This document shows positions 1-50,491 of a stretch of DNA of 50,491 nucleotides, one piece after another. The notes below the pieces were generated by a model. That model had not been told where the DNA came from and did not search any database. It worked only from the letters and a program-made list of their open reading frames with translations. The stretch covers positions 1 through 50,491 of the forward strand of contig JAMCVK010000027.1 in NCBI GenBank assembly GCA_023475225.1, read 5' to 3'. The stretch comes from Chloroflexota bacterium (GTDB lineage Bacteria; Chloroflexota; UBA6077; FW602-bin22; JAMCVK01). Position 1 is the first letter of the stretch, and each line of letters begins with the position of its first letter. Both the position numbers and the translations under genes were made by a program.

Positions 1-1566
1 GGCCAGCGGAGTATTCCCCACGCATGTGGGGGTGAACCGTACAGCGCTATCGTATGTTCATAAGTGTCATCGTATTCCCCACGCATGTGGGGGTGAACCG
101 TCGCATCCCCACTGGTAGGGCTTGTTCATAGCGTATTCCCCACGCATGTGGGGGTGAACCGCCTTGGCTGCAGCTAACGCTAAACAAGGCAATGTATTCC
201 CCACGCATGTGGGGGTGAACCGTTCTCGGCAGCGGTGCGTTTATACCTCCCGTTGTATTCCCCACGCATGTGGGGGTGAACCGCTTGAGTGAGGACAAGC
301 AGAAGATTCTCTCCAGTATTCCCCACGCATGTGGGGGTGAACCGTCGCATCCCCACTGGTAGGGCTTGTTCATAGCGTATTCCCCACGCATGTGGGGGTG
401 AACCGTGATTACACCAGGCCTCACCTACCCAGATGCAGTATTCCCCACGCATGTGGGGGTGAACCGGATTTGCGCTCAGGCTATCAACCGGCTATCACGT
501 ATTCCCCACGCATGTGGGGGTGAACCGCACAGTATTAATGACTGATAATACATGGGAGTGTATTCCCCACGCATGTGGGGGTGAACCGCGAGGATAAACA
601 GAAGATGCTGCCCAGGGAGGTATGTCCCCACGCATGTGGGGGTGAACCGTAGCCAGGAACGGAACTGCGCTATAGCTGAGAGTATTCCCCACGCATGTGG
701 GGGTGAACCGACATCGTGTCTGGTGCCGCTATCACGTTACTGGTATTCCCCACGCATGTGGGGGTGAACCGTTGGAAAGAGAAGTTGGCGACGGGCCAGC
801 GGAGTATTCCCCACGCATGTGGGGGTGAACCGTACAGCGCTATCGTATGTTCATAAGTGTCATCGTATTCCCCACGCATGTGGGGGTGAACCAGCGATGG
901 CGATCCTGATCGCTGATGGCGCCACGTATTCCCCACGCATGTGGGGGTGAACCGTGGTCTGGCTCACCACTCCGTCCCAACGGGTCGTATTCCCCACGCA
1001 TGTGGGGGTGAACCGTGTATCTCCCCGGGGGAGAGGCCACCCCGGAGGTATTCCCCACGCATGTGGGGGTGAACCGACATACCTCCCTGGGCAGATGGTA
1101 TTATTACCGTATTCCCCACGCATGTGGGGGTGAACCGTCGACTTGGCTGAGCTCACCCAGGCCCAGCGGGTATTCCCCACGCATGTGGGGGTGAACCGCG
1201 AGGATAAACAGAAGATGCTGCCCAGGTTGGGTATTCCCCACGCATGTGGGGGTGAACCGATATCCTCCGTGAACTGGAAGCATCTACCCCGGTATTCCCC
1301 ACGCATGTGGGGGTGAACCGCTTCAGGCTCAAGGGGAGCATGCTGGCCCGACGTATTCCCCACGCATGTGGGGGTGAACCGCTCCATCTTGCAGGCTCCG
1401 AGTGGCAGGTGCTGTATTCCCCACGCATGTGGGGGTGAACCGCAGCAGGAGCGCCCGCACGCCCCAAGCGGAGCCGTATTCCCCACGCATGTGGGGGTGA
1501 ACCGTACAATCTGGCCCAGATACTGGGCTACAAGGTCGTATTCCCCACGCATGTGGGGGTGAACCG
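1..1566 (+). CRISPR. Type I-E CRISPR array, partial (26 repeats in window)
   Basis: Twenty-six 29-nt repeats start at 11, 72, 133 and so on every 61 bases to 1414, then at 1476 and 1538. The repeat begins GTATTCCCCACGCATG and ends TGGGGGTGAACCG, a short hairpin with CCCCAC/GTGGGG arms. Its length, GAACCG end and 32-nt spacers (33 nt at 1443-1475 and 1505-1537) fit subtype I-E. Bases 1-10 are the end of another spacer, so the array continues to the left. In I-E arrays the leader lies on the side of the 5' end of the repeat, so leader and cas genes should be outside the window to the left; the sequence right of 1566 is not AT-rich. Repeat 621-649 has an altered 5' end (TATGT instead of GTATT) and repeat 865-893 ends in A instead of G. 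Spacers 40-71 and 833-864 are identical, as are 101-132 and 345-376. Confidence 0.98.
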
Positions 1567-1598
1567 TGGTCTAGCGCCGGTGTGAAGAGGTATGGTAG

Positions 1599-2114
1599 AT
1601 GCTCGAAGCCTACTTGGATATCGAGACTACAGGCCTATCCCCGATACGAGATTCTATCACTGTAATCGGCTTGTGTCTCGCCGATGATAGCCACTATAAA
1701 CTTATTCAGTTGGTTGGCGAAGGCATAACCAAGCATAACTTGCTCCAAGCGCTACAGGGAGTACAGGTGATATATACCTATAATGGCACTCAATTTGATC
1801 TCTCTTTTATCACCGTCTCACTGGGCATAGACCTAGACAAGCTGTGTAAGCATCATGACCTCATGTTGGATTGCTGGAAGAACGATTTCTACGGTGGATT
1901 CAAAGCTACGGAGGCGGCTCTGGGAATAAAGAGGCAACTGAAAGGCATCAATGGGGCGGAGGCGGTGAGACTGTGGCGGAAGTATAAGGTCGACCAGGAC
2001 CAAGAGTCTCTAGCCGTCTTGCTCCAATATAACAAGGAGGATGTACTTAACCTCAAGTTGCTTAAAGACAAGCTATATGCCGCCCGCCAGCATTGTGAAC
2101 CAAGTCCCCCCTGA
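1599..2114 (+). CDS. DEDDy-type RNase H-fold exonuclease-like protein (YprB-like)
   Basis: A 171-residue protein with the motifs of DnaQ-like 3'-5' exonucleases: Exo I DIETTGL (D7, E9), Exo II YNGTQFD (D67) and Exo III YNKED (Y144, D148). The four acidic residues plus tyrosine make it a probable active DEDDy nuclease acting on single-stranded DNA or RNA. No other domain is present, so it resembles the stand-alone RNase_H_2/YprB group rather than a polymerase subunit. The ATG at 1599 is preceded by an AGAGG element at about 1585-1589. It starts 33 bases after the last CRISPR repeat, at the presumed trailer end, and reads in the same direction. It is not a known core cas gene, and a role in CRISPR biology is only a guess from position. 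The 270 bases after it, up to aroQ, hold no gene that I can see. Confidence 0.8.
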   Translation: MLEAYLDIETTGLSPIRDSITVIGLCLADDSHYKLIQLVGEGITKHNLLQALQGVQVIYTYNGTQFDLSFITVSLGIDLDKLCKHHDLMLDCWKNDFYGGFKATEAALGIKRQLKGINGAEAVRLWRKYKVDQDQESLAVLLQYNKEDVLNLKLLKDKLYAARQHCEPSPP

Positions 2115-2386
2115 TCAATATTCTGGCGGAATGTACAATCTCCATCATTTGATGAATCGCACGAACCCCGAAAAACGGTTCTGCACTACTAAGTGGAAAA
2201 AGGCTAATTGAATAGCACCCGCTGACCTCTGTAGCCTTTGGTCGGTGAAAAACTCAAAGTAAAGGAGGTCAAGGCGATCCTTCGACTTTATTTACAGCGA
2301 CTTCTGGCACATTCTAAACCTCCCCCTGGGGGCTTCCCCTTTTGGGTCCTCTGCTATTCGACTCTCGGCGCCGGAGTGATGCTGAG

Positions 2387-2830
2387 TTAGGCTGAAGGTC
2401 TCAATTTGTTGAGGAGAGCGCGCAGCCCCAGCTCGTAGCTCTGCCAGCCAAAGCCACTGATTTGGCCGAGGCAAACGGGAGCAATTACAGAGTGGTGGCG
2501 GAATTCCTCCCGGGCAAAAATGTTTGAGAGATGCACCTCTACCGTTGGTAAACCTGAGGCGGCGATGGCGTCCCGAATAGCATAGCTATAGTGGGTGAAG
2601 GCGCCGGGGTTGATCACCACGCCCTCTGCCCAATCCATCGCCGCTTGGATGGCCTCAACCAGCTCCCCCTCATGGTTAGACTGGGTGCAACGCAGCTCGA
2701 TACCGTTCTCCAGCGCAAAACGATTCAGCCTTTCGTCGATCTCCTCCAAGGTCTGGCCACCGTAGATATTTGGTTCGCGTTTCCCCAGAAGGTTGAGATT
2801 TGGCCCATGAATGACGATTATCCTAGGCAC
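2387..2830 (-). CDS. aroQ: 3-dehydroquinate dehydratase, type II
   Basis: Cytoplasmic enzyme converting 3-dehydroquinate to 3-dehydroshikimate, the third step of the shikimate pathway. The 147-residue length is normal for the dodecameric type II enzyme. Family motifs are present in order: [14 protein letters not shown] near residues 8-20 followed by the catalytic tyrosine at about 23, [11 protein letters not shown] in the middle, and [14 protein letters not shown] with its histidine. The start is a GTG whose codon overlaps the aroB stop by 8 bases (GTGCCTAG), indicating translational coupling. It is the last gene of the aroK-aroB-aroQ set. Confidence 0.96.
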
Positions 2831-3902
2831 TGCTGTTACCCCCCTTGAGAGCTATCCTATGTAGACAGCGTTGAATGATGTCTTCCGGTACATCATCTGT
2901 GATAACGACCTCGCCGATACGTTTCGGCAAGATGAAACGTAACTTGCCCTCTCGTCTTTTCTTGTCAACGGCCATGGCCTCCCATACCGTGTGGGGATCG
3001 ACGCTGATACTTACGGGTAGGTCGAATTGGAGCAGTAGACGGCGCAGGCGCCCCTCTACATCGGGTGGACACAGATGCATCTCCTGGGCTATCTGAGCGG
3101 CGGCGACCATCCCGATGCTCACTGCCTCACCATGCCGCAAGCGAAAGCTGGTTGCTGTCTCCAGAGCATGGCCGATGGTGTGTCCAAAGTTAAGGATGGC
3201 CCGCAGGTCCCTCTCAAAGGGGTCGGTTGTGACCACCTTCACCTTAATGGCTACTGTTTCCCTGATCACGTCTTCCAGAGGTTCATGTCCTTGCCTCTCC
3301 AGGTGCTCAAAGAGGGCGGAAGATTGTATAACAGCTGATTTGATCACCTCGGCCATACCGCAGCGCCATTCCTGGGGTGGCAGAGTCTGCAATACGTTGG
3401 GATCGGTTACGACCAGCCTTGGTTGATAGAAGGCGCCGATAATGTTCTTGGACCCTCCATAATCGATGGCTACCTTACCACCGATGCTGGCGTCTACCTG
3501 AGCCAATAAGGTTGTCGGTACCTGGACGAACGGGAGGCCACGCATATAGGTAGCGGCAACGAAGCCGGCCAGATCCCCGATGACACCCCCGCCTAAGGCC
3601 AGGGCAGTGGCCGTCCGGTCCAGGCGGAGGGCGAGGAAACGGTCGTAGAGCTGGGTGGTCGTAGTCAGGTTTTTATGCTTCTCACCATCAGGAACCTCGC
3701 AGAAATTGGGATGGAATCCTGCCTGGCGAAGGCTCTGTTCTACGTTTGTCCTATACAGGGAAGCGACGATTGGGTTAGTGATTATGGCCACATTCTTGCC
3801 CAGCTGATGCTGGTGGAGGAGCTCTCCTAGTTGGGCAAGCAATCCCTTCCCCACATAGACCTTATAGCCACCTTGGGGCAGGTCGACATCAAAAACGGTC
3901 AC
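2823..3902 (-). CDS. aroB: 3-dehydroquinate synthase
   Basis: Converts DAHP to 3-dehydroquinate using NAD and a divalent metal, the second shikimate-pathway step. The 359-residue protein has the dinucleotide-binding run [14 protein letters not shown] near residue 105, the substrate/metal segment [14 protein letters not shown], and the zinc-ligand motif [13 protein letters not shown] around residue 245. It starts with GTG at 3902, overlapping the aroK stop by four bases, and ends inside the aroQ start, so the three aro genes form a tight operon. No DAHP synthase, aroE, aroA or aroC is in the window. Confidence 0.97.
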
Positions 3903-4471
3903 TTTGTCTCACCCTCGGTCGCTTCCTTATAAGCACGAATCACCTGCGTGGCTACCTCATCAATGCTGCAGCCGGTGGTATCAATCTGAAGGGGGAATTG
4001 TTTATAGAGAGGTGATCGCTCCTTTAAGAGGGCCTTTATGCGGGCCATCTTGTCGCCACGAAGGAGGGGACGATCCTCCATGTCCTCTAAGCGGCGGGCA
4101 ACCTCCTCCGGGCTACAGGTGAGACAGATGATGATCCCATTTTGGGAAAGGGCCTCGCGGTTCTCCTGGAAGAGTAGCGTCCCACCACCGGTGGCGATGA
4201 CGGTATCCGTTCGTTGAGCCAGTTCCCGCGCCATCTGCTTCTCCTTTTCGCGAAAAGTGGGCTCGCCGTAGCGCGCAAATATCTCGGGGATGCTCATGCC
4301 TGAACGTTGTTCGATCAGGAAGTCCATATCGACGAAATGCATCTGCAACTGTCGCGCGACACGCAGTCCTATGGTGGTCTTCCCCGTTCCCATAAAACCG
4401 GTGATGACCACGTTCTTGCGTCCTGAAACCAGCCTCTCGGGGCTGGCTGTTTCGCCTTTTGTATTTTCCAT
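3899..4471 (-). CDS. aroK: Shikimate kinase
   Basis: Phosphorylates shikimate at the 3-OH with ATP. The P-loop GFMGTGKT lies at residues 25-32, the shikimate/Mg motif DMD follows near residue 49, and the GGGT substrate loop and lid region (RPLL) are present. At 190 residues it is slightly longer than the usual 165-175 because of about 20 extra residues at the N terminus. A later start is possible, but no clearly better site is seen. First gene of the aroKBQ operon, 32 bases downstream of the crotonase gene on the same strand. Confidence 0.95.
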   Translation of the reverse strand: MENTKGETASPERLVSGRKNVVITGFMGTGKTTIGLRVARQLQMHFVDMDFLIEQRSGMSIPEIFARYGEPTFREKEKQMARELAQRTDTVIATGGGTLLFQENREALSQNGIIICLTCSPEEVARRLEDMEDRPLLRGDKMARIKALLKERSPLYKQFPLQIDTTGCSIDEVATQVIRAYKEATEGETK

Positions 4472-4503
4472 ACGATTTTCACCAAGGTCATTGTAGCGTA
4501 TCC

Positions 4504-5289
4504 TTAACGCCCTTTAAAGGTCGGACGACGTTTTTCGAGGAAAGCGCTCATCCCCTCCAGACGGTCCTCCGTAGCACAGACGAGGCCGAACTGTGCGGCT
4601 TCAAAGGCACAGCCACGTTCGAGATCCATCTCCAAGCCAGTGTTGATCGTTCTCTTGGCCAAGGCCACGGCCAGGGGAGCCTTGCTGGCGATGGTCTTAG
4701 CGATGCTTTTCGCTGTCGCCAATAACTCTGCTGCGGGCACCACCTTATCTACAAGCCCAATGCGTAATGCCTCCTGAGCATCGATGATCTCACCGCTGAG
4801 GATCAACAACTTAGCCTTTCCCAGGCCGACGAGGCGAGGCAACCGCTGCGTGCCACCCCAGCCCGGGATGATGCCCAGATTGATCTCCGGTTGGCCAAAC
4901 TTGGCCGTATCAGCGGCTATGCGGATGTCACCGGCCATGGCCAGTTCACAACCACCGCCCAGGGTGTAGCCGTTCAGAGCCATGATCACCGGCTTGCTGA
5001 GGTGCTCGATCTTGAAGAGGACCAGGTGTCCCTCTCTGGATTTTGCTTCCCCTGCCGAGGCCGAGGGTATGGCCCGCAGTTCGTTGATGTCTGCTCCGGC
5101 AACAAAAGCCTTTTCACCTGCTCCCGTTATGACTATGGCTCGAATGTCCTCAACAGATTCCAGTTCAGCGAGGGCCTGCATCATTTCAGCGAGAGTGGCG
5201 CTATTCAGGGTGTTGAGCACCTGGGGGCGATTGATGGTGATCACGGCGATGTTCTCTTCACGCTCGATAAGGATATTCTCGTAGGGCAT
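4504..5289 (-). CDS. Enoyl-CoA hydratase (crotonase family)
   Basis: A 261-residue crotonase-fold protein, the standard length for short-chain enoyl-CoA hydratases. Oxyanion-hole segments AGADINEL and NGYTLGGGCELAMAGD are present, as is the catalytic-glutamate region FGQPEINLGIIPGWGGTQRLPR, which carries the two glutamates typical of true hydratases. It likely hydrates trans-2-enoyl-CoA (crotonyl-CoA type) in beta-oxidation or butyrate-type metabolism. An AAGGAG element precedes the ATG. It is divergent from the fixABCX operon, whose products accept electrons from acyl-CoA or NADH oxidation, so a link to fatty-acid or amino-acid oxidation is plausible. The exact substrate cannot be read from sequence. 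Confidence 0.9.
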   Translation of the reverse strand: MPYENILIEREENIAVITINRPQVLNTLNSATLAEMMQALAELESVEDIRAIVITGAGEKAFVAGADINELRAIPSASAGEAKSREGHLVLFKIEHLSKPVIMALNGYTLGGGCELAMAGDIRIAADTAKFGQPEINLGIIPGWGGTQRLPRLVGLGKAKLLILSGEIIDAQEALRIGLVDKVVPAAELLATAKSIAKTIASKAPLAVALAKRTINTGLEMDLERGCAFEAAQFGLVCATEDRLEGMSAFLEKRRPTFKGR

Positions 5290-5460
5290 CGCTGTTTCTC
5301 CTTACAATGGGATGGCTAAATTTTATCCAGGGTGTTCGATCAGGAAAGGGGATCAGACTGACAGCCAGGGGTATGATAACACATAACAGGAACAGTTTAA
5401 AGGTAGTGTGCTCGTCCAGATGGCTCCCCCAAGTTGTCTATCCAAACATTCCCTTCAAGA

Positions 5461-5490
5461 TTGACTACGAACGTGGCACTATGCTATAAA
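5461..5490 (+). promoter_or_regulatory. Sigma-70-type promoter of the fixABCX operon
   Basis: TTGACT at 5461-5466 and TATAAA at 5485-5490 are separated by 18 bases, placing the start of transcription near 5497, about 35 bases before the fixA ATG. It is the best -35/-10 pair in the 243-base divergent intergenic region. Confidence 0.7.
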
Positions 5491-5492
5491 AT

Positions 5493-5510
5493 GGTGGCCA
5501 TATGACCACC
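5493..5510. promoter_or_regulatory. Palindromic operator candidate over the fixABCX transcription start
   Basis: The 18-base GGTGGCCATATGACCACC matches its own reverse complement at 16 of 18 positions (GGTGG/CCACC arms around an ATAT centre). It begins 2 bases after the -10 element, so a dimeric regulator bound here would block transcription. The regulator is unknown. Confidence 0.45.
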
Positions 5511-5532
5511 CACAAAGGTAAGAGAGGAAGAG

Positions 5533-6366
5533 ATGCATGCCGTAGTATGTATAAAACAGGTTCCGGACACAACTGAGGTGAGGATTGATCCAGTCACTAA
5601 CACGCTGCGACGTGAGGGGGTACCATCCATTGTCAACCCCTACGATATGCACGCTGTTGAGGAGGCCCTGAGACTGAAGGATAGGTTTGGTGGCAAAGTT
5701 ACGGCCATCTCGATGGGTCCCCCCCAGGCTAAAGAGGCGATCCGGAAGGTTGTCTCCCTTGGGGTTGACGTCGGTATTCTCCTCACTGACCGAGCCTTCG
5801 CCGGCTCTGACACTCTGTCCACCTCTTACATCCTATCCCAGGCGATTAAGCGCGTTGGCGAAGAGGAAGAGGTAGGCATCGTCTTCTGTGGCAAGCAGGC
5901 TATAGATGGGGATACGGCCCAGGTTGGGCCGGGTATCGCCACTCGGCTCGGACTATCCCAGCTCACCTACGTCTTGAAGATCGACTGGATCGACTTTGCT
6001 AAGAGGGAGATTCAGGCACAGCGCCTCATGGAAGGAGGGAGGGAGATTGTCAAGACGAAGCTACCTGCTCTTCTGACGATAGTTAAGGAGGCCAACGAGA
6101 TACGGTATGCCTCGTTGCGCGGACTGCTCAGGGCGATGCGCTATGAACCTCTCATCTGGACAAAGGATTCCTTGGAACTGGATCTTAACCAATGTGGATT
6201 GAAGGGTTCGCCAACTGCCGTTAGGCGTATCTTTGCCCCACCGGCCAGGGAGGGCCCAGCGGAGATAATACCAGGTGACGACCCCGAGAAGACGGCGGCC
6301 ACGCTGGTGAGCGATCTGCTCAAGCGTAAGATCATCGGCCTACCGGCTACAGAGGAAGCCGCTTAA
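5533..6366 (+). CDS. fixA: Electron transfer flavoprotein beta subunit (FixA/EtfB)
   Basis: The small ETF subunit, binding AMP or a second FAD in bifurcating types, that pairs with FixB to move electrons between a dehydrogenase or NADH and the FixC quinone oxidoreductase. The 277-residue protein shows the family start MHAVVCIKQVPDTTEV, the conserved NPYDMHAVEEALRLKD, and the AIDGDTAQVGPGIA loop followed by the signature region ELPALLTI-like KTKLPALLTIVKEANEIRYAS. GAGGAAGAG lies just before the ATG. It is the first gene of fixABCX, 16 bases before fixB. Confidence 0.95.
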   Translation: MHAVVCIKQVPDTTEVRIDPVTNTLRREGVPSIVNPYDMHAVEEALRLKDRFGGKVTAISMGPPQAKEAIRKVVSLGVDVGILLTDRAFAGSDTLSTSYILSQAIKRVGEEEEVGIVFCGKQAIDGDTAQVGPGIATRLGLSQLTYVLKIDWIDFAKREIQAQRLMEGGREIVKTKLPALLTIVKEANEIRYASLRGLLRAMRYEPLIWTKDSLELDLNQCGLKGSPTAVRRIFAPPAREGPAEIIPGDDPEKTAATLVSDLLKRKIIGLPATEEAA

Positions 6367-6382
6367 AGCAGGAGGAGTAATA

Positions 6383-7657
6383 TTGAGGGCAAAGAGGAAA
6401 CCTGTCGAAGTTATTAAGGCCAAATGCATTGGCTGTGGGTTATGTATAGACGCCTGCCGTTTTGATGCCCTCTCTCTCGAGGAGGGCATCGCCGTGCTTA
6501 AGGAAGAGCTGTGTACCGCCTGCGGGCTGTGCCTGAAGGTCTGTCCCGCTGATGCCCTCTATCTTGAACGCCCGCCTAAGAAAGAGCGGCGGGAAAGGGT
6601 AGAGGTGGTAGAAGAGGGGGCCCCCTCTCCATTGGACGCATACAAAGGCGTCTGGGTCTTCATCGAACAAATGGAGGGCAAGGCTGCGCGGGTAGGCTGG
6701 GAGCTGCTGGGTGAGGGACGAAAACTGGCCGATCAACTGGGGGTTGGACTGGCTGGCGTGATCCTTGGGCACGATGTGACCAGGATGGCCAATGAGACCT
6801 TCGCTTATAGGGCAGACCTGGTCTATCTGGTCGATGATCCTGTGTTGCATCACTACCGAACACAACCGTATGCCCATGCCCTGGTATCGCTCGTTAAGCG
6901 TCATAAACCGGAGATCGTCCTTCTGGGGGCGACAAGCCTGGGACGCGACCTGGCTGGTGCTGTGGCTACCGAGCTGGGCACTGGATTGACGGCTGACTGT
7001 ACTGGGCTAGAGATCGACCCAGAGACGAGGCTCCTGATGCAAACCCGACCGGCCTTCGGGGGCAATATTATGGCCACCATCCTTACGGCCCAGCATCGTC
7101 CTCAGATGGCCACCGTCCGGCCGAGGGTTATGCGCATGCCTCAGAGGGATTCCTCCCGGCAGGGGCAGATCATTCGAGAGCCTTTGAATCTCATGGAAGA
7201 GCAGGTGGTCTCTAAGATAGTCGATTTCGCCCGGGACGAAAAAGACGCTGTCCACCTGGCAGATGCGGAGGTCATCGTCTCTGGAGGACGTGGACTGGGT
7301 AGCCCTAAGAATTTTGCCTTGATTGAGGAACTGGCCGACGCCTTGGGTGGAGTGGTGGGGGCCTCAAGAGCTGCGGTTGACGCTGGGTGGATTTCACACG
7401 ATCATCAGGTGGGGCAGACGGGACAGACTGTTCGCCCGAAGCTCTACGTGGCCGTGGGCATCTCCGGAGCTATCCAGCACCTGGTCGGCATGCAGACCTC
7501 GGATGTCATCGTGGCCATAAACAAAGACCCGAATGCGCCTATCTTCAAGGTGGCCACCTACGGCATCGTCGGCGACCTCTTCAAGGTTGTGCCAGCCTTA
7601 GCGGCCGAGGCGCGAGCTAGGTTGAATGGCGGGTCCGGAAGCAAAAAGGCAGAGTAA
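6383..7657 (+). CDS. fixB: Electron transfer flavoprotein alpha subunit with N-terminal 2x[4Fe-4S] ferredoxin domain (FixB/EtfA)
   Basis: The large FAD-binding ETF subunit. The first 60 residues are a bacterial-type ferredoxin with two CxxCxxCxxxC clusters (C15, C18, C21, C25 and C44, C47, C50, C54), followed by the ETF alpha domain and the FAD-binding C terminus with [43 protein letters not shown] and the final [10 protein letters not shown]. At 424 residues it exceeds plain EtfA (about 320) by this fusion. The start is TTG at 6383 after a strong GGAGGAG. Its extra clusters could accept low-potential electrons in flavin-based bifurcation together with FixX. Such ferredoxin-fused EtfA proteins are known in anaerobes. 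Confidence 0.95.
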
Positions 7658-7718
7658 GGACACCGAAAGCATTGCTACAGGTGTTGAGGATTGATTCCAA
7701 ATCGGCATGGAGGGATAA

Positions 7719-9017
7719 GTGGAAGAGGAGAAATTTGATGTAATCGTGGTGGGCGCCGGGCCATCTGGAATTGCTGCGGCCTACGCTCTGGCTAAGGCTG
7801 GCTTACAGGTGGTCGTCTTTGAGCGTGGCGATTACCCCGGGAGTAAGAACGTGATGGGAGGGGTGCTCTACCGCCAGCCAACGGAGGCGCTCATCCCTCA
7901 GTTCTGGAAAGAGGCGCCCTTGGAGCGCCAGGTCGTCGAACAGCAGCGGTGGATCATGACTGAGGATTCGGCTGTGATCTTCAGTTATCGTAGCCAGCGT
8001 TTCGCCCAGGAACCATACAACGCCTTCACCGTCTTGCGGGCGAAGTTCGATTCCTGGCTGGCCAACAAAGCCACGGAAGCTGGCGCCTTGCTGATCACCG
8101 AGACGGTCGTCGAAGACGTCATTTGGCAGAATGGTAAAGTGGTGGGAGTGCGCACCGGGCGAGCCGAGGGGGATCTTTACGCCGATGTCGTTGTGGCCGC
8201 TGATGGGGTCAACTCGCTCCTGGCCAAGAAGGCTGGCCTGCACACCGAACTGTCACCGCAGCAGGTCTCCTTGACGGTAAAGGAGATTATTGCCCTGCCC
8301 AAGGAGAAGATCGAGGATCGCTTCAGTCTGGAGGGCGATGAAGGGGCGACGATCGAGCTCTATGGCCAGGCGACCAAGGGCATGACTGGCAACGGCTTCA
8401 TTTACGCTAACAAGGAGTCGCTCTCCCTTGGAGTCGGGGTTATGCTCTCCGATTTCGTCAAGAGAGAAATCTCTCCCTATGACCTTATCGAAGAGATGAA
8501 GTCCCATCCGCTGGTGCAGCGCCTGATCGCCGGTGGGGAGCCAAAGGAGTACATGGCCCACCTCATTCCGGAGGGCGGCTACAAGGCCATCCCAAAGCTC
8601 TACACCGATGGACTGCTCGTCGTCGGCGATGCGGCGCAGCTGGTCAACAGCCTCTTTCGAGAGGGCTCAAACTTGGCGATGACTTCGGGGCGTCTGGCCG
8701 CTGAGGCGATCCTGCGGGCGAAGGAAAGGGGTGATTTCTCAGCGCAAAGTCTCTCTTTCTACCAGCGCCTATTGCAGGAGAGCTTCGTGCTGAAGGATCT
8801 GAAGCAGTACGAGTCTGCCACCGAATTTATGGAATCTAATCCACATTTTCTTTCCCTTTACCCCCAGCTGCTGAATGAGGCTGCCCATGAGCTGACCCTG
8901 GTTGATAGCGTTCCTAAGAAACAAAAACAGAAAGCGATTATAAGGAACGTACGCCGCCACAGGTCCTTGTGGCAGCTGGCTAAAGATGCCTATAACGCAT
9001 GGAGGGCCTTCGCATGA
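7719..9017 (+). CDS. fixC: FixC/ETF-quinone oxidoreductase-like flavoprotein
   Basis: A 432-residue flavoprotein of the FixC family that takes electrons from FixAB and passes them to quinone. An N-terminal FAD-binding Rossmann motif (DVIVVGAGPSGIAAAYAL, glycines near residues 12-17) is followed by GDYPGSKNVMGG, typical of FixC, and the GLLVVGDAAQLVNS segment that binds FAD in the C-terminal half. No transmembrane helix is evident, so it should be a peripheral membrane protein. The start is GTG at 7719, after GGAGG. Its stop overlaps the fixX start (ATGA), which indicates coupling. Confidence 0.94.
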   Translation: MEEEKFDVIVVGAGPSGIAAAYALAKAGLQVVVFERGDYPGSKNVMGGVLYRQPTEALIPQFWKEAPLERQVVEQQRWIMTEDSAVIFSYRSQRFAQEPYNAFTVLRAKFDSWLANKATEAGALLITETVVEDVIWQNGKVVGVRTGRAEGDLYADVVVAADGVNSLLAKKAGLHTELSPQQVSLTVKEIIALPKEKIEDRFSLEGDEGATIELYGQATKGMTGNGFIYANKESLSLGVGVMLSDFVKREISPYDLIEEMKSHPLVQRLIAGGEPKEYMAHLIPEGGYKAIPKLYTDGLLVVGDAAQLVNSLFREGSNLAMTSGRLAAEAILRAKERGDFSAQSLSFYQRLLQESFVLKDLKQYESATEFMESNPHFLSLYPQLLNEAAHELTLVDSVPKKQKQKAIIRNVRRHRSLWQLAKDAYNAWRAFA

Positions 9018-9319
9018 TAGTCGAACAGAAGCCCAGGATGAAGATAGAGGATAAACTCTATCTGGATCGCTTTAAGCCAGATGAGCAATCCCATCTCATC
9101 ATCATTGATCAAGAGAAATGCCGTACGACCTGTGTAGCGCAAAATAGACCTTGCACCCACTTCTGTCCCGCCCAGGTCTACAAGTGGGAGGAAGATAAAA
9201 TAACGGTGGCCTTCGAAGGCTGCCTGGAGTGTGGGGCGTGTCGCATCGGCTGTCCCTTCAGCAATATTGATTGGCGGTACCCAAGGGGCGGCTTCGGTGT
9301 CCAATATAAATTTGGTTAG
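9014..9319 (+). CDS. fixX: FixX ferredoxin-like protein
   Basis: A 101-residue ferredoxin that completes the FixABCX complex. Cysteines at 36, 40, 47 and 51 resemble the altered first-cluster site of the family, and C70, C73, C76 and C80 form a full [4Fe-4S] site (CLECGACRIGC). The ATG at 9014 overlaps the fixC stop by four bases and has GGAGGG eight bases upstream, so it is preferred over the in-frame ATG at 8999. The conserved PRGGFGVQYKFG end is typical of FixX. Confidence 0.94.
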   Translation: MIVEQKPRMKIEDKLYLDRFKPDEQSHLIIIDQEKCRTTCVAQNRPCTHFCPAQVYKWEEDKITVAFEGCLECGACRIGCPFSNIDWRYPRGGFGVQYKFG

Positions 9320-9785
9320 TCCTCCTCGAACAGCCGCACGACTCAAGGGCACCTACAACCTGCTGCTTCACTTGGGTGAAGAGAGACAGCTAACCATCGG
9401 CCGCTTAGGGCGCTTTCGTTTTGAGCCAGGATATTATGTTTACAGTGGCAGTGCTCTAGCTGGGCTTACCTCGCGGCTAGAACGTCACCGCCGTCTCTCC
9501 AAGAAACCGCACTGGCACATCGATTACCTGCTGCCCTGGGTCACCTTAGACGAGGTCTGGGTAGTGTCCTCTCCGGAGCGTTTGGAGTGTATCTGTAGCC
9601 GTCTTCTGTGCCGTTTATCTGGCGCAAGCATAGCGGTGCCAGGGTTTGGCTCCTCTGACTGTCGCTGTCCCAGCCATCTGGTCTATTTTTCTAGCCCTCC
9701 TTCCTTAATCACTATAGCTGAGACCTTACAGCGTGAACGTCCTGATAGCCCCTGCCTTCAGCGTTGGGAAATGTGCACCCTATAA
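9312..9785 (+). CDS. GIY-YIG-related DUF123 protein (Uri-type nuclease fold)
   Basis: About 157 residues resembling the DUF123/GIY-YIG branch. GTYNLLLHL near residue 13 stands for the GIY strand and GYYVYSGSALAGLTSRLERH near residue 40 for the YIG strand and following helix. HWHIDYLL and a cysteine-rich stretch with FGSSDCRCPSHL near the end are characteristic of this family. Function is poorly known; related proteins are proposed to be DNA endonucleases. I chose TTG at 9312, overlapping the fixX stop, because the first 27 codons of the longer reading frame lie within fixX. It is probably co-transcribed with fixX but functionally unrelated. Confidence 0.72.
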   Translation: MVSPPRTAARLKGTYNLLLHLGEERQLTIGRLGRFRFEPGYYVYSGSALAGLTSRLERHRRLSKKPHWHIDYLLPWVTLDEVWVVSSPERLECICSRLLCRLSGASIAVPGFGSSDCRCPSHLVYFSSPPSLITIAETLQRERPDSPCLQRWEMCTL

Positions 9786-9789
9786 AATG

Positions 9790-10020
9790 GGGCGTGCGGA
9801 GGGACTTTACTCCTCCGCCTGTCTGCGCCTACGGCAGGCAGGGGTTTGGGGTGTCCCCAATTTTATGTCCCCTTCTTCCGCCGGAGTACAAAGGGCGTGG
9901 AGACCACGCCCCTACAGGGTTACGGGCTCTGCCCTTAATCTCTTTCCCCCTTCCCCCATAGGGAATGGCGGTAGTCCAGAAGGGACGCTTCCCTTCTGGG
10001 GGGCAGGGGGGATGAGGGAA
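9790..10020. repeat. Mosaic palindromic intergenic repeat (copy A)
   Basis: A GC-rich intergenic element with a perfect hairpin GGGCGTGG-AGA-CCACGCCC (9893-9911), the phrase GGTTTGGGGTGTCCCCA also seen near 25045 with one base inserted, and GTAGTCCAGAAGGG near 9972, whose reverse complement recurs twice at 47600-47702. No coding capacity is credible. Confidence 0.7.
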
Positions 10021-10048
10021 ATACATGGTAAGGTTAGCCACTTTACGT

Positions 10049-10054
10049 TATAAT
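10049..10054 (+). promoter_or_regulatory. Probable -10 element of the 10072-14777 operon
   Basis: TATAAT sits 17 bases before the ATG of the membrane protein gene. No good -35 match is present at 16-18 bases upstream. Confidence 0.4.
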
Positions 10055-10071
10055 CAAAGGTAGAGGTTAAG

Positions 10072-10437
10072 ATGTCGGAAAGGGCCGGGCTCAGACTGTT
10101 GATCGTCCTCCTGGGCGGAGGCTGGCTTGGTTTGGGCTATATCATCTTCTACACGACACCCGATGCCCTGGCCAGTCGCCTTCTTTTCTTCACCTTTTTC
10201 TTCATCGCCCTATTTGGGATGCTGGGGTTGGTGGCTTATTTGCTCAGCTTCCGCCTCTTTTCCTTGAAGCTCTATCGGGGCAATGTGGCGCGTTCCATGC
10301 AGCAAGGAGCCCTTTTGGCGACGTTCCTGCTGATAGCGGCCTTGCTCCAGATGACGAGGGCCTTAGCGTTGCCCAGCGGACTGCTCTTGGCCGGCACTCT
10401 TTGCCTGGCCGAATGGTTTACTCTAACACGAAAATAA
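10072..10437 (+). CDS. Small hydrophobic membrane protein of unknown function
   Basis: A 121-residue protein with about four predicted membrane spans: residues roughly 8-27, 36-60, 80-95 and 100-117. A short positively charged loop (SLKLYRGNVARSMQQG) lies between the second and third. I recognise no family motif. The start is supported by GAGGTT shortly before the ATG and a TATAAT further upstream. It is the first gene of the plus-strand run that continues with the M20 amidohydrolase. Confidence 0.65.
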   Translation: MSERAGLRLLIVLLGGGWLGLGYIIFYTTPDALASRLLFFTFFFIALFGMLGLVAYLLSFRLFSLKLYRGNVARSMQQGALLATFLLIAALLQMTRALALPSGLLLAGTLCLAEWFTLTRK

Positions 10438-10465
10438 AGGGATTATTCCTTTGCCGGAGAAGAAG

Positions 10466-11665
10466 ATGGATGTTGCCGCATTGAAGCGAATCGTCGGTGA
10501 GGAGATCGACCGCCGTCGAGAGGACCTTGTGCGCCTCAGCACAACTATCCACGCCAATCCGGAGCTCGGTTTTCAGGAGTTTCAGGCTATGCGTCTTCTG
10601 ACCGATTGGCTGGAAGAGCTTGGCTTCACCGTGGAGCGAGGTCTGTCTGAACTGCCGACGGCCTTTCGAGCCGCTTATCAAGGACAGAAGGAGGGTCCAC
10701 GCGTGGCTTTCCTGGCTGAATATGATGCTCTAGCCGAGCTGGGTCATGCCTGTGGACATAACATTATCGGTGTAGCCAGTGTTGGGGCGGCAGCCGCCCT
10801 GCGCCAGGTTATGGACGACCTACCCGGCACCATCGTTGTCTTAGGTACCCCTGCTGAGGAGGGCGGTGGCGGCAAGATCTTGCTCAGTAGGCGTGGTGCC
10901 TTGGATGGCCTTGATGCCTGTATGCTCGTTCACCCTGACACCAGAACTACGGTAATCGCTGAAGCCCTGGGGGCTGTCAGCGTGGATGTCCAGTTCTTTG
11001 GTAAAGCCAGTCATGCGGCCGCCGCGCCGGAGAGGGGCATCAATGCTTTAGACGCGCTGGTACTCAGCTATAACAACATCAATGCCCTGCGTCAGCACAT
11101 TCGCCCTGATGCCCGTATTCATGGCATTATCACTAAGGGTGGGGAGGCGCCCAATATCATCCCCTCCCATACGGCCGGTCGCTTCATGATTCGGGCTAAG
11201 GACGGTGAATACTTGGAAAGTCTGGTGGAGAGGGTGTTGGCCTGTTTTCGGGCAGCGGCTGAAGCCACTGGGGCACGGTTAGAATATCGCCTACTCGAGC
11301 CGCGCTACGAGCCGATGCGCACCAACCAGGCTCTGGCGGCCGCCTTTGCGGCTAATCTGGAGACTCTGGGGGTAGCCATTCAGCCTTTTGATCCTGAGAG
11401 AGGCTACGGTTCAACCGATATGGGTAATGTCAGCCAGATTGTGCCCAGCATACACCCTCATATCGCTATAGCATCGGAGGAGGTCGCTGTACACTCCCCG
11501 GAGTTCGCTGTTGCGGCTATTTCAGAAGAGGGGCAACAGGCCCTGCTCCTCTCAGCTAAGGCCATGGCCATGACGGCTATCGATATTTTTACCGATGCAG
11601 AGTTGTTGACCAGCATCAAGGCCGAATTTCAGGCGAGGCCGGGCGTTGCCAAGGGACAACAATGA
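10466..11665 (+). CDS. M20-family amidohydrolase (AbgB/aminoacylase-like)
   Basis: About 399 residues of the M20D metallopeptidase type, which hydrolyse amide bonds of N-acyl amino acids, p-aminobenzoyl-glutamate or dipeptides. Metal-site motifs are GHACGHNIIG, AEEGGGGK and HPDTRT, with the dimerisation domain (ASHAAAAPERGINALDAL) between the metal-binding halves and STDMGNVSQIVPSIHP near the end. I prefer the ATG at 10466, which has GGAG six bases upstream, to the TTG at 10451. The stop overlaps the next gene by ATGA. A paralogue lies at 36527-37702 in the histidine region. The true substrate is unknown. Confidence 0.85.
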   Translation: MDVAALKRIVGEEIDRRREDLVRLSTTIHANPELGFQEFQAMRLLTDWLEELGFTVERGLSELPTAFRAAYQGQKEGPRVAFLAEYDALAELGHACGHNIIGVASVGAAAALRQVMDDLPGTIVVLGTPAEEGGGGKILLSRRGALDGLDACMLVHPDTRTTVIAEALGAVSVDVQFFGKASHAAAAPERGINALDALVLSYNNINALRQHIRPDARIHGIITKGGEAPNIIPSHTAGRFMIRAKDGEYLESLVERVLACFRAAAEATGARLEYRLLEPRYEPMRTNQALAAAFAANLETLGVAIQPFDPERGYGSTDMGNVSQIVPSIHPHIAIASEEVAVHSPEFAVAAISEEGQQALLLSAKAMAMTAIDIFTDAELLTSIKAEFQARPGVAKGQQ

Positions 11666-12681
11666 CGAAGGTCGGCCTACCACGCGCTTTGCTCTACTAT
11701 CAATACTATCCGATGTGGCGGACCTTCTTCGAGGAGTTGGGGGCTGAGGTGGTCGTCTCCGTTCCTACGACGAGGGCTGTACTGGCGGCTGGGTCTGCAC
11801 GGGTGGTAGCGGAAACGTGTCTGCCCACGAAGGTCTATTGCGGGCATGTGCTGACCCTTGTGGACAAGGTCGATTACCTTTTCATCCCAAGTATACGCAG
11901 CATCGAGCGCAACGTCTACAATTGTTCCAAGTTCCTCGGCTTGCCTGATCTGGTGCGCGGTACTATCAAGGAATGTCCACCTATCCTTGATATCGATATC
12001 GATATCAACAAGGGGGAGAAGGCGGTTCGCAATCAGATCCACTGGCTGGGCAGGCACTTCACCCACAATCCCTTTAAAATCGATAGGGCTATACGCCGAG
12101 CCCTGGCTATGGACGAGCTGTATAAACAGACTACGCAGTCTGGCTTGACTCCGCCGGAGGCGCTGCAAAAGTTAGGGCTAGATGACTCTATTTCGGGGGA
12201 GAAGCGGCAGGGACGCCGTCCTCTGTGGCCATCTGAGAACAGCGATCTGAAAATAGCTGTGATCGGGCACCCCTACAATATTTACGATGGATATATTAAC
12301 CATCAGCTGATAGAGCGGTTAAAGGGCATGGAAGTGGAGATAGTCACATCCGAAATGGTGACAGCTGGCGGTCTCGATGCCGGTACAGCTAAACTGGTGG
12401 GTAAACCTTATTGGACCTACGAGGATGAGGTGGTGGGAGCAGCCGGCTATTACCTGGATGAAGATGTGGATGGTATCCTCGGCGTTGTTTGCTTCGGCTG
12501 CGGTCCTGATTCGCTGATGATCGATGTAATCCAGCGTGCCGCTAAGACACGGAAGAACAAACCGTTGATGATTTTAACCATCGATGAGCACACTGGCGAG
12601 GCTGGTCTCATCACCCGTCTGGAAGCCTTCCTGGACATGTTGCGGAGAAGGGGCAGCAGACTGGCGAAAAGAGGAGCGTAG
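11662..12681 (+). CDS. Acyl-CoA dehydratase activase-related protein, DUF2229 type
   Basis: A 339-residue protein starting with KVGLPRALLYYQYYPMWRTFFEELG, the hallmark of DUF2229 proteins. It carries conserved cysteines in ETCLPTKVYCGH, the INCSK-like VYNCSKFLG and CFGCGPDSL, and ends in LTIDEHTGEAGLITRLEAFLD. These proteins accompany BadF/HgdC-type ATPases and are thought to bind Fe-S clusters, but no reaction has been assigned to them that I know of. It overlaps the M20 gene by four bases and is followed after two bases by a related gene. In many anaerobes this domain, the next one and the activase are parts of one very long protein; here they are three genes. Confidence 0.8.
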   Translation: MTKVGLPRALLYYQYYPMWRTFFEELGAEVVVSVPTTRAVLAAGSARVVAETCLPTKVYCGHVLTLVDKVDYLFIPSIRSIERNVYNCSKFLGLPDLVRGTIKECPPILDIDIDINKGEKAVRNQIHWLGRHFTHNPFKIDRAIRRALAMDELYKQTTQSGLTPPEALQKLGLDDSISGEKRQGRRPLWPSENSDLKIAVIGHPYNIYDGYINHQLIERLKGMEVEIVTSEMVTAGGLDAGTAKLVGKPYWTYEDEVVGAAGYYLDEDVDGILGVVCFGCGPDSLMIDVIQRAAKTRKNKPLMILTIDEHTGEAGLITRLEAFLDMLRRRGSRLAKRGA

Positions 12682-12683
12682 CT

Positions 12684-13817
12684 TTGAAGGTAACACTTCC
12701 CCATATGGGCAATATCTATGTCGCTTTCAGCGCTCTGTTCCGCGCACTGAATATTGACTTTGTCATTCCCCCACCGTGTAGTCGGCGAACGCTCAGCCTG
12801 GGGGCACGCCATTCGCCGGAGTTCGTTTGCGTGCCCTTTAAGCTCACCCTCGGTAATTATATCGAGGGACTGGAATTGGGGGCTGATACCCTGCTGATGG
12901 CGGCCGGTCCCGGGCTATGTCGTTTCGGTTACTATGCTAAATTGCAGGCCGAAGTTCTACGTGAGCTCGGTTTTCAATTCCAGGTGGTAGATACCCAGCC
13001 ATTCGAGGGTGGCCGCATCACGGGGATAGCGAAGAAGATCCGCTGGCTGGCCAACGATGCCCCCTGGCCAAAGGTCATCGCGGCCGTGCGCTTCGCCCTG
13101 GCCAAGATTGCTGTTCTCGACGATCTAGAACGGATCATCCACTGCGTGCGGGCCCGGGAGTTGGTCAAGGGTACGGCCACTAAGGTATGGCAGGAGGCCA
13201 TCAGGGCGATTGACGTGGCCGCTGACAGCCGTACCCTACACCAAACAAAGACAGATTATATCGAAAAATTAGGTTCCATTCCCATAGCCGAGGATGAACA
13301 ACCCCTCCGTGTCGGCATCATCGGTGAGTTCTATGTCGTTCTGGAACCGTTCTCTAATGGGGATGTGGAGATAGAATTGGGTAAGTTAGGGGTTGAGGTG
13401 GCCCGGACGATGTTCGTGAGCGAGTGGACGAAGATCTCTCTCTTTCTCAGTGCCCTCGGACTCAGCCCCAAACGGGAGATCTTTCGGGCAGCTAACCCCT
13501 ACCTGAAGCGGGATGTGGGCGGTGATGGCTGGGAATCAGTGGGCGAGACGGTCCTCTACGCCACCCATGGCTTCGATGGGATGGTCCATCTAGCCCCCTT
13601 CACCTGCATGCCGGAGATCATCGCTCAGAATATCCTACCCACTGTCAGCCGCCAAAGCGACATCCCTGTTTTAACAATAACCTGTGATGAGCAGATGGGC
13701 CGGGCCGGTCTGGTGACACGCCTGGAGGCCTTTGTCGATCTAATGCGCCGTCGCCGTCGGGCTCCTCTTCATCAGGGCAGGGGCTTAAATCTGGCCCAAT
13801 CACGCAAAGGAAGGTGA
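12684..13817 (+). CDS. Second activase-associated protein (2-hydroxyacyl-CoA dehydratase-like)
   Basis: A 377-residue protein starting KVTLPHMGNIYVAFSALFRAL. Cysteines occur in the PPPCSRRTLSLG and ARHSPEFVCVPFKLTLGNYIEG segments, with FTCMPEIIAQNILP and TITCDEQMGRAGLVTRLEAFVDLMRRR near the end, the same C-terminal theme as the preceding gene. It belongs to the conserved companion family of BadF-type activases, distantly like the 2-hydroxyglutaryl-CoA dehydratase subunits. The start is TTG at 12684 with GAGGAG eight bases upstream. It is probably an Fe-S partner of the 11662 and 13824 products. Substrate unknown. Confidence 0.78.
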   Translation: MKVTLPHMGNIYVAFSALFRALNIDFVIPPPCSRRTLSLGARHSPEFVCVPFKLTLGNYIEGLELGADTLLMAAGPGLCRFGYYAKLQAEVLRELGFQFQVVDTQPFEGGRITGIAKKIRWLANDAPWPKVIAAVRFALAKIAVLDDLERIIHCVRARELVKGTATKVWQEAIRAIDVAADSRTLHQTKTDYIEKLGSIPIAEDEQPLRVGIIGEFYVVLEPFSNGDVEIELGKLGVEVARTMFVSEWTKISLFLSALGLSPKREIFRAANPYLKRDVGGDGWESVGETVLYATHGFDGMVHLAPFTCMPEIIAQNILPTVSRQSDIPVLTITCDEQMGRAGLVTRLEAFVDLMRRRRRAPLHQGRGLNLAQSRKGR

Positions 13818-13823
13818 TACGAT

Positions 13824-14777
13824 ATGGAAGTATATGTAGGCATCGATGTCGGCTCGGTGACGACGAAATTCGCCGTCCTGAATGAGCAGAATGAGCTGCT
13901 CTACAGCAATTATATGCGTACTCAGGGTAAGCCCATTGCCGTCATCCAGGAGGGACTGCGCGATGTAGCCGCACATTTGCCCTCTGAGGCTCTAATTAAG
14001 GGGATAGGCACTACAGGTAGTGGGCGCATGTTGGCTGGGGTAGTAGTGGGAGCAGATGTAGTCAAAAATGAGATCACAGCGCACGCTGTAGGGGCTGCCC
14101 ACTACGTGCCGGATGTCCAAACAGTCATCGAGATTGGGGGACAAGACTCCAAATTTATCATTCTGCGCGGTGGCATCGTGGTCGATTTCGCTATGAATAC
14201 CGTTTGTGCGGCCGGCACGGGGGCCTTTCTAGATCAACAGGCTGCCCGCCTGAACATGAGGATCGAGGATTTTGGTCCGCTCTCGCTGAAGTCTAAGACA
14301 CCGGTGCGCATCGCCGGACGCTGTACCGTATTCGCCGAATCGGATATGATTCATAAACAGCAGATGGGACATCGTATCGAGGATATCCTCTATGGCTTGT
14401 GTGAGGCGATGGCCCGTAACTATCTGAACAACCTTGGCTTAGGTAAGGAGATCTTGCCCCCCGTTGTCTTCCAGGGTGGCGTGGCTGCCAACGTGGGCAT
14501 CGTGCGGGCCTTCGAAGAGGCGTTAAAGACCCAGATTCAGGTGCCACCCCACCACCACGTCATAGGGGCGATCGGGGCGGCCATCCTGGCCCATGAGCAC
14601 ATGTCCCTCGATGGACGCGTCACCAAGTTTAAGGGTTTTGGCATTAGTGAGGTGGAGTATACGACTTCATCCTTCGATTGCAAGGCCTGCTCCAACGTCT
14701 GTGAGATCGTGCAGATCAAGATGAATCGAGAGGTGGTCGCCCGCTGGGGTGGACGCTGTGGCATGTGGGACACCTAA
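13824..14777 (+). CDS. Acyl-CoA dehydratase activase (BadF/HgdC-type ATPase)
   Basis: A 317-residue ASKHA-fold ATPase. The phosphate-1 motif GIDVGSVTTKFAVL is at the N terminus, followed by GIGTTGSGR, EIGGQDSKFI, the Fe-S helix-cluster region NTVCAAGTGAFLDQQA and AGRCTVFAESDMIHKQQ, and GGVAANVGIVRAFEEAL. In characterised relatives a homodimer holds one [4Fe-4S] cluster and uses ATP to inject a low-potential electron into a dehydratase. It has an extra cysteine-rich tail (FDCKACSNVCEI and GGRCGMWD), typical of the DUF2229-linked group rather than plain HgdC. Six bases separate it from the previous gene. The low-potential donor could be ferredoxin reduced by the FixABCX system nearby, but that is inference. 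Confidence 0.88.
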   Translation: MEVYVGIDVGSVTTKFAVLNEQNELLYSNYMRTQGKPIAVIQEGLRDVAAHLPSEALIKGIGTTGSGRMLAGVVVGADVVKNEITAHAVGAAHYVPDVQTVIEIGGQDSKFIILRGGIVVDFAMNTVCAAGTGAFLDQQAARLNMRIEDFGPLSLKSKTPVRIAGRCTVFAESDMIHKQQMGHRIEDILYGLCEAMARNYLNNLGLGKEILPPVVFQGGVAANVGIVRAFEEALKTQIQVPPHHHVIGAIGAAILAHEHMSLDGRVTKFKGFGISEVEYTTSSFDCKACSNVCEIVQIKMNREVVARWGGRCGMWDT

Positions 14778-14918
14778 GGATTGCCAGCCCATTGAATAAG
14801 GGTATGTCCGGAGGAAAGACCGCTCTGGTAAGATTTGTAGGGGTGTCGCTCACCCTGGGGTTGGGGCTGACGGGTGGTTTTTATACCCTGAACGAATAGG
14901 ACACTCTTCCTTCCAGCT

Positions 14919-16172
14919 TCAAGCGGGTAAAAAGGGGCTCAGGAGCGGGGAAAAGAGGAGTAAAACGGTAAGGATGATGAGGCCGATGGCTGTTCCCCAG
15001 GCGATGAGATTAAAAACGGGACCATTCGCATAACGGCCCATTATGCGCTTGTTACTAGCTATCCTTAAGGCATAGAAGAGGATTACAGGCAACAAGATGC
15101 CGTTAACGTCCTGGGCGACCAACATCACCCACATCAGTGGCAGACCCGGCACTAGGGCCACGGCGGCCCCAAAGCCTAGGGTGAACGTGAAGAGCCCATT
15201 GAAGAGGGGCGCTTCCCGGAACGAGCGACTGACACCGGCCTCCCAACCGAAGGCCTCGCAGATGGCGTAGGCTGTAGCCAAAGGCAAGATGGCCGCTCCC
15301 AGAAGCGAGGCGTTGAGCAACCCAAGGGCGAACAGTCCCTCGGCAAAGCGGCCGGCTAATGGCTCTAGGGCGAGAGCCGCGTCAGCTGCTGTCTGAACAC
15401 CGATCCCCCTCACGTAGAGAGTAGCGGCCGTACAGACGAGGATAAAGAAAGAGACGAGATCGGTGATAAAAGCGCCGAGGAACACCTCAAGCCGTGTGTA
15501 TTTGTACTCCCTAATACCGAGGCCCTTATCCACCACGTAGGATTGAATGAAGAACTGTCCCCAGGGGGTGATCGTCGTTCCCACTAGGGCAATAAAGGCC
15601 AGCAGATAACCACCCTCCAGACGAAAAGATGGAACGAAGGTCTGGCGGATTACCTCTCCCCATGGCGGCTTGACCATGATCCCCGAGATGATATAGGTTA
15701 CATAGAGAATGGAGAAGCCGAGGAAGATGCGCTCCACCCCTTTGTAGGAGCCCCGGGTCACCAGGAGCCAAACGATGATGGCTAGCGTTGGAACGGCGAT
15801 ATACTTGGAAACGCCGAATAGCTCCAGGCTGGCCGCCATACCAGCGAACTCGGATACAGTAGTGCCCAGGTTGGCAATGAGCAACGTCAGCATGGCAAAA
15901 GCTGTCGCCCTCAACCCAAACTCCTCGCGGATGAGCCCGGCCAATCCCTTCCCCGTCACTGCCCCGGTACGGGCGCCGATCTCCTGGGTGAAGGCCAGGC
16001 TGAGGGTGATGACGAAAAGCACCCAGAGAAGGCTATAGCCATAATACGCCCCGGCGATCGAGTAAGTGCTGATTCCGCCCGCATCGTTATCGGCACAGGC
16101 GGCGATGAGCCCGGGTCCCAGGATGGCCATAAAAAAGAGGGCGCGCCGCCGTACCCCTCTCAGCCAGCGCAC
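14919..16172 (-). CDS. Atypical NRAMP-family metal ion transporter
   Basis: A 417-residue, roughly 11-span membrane protein of the NRAMP superfamily. It begins with the family phrase GPGLIAACAD near residue 19, but the metal-binding DPGN of helix 1 is replaced by DNDAGG (residues 28-33). The helix 6 region, normally with a metal-binding methionine, reads ALVGTTITPWGQFF (about 195-208), without it. Loss of the methionine is the feature linked to Mg2+ rather than Mn2+/Fe2+ transport in NRAMP-related magnesium transporters. The gene lies 11 bases downstream of an MgtE-N/CBS gene, which also points to magnesium. Ion specificity is inference. Confidence 0.85.
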   Translation of the reverse strand: MRWLRGVRRRALFFMAILGPGLIAACADNDAGGISTYSIAGAYYGYSLLWVLFVITLSLAFTQEIGARTGAVTGKGLAGLIREEFGLRATAFAMLTLLIANLGTTVSEFAGMAASLELFGVSKYIAVPTLAIIVWLLVTRGSYKGVERIFLGFSILYVTYIISGIMVKPPWGEVIRQTFVPSFRLEGGYLLAFIALVGTTITPWGQFFIQSYVVDKGLGIREYKYTRLEVFLGAFITDLVSFFILVCTAATLYVRGIGVQTAADAALALEPLAGRFAEGLFALGLLNASLLGAAILPLATAYAICEAFGWEAGVSRSFREAPLFNGLFTFTLGFGAAVALVPGLPLMWVMLVAQDVNGILLPVILFYALRIASNKRIMGRYANGPVFNLIAWGTAIGLIILTVLLLFSPLLSPFLPA

Positions 16173-16183
16173 GTCCGTCCCCC

Positions 16184-17440
16184 TTAACCGAACAGTCTCG
16201 GTAATCTCTTCTTCCAGGCCGTCGGGAGGATGATGTCTATGGCGTCATCGACGGTGACGATGCCCTGTAGTCGATCCTGGTCATCCACTACCGGCAGAGC
16301 AAGCAGGTTATACTTGGCGATGGCTTTGGCTGCCTCCTCCTGTTTGTCGTAGACATTCACCTTGACCACGGACGTAGTCATAAAGTCGGCCAGACGGCTG
16401 TCAGGTTTGGCAACGATCAGTTCGTAGAGGGAAAAGACCCCCAGTAGATGTCCCTCCTCGTCGGTCACGTAGATATATTGCGCGATATCCGGCTCCGGGG
16501 CGAGCTCGCGCAGGCGGTTGATGGCCTGCTGGGCTGTAAGGTCAGGTGGAAAGGTGACGAACTCGCTGGTCATAACGCCACCGGCCGAGTCCTCAGGATA
16601 AGCGAGCAATTCCCGCACATCCTCGGCCTCCTCGACATTCATCAGGTGCAGCAGCTCCTCGCTTTTCTCCTTGGAAAGCTCTGCCAGCACGTCGGCCGCA
16701 TCATCAGGAGCCATGGCTTCCAGGATGTCGGCTGCCCGCTCGTTATCCATGCTCTGAATAACGGAAGCCTGGAGGTCGGGCTCAAACTGTTCGAGTGTAT
16801 CGGCCACCGTTTCGTTGTCCAATGACTGGATCAGTGTATCACCGGTATGACGATCAAGTTTAGCGATGATCTCGGCGATATCAGCTGGATGGAGACGGGT
16901 GATCTTGGCATGGGGTACCTTCAGCTTGACGCCGGCAGCGTTAATCTCGATGGGATCGACATCCTCCCAGGCGATGTAGTGCTCGGGCAGCTCGTATTTC
17001 AATAGGGCGGTGATCTTCTTCAGGGACCCTTCCCAGCCGAGCCGACGGACGAGCCCGTGCAAACTGATATCAACCCCAACCAAGCGGTAATGGGCGTTCA
17101 CTCTGGCCAGCTGAAGGTCGTTCGCCCGCACCACCTTGGTGCCATCGGTGGCCACGATCTGCTTATCCAAGACATCCCTGGCTAACCAGATATCGCTCTC
17201 GCTGGGCTCGTAGGAGGCCAAGGTGTCAAGCGGCTTGCTGAGCCGTACATCTGGTCCTTCCAGGTTTGCCACCTTATTCCAGGGGAGAATAAACTGTCTC
17301 TTCTGTTTGGCGGCGATGACGATAGCGATGACCTCCGGATAAGGCACCGTCGTAGAGATAATCAGGTCCTTGAGCTTCCCCAGGGGGCATCCCTCGCTGT
17401 CTTGCACGTCATGATTGAGTATTTGGCTTATAAAGAGCAT
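16184..17440 (-). CDS. PRC-barrel/MgtE-N/CBS regulatory protein, partner of NRAMP-like transporter
   Basis: About 418 residues with no membrane span. The N-terminal ~80 residues and a second block near 80-150 look PRC-barrel-like. Then comes an MgtE N-terminal superhelical domain (LHPADIAEIIAKL to NVEEAEDVRELLAY), and a CBS pair (AGGVMTSEFVTFPPD and RLADFMTTSVVKV) ends the protein. MgtE uses these domains to sense Mg2+ and gate its own channel; here the channel domain is absent and an NRAMP-like gene follows 11 bases later, so this is likely its cytoplasmic sensor. I chose ATG at 17440 because the longer reading frame would run back through the terminator hairpin. The ribosome binding site GGGGGAGG lies inside that hairpin. 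Confidence 0.85.
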   Translation of the reverse strand: MLFISQILNHDVQDSEGCPLGKLKDLIISTTVPYPEVIAIVIAAKQKRQFILPWNKVANLEGPDVRLSKPLDTLASYEPSESDIWLARDVLDKQIVATDGTKVVRANDLQLARVNAHYRLVGVDISLHGLVRRLGWEGSLKKITALLKYELPEHYIAWEDVDPIEINAAGVKLKVPHAKITRLHPADIAEIIAKLDRHTGDTLIQSLDNETVADTLEQFEPDLQASVIQSMDNERAADILEAMAPDDAADVLAELSKEKSEELLHLMNVEEAEDVRELLAYPEDSAGGVMTSEFVTFPPDLTAQQAINRLRELAPEPDIAQYIYVTDEEGHLLGVFSLYELIVAKPDSRLADFMTTSVVKVNVYDKQEEAAKAIAKYNLLALPVVDDQDRLQGIVTVDDAIDIILPTAWKKRLPRLFG

Positions 17441-17631
17441 AAAAAACCGCCTCCCCCAAAAATAGATTTGGTGAGGCGGCACACCGCAAACGTCCTTGGC
17501 GATGGCGCAATCAATCCCTTCCTGGCTTCAGGCGATAGCAACCTTGGGCGCTGAGGTGGCCGGCCTCGAAAGTACCTTCTTCTGTTAGGCTACATAAATG
17601 ACTATGGTCATCATCCATAGGCTATTACCAC
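17441..17631 (-). promoter_or_regulatory. Structured leader with terminator/SD-sequestering hairpin; candidate metal riboswitch
   Basis: The 191-base gap between rsfS and the CBS gene ends in a hairpin with CCGCCTC (17479-17473) and GAGGCGG (17453-17447) arms, extended inside by CCAAA/TTTGG, followed by six T residues that directly abut the ATG. The 3' arm is also the ribosome binding site (GGGGGAGG). Folding would stop transcription and hide the site. Upstream, GAGG-N7-CCTC and CCTG-N4-CAGG hairpins could form the sensing part. I do not find the conserved cores of M-box, yybP-ykoY, NiCo or c-di-AMP riboswitches. Confidence 0.6.
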
Positions 17632-18009
17632 TTACTGCATGCGCAACACAGTTGTCGCCTTGCTCCAGAGCCTCTCCAGGCGGTAGTACTCGCGCTCGCT
17701 TGGGGCGAAGATATGTACGATTACGTCCCCATAGTCCACCAGGACCCAGCCAGAGTGGCTGGTGCCTTCGGTTTGCAATGGCTTTACGCCGACGGATTCC
17801 AGGCTCTTGAGAATGTCATCGGCTACCGCCTGGATTTGCCGCTCGCTCTGGCCACTACAAATGACAAAGTAATCAGCGATCAAAGAGACGCCCCTGAGAT
17901 CCAGCAAGATTATATCACTTGCTTTCTTATCAGAGACGATCTCGACTACTTTATGGGCCAGCTCGACAGATTCCAGAACGCAAAATCCCCCTCGGCATAA
18001 TTCTAACAT
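17632..18009 (-). CDS. rsfS: Ribosomal silencing factor RsfS (Iojap family)
   Basis: Binds ribosomal protein uL14 and blocks subunit joining during starvation. The protein has the family core ELAHKVVEIVSDKKASDIILLDLRGVSLIADYFVICSGQSERQIQAVAD, then EGTSHSGWVLVDYGDVIVHIF and YYRLERLW. The start is uncertain. The only in-frame ATG is at 18009, which lies upstream of the transcription start expected from a TATAAT at 18016-18011. A GAGGGGG element at about 17994-17988 precedes an in-frame CTG at 17976, giving a protein that starts close to where other RsfS proteins start. Length is 125 residues from the ATG or about 114 from the CTG. Confidence 0.92.
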   Translation of the reverse strand: MLELCRGGFCVLESVELAHKVVEIVSDKKASDIILLDLRGVSLIADYFVICSGQSERQIQAVADDILKSLESVGVKPLQTEGTSHSGWVLVDYGDVIVHIFAPSEREYYRLERLWSKATTVLRMQ

Positions 18010-18010
18010 A

Positions 18011-18016
18011 ATTATA
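18011..18016 (-). promoter_or_regulatory. -10 element candidate before rsfS
   Basis: TATAAT on the minus strand, just upstream of the annotated rsfS ATG. It lacks a convincing -35 at 17 bases. If used, the message would begin downstream of the ATG at 18009. Confidence 0.4.
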
Positions 18017-18197
18017 GCAAAGATTTTTCTTTTTGGCGAGGTTCGGCGTCATAGAGGGGGACGTATCCGCTTGTAACGGGGGTATCTGAGTGAGGTTCAG
18101 ATCTAGCGAACAGGACACAGCTCATCGTCAGCGCGCCCATCGATCCTGGGCATAGCGGACCCTTTCTAAGGACTAAGGAGAACGCCCATAAAAATGG

Positions 18198-18270
18198 AGC
18201 GGGTGAAGGGGCTCGAACCCTCGACATCTTGCTTGGGAAGCAAGCACTCTGCCAACTGAGTTACACCCGC
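18198..18270 (-). tRNA. tRNA-Gly (CCC)
   Basis: Full cloverleaf on the minus strand: acceptor GCGGGTG/CACCCGC, D arm ACTC/GAGT, anticodon stem CTTGC/GCAAG around loop TTCCCAA (anticodon CCC), and a T arm with GAGGG-TTCGAAC-CCCTT. The discriminator base is T and no CCA is encoded. Confidence 0.97.
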
Positions 18271-18286
18271 TCGCATCTGCATTAGA

Positions 18287-18315
18287 ATATTAAAGGAAAA
18301 AGAGTGAAAAGTCAA
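18287..18315 (-). promoter_or_regulatory. Sigma-70-type promoter of tRNA-Gly
   Basis: On the minus strand TTGACT (18315-18310) and TAATAT (18292-18287) are separated by exactly 17 bases, about 17 bases upstream of the mature tRNA 5' end. Confidence 0.75.
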
Positions 18316-18531
18316 GGATTCTTGGGCTTAAAAGGGGTTAAGCACACCTTGTTCAGCCGCTAATATTGGTAGGCTCTCTTGCTTTATCCGATACTTAGAA
18401 CTAAAATAGAAACCAAGAGGGGCGGCAATCATCTTCCAATGCCCAAAAATTTGGGGTATGTATCATATCAGTGACAGCTATAATCTAGGAAAGGATCGGA
18501 TTGTTCCCAGGAGAAGGAGGCGATCAACAGA

Positions 18532-18864
18532 ATGACTGAACCAAAAAGCGGACGAGAAATGACCGTAAGGGAAGCTGGGCGGAAGGGAGGCAAGGCCGTC
18601 AAAGAGAAATACGGACTGGCTTTTTACACCGAGATCGGTAGAAAGGGTGGCCGGATAGTGGCCGACAAGAGAGGTTCGGCTTTCTACGCCGAGATCGGCA
18701 GGATCGGTGGTGAGCTCATCAGGGATAAATATGGTTCTGAGTTCTACGCTGAGATTGGCCGAAAAGGCGGTGAGATGGTCAGAGAGAAACTCGGCTCAGA
18801 ACACTACTCGCGTATCGGTAAAAAGGGTGGGCAAAGATCTAGGCGAGGCCCCACCGTCAAATAG
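18532..18864 (+). CDS. KGG-repeat stress-type hydrophilic protein
   Basis: A 110-residue, highly charged protein made of about five tandem copies of a 21-22-residue unit of the form GRKGG-x(4)-(D/E)K-x-GSxFYxEI. The KGG motif and repeat structure match the stress-induced KGG/GsiB-like family, whose members accumulate under desiccation, acid or general stress. Biochemical function is unknown. GGAGAAGGAGG precedes the ATG, and a TATAAT lies at 18479-18484 without a clear -35. Six bases separate it from the next gene. The repeat-to-repeat similarity suggests growth by internal duplication. Confidence 0.8.
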   Translation: MTEPKSGREMTVREAGRKGGKAVKEKYGLAFYTEIGRKGGRIVADKRGSAFYAEIGRIGGELIRDKYGSEFYAEIGRKGGEMVREKLGSEHYSRIGKKGGQRSRRGPTVK

Positions 18865-18870
18865 AACTGA

Positions 18871-20172
18871 ATGAATGGTAGCACCGCTGGATACTCCTCC
18901 TTCGACGTTATCATCATTGGCGCCGGACTGACTGGCTTAGCCGCTGCCTATGTCCTGACCTCGCGGGGACGCCGTACGCTTGTATTGGAAAAAGACACGG
19001 ACCTTGGGGGCCTGGTGCAAAGCTACGATTTCAACGGCTTTGCCATCGAGAAGTACTACCACCACATGTTTGTTGATGATCAACACCTTTTGCGGTTATT
19101 CCGGGAACTCGGGCTTGAGCGAGAGATATCCTGGAAGACCGGCTCAACAGGCTATTTTATCGTCGGGCGAACATATCGTTTGGATACTCCCCTAGAAATC
19201 CTACGCTACGACCGCCTCAGCCTGATCGATAAGATGAGACTCGCCCTGGCCGTGCTTCAGATCCGCCGTAAAGGGCTATCGGCCGAGCTGGACAATACCT
19301 CTGCCCGTCGGTGGATCAGTCAAAATTGTGGGGAGGGAGTGTTCACTAACTTCTTCCGGCCCCTCTTGCACAGTAAGTTTGGCCCGGCGATGGATCAGGT
19401 CTCGGCTGCATGGCTCACCGCTAGGGTAAGAATAAGATCAAGCCGCTCTGTCACTGGTGAGCAGTTGGGTTACCCCCAGCACGGCTTTAAGTCCCTCGTA
19501 GATGCCCTCGCTGCCCGTATAAAAGAAAACGGTGGTTCGATCCTCGCCAGTACAGCGGCGGAGAGGATTATCGTCGATGCCCGGAACACCGTACAAGGAG
19601 TAAGCACAAGGAAGGGGGAGTTCTACGCCCCCAAGGTCCTCAGCACCGTTGATCCGGGCACATTGCGGACATTGGTCAACTTACCGGGAAGTGACCTAAC
19701 CCCCCTCCACTACCAAGGGGTTAGCTGCGCCCTCTTCGGATTGAAGCGGAAGATTACCAATACCTACTGGCTGAACCTGGACGCACCAGAGCTACCTTTC
19801 GGCTTGCTAGTCGAGCATACCAACTTTCATGACATCCTGGAGTACGGCGGAGCAAAGATGCTCTACGTCGTGTCCTACCACGCGGACGATGGCTTCATGC
19901 AACAGGATGAGGACAAGGTCATCGAGCAATACCTCAGCGGGCTGCGGAAGGGTTTTGATATTCTCCCAGAGGATGTGCTCTGGTGGCGCCTATCTCGTCA
20001 TAAGGCGGCGGGCCCGATCTACGCCATAGGCTATCGCTCCCTCATTCCTCCCCACGAGCTGAGCGTCAAGGGGCTCTTTGGGGCCGGCATGCTCTACAGC
20101 TACCCTGATCGCAGCATGAACGATTCCGTACGACAGGGTCTGTATTGGGGGGCAAGATTGGCCAGCAACTAA
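18871..20172 (+). CDS. FAD-dependent amine-oxidase/protoporphyrinogen-oxidase-like protein
   Basis: A 433-residue flavoprotein starting with a dinucleotide-binding fold (DVIIIGAGLTGLAAAYVL, then VLEKDTDLGGLVQSYDFNGFAIEKYYHHMF). The last block (SVKGLFGAGMLYSYPDRSMNDSVRQG) binds FAD in this family. The arrangement fits the NAD(P)/FAD-dependent oxidoreductases common next to glycosyltransferases in polysaccharide clusters, related to UDP-galactopyranose mutase and PPOX. It is convergent with the flippase-fusion gene (22 bases between stops), which supports a cell-surface polymer or glycolipid role. A heme role is less likely, since no heme genes are nearby. Confidence 0.75.
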   Translation: MNGSTAGYSSFDVIIIGAGLTGLAAAYVLTSRGRRTLVLEKDTDLGGLVQSYDFNGFAIEKYYHHMFVDDQHLLRLFRELGLEREISWKTGSTGYFIVGRTYRLDTPLEILRYDRLSLIDKMRLALAVLQIRRKGLSAELDNTSARRWISQNCGEGVFTNFFRPLLHSKFGPAMDQVSAAWLTARVRIRSSRSVTGEQLGYPQHGFKSLVDALAARIKENGGSILASTAAERIIVDARNTVQGVSTRKGEFYAPKVLSTVDPGTLRTLVNLPGSDLTPLHYQGVSCALFGLKRKITNTYWLNLDAPELPFGLLVEHTNFHDILEYGGAKMLYVVSYHADDGFMQQDEDKVIEQYLSGLRKGFDILPEDVLWWRLSRHKAAGPIYAIGYRSLIPPHELSVKGLFGAGMLYSYPDRSMNDSVRQGLYWGARLASN

Positions 20173-20194
20173 GTTGCCCGATTGGTTATCCTCA

Positions 20195-23100
20195 TCATCT
20201 TATCTCAACGGCGAGCGTGCCCCTATCCTTGCCTAATAACCGCCGCAGCAAGAGCACATCTTGTGCGTCGAAGGTGCGCAGGAGCAGCAGAAGGGCAAAA
20301 TAGACCAAGCCCGCCCAGGGCACCAGGAGCAGGGGGTTAAGCGCCCGCAGCCACCACATAAATAGCCCCATCAGCAGCGCTGCCACCGTGGGGCGCACAG
20401 CCAGGGCGAGTAAGGAAACCTCACCCACGTGCCGATGTACACTGTACATAAACGGTACCAGAAGGACAACCTCGGAGAGCACAGTAACAATGCTGGCCCC
20501 CACGTAACCCAGGGGAGGGATGAGGAGAAGATTAGCCACAATGTTAAAGGTTGCCCCAATGAGGAAACTCAAGGTCAGAAAGCGCTGCTGGTTGACAGCG
20601 ATGAGAACGTACTGAGTGACACTATTAATATAGCTTAAGGGTAGAAAGGTGATCAGTAGCTGGAGGGCAATAGCCGAATAAGGAAGGTATTGCTCGCCCC
20701 CTAAGAGAAGAATCAGCTCTGGTGCCAACATGGCTGTACCTACGGTGATCGGTAGACTGACGATCAGTAAGACCTTGAGCGACAGAACGTAGGCCCGCAA
20801 TAAAGCCTCTTTGGCTGATTCAGCATAACGTGAAATAATTGGAAAGATGGCGAAGGTGAAAGACGAAGGGATGATATTGAGAGCATTGAGGAACCGATAA
20901 GCTGTGCTGTAATAGCCCACCTCGGCATCGCCCCGCATGGGCTGAAGGAACATGATATCTATCCTGAAGAACACCGTCGCCAAGAGATGGTTCAGCATCA
21001 AGGGATATGACTCGCCTAAAGCGGTGCGTGTCAGGACACCGTCGAACCCCAAACGTGGCTTAAAGAATATGCTCTGCACTAGATAGACGAAAACCAGGGC
21101 CGTAATGACATTAATTAGCACCGATACCGCGGCCAATCCGATGATGCCCCAACCCGCTAGCAGTGCAGCCACGCCCAAGGCAACCTTCAGCAGATTAGTA
21201 ACGACGCTTACAGCCGCCGGATATTCCAGTTTCTCATAGGCATAGAAGAGCGAGCTCAGTCCAGTGGCCATGTTGCTGGGCACAAGAGAAAGGGACAGGA
21301 GCCCAATAACGATGATCGTCTCCAGGTCCAGACCAAAAGCGATGCGCCAGAGGAGCACCAACCCAAAGATGAGCGGAGCTGAGACGAGGCAGAGCAGTAG
21401 GCGGACGATGGTCGTACTGTTTAAGTAACGATTGCCACTGGCCGGGTCTTTAGCCACCTCGCGGGTCAGGAGGGTGTTGAGGCCAAAATTGGTAAGGATC
21501 TCGAAATAGCCAATGAGGATGATGGCAAAGTAATACTTACCAACGGCTGTTGGATTGAGGATGCGCAACATAAACATGGCGAAGGCAAGGTCGATGACCT
21601 TGTTCAACAGAGAAGTGGACATCGGCGTAAGACTGTTCTTGGCTATCCTTTGTACCGTGCTCATCCCTTGTTGTTCCTGGTAGAGCCAACGCCAGGCCAG
21701 GTAACCCGCACCCAGCAGCAGCGTCAGAAAAGCCAAGAAACTTCCCAGCAGCCCCACTTTGAAGGACAATGGACTGTATCTGAATACCACAGTATGCTGT
21801 CCCGGTTCGAGAGCGACCGCTCGGAAATTGTAGTCGGCCTTATAAATACGACTCTCCAACCCATCAACCGTCACTTGCCAACCAGGAAAGTAACTATCCG
21901 TCAAGATCAGGAGCCCTGCCACTGGGGCCGTGACTATCACCACTACCTTGTTCGGTTCGTAAGAGACCACCTGCGCATTGGCCGTGAGGGTTCCTCTCAC
22001 CGCGGAGGTTTCGGGCTGGGACGGATGATTCCCTATAGCGGCAATGCTCTTGGTCAGGACGGATGGCTCCTCCCCAGGACCGGCCTCAAGCACAGCGTAG
22101 ATGCGGGGGTCGAACTTCGCCTTCCTTATTTCGGCCAACGCCTCCGCCGGGCTGGCAACGATCCTAGCCGCCGGCACGAAAAAGGCCCGCGGAAGATAAT
22201 CCTCGTTGCGGTAGATGTTCACCTCACCGCGATAGACGAGAGAATAGTGGGGTAACCTGATGTTCTGTGTAGTCAAGACGTACTTGACGTTCAGCAGATC
22301 CAAGAGCGGTGATTCTAAAGAGGAGGGCTGAACCAGCTTGTGCACCATACTATAGAGAAGCCCGTGTGGCTCTTCCATCAGGCTCCAATAGTCAACGTAT
22401 TGCTTGGGGATAATCGTATCGTAACCACGACTATCCTGCAGTGAATAAGACATCGCCGTGTTCGGTTTGAGGACATCATCGTAGCCAAAGCTGACCAGGC
22501 GGTACAGCTCTCGATCACTTTTTAGAAACTCGATAGCTGGTGGTACGAAAGCAAGCAATCTGGGATCGGTCTTAGAATTGAAGCCCATACCAAAGGAGAA
22601 GAGGTCAAGAACCAGGACAAGGATAGCCAACGGTTGCCAAAGGGGGAGTAATAAACGCCATCTATTCCTGGCGGCGTAAAAGGTGATCCCGGAGGCCCCA
22701 AGCAGAAGAGTGAAGATAAAGATGTTACGAAATTGATAAGAGTAGAGCATCTGGCCATCGGCGAAGGCCCCCTGTAACCTCTCCGAGTGCTGGATGGCCC
22801 ACGTGGCCAAACGAAGGCTTTGCCCTTCCATAAGAAGACTGGCCCCCAGGGCGAGTAACAAAGCCGATCCTGCAAAAAGAAGCCCCCTGCTTAACCAGGT
22901 CAGCAGCCTCCCTCGTGGCGATCCCATCCTTTGGGCTAGATAGTCTGCCCCGAGCCCAGCAAGAATAGAAAGGCTAATGGTATAGGGGAAGATCCAGCGA
23001 AAAGGGGAGTGTAATTGGCTAAAGCCTGGTATCCCGTAGAAGAAGATGCTGTAGAGAGGTGAGCCAAAGGCCAGGAGAAGGGCCAGGGCAGCGTAGAGAG

Positions 23101-24259
23101 AAAAAATGACGGTATATTTACGGCGTCGGCTGAGTAAGGCGACAGCGGCCAGGGCCAGGGGAAGGATACCTACATAGCTACCAGCTTCAACATAATTCTT
23201 AATGCCCCAGAAAATGGTATGAGGTGGTTCGGTTGGCTGACCCAGAAAGTTGTTCGGCGCAAGCTGTGTTCTCCACTGGATAAGGTCAAAATAGCTATGA
23301 TGGGTTGGATTGCCGAAGAAGTCTGGCATCAGAAAACTGAGTAGCTGTTGTTTAGGAAGAGCCCAGCCGATGACATCCTGGTAGGTGACCAATCCGGCAC
23401 GCACGTTCTGCTTTATCGCCTCATAGAAGGGTATCAGCTGGATGGATGCTAGGGCAGAGCCGAGGGCCACCATGGTAGCTAAAAGAAGGGCAGCCCGCAT
23501 CATCACCAACAAGCGGCGTCTTTGCCACCAATCGCTGAGGAGGCGGGAGACAGCATAGAACAACAGGGTGAAAAGGATGTAGAAGCTGATCTCCATATGC
23601 CCAGCCAGAAATTGGAACCCTAGGGCGACGGCTCCCAGCAATACCCAGACTATCGCCGTAATACCCCTAGTTTCACTGTCACGGATGATCATTTCCACCA
23701 TCAGAAGTAGCAGAGGTGCCCAAATGGCTGTACTGACGACCTGGGGCCAGACGAAGCTGACGATGATGAAGGTTGAGAAGGAGAAGGTGATGGCCGAAAG
23801 CAGGGCTCCGATGGGCCTGACCGCGATGACGCGCATATAGGCGTACATAAATGCCGCACCCAGGAAGAGATGCAGAGCTATGAACCAGCCGTAAGCTTTA
23901 GCCACGGGCAGGACATAGAATAGCACTCCTAAGGGATAGAGAACCCCATATTGACCGGCAGCCAGGAAGGGCACACCCCCGAAGATATAAGGGTTCCAGA
24001 GAGGAATCTGCCCACTTCTCACCATCTCACTGGCAAACAATTTCCAGGAATAGTTCTGGACGATGAGATCACCGATAAGGTTATTGTGGGGGATGGATGC
24101 GCCAAAGTGAGGGGCGAAGCTCAGCCAGGGCTGAAAGTAAAAAAGGTTATCGATCGGCAAGAGAACCTTGTCGGTGAAAAGCACTTCCCAAAGGTAGATG
24201 AGGGGCAGGATGAGGAGAATAAGAACGGCCAGCAGGTCAGGGCGCGCCAGCTTCTTCAC
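20195..24259 (-). CDS. YfhO-like membrane protein fused to an oligosaccharide flippase
   Basis: A 1354-residue membrane protein with two halves. Residues 1 to about 865 match the YfhO/GT-C style: an N-terminal membrane helix, LPIDNLFYFQPW, NPYIFGGVPFLA, many spans to about residue 540, an extracellular domain ending in LILTDSYFPGWQVTVDG, and a last span near 840-860. Residues 866-1354 are a complete Wzx/MATE-type flippase beginning at methionine 866 (genomic position 21664) with STVQRIAKNSLTPM and about 12-14 spans. YfhO proteins are implicated in adding sugars to surface polymers, and flippases move lipid-linked oligosaccharides. A neat methionine at the joint suggests that two genes merged by loss of a stop codon. 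No good ribosome binding site precedes it. Confidence 0.85.
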   Translation of the reverse strand: MKKLARPDLLAVLILLILPLIYLWEVLFTDKVLLPIDNLFYFQPWLSFAPHFGASIPHNNLIGDLIVQNYSWKLFASEMVRSGQIPLWNPYIFGGVPFLAAGQYGVLYPLGVLFYVLPVAKAYGWFIALHLFLGAAFMYAYMRVIAVRPIGALLSAITFSFSTFIIVSFVWPQVVSTAIWAPLLLLMVEMIIRDSETRGITAIVWVLLGAVALGFQFLAGHMEISFYILFTLLFYAVSRLLSDWWQRRRLLVMMRAALLLATMVALGSALASIQLIPFYEAIKQNVRAGLVTYQDVIGWALPKQQLLSFLMPDFFGNPTHHSYFDLIQWRTQLAPNNFLGQPTEPPHTIFWGIKNYVEAGSYVGILPLALAAVALLSRRRKYTVIFSLYAALALLLAFGSPLYSIFFYGIPGFSQLHSPFRWIFPYTISLSILAGLGADYLAQRMGSPRGRLLTWLSRGLLFAGSALLLALGASLLMEGQSLRLATWAIQHSERLQGAFADGQMLYSYQFRNIFIFTLLLGASGITFYAARNRWRLLLPLWQPLAILVLVLDLFSFGMGFNSKTDPRLLAFVPPAIEFLKSDRELYRLVSFGYDDVLKPNTAMSYSLQDSRGYDTIIPKQYVDYWSLMEEPHGLLYSMVHKLVQPSSLESPLLDLLNVKYVLTTQNIRLPHYSLVYRGEVNIYRNEDYLPRAFFVPAARIVASPAEALAEIRKAKFDPRIYAVLEAGPGEEPSVLTKSIAAIGNHPSQPETSAVRGTLTANAQVVSYEPNKVVVIVTAPVAGLLILTDSYFPGWQVTVDGLESRIYKADYNFRAVALEPGQHTVVFRYSPLSFKVGLLGSFLAFLTLLLGAGYLAWRWLYQEQQGMSTVQRIAKNSLTPMSTSLLNKVIDLAFAMFMLRILNPTAVGKYYFAIILIGYFEILTNFGLNTLLTREVAKDPASGNRYLNSTTIVRLLLCLVSAPLIFGLVLLWRIAFGLDLETIIVIGLLSLSLVPSNMATGLSSLFYAYEKLEYPAAVSVVTNLLKVALGVAALLAGWGIIGLAAVSVLINVITALVFVYLVQSIFFKPRLGFDGVLTRTALGESYPLMLNHLLATVFFRIDIMFLQPMRGDAEVGYYSTAYRFLNALNIIPSSFTFAIFPIISRYAESAKEALLRAYVLSLKVLLIVSLPITVGTAMLAPELILLLGGEQYLPYSAIALQLLITFLPLSYINSVTQYVLIAVNQQRFLTLSFLIGATFNIVANLLLIPPLGYVGASIVTVLSEVVLLVPFMYSVHRHVGEVSLLALAVRPTVAALLMGLFMWWLRALNPLLLVPWAGLVYFALLLLLRTFDAQDVLLLRRLLGKDRGTLAVEIR

Positions 24260-24273
24260 AAGAAATTATCCTT

Positions 24274-24984
24274 TTAATATCGCCACTTAATCTGCCAGAC
24301 ACGCCAGGCTGCTTCCAGGCTTATCCAGGGCGACATCTTAGATTGGCCTTTAGCCCGATCGTTGAACACTATAGGGATCTCCAGAACACGGTAGCTCTTC
24401 TTCTGGCAAGCGTAAGCCATCTCTATCTGAAAGGCATAACCCTGTGAGCGGACCTTGCTTAAATCGAGTCCCTCTAGCACTGCGCGACGGAAGCACTTGA
24501 AGCCAGCCGTGGAATCGCGCACCTGGAGTCCTAGGATGAGACGTGCATAGAGGCTATTAGCCCACCAACTGAGGAAACGGCGCCAGGTGTTCCAATTCGC
24601 ATCCACCCTACCCCCGGGGACATAACGTGAACCCACGACCACATCGTACTGTTGGATCTTCTCCAGGAATGTAGGGAGGTACGCCGGAGAGTGGGAGAAG
24701 TCAGCGTCCATCTCGATGATGCGATCAGCGTCGTGCTCTAAAGCGAAACGAAAGCCAGCGATATAAGCGGTGCCAAGACCCAGCTTGGCTGGCCGATGGA
24801 TCACGTGTATCCTGTTTGGATAGATGGCCACCAGTTTTTCAGCAATCTCGCCGGTGCCGTCCGTAGAGCTATCATCAACAATCAGGATTTGTAGGTCAGG
24901 GATATCAAGGGTGAAGATGGCCTCCACCATGGCCGATAGATTCTCAGCTTCATTGTATGTCGGTATGATGATCATAGTCTTCAT
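24274..24984 (-). CDS. Polyprenol-phosphate mannosyltransferase-like GT2
   Basis: A 236-residue family 2 glycosyltransferase of the dolichol/polyprenol-phosphate mannose synthase type. It has MIIIPTYNEAENL, VDDSSTDGTGEIA, the metal-binding EMDADFSHSP, and GSRYVPGGRV plus a QGYAFQIEMAY acceptor-site segment. It lacks C-terminal membrane spans. It likely makes polyprenol-phosphate-linked sugar used by GT-C enzymes such as the N-terminal half of the next gene, 14 bases away. The ATG at 24984 has GGGGGAG upstream. The longer reading frame to 25140 would translate a palindromic repeat and is rejected. Confidence 0.9.
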   Translation of the reverse strand: MKTMIIIPTYNEAENLSAMVEAIFTLDIPDLQILIVDDSSTDGTGEIAEKLVAIYPNRIHVIHRPAKLGLGTAYIAGFRFALEHDADRIIEMDADFSHSPAYLPTFLEKIQQYDVVVGSRYVPGGRVDANWNTWRRFLSWWANSLYARLILGLQVRDSTAGFKCFRRAVLEGLDLSKVRSQGYAFQIEMAYACQKKSYRVLEIPIVFNDRAKGQSKMSPWISLEAAWRVWQIKWRY

Positions 24985-24989
24985 GCTTT

Positions 24990-25140
24990 GCTCCCCCCTG
25001 CAAAGGGATGGGGGAGTGCAGAGGGGCGAAGCCCCTCTGCTGGGGTTTTGGGGTGTCCCCAAGCCTCTATACCCCCTTCTCCCGTCCTTCTCTGAGGGAC
25101 GGGAGAAGGGGGTAAGGGGGATGAGGGCGTCTTCCCCCAA
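24990..25140. repeat. Mosaic palindromic intergenic repeat (copy B)
   Basis: Contains two perfect hairpins: a 10-bp stem GCAGAGGGGC-GAA-GCCCCTCTGC (25018-25040) and a 16-bp stem with arms at 25072-25087 and 25097-25112. It shares the GGGTGTCCCCA phrase with copy A and the pattern GGGGATGAGGGC followed by a C-run with copy D. Confidence 0.75.
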
Positions 25141-25149
25141 AATTTGAAC

Positions 25150-26868
25150 CTAGAATAGACCTACAGTCCTACCAGTCTCAGGGTCGATATCTACAAAGGT
25201 GCCAGCTGGAATGGAGGGCAACCCAGGCATCGTCCGCATCTCACCAAGCAATGGATACAAGAAACCTGCCCCAACGGAGGCGCGTATATCTCTGATAGGC
25301 ACCCGGAAGCCGCGCGGTCGCCCCTTGATGTTCGGGTCATGGGAGAGCGAGAGATGCGTCTTAGCCATACAGATGGGTAATTTGTCATAACCAAGCTTTG
25401 TATACAGGGCGATCTTCTGCTCGGCTAACGGGGCATAGTCAACTCCGTCCGCACCGTAAATCTTGGTGGCAATGGTCTCAATTTTCTCTTTGATTGAGGC
25501 CTCCAATGGATATAAGAAACGGAAGTTGCTCAGCCTCTCAGCCGCCTTGACCACTGCCCCAGCCAACGCTATACCCCCAGCACCTCCCTTGGCCCAGACC
25601 TCGCTAGGAATGGCATCCTCGGCTCCGGCCGCCTTAGCTATGCGCTGCACTGTCGCTATCTCCGCATCCGTATCTGTTGTGAATCTATTGATGGCTACCA
25701 CTACCGGAACACCAAAGAGGCGCATATTCTCGATCTGTTTCTCCAGGTTCTCGCAGCCTTTAATCAGAGCCGGAATGTTCTCCTCTTTTAGCGATTCATC
25801 TAACGGCTTACCAGCCACGACTTTGGCCACCCCACCGTGCATTTTCAGGGCTCGAATGGAGGCTACAATCACTACGACATTTGGACGGAGTCCACTGTAG
25901 CGGCATTTGATGTTCATGAATTTTTCCGCCCCACAGTCGGCGCCAAAGCCACTCTCTGTGACCACATAATCACCCAACTTGAGGGCGATCATATCGGCCA
26001 AAATGGAATTGTTGCCATGGGCGATATTGGCGAACGGCCCAGCGTGCACGAAGCAGGGGGTGTGCTCGATCGTTTGCAGCAGGTTCGGTTTGATCGCATC
26101 CTTGAGAAGGACAGTCATCGCCCCGGCTGCCTTCAGGTCTTCTGCGGTCACCGCCTTACCATCGCGCGTCATGCCGATGACGATACGTCCCAGCCTCTGG
26201 CGCAAATCGAAGATATCCGTGGTAAGAGCCAGGATGGCCATTACTTCGGAGGCTACAGCTATATCAAAGCCGGTCTCCCTGGGGATCCCATTATCCCGGC
26301 CACCTAACCCAGTAATGATACGACGTAGGGCTCGATCGCTGACATCCACCACACGCGGCCAGGTGATGCTCAGGGGATCGATGTCTAACTTGTTACCATG
26401 CAGGATATGGGCATCAATGAAAGCGGCCAAGAGGTTGTGGGCCAAGGCCACGGCATGGGTATCGCCGGTAAGATGAAGGTTGAAGTCCTCCATGGGCAGT
26501 ACCTGAGAGTAGCCTCCACCAGCGGCTCCACCCTTGATCCCAAATACAGGCCCCAACGAGGGTTGGCGAATGGTAGTGATAACATTTTTCCCAATGCGGT
26601 TAAGGGCCATGGATAATCCGATAGTAGTCACTGTCTTACCTTCACCCAGGGGTGTGGGGGTAATGGCCGTCACATCAATATATTTGCCATTGGGCTTATC
26701 TTCTAACCGTTTCAGAACGTCTAGGGAAACCTTAGCCTTATATTTACCATAGAGCTCTATCTCGTCTTCTGTCAGCCCCATTCCCCTGGCTATCTCGATG
26801 ATGGGTTTCATCTCAGCCGCTTGGGCGATCTCCAAATCACTTGGAACCTTGTACTCCTCTAGAATCAC
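25150..26868 (-). CDS. fhs: Formate-tetrahydrofolate ligase
   Basis: Interconverts formate, THF and ATP with 10-formyl-THF, ADP and phosphate. The 572-residue protein carries the nucleotide-binding [21 protein letters not shown] near residue 70, [23 protein letters not shown], and [16 protein letters not shown], all diagnostic. The start is GTG at 26868 with AAGGAG nine bases upstream. It follows folD, fchA, ftcD and hutI, so its likely direction here is reverse, making ATP and formate from histidine carbon. It can also serve as the entry enzyme of the methyl branch of the Wood-Ljungdahl pathway; no other gene of that pathway is in the window. Confidence 0.97.
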
Positions 26869-26912
26869 TTTTATGTGCTCCTTTCATTCTTTATTAGAGA
26901 TTTCGGTGTTGT

Positions 26913-27776
26913 TTATTTCTCCATGCCAGCTTGTCGCCGGGCTGCTTGCAAGGTATTGCGCAACAACGCGGCGTTCGTCATCGGCCCAGTACCCCCGGGT
27001 ACTGGAGTGATAGCTCCAGCCACTTCCTTGACTGAATCAAAGTCCACATCTCCCACCAACTTCCCCTCAATGACGTTGACGCCGAAGTCTATGACCACCG
27101 CACCTGGCTTCACCATATCCTGTTTGATGAGCTGCTCCTTACCCACGGCGGCCACCAGGATATCGGCTGTACGGGTGACCTCACCCAGATTCGGCGTACG
27201 GGAATGGCAGATAGTGACCGTAGCGTGTTGATGGAGGAGGAGAAGGGCCATTGGCTTGCCAACGATATTGCTTCGTCCCACGACAACAGCGTGCCTCCCA
27301 GTTATTTCTATACCATTGCGCCTGAGCAGCTCCATCCCGCCGGCCGGCGTAGCCGGTATGAAGTAGTCCCCGCTGCCCATCAGCAACAAGCCAGCATTGA
27401 GGGGATGGACACCGTCCACATCCTTTAACGGTGAAAGAGCGGCTACCAATGTTTCCTGATAAAGATGCTTGGGCAATGGCAGCTGAATGATGATACCACT
27501 GACCTCAGCTTCAGCATTCAGCTGTCTGATTACCCCTAAGGACTCCGCTTCGCTCACCATCTCGGCCAGAGTGCAGAGTCGGACCCCCATGCCCACGCCC
27601 TCGAAAGAGCGAGCGATCTGCTTCACGTATCGCTCCGAGGCCGGATCACCGCCGACCTGGATGACAGCTATGCCAGGGACAAAGCCGTGCTTCGCCTTGA
27701 ACTGTGTCACCTCCGTCTCAACTTCAGCCTTAATTATAGCCGCCAATGCTTTGCCATCCAAAATCTTAGCTTCCAT
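26913..27776 (-). CDS. folD: Methylene-THF dehydrogenase/methenyl-THF cyclohydrolase
   Basis: A bifunctional 287-residue FolD. Substrate-site motifs are VQVGGDPASERYVKQIARSFEG, IIQLPLPKHL and DVDGVHPLNAG. The NADP site reads GRSNIVGKPMALLLL, and the family tail PVPGGTGPMTNAALLRNTL is present. It oxidises 5,10-methylene-THF and hydrolyses 5,10-methenyl-THF to 10-formyl-THF, linking the cyclodeaminase product to Fhs. Thirty-three bases separate it from fchA and 44 from fhs, consistent with one operon. Confidence 0.97.
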   Translation of the reverse strand: MEAKILDGKALAAIIKAEVETEVTQFKAKHGFVPGIAVIQVGGDPASERYVKQIARSFEGVGMGVRLCTLAEMVSEAESLGVIRQLNAEAEVSGIIIQLPLPKHLYQETLVAALSPLKDVDGVHPLNAGLLLMGSGDYFIPATPAGGMELLRRNGIEITGRHAVVVGRSNIVGKPMALLLLHQHATVTICHSRTPNLGEVTRTADILVAAVGKEQLIKQDMVKPGAVVIDFGVNVIEGKLVGDVDFDSVKEVAGAITPVPGGTGPMTNAALLRNTLQAARRQAGMEK

Positions 27777-27809
27777 CTAACCATGTCCTCACTTAAGAAT
27801 AGCGCTCAT

Positions 27810-28436
27810 CTAGAGTCTCGCTTCCACTCGTTTCAGCACCTCCTCCTTGCGCGCGCCCCTATTTTCAAGGTATCCCTTCAGAGTATTTCGAGTATGATGA
27901 ACGAAGGATTCATCCTTGATAGCTCTAAGATTGATTTCCACATTCAAGGCAGCGCCTCTGAGACCTGCCTCAGCCATAAGCACACCGACACCTACGTCGC
28001 TGATAGCGGCGACATTTCCCTTCTCGACCGCCGGGAGGCAGAGGTCCACGATCTCAGCGCACCGTCGGGCGATTTGTAGTGGTGGGTCAGTAGCCTCTCT
28101 AAGAGCCCGTTGAATGGCCGCTGATCGAGTTACTTGCTCATCCGCCGTCGCCTTCGGGAGACGATATGCAGCCGCTACCTTGCTATAGGCTTGAGTATCG
28201 GCTTCTAACAACTTCAGTAGTTCGTCCCTTAGAGTCTCGGATCGAGAGAGGATGGCATTTATGTCAGACTCGACTTCTTTGTACTTCTCCTTGCCGAGGG
28301 TGAGGTTACAGACCATACTGAGCAGGGCAGCCCCTAGGGCGCCGCTGAGGGCAGCAACACTCCCTCCACCGGGAACTGGCTCTTTTGAGGCTAACTGATC
28401 CAGGAACTGGTCAAGTAATCCTTGGTAATGTAGCAA
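27810..28436 (-). CDS. fchA: Formimidoyl-THF cyclodeaminase
   Basis: A 208-residue protein with PVPGGGSVAALSGALGAALLSMV, the signature of formiminotransferase-cyclodeaminase C-terminal domains, and the helical core typical of the family. It removes ammonia from 5-formimino-THF to give 5,10-methenyl-THF. In many organisms this domain is fused to FtcD; here they are separate. The start is TTG at 28436 with GGAGG about ten bases upstream. The 259-base gap before ftcD contains a short palindrome (AAGGGCGCAGCCCCTT at 28574-28589) of the intergenic hairpin class. Confidence 0.93.
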   Translation of the reverse strand: MLHYQGLLDQFLDQLASKEPVPGGGSVAALSGALGAALLSMVCNLTLGKEKYKEVESDINAILSRSETLRDELLKLLEADTQAYSKVAAAYRLPKATADEQVTRSAAIQRALREATDPPLQIARRCAEIVDLCLPAVEKGNVAAISDVGVGVLMAEAGLRGAALNVEINLRAIKDESFVHHTRNTLKGYLENRGARKEEVLKRVEARL

Positions 28437-28695
28437 GGCTATTTTTCCTCCTTGAAAATGCAGAGTGGTGGCCTAACATAGCGGGCCTGAGATAAGGGTT
28501 AGCCCTATCGCCGTGGAACTGGTATGTCTGGGAAGCATTCGGGCAGTCCATAAGTGCGGCGCCATTATAACATAAGGGCGCAGCCCCTTGGAATACCCAT
28601 TGTTGATAGTTTCTGAAGGCCAGTGGTAGGGCACATTTACCGCGAATCAGTCGATACAATCAGCGGGACAGTAGCGGCCTACTAGCGACACCGCT

Positions 28696-29607
28696 TCAGT
28701 TATCGCCCAGCGCTTCCTGGAGACGATTCTCGAGGACCTGCCTCGGATCGAACCGTTCTAGCTGAAGATAATGTTTCGCTACCTGAACCAGAGCCTCGCC
28801 CGGAACCAGGCCGACAATTTCACTCTCCAGTATAGTCACCCCGTATTTGGCTGCCGCCACCTTGATGGCTTCGAAAGCCTGAAATAGCGGTGTCTCTCGA
28901 TAGTTGGTCATGTTCAGCGATACCTGCACGATGTTCCGGTCGGCTATGGGCAAACCGATGGCTTTAACGTAGGGCAACCCCCCGCTAGACTCCCGAACCG
29001 TTCGAGCGATGGCCTTGGCTATGCTGACATCGTCTGTGGCCAGGTTCACATTGAAGGCGATCAGGGGCAGGCGGACCCCGACGGCCGTCGCCCCCGCTCC
29101 GGTAACCCTGGATGGGCCGAAGTCGGGCTGTCGCGCCGGATTGGTGGCGATCTCCGCCTCCAGAGATTCAAACTCTCCCCGTCTGATGTCGGCCAGGTTG
29201 CGGCGCTCCGGTCGCGTCGCTGCCTCGCTATAGAGGTAGACCGGAATTTGCAGCTCTGCGCCGATACGGCGTCCCAACTGTCTGGCCAGGGGGACACATT
29301 CTTCCATGGTGACGCCGCTGAGAGGCACCAGTGGCACTACATCCGCTGCACCTATGCGTGGGTGCTGTCCGCGGTGTTGGTGAAGATCGATCAATTGCGC
29401 TGCCATCTTAACCGTTTGAAAAGCGGCCTCCAGGACTGGTTCAGGCTCGCCACAAAAGGTCAGCACAGCGCGGTTGTGGTCTGCATCCGTCTCCACATCC
29501 AACATATAGATGCCCGGCACATCTCGGATGGCTGAGACCACCTGCTCCACCACCTCTGGACGACGTCCCTCGCTGATGTTTGGCACACATTCGATAAGCC
29601 TGCGCAT
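28696..29607 (-). CDS. ftcD: Glutamate formimidoyltransferase
   Basis: Transfers the formimino group of N-formimino-L-glutamate to THF, giving glutamate and 5-formimino-THF. The 303-residue length equals the formiminotransferase N- and C-subdomains only. Motifs are ECVPNISEGRRPEVVE, the DHNRAVLTF segment, HPRIGAADVVPLVPL with its catalytic histidine, and GARAVGVR-like GATAVGVRLPLIAFNVNL. The start is at ATG 29607. With HutI upstream and FchA downstream it sets the route histidine to glutamate plus one-carbon units, not the formamide (HutG) route. Confidence 0.96.
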   Translation of the reverse strand: MRRLIECVPNISEGRRPEVVEQVVSAIRDVPGIYMLDVETDADHNRAVLTFCGEPEPVLEAAFQTVKMAAQLIDLHQHRGQHPRIGAADVVPLVPLSGVTMEECVPLARQLGRRIGAELQIPVYLYSEAATRPERRNLADIRRGEFESLEAEIATNPARQPDFGPSRVTGAGATAVGVRLPLIAFNVNLATDDVSIAKAIARTVRESSGGLPYVKAIGLPIADRNIVQVSLNMTNYRETPLFQAFEAIKVAAAKYGVTILESEIVGLVPGEALVQVAKHYLQLERFDPRQVLENRLQEALGDN

Positions 29608-29696
29608 GTTTCAGCCCTCTTGACTCCCAAACGATACCTCAAGGTAGCCGACCCCAGGGGCTCTACCCATTTGGAGTCTCCTTTGCCAAATGACTT

Positions 29697-31019
29697 CTAG
29701 ACAAATAACTGGGGTGGTCTCTCTAAGTCAGGCGCCAGCCGACTGTTTTGCACTACTACACGCCCCGCCTTTATGACTGTATCGACCTGGTTTATTCCCA
29801 GATGATAGGGCAAATGCTTATGGTTAGGGATATTTAGAATGATGATATCAGCCATCTTGCCCGGCTGTAGGCCACCTATCTTGTCGCCCTGCTCAAGAGC
29901 ACAGGCAGCGTTGAGGGTGCTGGCCACGATCGCCTGAGCTGGAGTAAGCTGCATGCCTACACAGGCAAGGGCTATAACCAGCGACATCGACTCGCTCATA
30001 TAGGTGCCTGGGTTTAGATCGGTAGCCAGAGCGACCGCCACCCCTTCGGCGATGAGCCTTCTGGCCGGCGCATAGGCGTGCCGCAGGGTGAAGGAGGTGC
30101 CGGGCAACAGGGTAGCCACGACATCACTGGTGGCCAGCAGCCGGGCATCCTCTTCTGTCAGGGCAGTCAGATGGTCAGCGGAGGCCGCTCCCATCTCCAC
30201 AGCCAAAGGGGTGGCGCCAATCGAGGCAAATTCATCAGCGTGGATTCTCACTCCTAGCCCGGACGCTTTGGCAGCCGCCAGGAGGCGACGGGATTGGTCG
30301 ACGTTGAATACCCCCTGTTCGCAGAAGACATCGCAGTAAACGGCCAGTCCCCCAGCAACCACAGCCGGCAGCGTCTCCATGATAAGGTGATCAATGTAGG
30401 CATCAGGCGCGCCATGAAATTCGGGAGGAACGGCGTGCGCTCCCAGGAAGGTGGGTACCAGGGTGATAGGATGATGTTGCGCAAGCTGGCGAATCACCTC
30501 CAACGATTTAATCTCATCCGCCGTATTCAGTCCGTAGCCACTCTTGGCTTCAGCTGTAGTGGTGCCGTGGAGAAGCATAGTGTTCAGCCTGTGCCAGGCC
30601 AGCCTGGCTAGCTCCTGAGGTTCGGCTGTTCTGGTAGCCCGCATCGTATTGAGGATGCCTCCCCCGGCGGCCAGAATCTGCTGATAATCCTCCCCAGCTA
30701 TGCGCCGCGCGAACTCGTCCTCTCGGGAGCCAGCGAAGACCAGATGCGTGTGGGGATCAACGAAGCCGGGCAAGACCACTTTTTGGGAGGCATTGATGAC
30801 TAGGGTGTCAGACGACGTCTCGAGATGGCCCATGATCTCCTCGCTGGGGCCTACCGCAGTGATGCGTCCTTGTCGAATAGCCAGAGCGCCCTGGGGGATG
30901 ATGCCCAGCTCGTCCATTTGCGCACCGCGTTTGGGGCCTGGTCCCCTGTGGCTGACAGTCACCAACTCAGCAGCATTATAGATCACAATCTCCACAGGCT
31001 GCCTTTCGCTCTTATCCAC
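29697..31019 (-). CDS. hutI: Imidazolonepropionase
   Basis: A 440-residue amidohydrolase that opens 4-imidazolone-5-propionate to N-formimino-L-glutamate. The metal-site PGFVDPHTHLVFAGSREDEFARR is followed by LAAGGGILNTMRATR, TTAEAKSGYGL, the later histidines (RIHADEF, SADHL) and the catalytic aspartate in ATDLNPGT. I chose GTG at 31019, seven bases after AGGAG. The TTG at 31025 sits only one base from that element. Confidence 0.96.
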   Translation of the reverse strand: MDKSERQPVEIVIYNAAELVTVSHRGPGPKRGAQMDELGIIPQGALAIRQGRITAVGPSEEIMGHLETSSDTLVINASQKVVLPGFVDPHTHLVFAGSREDEFARRIAGEDYQQILAAGGGILNTMRATRTAEPQELARLAWHRLNTMLLHGTTTAEAKSGYGLNTADEIKSLEVIRQLAQHHPITLVPTFLGAHAVPPEFHGAPDAYIDHLIMETLPAVVAGGLAVYCDVFCEQGVFNVDQSRRLLAAAKASGLGVRIHADEFASIGATPLAVEMGAASADHLTALTEEDARLLATSDVVATLLPGTSFTLRHAYAPARRLIAEGVAVALATDLNPGTYMSESMSLVIALACVGMQLTPAQAIVASTLNAACALEQGDKIGGLQPGKMADIIILNIPNHKHLPYHLGINQVDTVIKAGRVVVQNSRLAPDLERPPQLFV

Positions 31020-31051
31020 GGTCAATCTCCTGGATCCCTGGGGGATCTAAG

Positions 31052-31078
31052 GGGCATGCGGGCTTTGCCCGCATGCCC
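31052..31078. repeat. Perfect intergenic hairpin between SBP1 and hutI
   Basis: Perfect 12-bp stem GGGCATGCGGGC with a TTT loop. No U-run follows on either strand, so it is not a classical intrinsic terminator. It may stabilise message ends or belong to the intergenic hairpin class seen elsewhere in the window. Confidence 0.6.
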
Positions 31079-31098
31079 GCTGGGTAGCCTGAACCAGC

Positions 31099-32616
31099 TC
31101 ACTTAAAGGAGACACCATACATGGAGACCAGCTCGTCAGAGCGTGGCTTCCAATCCACATTCTTGCGCGCGGCATAAATATCGACCTGCTGGTATAAGAA
31201 GATCCAGGGTGCTTCCTCATGGATCAACTTGGAAGCCTTGTGGTAGTCCTCTAAACGTTTCTTCTCATCGATGGTGAAACGGGCCTCATCCAGGAGCTTG
31301 TCCAGCGCCGCATTGCTGTAGAAGGAGCTGGCTCCCTTGCTATGCATTACCTGGCGAATCTGTCCATCAGCATCGAAGGTGGTGTTGCCCCAACCGAGGA
31401 AGTAAAGGGGGTCAACTTTACGTGAGACCCTCATCTCTGTATAGACGCCCCATTCCAGGACCTTAAGATTAGCCTTCACTCCCACCTTTGCCAGATAGCC
31501 AGCCACGGCCTCGGCCACCTCTTTGTCCATGAGATAACGTCCCACCGAAGTGTCGAAGTTGACCTCAAAACCATTGGGATAACCGGCTTCGGCCAGCAGC
31601 TTCTTGGCCCGCTCCGGATCGTAGGGATAGGGCTTCACTTCTGGATTGTAACCGAAGAAGAGTGGTGTTAATGGGGAAGCGATCCGATAGCCCTGGCCCA
31701 AGAGCAGGTCCTTAATGATGGTGTCTACATCCACCGCAGAGTTGAGGGCCTGGCGCACCTTCGGGTTGGCCAGGGGGCCACCCTGATCACAGCGGATGGC
31801 GATGTAGATCACCCGCACGCTTGGCGCAGACAAAACCTGGATGTTCGGATCGCCTTCCAGGCTCTTAGCCTCCATCGGGGGCACGTTGGTGATAACATCT
31901 ACCCCACCAGTCTTCAGCTCGGCGATGCGGGCCGCATTCTCTGGAATCGGACGGAAGATCACCGTCTTAATCTTGGGTGGTTTCCCCCAATAATCCTTAT
32001 TGGCTTCCAGGATGATTTTGTCATCCTTAAGCCATTGCTTTAGGACATACGGGCCCGTGCCCACCGGCTGACTGGCCACAACCTCATTGCCCTTCTCCTT
32101 AACATACTTAGGGGGCATCATCAGTAGCTGAGTCATGAAGGCCGGCAGGATCGGGAAGGGCTTGTCCGTGATGAGTTGGATGGTATAAGGGTCGATGATC
32201 TTAACCTCTTTGATGGGGGTATAATTCGGTCGGATGCGGGCTTTGGTGGCTGGATCCAACACCCGTTCGACGGTAAACTTGACGGTCTCGGCGTTGAACT
32301 CTTCGCCATTGGTGAATTTGACCCCCTTGCGCAATTTGAACTCCCAGGTCTTATCGTTCACTGCCCTCCAGGATTCAGCTAAACAGGGCTGCATCTTCAG
32401 TTCCTGATCTCGATCAATTAAGGGCTCATAAATGTGTCTGAGCACATTATTGGTGGTGGCTATAGTGTGCATCATCGGGTCCATCGTGGTAGCATCGACG
32501 CCTTGGGCTACGGTTATTTGATCCTTGGCGGCTGGTGCCAGGCCACAGGATGATGAAACTAGGCCAACTACGACCAGGAATCCGATAGCTAACGTCAACA
32601 ATTTTCTTCGTCCCAT
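31099..32616 (-). CDS. Peptide-type ABC transporter solute-binding lipoprotein (SBP1)
   Basis: A 505-residue SBP_bac_5 family protein. The signal peptide is followed by lipobox SSSC with acceptor cysteine 24. The body contains TMDPMMHTIATTNNVLRHIYEPL, PCLAESWRAVNDKTWEFKLRKGVKF and GTGPYVLKQW. It is lipid-anchored outside the cell and delivers oligopeptides or similar ligands to the DppB/DppC pair encoded upstream in the operon. The 180 bases between dppC and this gene contain no other gene; AAAGGAGGG precedes the ATG. The ligand is unknown; histidine-containing peptides are inferred from context. Confidence 0.92.
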   Translation of the reverse strand: MGRRKLLTLAIGFLVVVGLVSSSCGLAPAAKDQITVAQGVDATTMDPMMHTIATTNNVLRHIYEPLIDRDQELKMQPCLAESWRAVNDKTWEFKLRKGVKFTNGEEFNAETVKFTVERVLDPATKARIRPNYTPIKEVKIIDPYTIQLITDKPFPILPAFMTQLLMMPPKYVKEKGNEVVASQPVGTGPYVLKQWLKDDKIILEANKDYWGKPPKIKTVIFRPIPENAARIAELKTGGVDVITNVPPMEAKSLEGDPNIQVLSAPSVRVIYIAIRCDQGGPLANPKVRQALNSAVDVDTIIKDLLLGQGYRIASPLTPLFFGYNPEVKPYPYDPERAKKLLAEAGYPNGFEVNFDTSVGRYLMDKEVAEAVAGYLAKVGVKANLKVLEWGVYTEMRVSRKVDPLYFLGWGNTTFDADGQIRQVMHSKGASSFYSNAALDKLLDEARFTIDEKKRLEDYHKASKLIHEEAPWIFLYQQVDIYAARKNVDWKPRSDELVSMYGVSFK

Positions 32617-32796
32617 TGTGCCCTCCTTTTTCTACTCTAGGAACGCAGGGCCTTCCGTCCCCGCCTATTTAATCTCTTCCCCGCAGCGTGGGGGGGCAAG
32701 ATGATCGCAGTATTTTCACACTCCTTTCCAGCCATCACACAAGGTCGGCTGTACCCCTTAGTTAGATCGGCCCGAATAATGACTCAAGCCAGCTCC

Positions 32797-33717
32797 TCAT
32801 AGCTTCAGGGTAGGATCAAGGCTATCGCGCAGCCAATCACCAAGCAAATTGATGCCTAATACGGTGAGAAAGATGGCCACTCCGGGGACAGTGGAAACCC
32901 ACCAGGCGAGAGCGAGGTAGTCACGCCCGTCGGCAACCATGCCCCCCCACGTGGGCGTAGGTGGCTGTACCCCTAAACCCAGGAAGCTGAGCGACGCCTC
33001 AGCGATGATCATATGGGCTACCTGTAAAGTGCCCACCACGATGATCGAGGTGCTGACATTAGGTAGGATATGAAGCCGGATGATGCGGTGATTTTGCGCT
33101 CCTATAGCTCGCGCCGCCTCAACGAATTCCCTCTCTTTAACTGATAAGACCTCGCCACGAACGATACGCCCATAGAGCACCCACCCTGTAAGTCCTAAAA
33201 CGATGATGATATTTCTCAAACCTGGCTGCAACATAGCCACCACGGCTATGGCCAGCACCAGAAAGGGAACGCCCAGCTGAATATCAGCCAGCCGCATGAT
33301 GAAGCTGTCAGCCCTTCCTCCATAATAGCCGGACAGTAATCCCAGGAAGACGCCGATGGTACCTGAAATGGCTACCGAACACAGCCCAACCAACAAGGAG
33401 ATACGTGAGCCATAAATGATACGGCTTAAGATATCCCGGCCAAGCGGATCTGTCCCCAAGAGATATTCCATATTCCCTGACATCCAGAAGGGGGGCAGCA
33501 AACGTTTCGAAAGGTTTTGGGCTGTCGGATCATGAGGAGCCAGATAACCGGCCAGCAGGGCGCTGGCGATGACGACCAGGACTATCGTCAGGCCAAGGAG
33601 GGCCGTCTTACTCCGTTGCAGGCGCAGTAAAAGGACGCTGGGGAGCGTTCTCCGCTGGGCAGCAGCCAAAGCAACACCCAATGGATATTCTTGGACTAAA
33701 TTCGCCTTGGTAGCCAA
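32797..33717 (-). CDS. ABC transporter permease, DppC-like (set 1)
   Basis: About 306 residues with a cytoplasmic N terminus and six spans. It has the DppC phrase LGTDPLGRDILSRIIYGSRISLLVGL and the EAA loop EFVEAARAIGAQNHRIIRLHILPN that docks to an ATPase. I favour TTG at 33717 (AGGAG six bases upstream) over TTG 33723. It partners with DppB at 33727-34644. No ATPase gene is in this set. Confidence 0.9.
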   Translation of the reverse strand: MATKANLVQEYPLGVALAAAQRRTLPSVLLLRLQRSKTALLGLTIVLVVIASALLAGYLAPHDPTAQNLSKRLLPPFWMSGNMEYLLGTDPLGRDILSRIIYGSRISLLVGLCSVAISGTIGVFLGLLSGYYGGRADSFIMRLADIQLGVPFLVLAIAVVAMLQPGLRNIIIVLGLTGWVLYGRIVRGEVLSVKEREFVEAARAIGAQNHRIIRLHILPNVSTSIIVVGTLQVAHMIIAEASLSFLGLGVQPPTPTWGGMVADGRDYLALAWWVSTVPGVAIFLTVLGINLLGDWLRDSLDPTLKL

Positions 33718-33726
33718 GGTCAACTC

Positions 33727-34644
33727 CTAGGTATATTTGACCCGTGGATCCAGGTAGGTGTAGAACAGATCCACTAATAAGTTCATTAGTATGATCACCA
33801 CGGCGATCACCATCACGAAGGCCTGTACCACTGGGATATCGCGGTTGCGGATGGCCTGGATAGCCAGTAATCCCATACCAGGATAGGCGAACACGGTCTC
33901 GGTGATGATAGCCCCTCCCATCAGAGTTCCCATCTGCAAACCGATGACTGTAACCACCGGGATGGCCGCATTCTTTAGGGCATGGCGGAGCAGAACGACT
34001 TTTTCGGCCAGCCCCTTAGCCCGAGCGGTGCGTACATAGTCCTTACTCAACACCTCCAGAAGGCTGGAGCGAAGGAGACGTGTTTTTACCGCAGCTGTAG
34101 CCATGCCCAAGGTTATGGCCGGGAGGATCAGATGGTCGATCCCCCCACGGCCAGAGGCAGGTAGGAGCCGCAGCCCAACCGCAAAGATCAGGATGAGCAG
34201 AATCCCTAACCAGAAGGAAGGCATGCACTGTCCGGTTAGGGCCATCAGCATAGCACCAGCATCGTAAACACTATCCTTCTTAAGGGCGGAGATGATGCCA
34301 GCCGGGATAGCGATGAGTAGGGATATGAATAAAGCCGCCAGGGTGAGTTCCAGCGTGGCCGGTAAGCGGTCTAGAACCAGTTGAAGCGCCGGCTGTCCAT
34401 GCCTTAACGAGTTTCCAAAATCTCCGTGGACCACCCGGCTGAGGAAGAGAAAGTATTGCTCATAGAGTGGTCGGTCGAAGCCCATGCGGTGACGAAACTC
34501 GGCAATATCCTGCACCGTGGCCTCCATGGGCAGCATCAGGGGAGCTGGGTCACCCGTAAGATAGAGCAGGGTGAAGACGATCATTGAAACGCCGAGAACC
34601 ACCAGCAGTGAGTGCAGCACTCTTCGTATCAGGTACTGAAACAT
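33727..34644 (-). CDS. ABC transporter permease, DppB-like (set 1)
   Basis: A 305-residue six-span permease starting MFQYLIRRVLHSLLVVLGVSMIVF, typical of DppB. The EAA motif region DYVRTARAKGLAEKVVLLRHALKNAAIPVVTVIG is intact, as is the GAIITETVFAYPGMGLLAIQAI segment. It is followed after 3 bases by dppC and preceded by the ferredoxin gene, so the transporter is in the same transcript as the second flavoprotein pair. Confidence 0.92.
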   Translation of the reverse strand: MFQYLIRRVLHSLLVVLGVSMIVFTLLYLTGDPAPLMLPMEATVQDIAEFRHRMGFDRPLYEQYFLFLSRVVHGDFGNSLRHGQPALQLVLDRLPATLELTLAALFISLLIAIPAGIISALKKDSVYDAGAMLMALTGQCMPSFWLGILLILIFAVGLRLLPASGRGGIDHLILPAITLGMATAAVKTRLLRSSLLEVLSKDYVRTARAKGLAEKVVLLRHALKNAAIPVVTVIGLQMGTLMGGAIITETVFAYPGMGLLAIQAIRNRDIPVVQAFVMVIAVVIILMNLLVDLFYTYLDPRVKYT

Positions 34645-34673
34645 CGTCTCCCTCTATACAGCAAGCAACTCTT

Positions 34674-34868
34674 CTAACGGATCAGAAAGGGCAATTGCAC
34701 CGTTAGAGCCTTCTCCGGACACTCCACCTCACAAGCGCCGCAATACCAGCACTCCGCGTATTTTAGAACAGGGAGTTCCCTCTCGTCCAATCGAAGACAA
34801 TCTAAGGGACAGCGTTCGACACACAGCCCGCAGGACGTACAGCGCTCTATGGCCACCTCCAGACTCAT
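34674..34868 (-). CDS. 2x[4Fe-4S] ferredoxin, partner of flavoprotein 2
   Basis: A 64-residue ferredoxin with two cluster motifs, CTSCGLCVERCPLDCL and CWYCGACEVECPEKAL. It overlaps the flavoprotein 2 stop by four bases (ATGA), so the two are translationally coupled and probably form a complex. The layout resembles AprB/AprA of adenylylsulfate reductase, but the protein lacks the long AprB tail. Confidence 0.93.
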   Translation of the reverse strand: MSLEVAIERCTSCGLCVERCPLDCLRLDERELPVLKYAECWYCGACEVECPEKALTVQLPFLIR

Positions 34869-36523
34869 AGTGTTTCCTCCTCGACTGATTTGAAGGAGAC
34901 CTGAATTCCCGCATCATGGTCACCTCTTTGGAGGACTACATGCTTGCGCCAATTGGCATCGTCGGTCTCGGGGAAATCAGCGCGGTGGTGGTAGAGACCC
35001 CAACGACTCTCCTCTCTAGCTAGAGAGGCAGTGGCAGAGAGCTGAGCGCAATCGATGATGAATCCGATCTCCAGGAACTTGCCTAGCTCATGATAATCCC
35101 GCACGATCGCCCTCTGTTCCAGCTCCTCCCGGAACCTTTCCATCCACCATATCCCCTGGACAAGCTTGTACTTGTTCTTAGGTGGAGTGAGGTAATCGTT
35201 GATGGTGCGGCGAACCTTGTACTCGAACTGCTCCAAGGTAACCTGCCTATCGTTTCCCCCCTGCCACGGGGCGACAACCTGATGTTGGCTCTGCAAGACT
35301 TGCCCCTCGTCCGCTGGATAAACTTCCCTGGAGAGAGCGATCGCATTTTCGGCTGCTATCTCTCCGAAGACGAAGGCGCCGGTGAGGTGTTGTCGGGGGA
35401 CAGAGGCCACGTCTCCAGCGGCGAAAAGCCCCTCCAGCGAGGTCTCGGCTCTATCGTTGACCACCAGACCGCTGAGTCCATGTCCACCACAGAGGTAGAA
35501 CTCAGTAGGGGCGAGCTCGACGAGCTCCCTGCGAAAATTGATGCCCCTTCCCTGGAAAAACCTCTTCTGAAGCGGCCTCTCGGTGAAGAAGAGGATCCGT
35601 TCGATCTCAGCAATTTCAGTCTCACTGAGATGGGACATTTTCAGGAAGACGGGACCCCGCCCGGCCATGAACTCGGCCAGAATGGCGGCAGCAGAGATGC
35701 GGCCGCGTTCCACCCTTTCGCCCCGGGCGTTGACCACCTCACCTCCTCGCGTGAGGACGACATTCAATAACGGACAGTGGATGTCTTTGATCAAAGGTGT
35801 GGTCATTGTATATTCGAATCCCGTTAATTCGGCCCCGGCGCGAAAGGCCAGGGCATAGCCATCGCCGGCGTTGCCGGGATAGTCGGCTGTTCCGTAGAGG
35901 TAGCCTGAACCGGGCAGACCAAACCGTGCCGCGCCTCCAGTGGCCAGGATCGTGGCCTGGGCTGAACAGACGATGAACTCACCCGTCCGTACATTCAAAG
36001 CGGTGGCCCCGACCACCCGCTCACCCCTGGTAAGCAGAGAGACAGCCATCGTTCGATTGAGGACACGGACACCGAGCTGGCGTAGCTTATTGGCCAGGAT
36101 GACCTTCAAGTCCGGCGCATCCATCTCGACACAGAAGCGTCCCTTGGGGTGAATCTGAAATGCTCGGTATCGGCCTTCCCCATCTCTGGGAAATTTCACC
36201 CCCCAGCTTTCTAGCTTCTGCAACATTCCGTAGCTTCTCTCGGCCAAAACATAGCTGGGTTTATAGTCCAGGATGCCTTCTACGGCTGTGCGGTTAGCCT
36301 CCACGTAGAGCTCGGGCGTCGTGAGACCAGGTAAGCAGACGATGTTAAGCGCATCCATACCCAGGGCGATGGAGCCACTCCGCGTAATATCGCCCTTCTC
36401 CAGGACTACCACATCCAGGCCAGGTTGGCGTGATTTGGCCACGATCGCCGCCAGGCAACCAGCGCTGCCCCCTCCTAAGATCAGGATATCAGTCTTGAGA
36501 TCTACCCTCTTTACGGTGGCCAT
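34865..36523 (-). CDS. AprA/fumarate-reductase-type FAD flavoprotein (2)
   Basis: A 552-residue flavoprotein. The FAD-binding site is DILILGGGSAGCLAAIVA with the AprA-like TRSGSIALGMDALN. A second FAD segment is SLEGLFAAGDVAS, and the C-terminal helical domain includes RADFPETDDANWRKHVVLQ. Where fumarate reductases have the substrate motif HPTG, this reads ELTGFEYTMTTPLIK, so it is not a fumarate reductase, and the substrate is unknown. The coupled ferredoxin should deliver or accept electrons. It starts 4 bases after the M20 gene stop. A paralogue lies at 45811-47466 beside hutH. Confidence 0.88.
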   Translation of the reverse strand: MATVKRVDLKTDILILGGGSAGCLAAIVAKSRQPGLDVVVLEKGDITRSGSIALGMDALNIVCLPGLTTPELYVEANRTAVEGILDYKPSYVLAERSYGMLQKLESWGVKFPRDGEGRYRAFQIHPKGRFCVEMDAPDLKVILANKLRQLGVRVLNRTMAVSLLTRGERVVGATALNVRTGEFIVCSAQATILATGGAARFGLPGSGYLYGTADYPGNAGDGYALAFRAGAELTGFEYTMTTPLIKDIHCPLLNVVLTRGGEVVNARGERVERGRISAAAILAEFMAGRGPVFLKMSHLSETEIAEIERILFFTERPLQKRFFQGRGINFRRELVELAPTEFYLCGGHGLSGLVVNDRAETSLEGLFAAGDVASVPRQHLTGAFVFGEIAAENAIALSREVYPADEGQVLQSQHQVVAPWQGGNDRQVTLEQFEYKVRRTINDYLTPPKNKYKLVQGIWWMERFREELEQRAIVRDYHELGKFLEIGFIIDCAQLSATASLAREESRWGLYHHRADFPETDDANWRKHVVLQRGDHDAGIQVSFKSVEEETL

Positions 36524-36526
36524 CGC

Positions 36527-37702
36527 TTAGTGCTTCTCGAATTCCTCTCGTATCTCAGCTAATAGCCCCGGTTTCGTCAATAGATCCAGAGTTGTCAGGG
36601 CCATGGCCTTGGCAGCCAGGAGCATCGCCTGGTGCCCCGTTTCGCTATCGGCCGCAGCAGCGAACTCCGGGGTATGGGATACTAAACCCGGCGACCCAAT
36701 GGCTACGCGGGGGTGGATGGCTGGAACGACGTGGCTGACGTTGCCCATATCGGTTGAGCCCATCTTCTTACGGCCGGATTCGTCGGTGGCGATGCCCAGG
36801 GCAGCATAGCTGGCCGTAAAAGCCTTGGCCAGGGCTCGATTGGACCGCATCTCCATAATAGGATGTTCAGAGGTGCGGATCGACACGGTTGCCCCGGTGG
36901 CCAAGGCACCCGCTTCGGCACATCGCTTCACCTTCTCCAGGGTTTCCAGCATATAGTTCGTATCAGCCGCCCGCACCCTGAACTCTGCCTCGGTATGGTC
37001 AGGCACGATATGGGGGGCCACACCGCCCTTAGTGATGATGCCGTGGATCCGTACATCATCACGCAGGAACTGTCGCAGGGCATTGATGTTGTTAAAGGTC
37101 TGTAACAGGGCATCTAGCGCGCTGATGCCCTCTTCCGGCGAGGCAGCCGCATGCGCCGGCTTTCCTTTGAAAGTGAATTCAACCCGGATCGAAGCCAGCG
37201 AACTGGACTCGACCGCTGTGATACCGGCCGGATGGACAAGCATCGCTGCCGCGACGTCAGCGAAAAGGTCGGCCTTCACCATTAGAGCCTTGCCAGCGCC
37301 ACCCTCCTCGGCTGGTGTGCCCAAATAGGTCACCCGCCCAGCGAGGGAGGGCAAAACCTTTTTGAGGGCAAGGGCCGCCCCTAAGGAGATCACCCCGATC
37401 AGGTTATGTCCACAACCATGTCCAATCTCCGGTAGGGCATCATATTCGCCCAGCAAAGCGACGTTTGGCCCAGGAGCACTTCCCTGAGCTGTTCCGATGA
37501 AGGCTGTTGCGAGACCAGCCACCCCTCGCCTGACGATGAAGCCCGCCGTTTCCAGTTCGGTGGAGAGCAAATTGGCTGCCCTGACCTCCTCAAACTTCAG
37601 TTCTGGATGAGCATGGATCTCATGGCTGAGGGCGATCAGACGTGGGGCCAGTCTATCGACCTCAGCCAACAACTGTTTCTTCAATGCAACGACTGACTCC
37701 AA
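36527..37702 (-). CDS. M20-family amidohydrolase/dipeptidase-like (histidine region copy)
   Basis: About 391 residues, a paralogue of the 10466-11665 protein. Metal-binding motifs are GHGCGHNLIG, AEEGGAGKA, then AHAAASPEEGISALDAL in the lid domain and GSTDMGNVSHVVPAIHP. I chose TTG at 37702 because AAGGAGG lies exactly eight bases upstream; the longer reading frame to 37813 adds residues with no match to the family. Between hutU and flavoprotein 2, it likely cleaves N-acyl or dipeptide substrates (imported by the Dpp-type systems) to free amino acids. Carnosine-like or histidine-containing substrates would fit but are unproven. Confidence 0.85.
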   Translation of the reverse strand: MESVVALKKQLLAEVDRLAPRLIALSHEIHAHPELKFEEVRAANLLSTELETAGFIVRRGVAGLATAFIGTAQGSAPGPNVALLGEYDALPEIGHGCGHNLIGVISLGAALALKKVLPSLAGRVTYLGTPAEEGGAGKALMVKADLFADVAAAMLVHPAGITAVESSSLASIRVEFTFKGKPAHAAASPEEGISALDALLQTFNNINALRQFLRDDVRIHGIITKGGVAPHIVPDHTEAEFRVRAADTNYMLETLEKVKRCAEAGALATGATVSIRTSEHPIMEMRSNRALAKAFTASYAALGIATDESGRKKMGSTDMGNVSHVVPAIHPRVAIGSPGLVSHTPEFAAAADSETGHQAMLLAAKAMALTTLDLLTKPGLLAEIREEFEKH

Positions 37703-37837
37703 AATCACATCCTCCTTAACGAAATAGCCGCTCGAGCAGCGAGCGGCGAGATGTGTCCAGTCTTGTCCTCGCTGGTAGCGTACGACGTTGGCAAGAGCGC
37801 TAGTGCTTGACACAAAATGAACTATTGAGCAAATAAC

Positions 37838-39493
37838 CTACTTCAACATCGGGATCTTGAGTCCATGTCGCTTGGCCATGGCCGCAGCCTCTTCATAACC
37901 GGCGTCGACGTGGCGCATAATGCCGATCCCCGGGTCAGTGGTGAGCACTCGCTCCAGGCGACGGGCGGCCTCGGGGGTGCCATCAGCGACAATGACCTGT
38001 CCGGCGTGAATGGAATAGCCTATGCCTACCCCTCCTCCGTGGTGAATGGACACCCAGGTAGCACCACCAACGGCGTTGATCAGGGCATTGAGGAGTGGCC
38101 AGTCGGCGATGGCGTCGCTGCCATCCTTCATGCCCTCCGTCTCACGATTAGGTGAGGCTACTGAGCCGCAGTCAAGGTGATCTCGTCCGATGACGATTGG
38201 TGCTGAAATCTCGCCCCGACTTACCAGCTCGTTTATGGCCAGACCGAAGCGGGCCCGTTCCCCGTAGCCCAACCAGCAAATACGAGCGGGCAAACCCTGG
38301 AAGGGCACCTTCTGTTGGGCCAACTTAATCCAGCGCACCAGATGCTCATCATAGGCGAATTCACGCATCACCATCTCATCGGTCTTGTAGATGTCCTTGG
38401 GATCACCGGAGAGAGCTACCCAACGGAAGGGTCCTTTGCCCTCGCAGAAGAGTGGCCGTATGTAAGCCGGCACAAAGCCAGGATAGGAGAAGGCCTCCTT
38501 GACACCAGCCTGATAGCCCCGCTGCCTTAGGTTATTGCCGTAGTCAAAAACGATGGAACCCTTAGCCTTCATCTCCAGCATCGCCTGAACGTGGACGCCC
38601 ATAGAGGCGATGGCCAATTGACTGTGGCGGGCAGGATCGCTCTTCCACATCTTCTCCGACTCAGCCACGCTCAGTCCAGCTGGGACGTAGCTTAATGGAT
38701 CGTGCGCTGGCGTCTGATCGGTAACGACATCGGGTATGATGTCCCGTCGTACCAGCTCCGGGTAGACTTCAGCGGCGTTGCCTAGCATCCCGATGGAAAG
38801 GGCCTCACCGCGCTCCTTGGCCGCCAGACCCTTCTCCAGAGCCTCGTCCAGACTGGTCGTCCAGGTATCAAGGTACTTCATCCCCAGGCGACGACGGATA
38901 CGGCGCTCATCGACCTCCACGATGAGGCCTACTCCCTCGTTCATAGTTATGGCCATGGGCTGGGCTCCCCCCATTCCTCCCAGACCAGCCGTCAGCACCA
39001 GTTTGCCCTTCAGGCTACCCCCAAAGTGTCTCTGTCCAACGGCGCTTAGGGTCTCATACGTCCCCTGGAGAATGCCCTGAGTACCGATGTAGATCCAGCT
39101 ACCGGCCGTCATTTGGCCGTACATCGTAAGCCCTAGACGATCCAGTTCGTCGAATATCTCCTGTGTTGCCCAAGCCGGCACCAAATTGGCGTTGGCAATC
39201 AAGACTCGGGGCGCATCTGCATGGGTGCGGAAGACGCCGACCGGCTTACCTGATTGAACCAGCAGGGTCTCATAGTTCTCCAGCTCCCGTAGAGCAGCTA
39301 CTATAGCGTCAAAACATTTCCAGTTGCGGGCCGCTTTACCTCGACCCCCGTAGACGATCAGCTCAGCCGGTCGCTCGGCCACCTCTGGGTCCAGGTTATT
39401 CATCAACATGCGCAAAGCAGCTTCCTGTTGCCAGCCGCGGCAGGAGATGGTTGTGCCGCGGGGGGCACGAATGATGCGTGCAGTCTCAATCAT
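37838..39493 (-). CDS. hutU: Urocanate hydratase
   Basis: Converts urocanate to 4-imidazolone-5-propionate using tightly bound NAD. The 551-residue protein has [34 protein letters not shown], the NAD-binding [22 protein letters not shown] and HDHLDCGS-like [17 protein letters not shown], and [15 protein letters not shown]. The ATG at 39493 has GGAGGA upstream. The 192-base gap before it holds an AGAGAG/CTCTCT hairpin candidate and no gene. It sits between the second ABC transporter set and the M20 gene, far from hutH. Confidence 0.97.
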
Positions 39494-39685
39494 GGCGTTC
39501 CTCCTTACCGAAACCTTTCTCTGATTCAGCCAGAGCATTACCACCTTGCCTCATATCCCCTCTAAGACCCTACGACCTGAAAAACCGTCCCTAGAGAGAA
39601 GTGGCTCATTCCTCTCTCCTAATATTAACATAAAAATCCCAAGGGGCGAGGAGAATCGCAAGCAGTGCCTGGCCTTGGACTAGGC

Positions 39686-40678
39686 TCAGGGATAATGGCA
39701 GGCCACATAATGCTCCTTCTCTAGTTCAACAAGCTCGGGCAACTGTTCACGACAGATATTCTGAACGCGATAACAACGAGGATGGAAACGACAACCTGGG
39801 GGTGGATTCAACGGGCTGGGCACTTCGCCCTCAAGCAAAATGCGCTTCCGACGCCGTTCTATCTCTGGGTCAGGGATGGGTATGGCCGAAAAGAGGGACT
39901 GTGTATAGGGATGCATGGGGTTGTTATATAAGACCTCACTATCACTGATCTCTACGATACGGCCCAGGTACATCACTGCTACTCGGTCACTGACATGTTT
40001 GACCACACTCAGGTTGTGGGCAATAAATAGGTAAGTCAGATTGAGCTGTTCCTGGAGTGATTTCAGGAGGTTGAGGATCTGGGACTGGATAGAGACGTCA
40101 AGGGCCGAAACCGGCTCGTCGGCCACGATGATGACCGGGTTGGGAGCCAGGGCCCGGGCTATGCCCACCCTTTGCCGCATCCCTCCACTCATTTGATGGG
40201 GGTAATAATTCCGATGGCCCGGATGCAGCCCTACCATGTTCAGTAGCTCTTGGATACGCCGACTGCGCTCCCGTGGCGTGCCTATGGCGAAGTTCTCGAG
40301 GGGCTCGCCGATGATTTCCCCTACCGTCATACGCGGGTCGAGACAGCCAGCCGGATCCTGAAAGATCATCTGCATCTTGTGTCGATTTTGCCGCAGGTTG
40401 GCACGGTCCATTCGGGCCAGGTCCTCACCCTCCAGCCTCACCGCGCCAGCCGTCAGCGGCACTAACCTTAAAATAGCCCGTCCCAGCGTTGTTTTTCCAC
40501 AACCACTCTCCCCAACCAACCCGAGGGTCTCTCCCTTTGTAACCGTAAAGGAGACGCCATCAACAGCCCGGACTAGGCCAATCTGGCGAGCCAACAGCCC
40601 CCCTTTGATGGGGAAGTAGACTTTGAGTCCCTCTACCTCAAGGATTGGGGTGTGGTCGGTGTTTCCGGTTCTTGTCAT
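39686..40678 (-). CDS. Oligopeptide ABC transporter ATPase, DppF/OppF-like
   Basis: A 330-residue ATPase with Walker A GESGCGKTT, signature SGGMRQRVGIARAL, Walker B VIIVADEPVSALD, and the OppF-type C-terminal extension with the HPRCYRVQNIC cysteine motif. It is the only transport ATPase in the window, although these importers usually use two (DppD plus DppF). It follows dppC2 by 23 bases and may also serve set 1. Confidence 0.94.
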   Translation of the reverse strand: MTRTGNTDHTPILEVEGLKVYFPIKGGLLARQIGLVRAVDGVSFTVTKGETLGLVGESGCGKTTLGRAILRLVPLTAGAVRLEGEDLARMDRANLRQNRHKMQMIFQDPAGCLDPRMTVGEIIGEPLENFAIGTPRERSRRIQELLNMVGLHPGHRNYYPHQMSGGMRQRVGIARALAPNPVIIVADEPVSALDVSIQSQILNLLKSLQEQLNLTYLFIAHNLSVVKHVSDRVAVMYLGRIVEISDSEVLYNNPMHPYTQSLFSAIPIPDPEIERRRKRILLEGEVPSPLNPPPGCRFHPRCYRVQNICREQLPELVELEKEHYVACHYP

Positions 40679-40701
40679 AAAATATCGTCGCTCTCTTGAT
40701 T

Positions 40702-41658
40702 CTAATCCCTCATCCGCACATCGAAGGCATCACGTAGTCCATCGCCTACATAGGAAAAGGCTACTACCAGGATACATAGGGCCAAGCTAGGCCAGAATAC
40801 TTCGCCCCAGTTGGTCTCTAAACGGTTCGCGCCGGCCGCAATCATGATACCCAGGCTGGACATTGGAGGCTGAACACCCAGTCCCAGCAGACTGAGAATA
40901 GCCTCATTGAGAATCACCCGGCGGATGTCGATGGAAACCCAGACCAAAGACAGCCCCCAAAGTCCAGGCAAGATATGGCGGCGGATGATATTTAGCTCAG
41001 ATGTCCCGCAGGCCATGGCTGCCTCTACAAACTGCTGTTCCTTAAAGGCTAATACTTGAGCACGGATGACACGCGTCATCGCTGGCCAGCCCACTAAACT
41101 GAAAATCAAGAACACCATAAATAGTCGCCCCAGGCCACCCATAAAGGTGTCGAATTGTCCCCCGAAGAGGGACATCACAAAGATAACCAGCAGTAGTCCA
41201 GGAAAGGCGAATACAAGGTCAGTGATACGGGAGGCAAGGCTATCTATCCATCTGCCAAGGTAGCCAGCTACTACGCCAATGCCTATTCCCAGGATAGCTG
41301 TAATCAATTCAGTGAAGATGGCAATAGCGAAAGATACGCGTAGCCCATAGAGCAGACGAGCCAGAATGTCGCGTCCCAGGTCATCAGTGCCCAACCAGTG
41401 GGTGGCGCTCGGCCAGGCATCTAATTGGGTGTAGTCCTGGAAGTAAGGACTGTGGCGGGAGACCCAGGGTGCAAAGATAGCTGCCAGGCAGAAGACAACG
41501 ATCAGGACCAGGCTACCTATAGCTACGTGATCCCGGCGCAGGTGACGCCAGGCACGCCTCCAGGGTGAAATCGGCTCTACCTCTACCAGTTCCACCCCCT
41601 CTTTAGCTCGCAGGGGCCAATAGAGGGTTTGATTTAGGCCTACCTTGCTCTCCTCCAT
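40702..41658 (-). CDS. ABC transporter permease, DppC-like (set 2)
   Basis: About 318 residues with a cytoplasmic N-terminal tail (residues to ~50) and six spans. It has WLGTDDLGRDILARLLYGLRVSF and the EAA loop QFVEAAMACGTSELNIIRRHILPG. The ATG at 41658 has AGGAG eight bases upstream and avoids overlap with dppB2. The longer reading frame to 41715 would start inside dppB2. Confidence 0.9.
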   Translation of the reverse strand: MEESKVGLNQTLYWPLRAKEGVELVEVEPISPWRRAWRHLRRDHVAIGSLVLIVVFCLAAIFAPWVSRHSPYFQDYTQLDAWPSATHWLGTDDLGRDILARLLYGLRVSFAIAIFTELITAILGIGIGVVAGYLGRWIDSLASRITDLVFAFPGLLLVIFVMSLFGGQFDTFMGGLGRLFMVFLIFSLVGWPAMTRVIRAQVLAFKEQQFVEAAMACGTSELNIIRRHILPGLWGLSLVWVSIDIRRVILNEAILSLLGLGVQPPMSSLGIMIAAGANRLETNWGEVFWPSLALCILVVAFSYVGDGLRDAFDVRMRD

Positions 41659-41668
41659 GCAGCTTCTC

Positions 41669-42589
41669 CTACAACCGGATGCGAGGATCAATAACGGTGT
41701 ACAGGATGTCAGCAATCATATTCATCAAGGCCACAGCCACAGCCAGAATGAGTGTTAGTGCCGCTACCACAGGATAGTCATTCATCTGCGAAGCCTGTAT
41801 GGCTATATAGCCGATCCCAGGAATATTGAACATCGACTCGATGATGAAAGCACCGGTGACGATGAAAGCCAAAGAGGGACTGAGGGCCGAGACCAGCGGA
41901 ATCAAGGCGTTGCGCAGGGCATGGCCGTAGATGACCATTCGCTCTGGTAGCCCCTTAGAACGAGCCGTACGAATGTAGTCCTCGCGCATGACCTCGAGCA
42001 TGGTACTACGGGTAAGGCGGGCATAGAAGGCCGTGCCTAAGGCCGTGTAAACTGCAACTGGCATAACCATGTGTGGGGCACTGCCCCAACCAGCTACCGG
42101 CAACCAGCGTAACTGCACGCCAAAGACCAGCATGCAGATCGGAATGAGGACGAAATTGGGCACCGAGTAAAGTATCATCATTACACCCATGTTCATCCGA
42201 TCAATCCAGGTATTTTGCTTGATGGCCGATAGCACCCCACTCGGGATGCCAATGATCAGTTCCAGAAGTATGGCTAGACCACCTAGCTGTAGGGATATGG
42301 GTACCCCAGATCGAAGGATGTCCGCTACTGGCCTCTCAATGTAGTGATACGATTTGCCAAAGTCACCATGGAGCAGTTGCCACATGTAATTGATGTACTG
42401 TTGCCAGAGCGGCTGGTCAAAGCCATAGCTATGACGTAGCTGTTCGTAGACGGCCTGGTCATACCGTTCCCCCAGCATCATCGTGACCGGGTCCACGGGT
42501 ACAAGATGAGAAAGAAGAAAGATGATGGTGACCACTCCCCAGAGGATGAAGACCGTCGAGAATAGTCGCTTAATGATAAATTGAATCAT
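41669..42589 (-). CDS. ABC transporter permease, DppB-like (set 2)
   Basis: A 306-residue six-span permease starting MIQFIIKRLFSTVFILWGVVTIIFLLSHL. The EAA loop DYIRTARSKGLPERMVIYGHALRNALIPLV and GAFIIESMFNIPGIGYIAIQA are intact. It lies upstream of dppC2 and downstream of SBP2 in the operon. Confidence 0.92.
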   Translation of the reverse strand: MIQFIIKRLFSTVFILWGVVTIIFLLSHLVPVDPVTMMLGERYDQAVYEQLRHSYGFDQPLWQQYINYMWQLLHGDFGKSYHYIERPVADILRSGVPISLQLGGLAILLELIIGIPSGVLSAIKQNTWIDRMNMGVMMILYSVPNFVLIPICMLVFGVQLRWLPVAGWGSAPHMVMPVAVYTALGTAFYARLTRSTMLEVMREDYIRTARSKGLPERMVIYGHALRNALIPLVSALSPSLAFIVTGAFIIESMFNIPGIGYIAIQASQMNDYPVVAALTLILAVAVALMNMIADILYTVIDPRIRL

Positions 42590-42675
42590 CCTCTCATCTA
42601 CACCACCTGTTCGGCTGGCTTAGGGATGGCAGGCCAAAGGATATTGGCCTGCCATCCCATTATCTGGCGCAAAGA

Positions 42676-44391
42676 TCAATGAGCAGATAGATACACTTTG
42701 GTCCAATCTGGGGCCATAACGCCAAGCATCCAAGAGGGGTATGGTACGAAGCCATGCACGTAGGGTTTCAGCCTGTACATGCGCACGTGTGAGCCGATGG
42801 GAATCCAAGCTACATCGCTAATGGCCATCTGCTCAGCCTCAGCGTAGAGAGCCAGCTGCTTTTTCTCATCGGCAAAGGTGACGTCAGCCTGATCAACCAG
42901 CTGGTCATATTTCGGGTTGCTGTATTCACACCAGTTGGTCGGCAATCCGGAATGCAGGAGCAGGCTGAGATAGTTCTGTGGATGAGGCCAGTCGGCTCCC
43001 CAACCGGTATAGATGAAGGGAAGGGTATGGTCATTACGCGCCTTGAGGAAGGCACCGAATTCCATACCATTGAGCTTCACCTCGATACCGACCTCTTTCC
43101 ACATCTGCTGCATAGCCGTCACCGTTCTGGTCGTTTCTGGATCCGGCCCACCGGTTGGATAGGATAGGGTCAGTGGGGGCAGTCCTTTGCCTCCGGGGTA
43201 GCCAGCCTCAGCCAGCAACTGTTTGGCCTTATTCAGATCGTAGTTGTAACCCTTGATGTTAGGGTTATAACCCATCATGCCGGGCGGGATGATGCCCTTA
43301 ATGGGGGCCAGCTGTCCTCGGAGCACTACGTTATCGATGGTGGCCCGATCCAGGGCGTGAGCCAGGGCCTGGCGTACCTTAGGGTTATCAAGCGGAGGAT
43401 GTTTCAAGTTGAGCACTAAGGTCGCCACTCGCAGACGTGGCGCCCGGACGAAGTCAGGCTGTTTCTCCGCCTCAGCAATGTTATCGGAGGGTACCGTCGT
43501 GAGATGGGCCTCGTCTGTCAAATACATTTTATAGGCCGTGGCTGCGTCCTTAACGAAGGGCATGCGGTATTCGGCCAGTTGCAGCTTGCCACCATACCAG
43601 TAAGGATTAGGAACCAGAACCATCTCCGCGCCGTGCACCCAGCTCTTGATCATAAATGGTCCGGTGCCGATGTTGGTCTCCACCTTCGTGAAATCGCCCT
43701 TATTGGCCTCGACAGCAGCGCGTTTGACGGCCGCTGAGGTGGTGAAGTAAAAGGTATCCAGGAAGAAGCTGATCGGCTTCGTCAAGGTGATTTGAAGCTT
43801 AAGTGGGTCCAGCACCTTCACTCCACTGGCCGTGGCCGCCTTCCCTTCCAGCACATCAGTCGCTCCAGCGATTATGCCGAGGTAGGCCTTGGCCTGGCGG
43901 GATTTCGTAGCCGGGTTCAGGGTTCGGTTAATGGAATAGGCGAAGTCCTCGGCTGTACACGGCGTTCCATCGGAGAACTTAATGTCATTGCGCAGGTAGA
44001 AGGTGTAGACCAAGCCGTCCTTGGACACCTCCCATTTAGTGGCCGCATCTGGTACTGGTCTGAGGTCCTTATCTTGCTTCACCAGTCCACTGTAGACCAG
44101 GCTCACCACCTCTACAGAATTGCCGTCTCCAGCCAGAGCTGGATCAGTAGTCGGTGGCTCCGTGATGCCAATGTTGGGGAAGATCAACACCTGTTTGGGA
44201 GCCGGCGTGGGCGTAGGTGCTGGTGGCTTAGTCGGCGATGGTGCTGCTGTCGGGGTTGCTGCAATAACCGCTTTAGTCGGCTCAGGCGTCGGCTGTGGCG
44301 GTGCAGCGCAGCTACCGACCAGTACAGCAATGAGCGATACGATGACCAGTACCCCCATCCAGTTGAACCTGCGATTAGTCGGTGATAGCAT
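42676..44391 (-). CDS. Peptide-type ABC transporter solute-binding lipoprotein (SBP2)
   Basis: A 571-residue SBP_bac_5 protein. The signal peptide has lipobox VGSC (acceptor cysteine 28), then a proline/threonine-rich linker of about 35 residues that lifts the domain off the membrane. The binding domain includes TDPALAGDGNSVEVVSLVYSGL, KWEVSKDGLVYTFYLRNDIKFSDG and GTGPFMIKSW. GGAGGTGTG precedes the ATG. It is first in set 2 and should be paired with DppB2/DppC2/DppF. Confidence 0.92.
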   Translation of the reverse strand: MLSPTNRRFNWMGVLVIVSLIAVLVGSCAAPPQPTPEPTKAVIAATPTAAPSPTKPPAPTPTPAPKQVLIFPNIGITEPPTTDPALAGDGNSVEVVSLVYSGLVKQDKDLRPVPDAATKWEVSKDGLVYTFYLRNDIKFSDGTPCTAEDFAYSINRTLNPATKSRQAKAYLGIIAGATDVLEGKAATASGVKVLDPLKLQITLTKPISFFLDTFYFTTSAAVKRAAVEANKGDFTKVETNIGTGPFMIKSWVHGAEMVLVPNPYWYGGKLQLAEYRMPFVKDAATAYKMYLTDEAHLTTVPSDNIAEAEKQPDFVRAPRLRVATLVLNLKHPPLDNPKVRQALAHALDRATIDNVVLRGQLAPIKGIIPPGMMGYNPNIKGYNYDLNKAKQLLAEAGYPGGKGLPPLTLSYPTGGPDPETTRTVTAMQQMWKEVGIEVKLNGMEFGAFLKARNDHTLPFIYTGWGADWPHPQNYLSLLLHSGLPTNWCEYSNPKYDQLVDQADVTFADEKKQLALYAEAEQMAISDVAWIPIGSHVRMYRLKPYVHGFVPYPSWMLGVMAPDWTKVYLSAH

Positions 44392-44436
44392 TTTTACACA
44401 CCTCCAAATTTAAAACTAGTCGACGGTCACCACAGA

Positions 44437-45579
44437 CTATTGTAACGCAGTCTCGGCAGCGGCCACCCCCTTTCCCAAGATGTCTGAGCGCCCCATCTCC
44501 AGGAGCACTTGCTCTAAAACGCTAATACCGCCAATGATATCCAGATCGGTGACGTTCCCCATGTGGCCGAGGCGGACCCCTTTGCCAGATAGCACACCAC
44601 TACACGGTGCTACCACCACGCCACGCTGCTCGACGCCGGCTCGAAAAGGAACATCGAGGACCCCTGTGGGGTAAAGGGCTACGGTCACCGTGCTGGCTGC
44701 TATCTCCTCTCTGGCCAGGAGCTGAAAACCCAGGGCCCGCAGGGCCGCTCGCACCGCCCTGGCCCAACGCTCATGCTGGGCGATGCGTTTCTCTAAGCCA
44801 TCGCCCAGGATAAAGCGCAGCCCTTCACGTAAAGCATAAATCATATTAACGGGATGGGTCACGTGGGTCTCCGCGGTCGGGTTCTGAAGAACGCGGAGAA
44901 ATTCCAGCCAGTCACCGTAGTAATTCGGGATGCTCTCCCTCTCACGACGTATCTGTAAGGACTTGGGACCAATGCCTACCATCGCCAGTCCGGGTGGACA
45001 GCCCAGCGCCTTCTGGGAGGCGGTGACCAGGACATCGATGCCCCAATCATCCATCGGTTCGCGCACGGCCCCAGTGCTTGATACACCGTCCACGAGGCAT
45101 AGGGCATCATACCGACGCGCCAGGCGGGCGATTTCGGCTACAGGCGCACGCACACCGGTGGAGGTCTCCACGTGGGTCACTAACACAGCCTTGTAGCGCT
45201 GTTGTTTCAATTCGCTCTCTACTGTGCTCAGCGGTACGATCTCCCCAGGCTCAGTCAGCAGCTCCCTCACCTCTGCTCCATACCGTTGCGCTATCTTAGC
45301 GAAGCGCTCCCCCCATTTTCCATGGTTCAGAGCCAGCACCCTATCCCCAACCTGCAAGGTATTAACTATGGCCGACTCCAGCCCAAGCGTCCCTGAGCCA
45401 GCCATAATGATCACCGCGCCCCGTGTCTGCATGACCGCTTTCAAGTCAGCGATAGTGTCAAGAAGTATCTGGGCGAACTCCTTGCTGGTGAAGGAGAGGG
45501 TATCCTGGCTCAGGGCGCGCAAGATCCGGGCATCCACTGGGGTAGGGCCCGGGATCATAAGCAAAGGAACACTTCTCAT
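44437..45579 (-). CDS. Class V aminotransferase (alanine/serine-glyoxylate type)
   Basis: A 380-residue PLP enzyme of the alanine-glyoxylate/serine-pyruvate aminotransferase group. It starts LLMIPGPTPVD, a family hallmark. The PLP-lysine is in VTASQKALGCPPG (about residue 188) and VDGVSSTGA holds the PLP-binding aspartate. AAAGGGAG precedes the ATG. It lies 20 bases downstream of the ferredoxin gene of pair 1, so it probably shares the flavoprotein operon. Which amino donor and keto acid it uses cannot be decided from sequence; glyoxylate-linked or glutamate-linked transamination fits a catabolic operon. Confidence 0.87.
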   Translation of the reverse strand: MRSVPLLMIPGPTPVDARILRALSQDTLSFTSKEFAQILLDTIADLKAVMQTRGAVIIMAGSGTLGLESAIVNTLQVGDRVLALNHGKWGERFAKIAQRYGAEVRELLTEPGEIVPLSTVESELKQQRYKAVLVTHVETSTGVRAPVAEIARLARRYDALCLVDGVSSTGAVREPMDDWGIDVLVTASQKALGCPPGLAMVGIGPKSLQIRRERESIPNYYGDWLEFLRVLQNPTAETHVTHPVNMIYALREGLRFILGDGLEKRIAQHERWARAVRAALRALGFQLLAREEIAASTVTVALYPTGVLDVPFRAGVEQRGVVVAPCSGVLSGKGVRLGHMGNVTDLDIIGGISVLEQVLLEMGRSDILGKGVAAAETALQ

Positions 45580-45599
45580 TGGCGTCTCCCTTTATTCGC

Positions 45600-45809
45600 T
45601 CACTCGGCTACAAGGAGCGTACTCTCAAGAGGGAAGACCATCTCTATGGCCTCCTCCGGACACTCCAGCTTACATACCCCGCACTGCCAGCACTCCTCTG
45701 GATACTTGAGTACTACTTCTCCATCTTCCAGCCTGAGCACATCCTCAGGGCAATACTCAATACAAATTCCACAGCCGGTACACAGCTCTGGGTTTACCTT
45801 TGGTGGCAT
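45600..45809 (-). CDS. 2x[4Fe-4S] ferredoxin, partner of flavoprotein 1
   Basis: About 69 residues with CTGCGICIEYCPEDVL and CWQCGVCKLECPEEAI cluster sites. The ATG at 45809 lies one base after the flavoprotein 1 stop and has GGGAGGT six bases upstream; the earlier ATG at 45824 lies within flavoprotein 1. Similar in size and cluster spacing to the ferredoxin at 34674-34868, so the two pairs are paralogous. Confidence 0.93.
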   Translation of the reverse strand: MPPKVNPELCTGCGICIEYCPEDVLRLEDGEVVLKYPEECWQCGVCKLECPEEAIEMVFPLESTLLVAE

Positions 45810-45810
45810 G

Positions 45811-47466
45811 TCAGGACCTCCCATAAATTATTGGAATGGGTCTTTGCGTGACCCTGATTCCTTCCCCATCCTTTTGCAGGACCACAAACTTGAGCCAGTT
45901 CTCATCGTTCCGCGCGGGGTATTCCCTGCGCTCAAAGTAGGGAAGGTGTCTGCTCTCCTTCCTTTCCAGAGAGGCGACGATGCACATGCGGGCCACATCC
46001 AAAAGGCTTTGCACCTCAGCAGTGCGGTAGGCCTCATGGCTGTCCCTGGCGATCAATCTGTGATTGGCGACCTCGGTGAGTTCCTCCACCTTTCGAAGGG
46101 CGTAGCGCAAGCCGCTCTCTGTGCGCGGTCTCTCCACCTGTTCAGACATAATCTGTTGCAGTAGCCCCTGCACCTCTGTCCATCTTAGCCCCTCCTGGCG
46201 CTGAAGGGGTGTCTCCAGCCGTCGTCGTTCGGCAGAGACCTGCTGGGGGTCGATCTGACCATGGGCCACATTGCTGGCGTAGGTAGCAGCACCTTCCCCA
46301 GCCTTCCATCCCATTGTGATAGCTCCCGGCATCCCAGCCTCGGCGACACCGCCCATAGCATCCCCGGCAGCGTAGAGTCCAGGCAGAGAGGCCCGGCCAT
46401 AGCGATCGATGATCAGCCCACTGCGCCCGTCGCGGAGGTCATACTCAGTGATTCCCACGGCTAGCCTGGTCGCCTTACGAAACAGGCCGGATTGCTTCAG
46501 GTACTCCAGGAACATAGGGACCTCGCTGCCCAGACCCATCTCTACCCATTTCCAATTTTCGTCGGCGATGCCCGATGTATCGACGAAGAGAGGGCCGTTT
46601 CCTTCCTCGATTTCGCGGAGGAAGTTGGCCGCAAATTTGAAGCGGAGATGGGTTTTGGCAAAGGGCTCTCCCTTGACGTTGACTAACTTACCGCCAACAT
46701 AAGTGAAATTGCCAATGGTCCCTGGTCTGAAAGACTTAGGCGCTGCCGTGCCCTCGGAAAATTCCATACAAGTCAGCTCGGCTCCGGCATGGAAGGCCAT
46801 GGCAAAACCATCGCCCGTATCAGATGGCGCGGCGAAGGTGCTGAAGGGACGTCCCGAGGGGGTGTGATAGATTCGGGTTGCACCACCTGTAGTAATGACT
46901 ACTGCTTTGGACTGGATCACAGTGAAGCAGTTCTGGCGATGGTTAAACACGAGGGCACCGATGACCCTCCCCTTGTCCGTAAGCAGACGGGTGGCCATAC
47001 TCCGTTCCAGAACCCTGACCTTGCGTTTGCGGGCCTCCTCGGCCAATACGCGTTTGATGTTGTGCCCAGCAAAATGAATGCTCAGGTCGAAGGGATGAAT
47101 GAAAGGTTCACCAACCCAGCGATATTCACCGTTAGCGGCGCGCATGTTGACCCCCCAGGTTTCGAGGTCCTTAACTCTCTCGAAGCTTTCCGTAACGATG
47201 GTGTGGAGAACCTCTTGATCCACCAGATATTCCACATTTTCAGCGTATTGCCGGATGAGCTGCTCGGCCGTCACACCCCTGTCAGGGGGTAACGTCCAGA
47301 AGTGATCCAGTCCCGTAGCGGCGCAGCCACTCCTTTCCGGCTTACACTTTTCCACTAAGGTCACATCCAGAGGGTATTCGCTGGCCTTTATCGCCGCCAT
47401 ACAGCCAGCCAGTCCACCACCTAACACCAATACATCTGTTTGTAGGGATCGTTCTTCGAATCTCAT
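45811..47466 (-). CDS. AprA/fumarate-reductase-type FAD flavoprotein (1)
   Basis: A 551-residue flavoprotein. The FAD motif is DVLVLGGGLAGCMAAIKA with ERSGCAATGLDHFW. The second FAD segment is SLPGLYAAGDAMGG, and a full C-terminal domain includes FERREYPARNDENWLKFVVLQ. At the fumarate-reductase substrate site (normally HPTG) it reads ELTCMEFSEGTAAPK. It is the first gene after hutH and the palindromic repeat. It is clearly related to flavoprotein 2, but the two have diverged, so they may have different substrates. Likely a soluble oxidoreductase exchanging electrons with its ferredoxin. Confidence 0.88.
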   Translation of the reverse strand: MRFEERSLQTDVLVLGGGLAGCMAAIKASEYPLDVTLVEKCKPERSGCAATGLDHFWTLPPDRGVTAEQLIRQYAENVEYLVDQEVLHTIVTESFERVKDLETWGVNMRAANGEYRWVGEPFIHPFDLSIHFAGHNIKRVLAEEARKRKVRVLERSMATRLLTDKGRVIGALVFNHRQNCFTVIQSKAVVITTGGATRIYHTPSGRPFSTFAAPSDTGDGFAMAFHAGAELTCMEFSEGTAAPKSFRPGTIGNFTYVGGKLVNVKGEPFAKTHLRFKFAANFLREIEEGNGPLFVDTSGIADENWKWVEMGLGSEVPMFLEYLKQSGLFRKATRLAVGITEYDLRDGRSGLIIDRYGRASLPGLYAAGDAMGGVAEAGMPGAITMGWKAGEGAATYASNVAHGQIDPQQVSAERRRLETPLQRQEGLRWTEVQGLLQQIMSEQVERPRTESGLRYALRKVEELTEVANHRLIARDSHEAYRTAEVQSLLDVARMCIVASLERKESRHLPYFERREYPARNDENWLKFVVLQKDGEGIRVTQRPIPIIYGRS

Positions 47467-47507
47467 CTTGGCGATCTCCTCGAAATGATTATTTATGGGA
47501 TACCCTC

Positions 47508-47706
47508 ACCCCCTGACCCCCTCTCCCGTCCTTCCCGTCCGGGAGAGGGGGGATCGAGGCTAGGGCGGAGCCCTAGAACCCTCCCAGAAGGGGATGACCC
47601 CCTTCTGGACTACCCCCGTCTGAGAGGTGATTGAGGGCTAGGGCGGAGCCCTATCCTTCTTCGAAGGACTCCCAGAAGAGGGCAACCCCCTTCTGGACTA
47701 CCCCCC
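47508..47706. repeat. Mosaic palindromic intergenic repeat (copy C, two tandem units)
   Basis: Contains a perfect 12-bp hairpin with CCCCCTCTCCCG/CGGGAGAGGGGG arms, then two units of about 60-73 bases (47557-47616 and 47634-47706), each with a CTAGGGC-GGA-GCCCTA hairpin and ending in CCCCCTTCTGGACTACCCCC. It fills most of the 291 bases between flavoprotein 1 and hutH; no gene is present there. Confidence 0.75.
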
Positions 47707-47757
47707 AGCGCTCCAGCGGGAGGCTGTAAAGTGTTGCTACTGGACCCGCAATACCGG

Positions 47758-49335
47758 CTAAATCAGAGTGACCACCTCCGCCGCCCTCTCCACCAGCTCC
47801 CCCGAGCGTACCAGGTTGAAGATCTGCTCGATATCAGGGGCGAGGATACGATCCTCCGTCAATGGAGCCACCTTGCTCCGGATAAGGTCGTAGGCTACCG
47901 CCACTCCCCGTCCAAGATGGCCTGGCTGACGAAGGTCCAAGGCCTGCGCCGCGGCCAGCAGCTCGATGGCTACCACATACTGCGTGTTGGTGAGTATATC
48001 CCACCCTTTGCGTGCGGCGATTGTCCCCATGCTCACGTGATCTTCCTGTCCGGCCGAGGTGGGAATGGAATCGACGCTGGCCGGGGAAGCCAGTATCTTA
48101 TTCTCAGAGACGAGCGCTGCTGCTGTATATTGGGTGAGCATCAGCCCCGAATTGAGTCCGCTGTTTCGTGTCAGGAAGGTTGGTAATTCATTAAAGACGG
48201 GATTCAGTAGTTTGTCAAGCCTTCGCTCCGATATGCTGGCGATCTCAGCGAGAGCGATACCCAAAAGATCCAGGGCCATGGCCACTGGCTCACCATGGAA
48301 GTTCCCCCCGGATATGACCAGGCCGTCGCTCGGAAAAAGGAGGGGGTTATCTGTCGCCGAATTCATCTCCGTGGTTAGAATACCTTTGACGAAGGCGATA
48401 GCTTCTCTGGATGCCCCATGCACCTGAGGGATGCAGCGCAAACTGTAGGGATCTTGGACCCTATTTGTGTTGGGCATCCTGTAGAGATCGCTATCCTCTA
48501 GTAGTGAGCGCAGGTTGAAGGCACACTGTGCCTGACCCTGGTGGGGGCGAAGGGAGTGAATTCTACTGTCGAAAGCGATAGGATCCGCTCTAAGGGCTTC
48601 ACTGGTCATAGCTGCGGCGATGTCGGCTGTTTTAAGCAAATATTCCCCATCGTGTGCGGTCAGTATGCCCAGAGCGGTCATCACCTGCGTCCCATTGATC
48701 AAGGCTAGCCCCTCTTTTGGGCCCAGTTGCACGGGGGCGATGCCGCACCTCTCCAAGGCCTCACGCCCCTTCAAGTGTTGTCCTCGATAGATGGCTTCGC
48801 CCTCGCCCAGCATCACCAGAACCATATGGGACAATGGAGCCAAGTCGCCACTTGCCCCGACCGACCCCTTCGCCGGAATAAGAGGATGAACCCCCGCATT
48901 CAACATCGCTATCAGGGTCGAAATGACCTCAGGGCTGACGCCTGAGTGCCCCTTAGCTAGGGCATTAGCGCGCAGCAGCATGATAGCCCTCACCACCACC
49001 TCCTCGAGGGCCGGTCCAACACCAGCGGAGTGACTCAAGATAAGGTTTCTTTGTAGTGTACGGGCATCCTTGGCTGAGATGGGAACATTACACAGATGAC
49101 CGAAGCCGGTGGTAACGCCGTATACGGTGGATTGTTGTTCTACCAGCCTTTGAACCATCTCATAGGACTCTAGCACGCCTCGCCGGGCATCTGAAGATAG
49201 AGCCACCTTCTTGTCATAGCGGGCAACAGCGATAACATCCTTGATGGTTAGGGATTGTCCATCCAGCACTATTTCTGGCTCGAAGCCGACCTTCTGCGCG
49301 GTTCGGCCGGGGGCTGCCTCACTGCTGCCAGCCAT
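47758..49335 (-). CDS. hutH: Histidine ammonia-lyase
   Basis: Removes ammonia from L-histidine to give trans-urocanate. The 525-residue protein (counted from the ATG) has the catalytic tyrosine in VYGVTTGFG (about residue 72), the self-cyclising MIO triad Ala161-Ser162-Gly163 in GASGDLAPLSH, and NGTQVMTALGIL, QDPYSLRCIPQVHGA and SAGQEDHVSMGT. The ATG at 49335 has GAGGAG upstream. An in-frame GTG at 49377 also has AGAGGAG five bases upstream and would give 14 more residues. Both lie downstream of the terminator at 49396-49436. Expression is probably controlled by HutP-dependent antitermination. Confidence 0.97.
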   Translation of the reverse strand: MAGSSEAAPGRTAQKVGFEPEIVLDGQSLTIKDVIAVARYDKKVALSSDARRGVLESYEMVQRLVEQQSTVYGVTTGFGHLCNVPISAKDARTLQRNLILSHSAGVGPALEEVVVRAIMLLRANALAKGHSGVSPEVISTLIAMLNAGVHPLIPAKGSVGASGDLAPLSHMVLVMLGEGEAIYRGQHLKGREALERCGIAPVQLGPKEGLALINGTQVMTALGILTAHDGEYLLKTADIAAAMTSEALRADPIAFDSRIHSLRPHQGQAQCAFNLRSLLEDSDLYRMPNTNRVQDPYSLRCIPQVHGASREAIAFVKGILTTEMNSATDNPLLFPSDGLVISGGNFHGEPVAMALDLLGIALAEIASISERRLDKLLNPVFNELPTFLTRNSGLNSGLMLTQYTAAALVSENKILASPASVDSIPTSAGQEDHVSMGTIAARKGWDILTNTQYVVAIELLAAAQALDLRQPGHLGRGVAVAYDLIRSKVAPLTEDRILAPDIEQIFNLVRSGELVERAAEVVTLI

Positions 49336-49395
49336 CTCGATTCTCCTCTTATCGGGCTTCCCGATGGTCTTCTTCACCTGATCTCCTCTAAACAG

Positions 49396-49436
49396 AAAAA
49401 GGGCAGGTCTCAAGCCCAATGGCTTGGACGCTGCCC
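49396..49436 (-). terminator. Intrinsic terminator/attenuator upstream of hutH
   Basis: On the minus strand a hairpin with GGGCAG, GTC and CAAGCC paired to GGCTTG, GAC and CTGCCC (15 pairs with two single-base bulges, loop ATTG) is followed directly by TTTTT. It lies between hutP and hutH, just before both candidate hutH start sites, so read-through is required for hutH expression. Confidence 0.85.
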
Positions 49437-49454
49437 CCTTGCGACTTTCGACTT
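49431..49454 (-). promoter_or_regulatory. HutP RNA-binding site: four NAG triplets at 7-nt spacing
   Basis: Reading the minus strand: AAG (49454-49452), TCGA, AAG (49447-49445), TCGC, AAG (49440-49438), GGGG, CAG (49433-49431). NAG triplets separated by exactly four bases are the known recognition pattern of the HutP hexamer, and the last triplet lies in the 5' arm of the terminator, so binding would prevent folding. Confidence 0.75.
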
Positions 49455-49559
49455 TGGGCGGCGTCAAATTGCAATTTGCGCCTTGACCCACTGGCCAGGA
49501 TGGGGTTGGCTACCGTCTTTCCGCTATGCTGTCACAGGCGAGAGGTTCCTCCTGCCAGT

Positions 49560-50093
49560 TCAGAAGTGGTTGATACCCAGACCGATTACCTCGTGTTCCC
49601 AGCCCTTAACTGGTGCCCCAATGCTGCCATAGAGGCAGAGGGCAATCCACTCACGATCGTTGGCGTCGCCCCTGGTTCTAGGTCCTCGCAGGATGGCGAA
49701 AGATAAGCCGACCGTGCGGAGCAGGTTGCCCAGGGCGAAGGGCCCCCGATAGACCCCATGGAGAGCTTCCAGAATCACATGGTAGAGCGCATGCTCATCG
49801 CCATAGACGCCATGGACGATACCTTCACGCCTGGCCGCAGTCTCTATGGCGGCCACAATCTTCTGCGTATCCATCGACCCTATTTGTCCCTTGCAGACGA
49901 GGAACCCGCTCTCCCTGGCCGCCTCAGTCAGGGGCTGTTCCAGGTCTGTTCCAATGGCCATAGTGACCATAATAGCCGCCTTACCGATGCGGTCCATAGT
50001 AAGCAGACCCGTCTTCGCCTCGGGTGAGGCAACCGCCGCTACATCTGCGGCATTAGGTAATGGCCACTCGTTCAAGAACATCACCCCAACCAT
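49560..50093 (-). CDS. hutP: HutP, histidine-responsive antiterminator
   Basis: RNA-binding protein that, in Bacillus, forms a hexamer and with L-histidine and Mg2+ binds NAG-rich RNA to disrupt the terminator ahead of the hut structural genes. The C-terminal ~115 residues resemble B. subtilis HutP very closely: GSMDTQKIVAAIETA, HALYHVILEALHGV (H101, H105), LLRTVGLSFAILRG and SLYGTIGAP-like CLYGSIGAPVKGWEHEVIGLGINH (H167). These histidines match the metal/histidine ligands of the Bacillus protein. At 177 residues it is about 25-30 longer at the N terminus. ATG 50093 was chosen for AAGGGTGG upstream, but the promoter would start transcription near 50103, close to or inside that site, so the ATG at 49997 is an alternative. 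Confidence 0.93.
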   Translation of the reverse strand: MVGVMFLNEWPLPNAADVAAVASPEAKTGLLTMDRIGKAAIMVTMAIGTDLEQPLTEAARESGFLVCKGQIGSMDTQKIVAAIETAARREGIVHGVYGDEHALYHVILEALHGVYRGPFALGNLLRTVGLSFAILRGPRTRGDANDREWIALCLYGSIGAPVKGWEHEVIGLGINHF

Positions 50094-50109
50094 GACTGGA
50101 ACCACCCTT

Positions 50110-50138
50110 AATATAACACAGCCCGAACAGCATGTCAA
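50110..50138 (-). promoter_or_regulatory. Sigma-70-type promoter of hutP/hut region
   Basis: TTGACA (50138-50133) and TATATT (50115-50110) on the minus strand with an exact 17-base spacer. It is the best promoter match in the window and lies between repeat copy D and hutP. Confidence 0.82.
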
Positions 50139-50159
50139 ATCACTGCTGTGCCAGGGTAT

Positions 50160-50375
50160 CGAACAACGGGGGTTCCAAGGGGGCGTCCTTCTTCGAAGGA
50201 CTGGGATGGCCTGGGGACACAGCCTCTCTTTCCCCTTCTCCCGCTGGAGTAAGGGGGGTGGGGGATAAGGGCATCTCCCCCAAGCGGGGGACAAGCCCTC
50301 GCGCTACGTCTTTATTCCCCCTCTCCCGCTGGAGCAAGGGGGAGGTCAAGGAGGGGGGCGCAGCCCTCAGGAGTG
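50160..50375. repeat. Mosaic palindromic intergenic repeat (copy D)
   Basis: Shares TCCTTCTTCGAAGGACT with copy C (near 47655), and the CCCTTCTCCCG and GGGGGATAAGGGC-TCCCCCAA phrases with copy B. It contains two CCTCTCCCGCTGGAG-type blocks and GGGCGCAGCCCT. With the promoter and the edge fragment it accounts for the 398 bases upstream of hutP. Confidence 0.65.
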
Positions 50376-50400
50376 GGCAGATTTAATTGATGTTTTATCA

Positions 50401-50491
50401 CTAGGCAGCCTCCTTACGTTGCTTGTGAGTTGGTGGTTTGTGAGTTTGATTAGCAAGGCTCATCTCAGGGTTGAATTGATGAATAAGTTGG
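50401..50491 (-). CDS. Possible C-terminal end of an upstream gene (partial)
   Basis: From the right edge a minus-strand frame stays open for 29 codons and ends NQTHKPPTHKQRKEAA, then TAG followed at once by an in-frame TGA. The basic, proline-containing tail looks like a protein C terminus, but 29 codons are too few to identify it. Confidence 0.3.
   Translation of the reverse strand, partial: QLIHQFNPEMSLANQTHKPPTHKQRKEAA

Follow-up and report, generated by a model that had tools for sequence, protein, structure and literature searches.

Does a bacterium of the phylum Chloroflexota switch on its histidine ammonia-lyase gene through HutP, and if so, what RNA would the protein hold? The question is raised by contig JAMCVK010000027.1 of a Chloroflexota genome (the window, i.e. 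the whole 50,491-nucleotide stretch analysed here), where sequence inspection reveals, in this order on the minus strand, a promoter, hutP, a phased NAG array, a terminator and hutH. A first-pass annotation had read hutP, array, terminator and hutH as a single HutP antitermination module, and every part proved to lie where it had been placed. We conclude that this genome very probably carries a complete HutP antitermination switch in control of hutH, a reading derived from sequence comparison. The component missing from the earlier reading is a covarying antiterminator hairpin.

The hut locus and its HutP protein

The module begins with a sigma-70-type promoter predicted from consensus alone (50110–50138, minus strand, as are all features below), and the TTGACA-17-TATATT boxes named earlier were borne out, with 11 of 12 consensus matches and an extended −10 (TG). 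It is followed by hutP (49560–50081), encoding the histidine-responsive RNA-binding antiterminator protein, and by hutH, histidine ammonia-lyase (47758–49377; GTG start at 49377, stop at 47758; TIGR01225, 695 bits against a cut-off of 539), which has its own ribosome site, AGAGGAG, at 49389–49383. Urocanate hydratase (hutU, 37838–39544; TIGR01228, 942 bits) lies in the same cluster and on the same strand as hutH, as part of a long same-strand cluster (24274–49377) that also contains imidazolonepropionase (hutI, 29697–31025; TIGR01224, 467 bits), glutamate formimidoyltransferase (ftcD, 28696–29607; TIGR02024, 413 bits), formate-tetrahydrofolate ligase, an oligopeptide-type (Opp-type) ABC transporter and two fumarate-reductase-like flavoproteins. 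The cluster looks like a histidine-to-folate catabolic island.

The HutP assignment is secure at the level of profiles, scoring 95.9 bits on PF09021 (cut-off 25) and 177.3 bits on the NCBIfam equivalog NF002838 (cut-off 155), and the protein is ~50% identical to solved HutP structures, with PDB HutP chains matched at an E-value of about 1e-41. The GSMD, HALYH and EHE motifs reported from the sequence are all retained, and alignment to the PDB chains shows that the B. subtilis residues H73, H77, R88, H138, E55, T56, T99 and E137, which we take to be the histidine/Mg2+ and RNA contacts in HutP structures, are kept. Translation could start at ATG 50093, 50081 or 49997; the protein is 173 aa long from ATG 50081 and about 145 aa, the normal length for the family, from ATG 49997, so an N-terminal extension is only putative, as it depends on the start codon chosen. 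A second HutP-family protein occurs in three of four HutP-bearing Bacillota genomes (L122, L123, L124), scoring ~160 bits on PF09021 compared with ~100 for canonical HutP.

Three phased NAG triplets, not four

The array at 49454–49431 reads AAG-TCGA-AAG-TCGC-AAG-GGGG-CAG. The four-triplet pattern alone is not rare, being expected 1.95 times per 50 kb, and four phased triplets were reached in 42 of 5000 shuffles of the hutP-hutH gap. Three phased triplets flanked by 4 bp or more of in-register pairing arose in 0.3% of gap shuffles, and 9 of 10 stem pairs in none of 3000. Phased triplets recur in related gaps, so that unconserved NAG spacing, named beforehand as grounds for refutation, was not borne out: among 42 Bacillota hutP-hutH gaps, 26 contained three or more NAGs in phase (2.5 expected), and six contained four or more (0.24 expected).

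The first-pass annotation had also counted four triplets where the known system has three, and this contrast did not hold, as the fourth (CAG) lies in a stem and in-phase fourth NAGs in Bacillota fall in stem arms too. CAG was accordingly rejected as a fourth binding site, and the conserved unit is three triplets. Two clusters of three NAGs, about 20 nt apart, have been described for B. subtilis (PMC7430163); in the window, no second phased cluster was found at about that distance from the first. A three-triplet array further upstream, TAGcggaAAGacggTAG (49510–49526), lies 56 nt away, lacks an in-register stem and was discarded as a second HutP site, since at least one such array occurred in 12.5% of gap shuffles. 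Most of the 42 Bacillota gaps possess a single array, and the two-cluster layout therefore seems not to be general to the hut module.

A covarying antiterminator hairpin

In Bacillota relatives the triplets sit in the loop of a hairpin with a constant layout: stem, A, NAG-N4-NAG-N4-NAG, purine, stem, the loop measuring 19 nt. Examples are AACCC-A-TAGtaatTAGtcatTAG-A-GGGTT in L046, CTACTC-A-AAGtcatGAGccatGAG-G-GAGTAG in L038 and the AGCAC...GTGCT stem in L053. We picked 41 arrays by their NAGs alone, taking the best-pairing among overlapping triples and treating all registers alike; 26 of them had 4 or more stem base pairs in the conserved register, compared with 0–3 arrays in every slid register. 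Across 36 sequences, window included, two-sided changes were found at all six stem pairs, and the covariation score was 0.354, against at most 0.185 in slid registers and 0.185 ± 0.025 in shuffles.

The corresponding element of the window (49427–49465) is GACGCcGCCC-A-AAGtcgaAAGtcgcAAG-G-GGGCaGCGTC, with 9 of 10 stem positions paired and one C-A mismatch, and its loop presents the putative HutP target, AAG TCGA AAG TCGC AAG (49438–49454), as three NAG triplets with N4 spacers. A covariance model, R1, trained on 26 Bacillota sequences without the window, returned this element (49461–49431, minus strand; 25.3 bits, E = 2e-4) as its sole match in the window at E-values up to 10. It was also the top R1 match in the whole 2.74 Mb genome, in which no other good R1 target was found, the next two matches (20.6 and 18.6 bits) having chance-sized E-values. 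In Bacillota loci the model detected 91 elements, some of which were in its training set, the independent ones including, for genomes with hutP behind hutH, nearly all those that precede hutH. The 3′ arm is common to a terminator in 85 of the 91, and 73 of them precede hutH. Neither the window stretch nor the hut gaps of six relatives matched any Rfam family. The window element has the register, the 19-nt loop and the terminator-shared 3′ arm of the Bacillota hut antiterminator hairpin, and on this comparison it is a predicted antiterminator in the register conserved in that phylum.

Folding of the leader and a proposed mechanism

The terminator previously placed between the NAG array and hutH was upheld by folding: it is intrinsic, GGGCAG..CTGCCC-TTTTT (49396–49436), its 5′ arm is the 3′ arm of the antiterminator, and the leader has a minimum free energy (MFE) of −34 kcal/mol (z −3.0). 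When the full leader was folded, the terminator structure reached −35.0 kcal/mol versus −28.1 kcal/mol with the antiterminator enforced. In growing prefixes the antiterminator was the MFE fold at 56–76 nt of leader and the terminator from 80 nt onwards. The antiterminator would thus fold first whilst the terminator is the more stable, and the former would have to be held if it is to win. In B. subtilis, histidine-charged HutP binds NAG triplets, which makes it the obvious clamp.

We propose that the antiterminator hairpin would be the first structure to form once RNA polymerase has passed hutP. Without histidine, the more stable terminator would overtake it and transcription would stop before hutH; with histidine and Mg2+, a HutP hexamer would bind the three NAGs of the loop and keep the antiterminator closed, allowing transcription to proceed into hutH.

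Host, rarity and origin of the module

The suspicion that the host belongs to Chloroflexota was correct, and the contig is part of that host's genome (2.74 Mb in 50 contigs, contamination estimate 3.4%). The sampled phylum-mates include closed genomes of 1.4–1.7 Mb that encode 21–28 reductive dehalogenases, a trait typical of Dehalococcoides and Dehalogenimonas. An intergenic repeat just after hutH (47560–47690) is matched 59 times across the other contigs of the genome, and the formate-tetrahydrofolate ligase on the window contig is 83% identical to that of phylum-mates and 70–80% identical to that of several same-order genomes; owing to these dispersed repeats and the 83% identity, we consider the contig native. 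Sequence resembling the repeat also occurs upstream of hutP, at 50160–50350.

A riboregulatory unit conserved within Chloroflexota, as had been envisaged, was not recovered. Of the phylum's 400 sampled genomes, one contained HutP, as did one of 61 relatives and one of 29 members of the class. HutP is thus an isolated occurrence in Chloroflexota, not a phylum-wide unit; HutH is common in the phylum (109 of 201 genomes). The best 80 of 430 matched HutP homologues in the genome collection were from Bacillota, bar two records that bear the names Desulfovibrio sp. and Pseudomonas sp. (L047, L055). These are probably misnamed or contaminated, because L047 has a HutH and a HutP that both cluster within Bacillota and the L055 element is that of Cytobacillus. 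No HutP relatives were found in viral contigs, and among the papers searched none named HutP and Chloroflexi together.

In the protein trees, the window HutP falls on a long branch inside an anaerobic-Bacillota clade (SH-aLRT 97), and HutH groups with Bacillota (SH-aLRT 94). Despite this placement, an approximately unbiased (AU) test did not reject a Chloroflexota grouping of HutH (p = 0.297), and transfer of hutH together with hutP was not accepted as proven. From the rarity of HutP in the phylum and its place in the tree, we infer that the module was probably acquired long ago from anaerobic Bacillota through horizontal transfer.

Alternative explanations

HutP might instead bind single-stranded NAGs and the terminator region directly, leaving the antiterminator stem incidental. 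HutP-RNA crystals reportedly used short single strands, which counts in favour of direct binding. Reviews, moreover, have HutP on terminator sequence repeats (PMC8934654) or on two three-NAG clusters (PMC7430163). Against this, covariation in many Bacillota ties the stem to a single exact register and the window element has retained it at nearly all positions, and we regard direct binding with an incidental stem as unlikely.

Two further explanations concern the locus itself. The transferred genes could be a relic whose regulation is defunct in the new host, as might be suspected from a single occurrence in the sampled phylum, a mismatched stem pair and a genome without another good target; yet on long branches every component survives undamaged, from protein, loop and register to terminator, promoter and hutH, and selection would therefore have been needed to keep them, making a relic improbable. 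That the contig is a Bacillota sequence misbinned into a Chloroflexota genome would account for a HutP that is otherwise confined to Bacillota here (among the best 80 of 430 homologues), and the contamination estimate leaves some room for it, but the contig shares dispersed repeats with the rest of the genome and has a gene with 83% identity to phylum-mates, so that contamination is nearly refuted and has only the slightest probability. A working, acquired HutP switch remains the preferred reading.

Wider HutP regulons in Bacillota

R1 matches with terminators also occur away from hutH. In Sporomusa-like Bacillota they precede amino-acid permeases (L040:4255, L063:2340, L049:2000), and further matches with terminators are located at L019:4744, L039:4758 and L028:4767, those in L019 and L039 before arginase-family (perhaps HutG) genes. 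The position of elements before permease and arginase-family genes suggests that HutP may govern multi-operon regulons in these bacteria. Syntrophaceticus-like genomes contain tandem antiterminator-terminator elements ~100 nt apart before hutH (L025:2220 and 2318; L030:6128 and 6248; L033:5930 and 6038; L035:7485 and 7571). In Syntrophomonadaceae the order is element-hutH-hutP (L006–L009, L011, L013, L015, L017, L018, L020 and similar), an arrangement in which HutP would activate its own expression.

We give roughly even chances to a broader proposition: that HutP does more than coat the terminator, that in general it recognises a compact antiterminator hairpin which covaries and has a NAG loop fixed at 19 nt, and that the whole switch moved into Chloroflexota. 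Such hairpins would form an RNA family that Rfam lacks, serving several Bacillota operons, namely those of hutH, hutU, hutP itself and genes for amino-acid permeases, arginase-family proteins and transporters, at times as tandem copies. The Chloroflexota module brings a textbook protein-dependent RNA switch into a further phylum, in the form of a transferable unit that is still intact. Comparing about 80 relatives also defines an RNA structure for HutP targets that is clear and open to testing, and the covariance model can find HutP regulons beyond B. subtilis, the one studied species.

Comparison with known systems

HutP has been reviewed as binding sequence repeats of the terminator (PMC8934654) or two three-NAG clusters (PMC7430163). 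The comparative definition of the hut antiterminator RNA may or may not be new. Oda et al. in 2004 spoke, in their title, of a ‘hut antiterminator RNA’ of B. subtilis, and with such an RNA already named, the newness of the hairpin is uncertain.

The closest described system is HutP and the hut mRNA of B. subtilis, which, like the window, has hutP first, followed by N4-spaced NAG triplets, a terminator and hutH; the window protein is ~50% identical to B. subtilis HutP and keeps its known ligand and RNA contact residues. The window differs in belonging to another phylum, in having no second clear three-NAG cluster in the terminator, and in the cluster that follows downstream, which includes genes for an Opp-type transporter, ftcD and formate-tetrahydrofolate ligase. 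In anaerobic Bacillota (Dethiobacter-like, Peptococcaceae, Sporomusa, Syntrophaceticus) the elements agree with that of the window in the register of the hairpin, the make-up of the loop and the overlap with the terminator, whilst many of these bacteria have several elements or the order element-hutH-hutP, whereas the Chloroflexota genome has one element, after hutP. More distantly, the ribonucleic antiterminator of BglG/LicT/SacY resembles the HutP system in that a protein-stabilised RNA hairpin excludes an overlapping terminator, although the protein, the ligand and the RNA recognition are unrelated.
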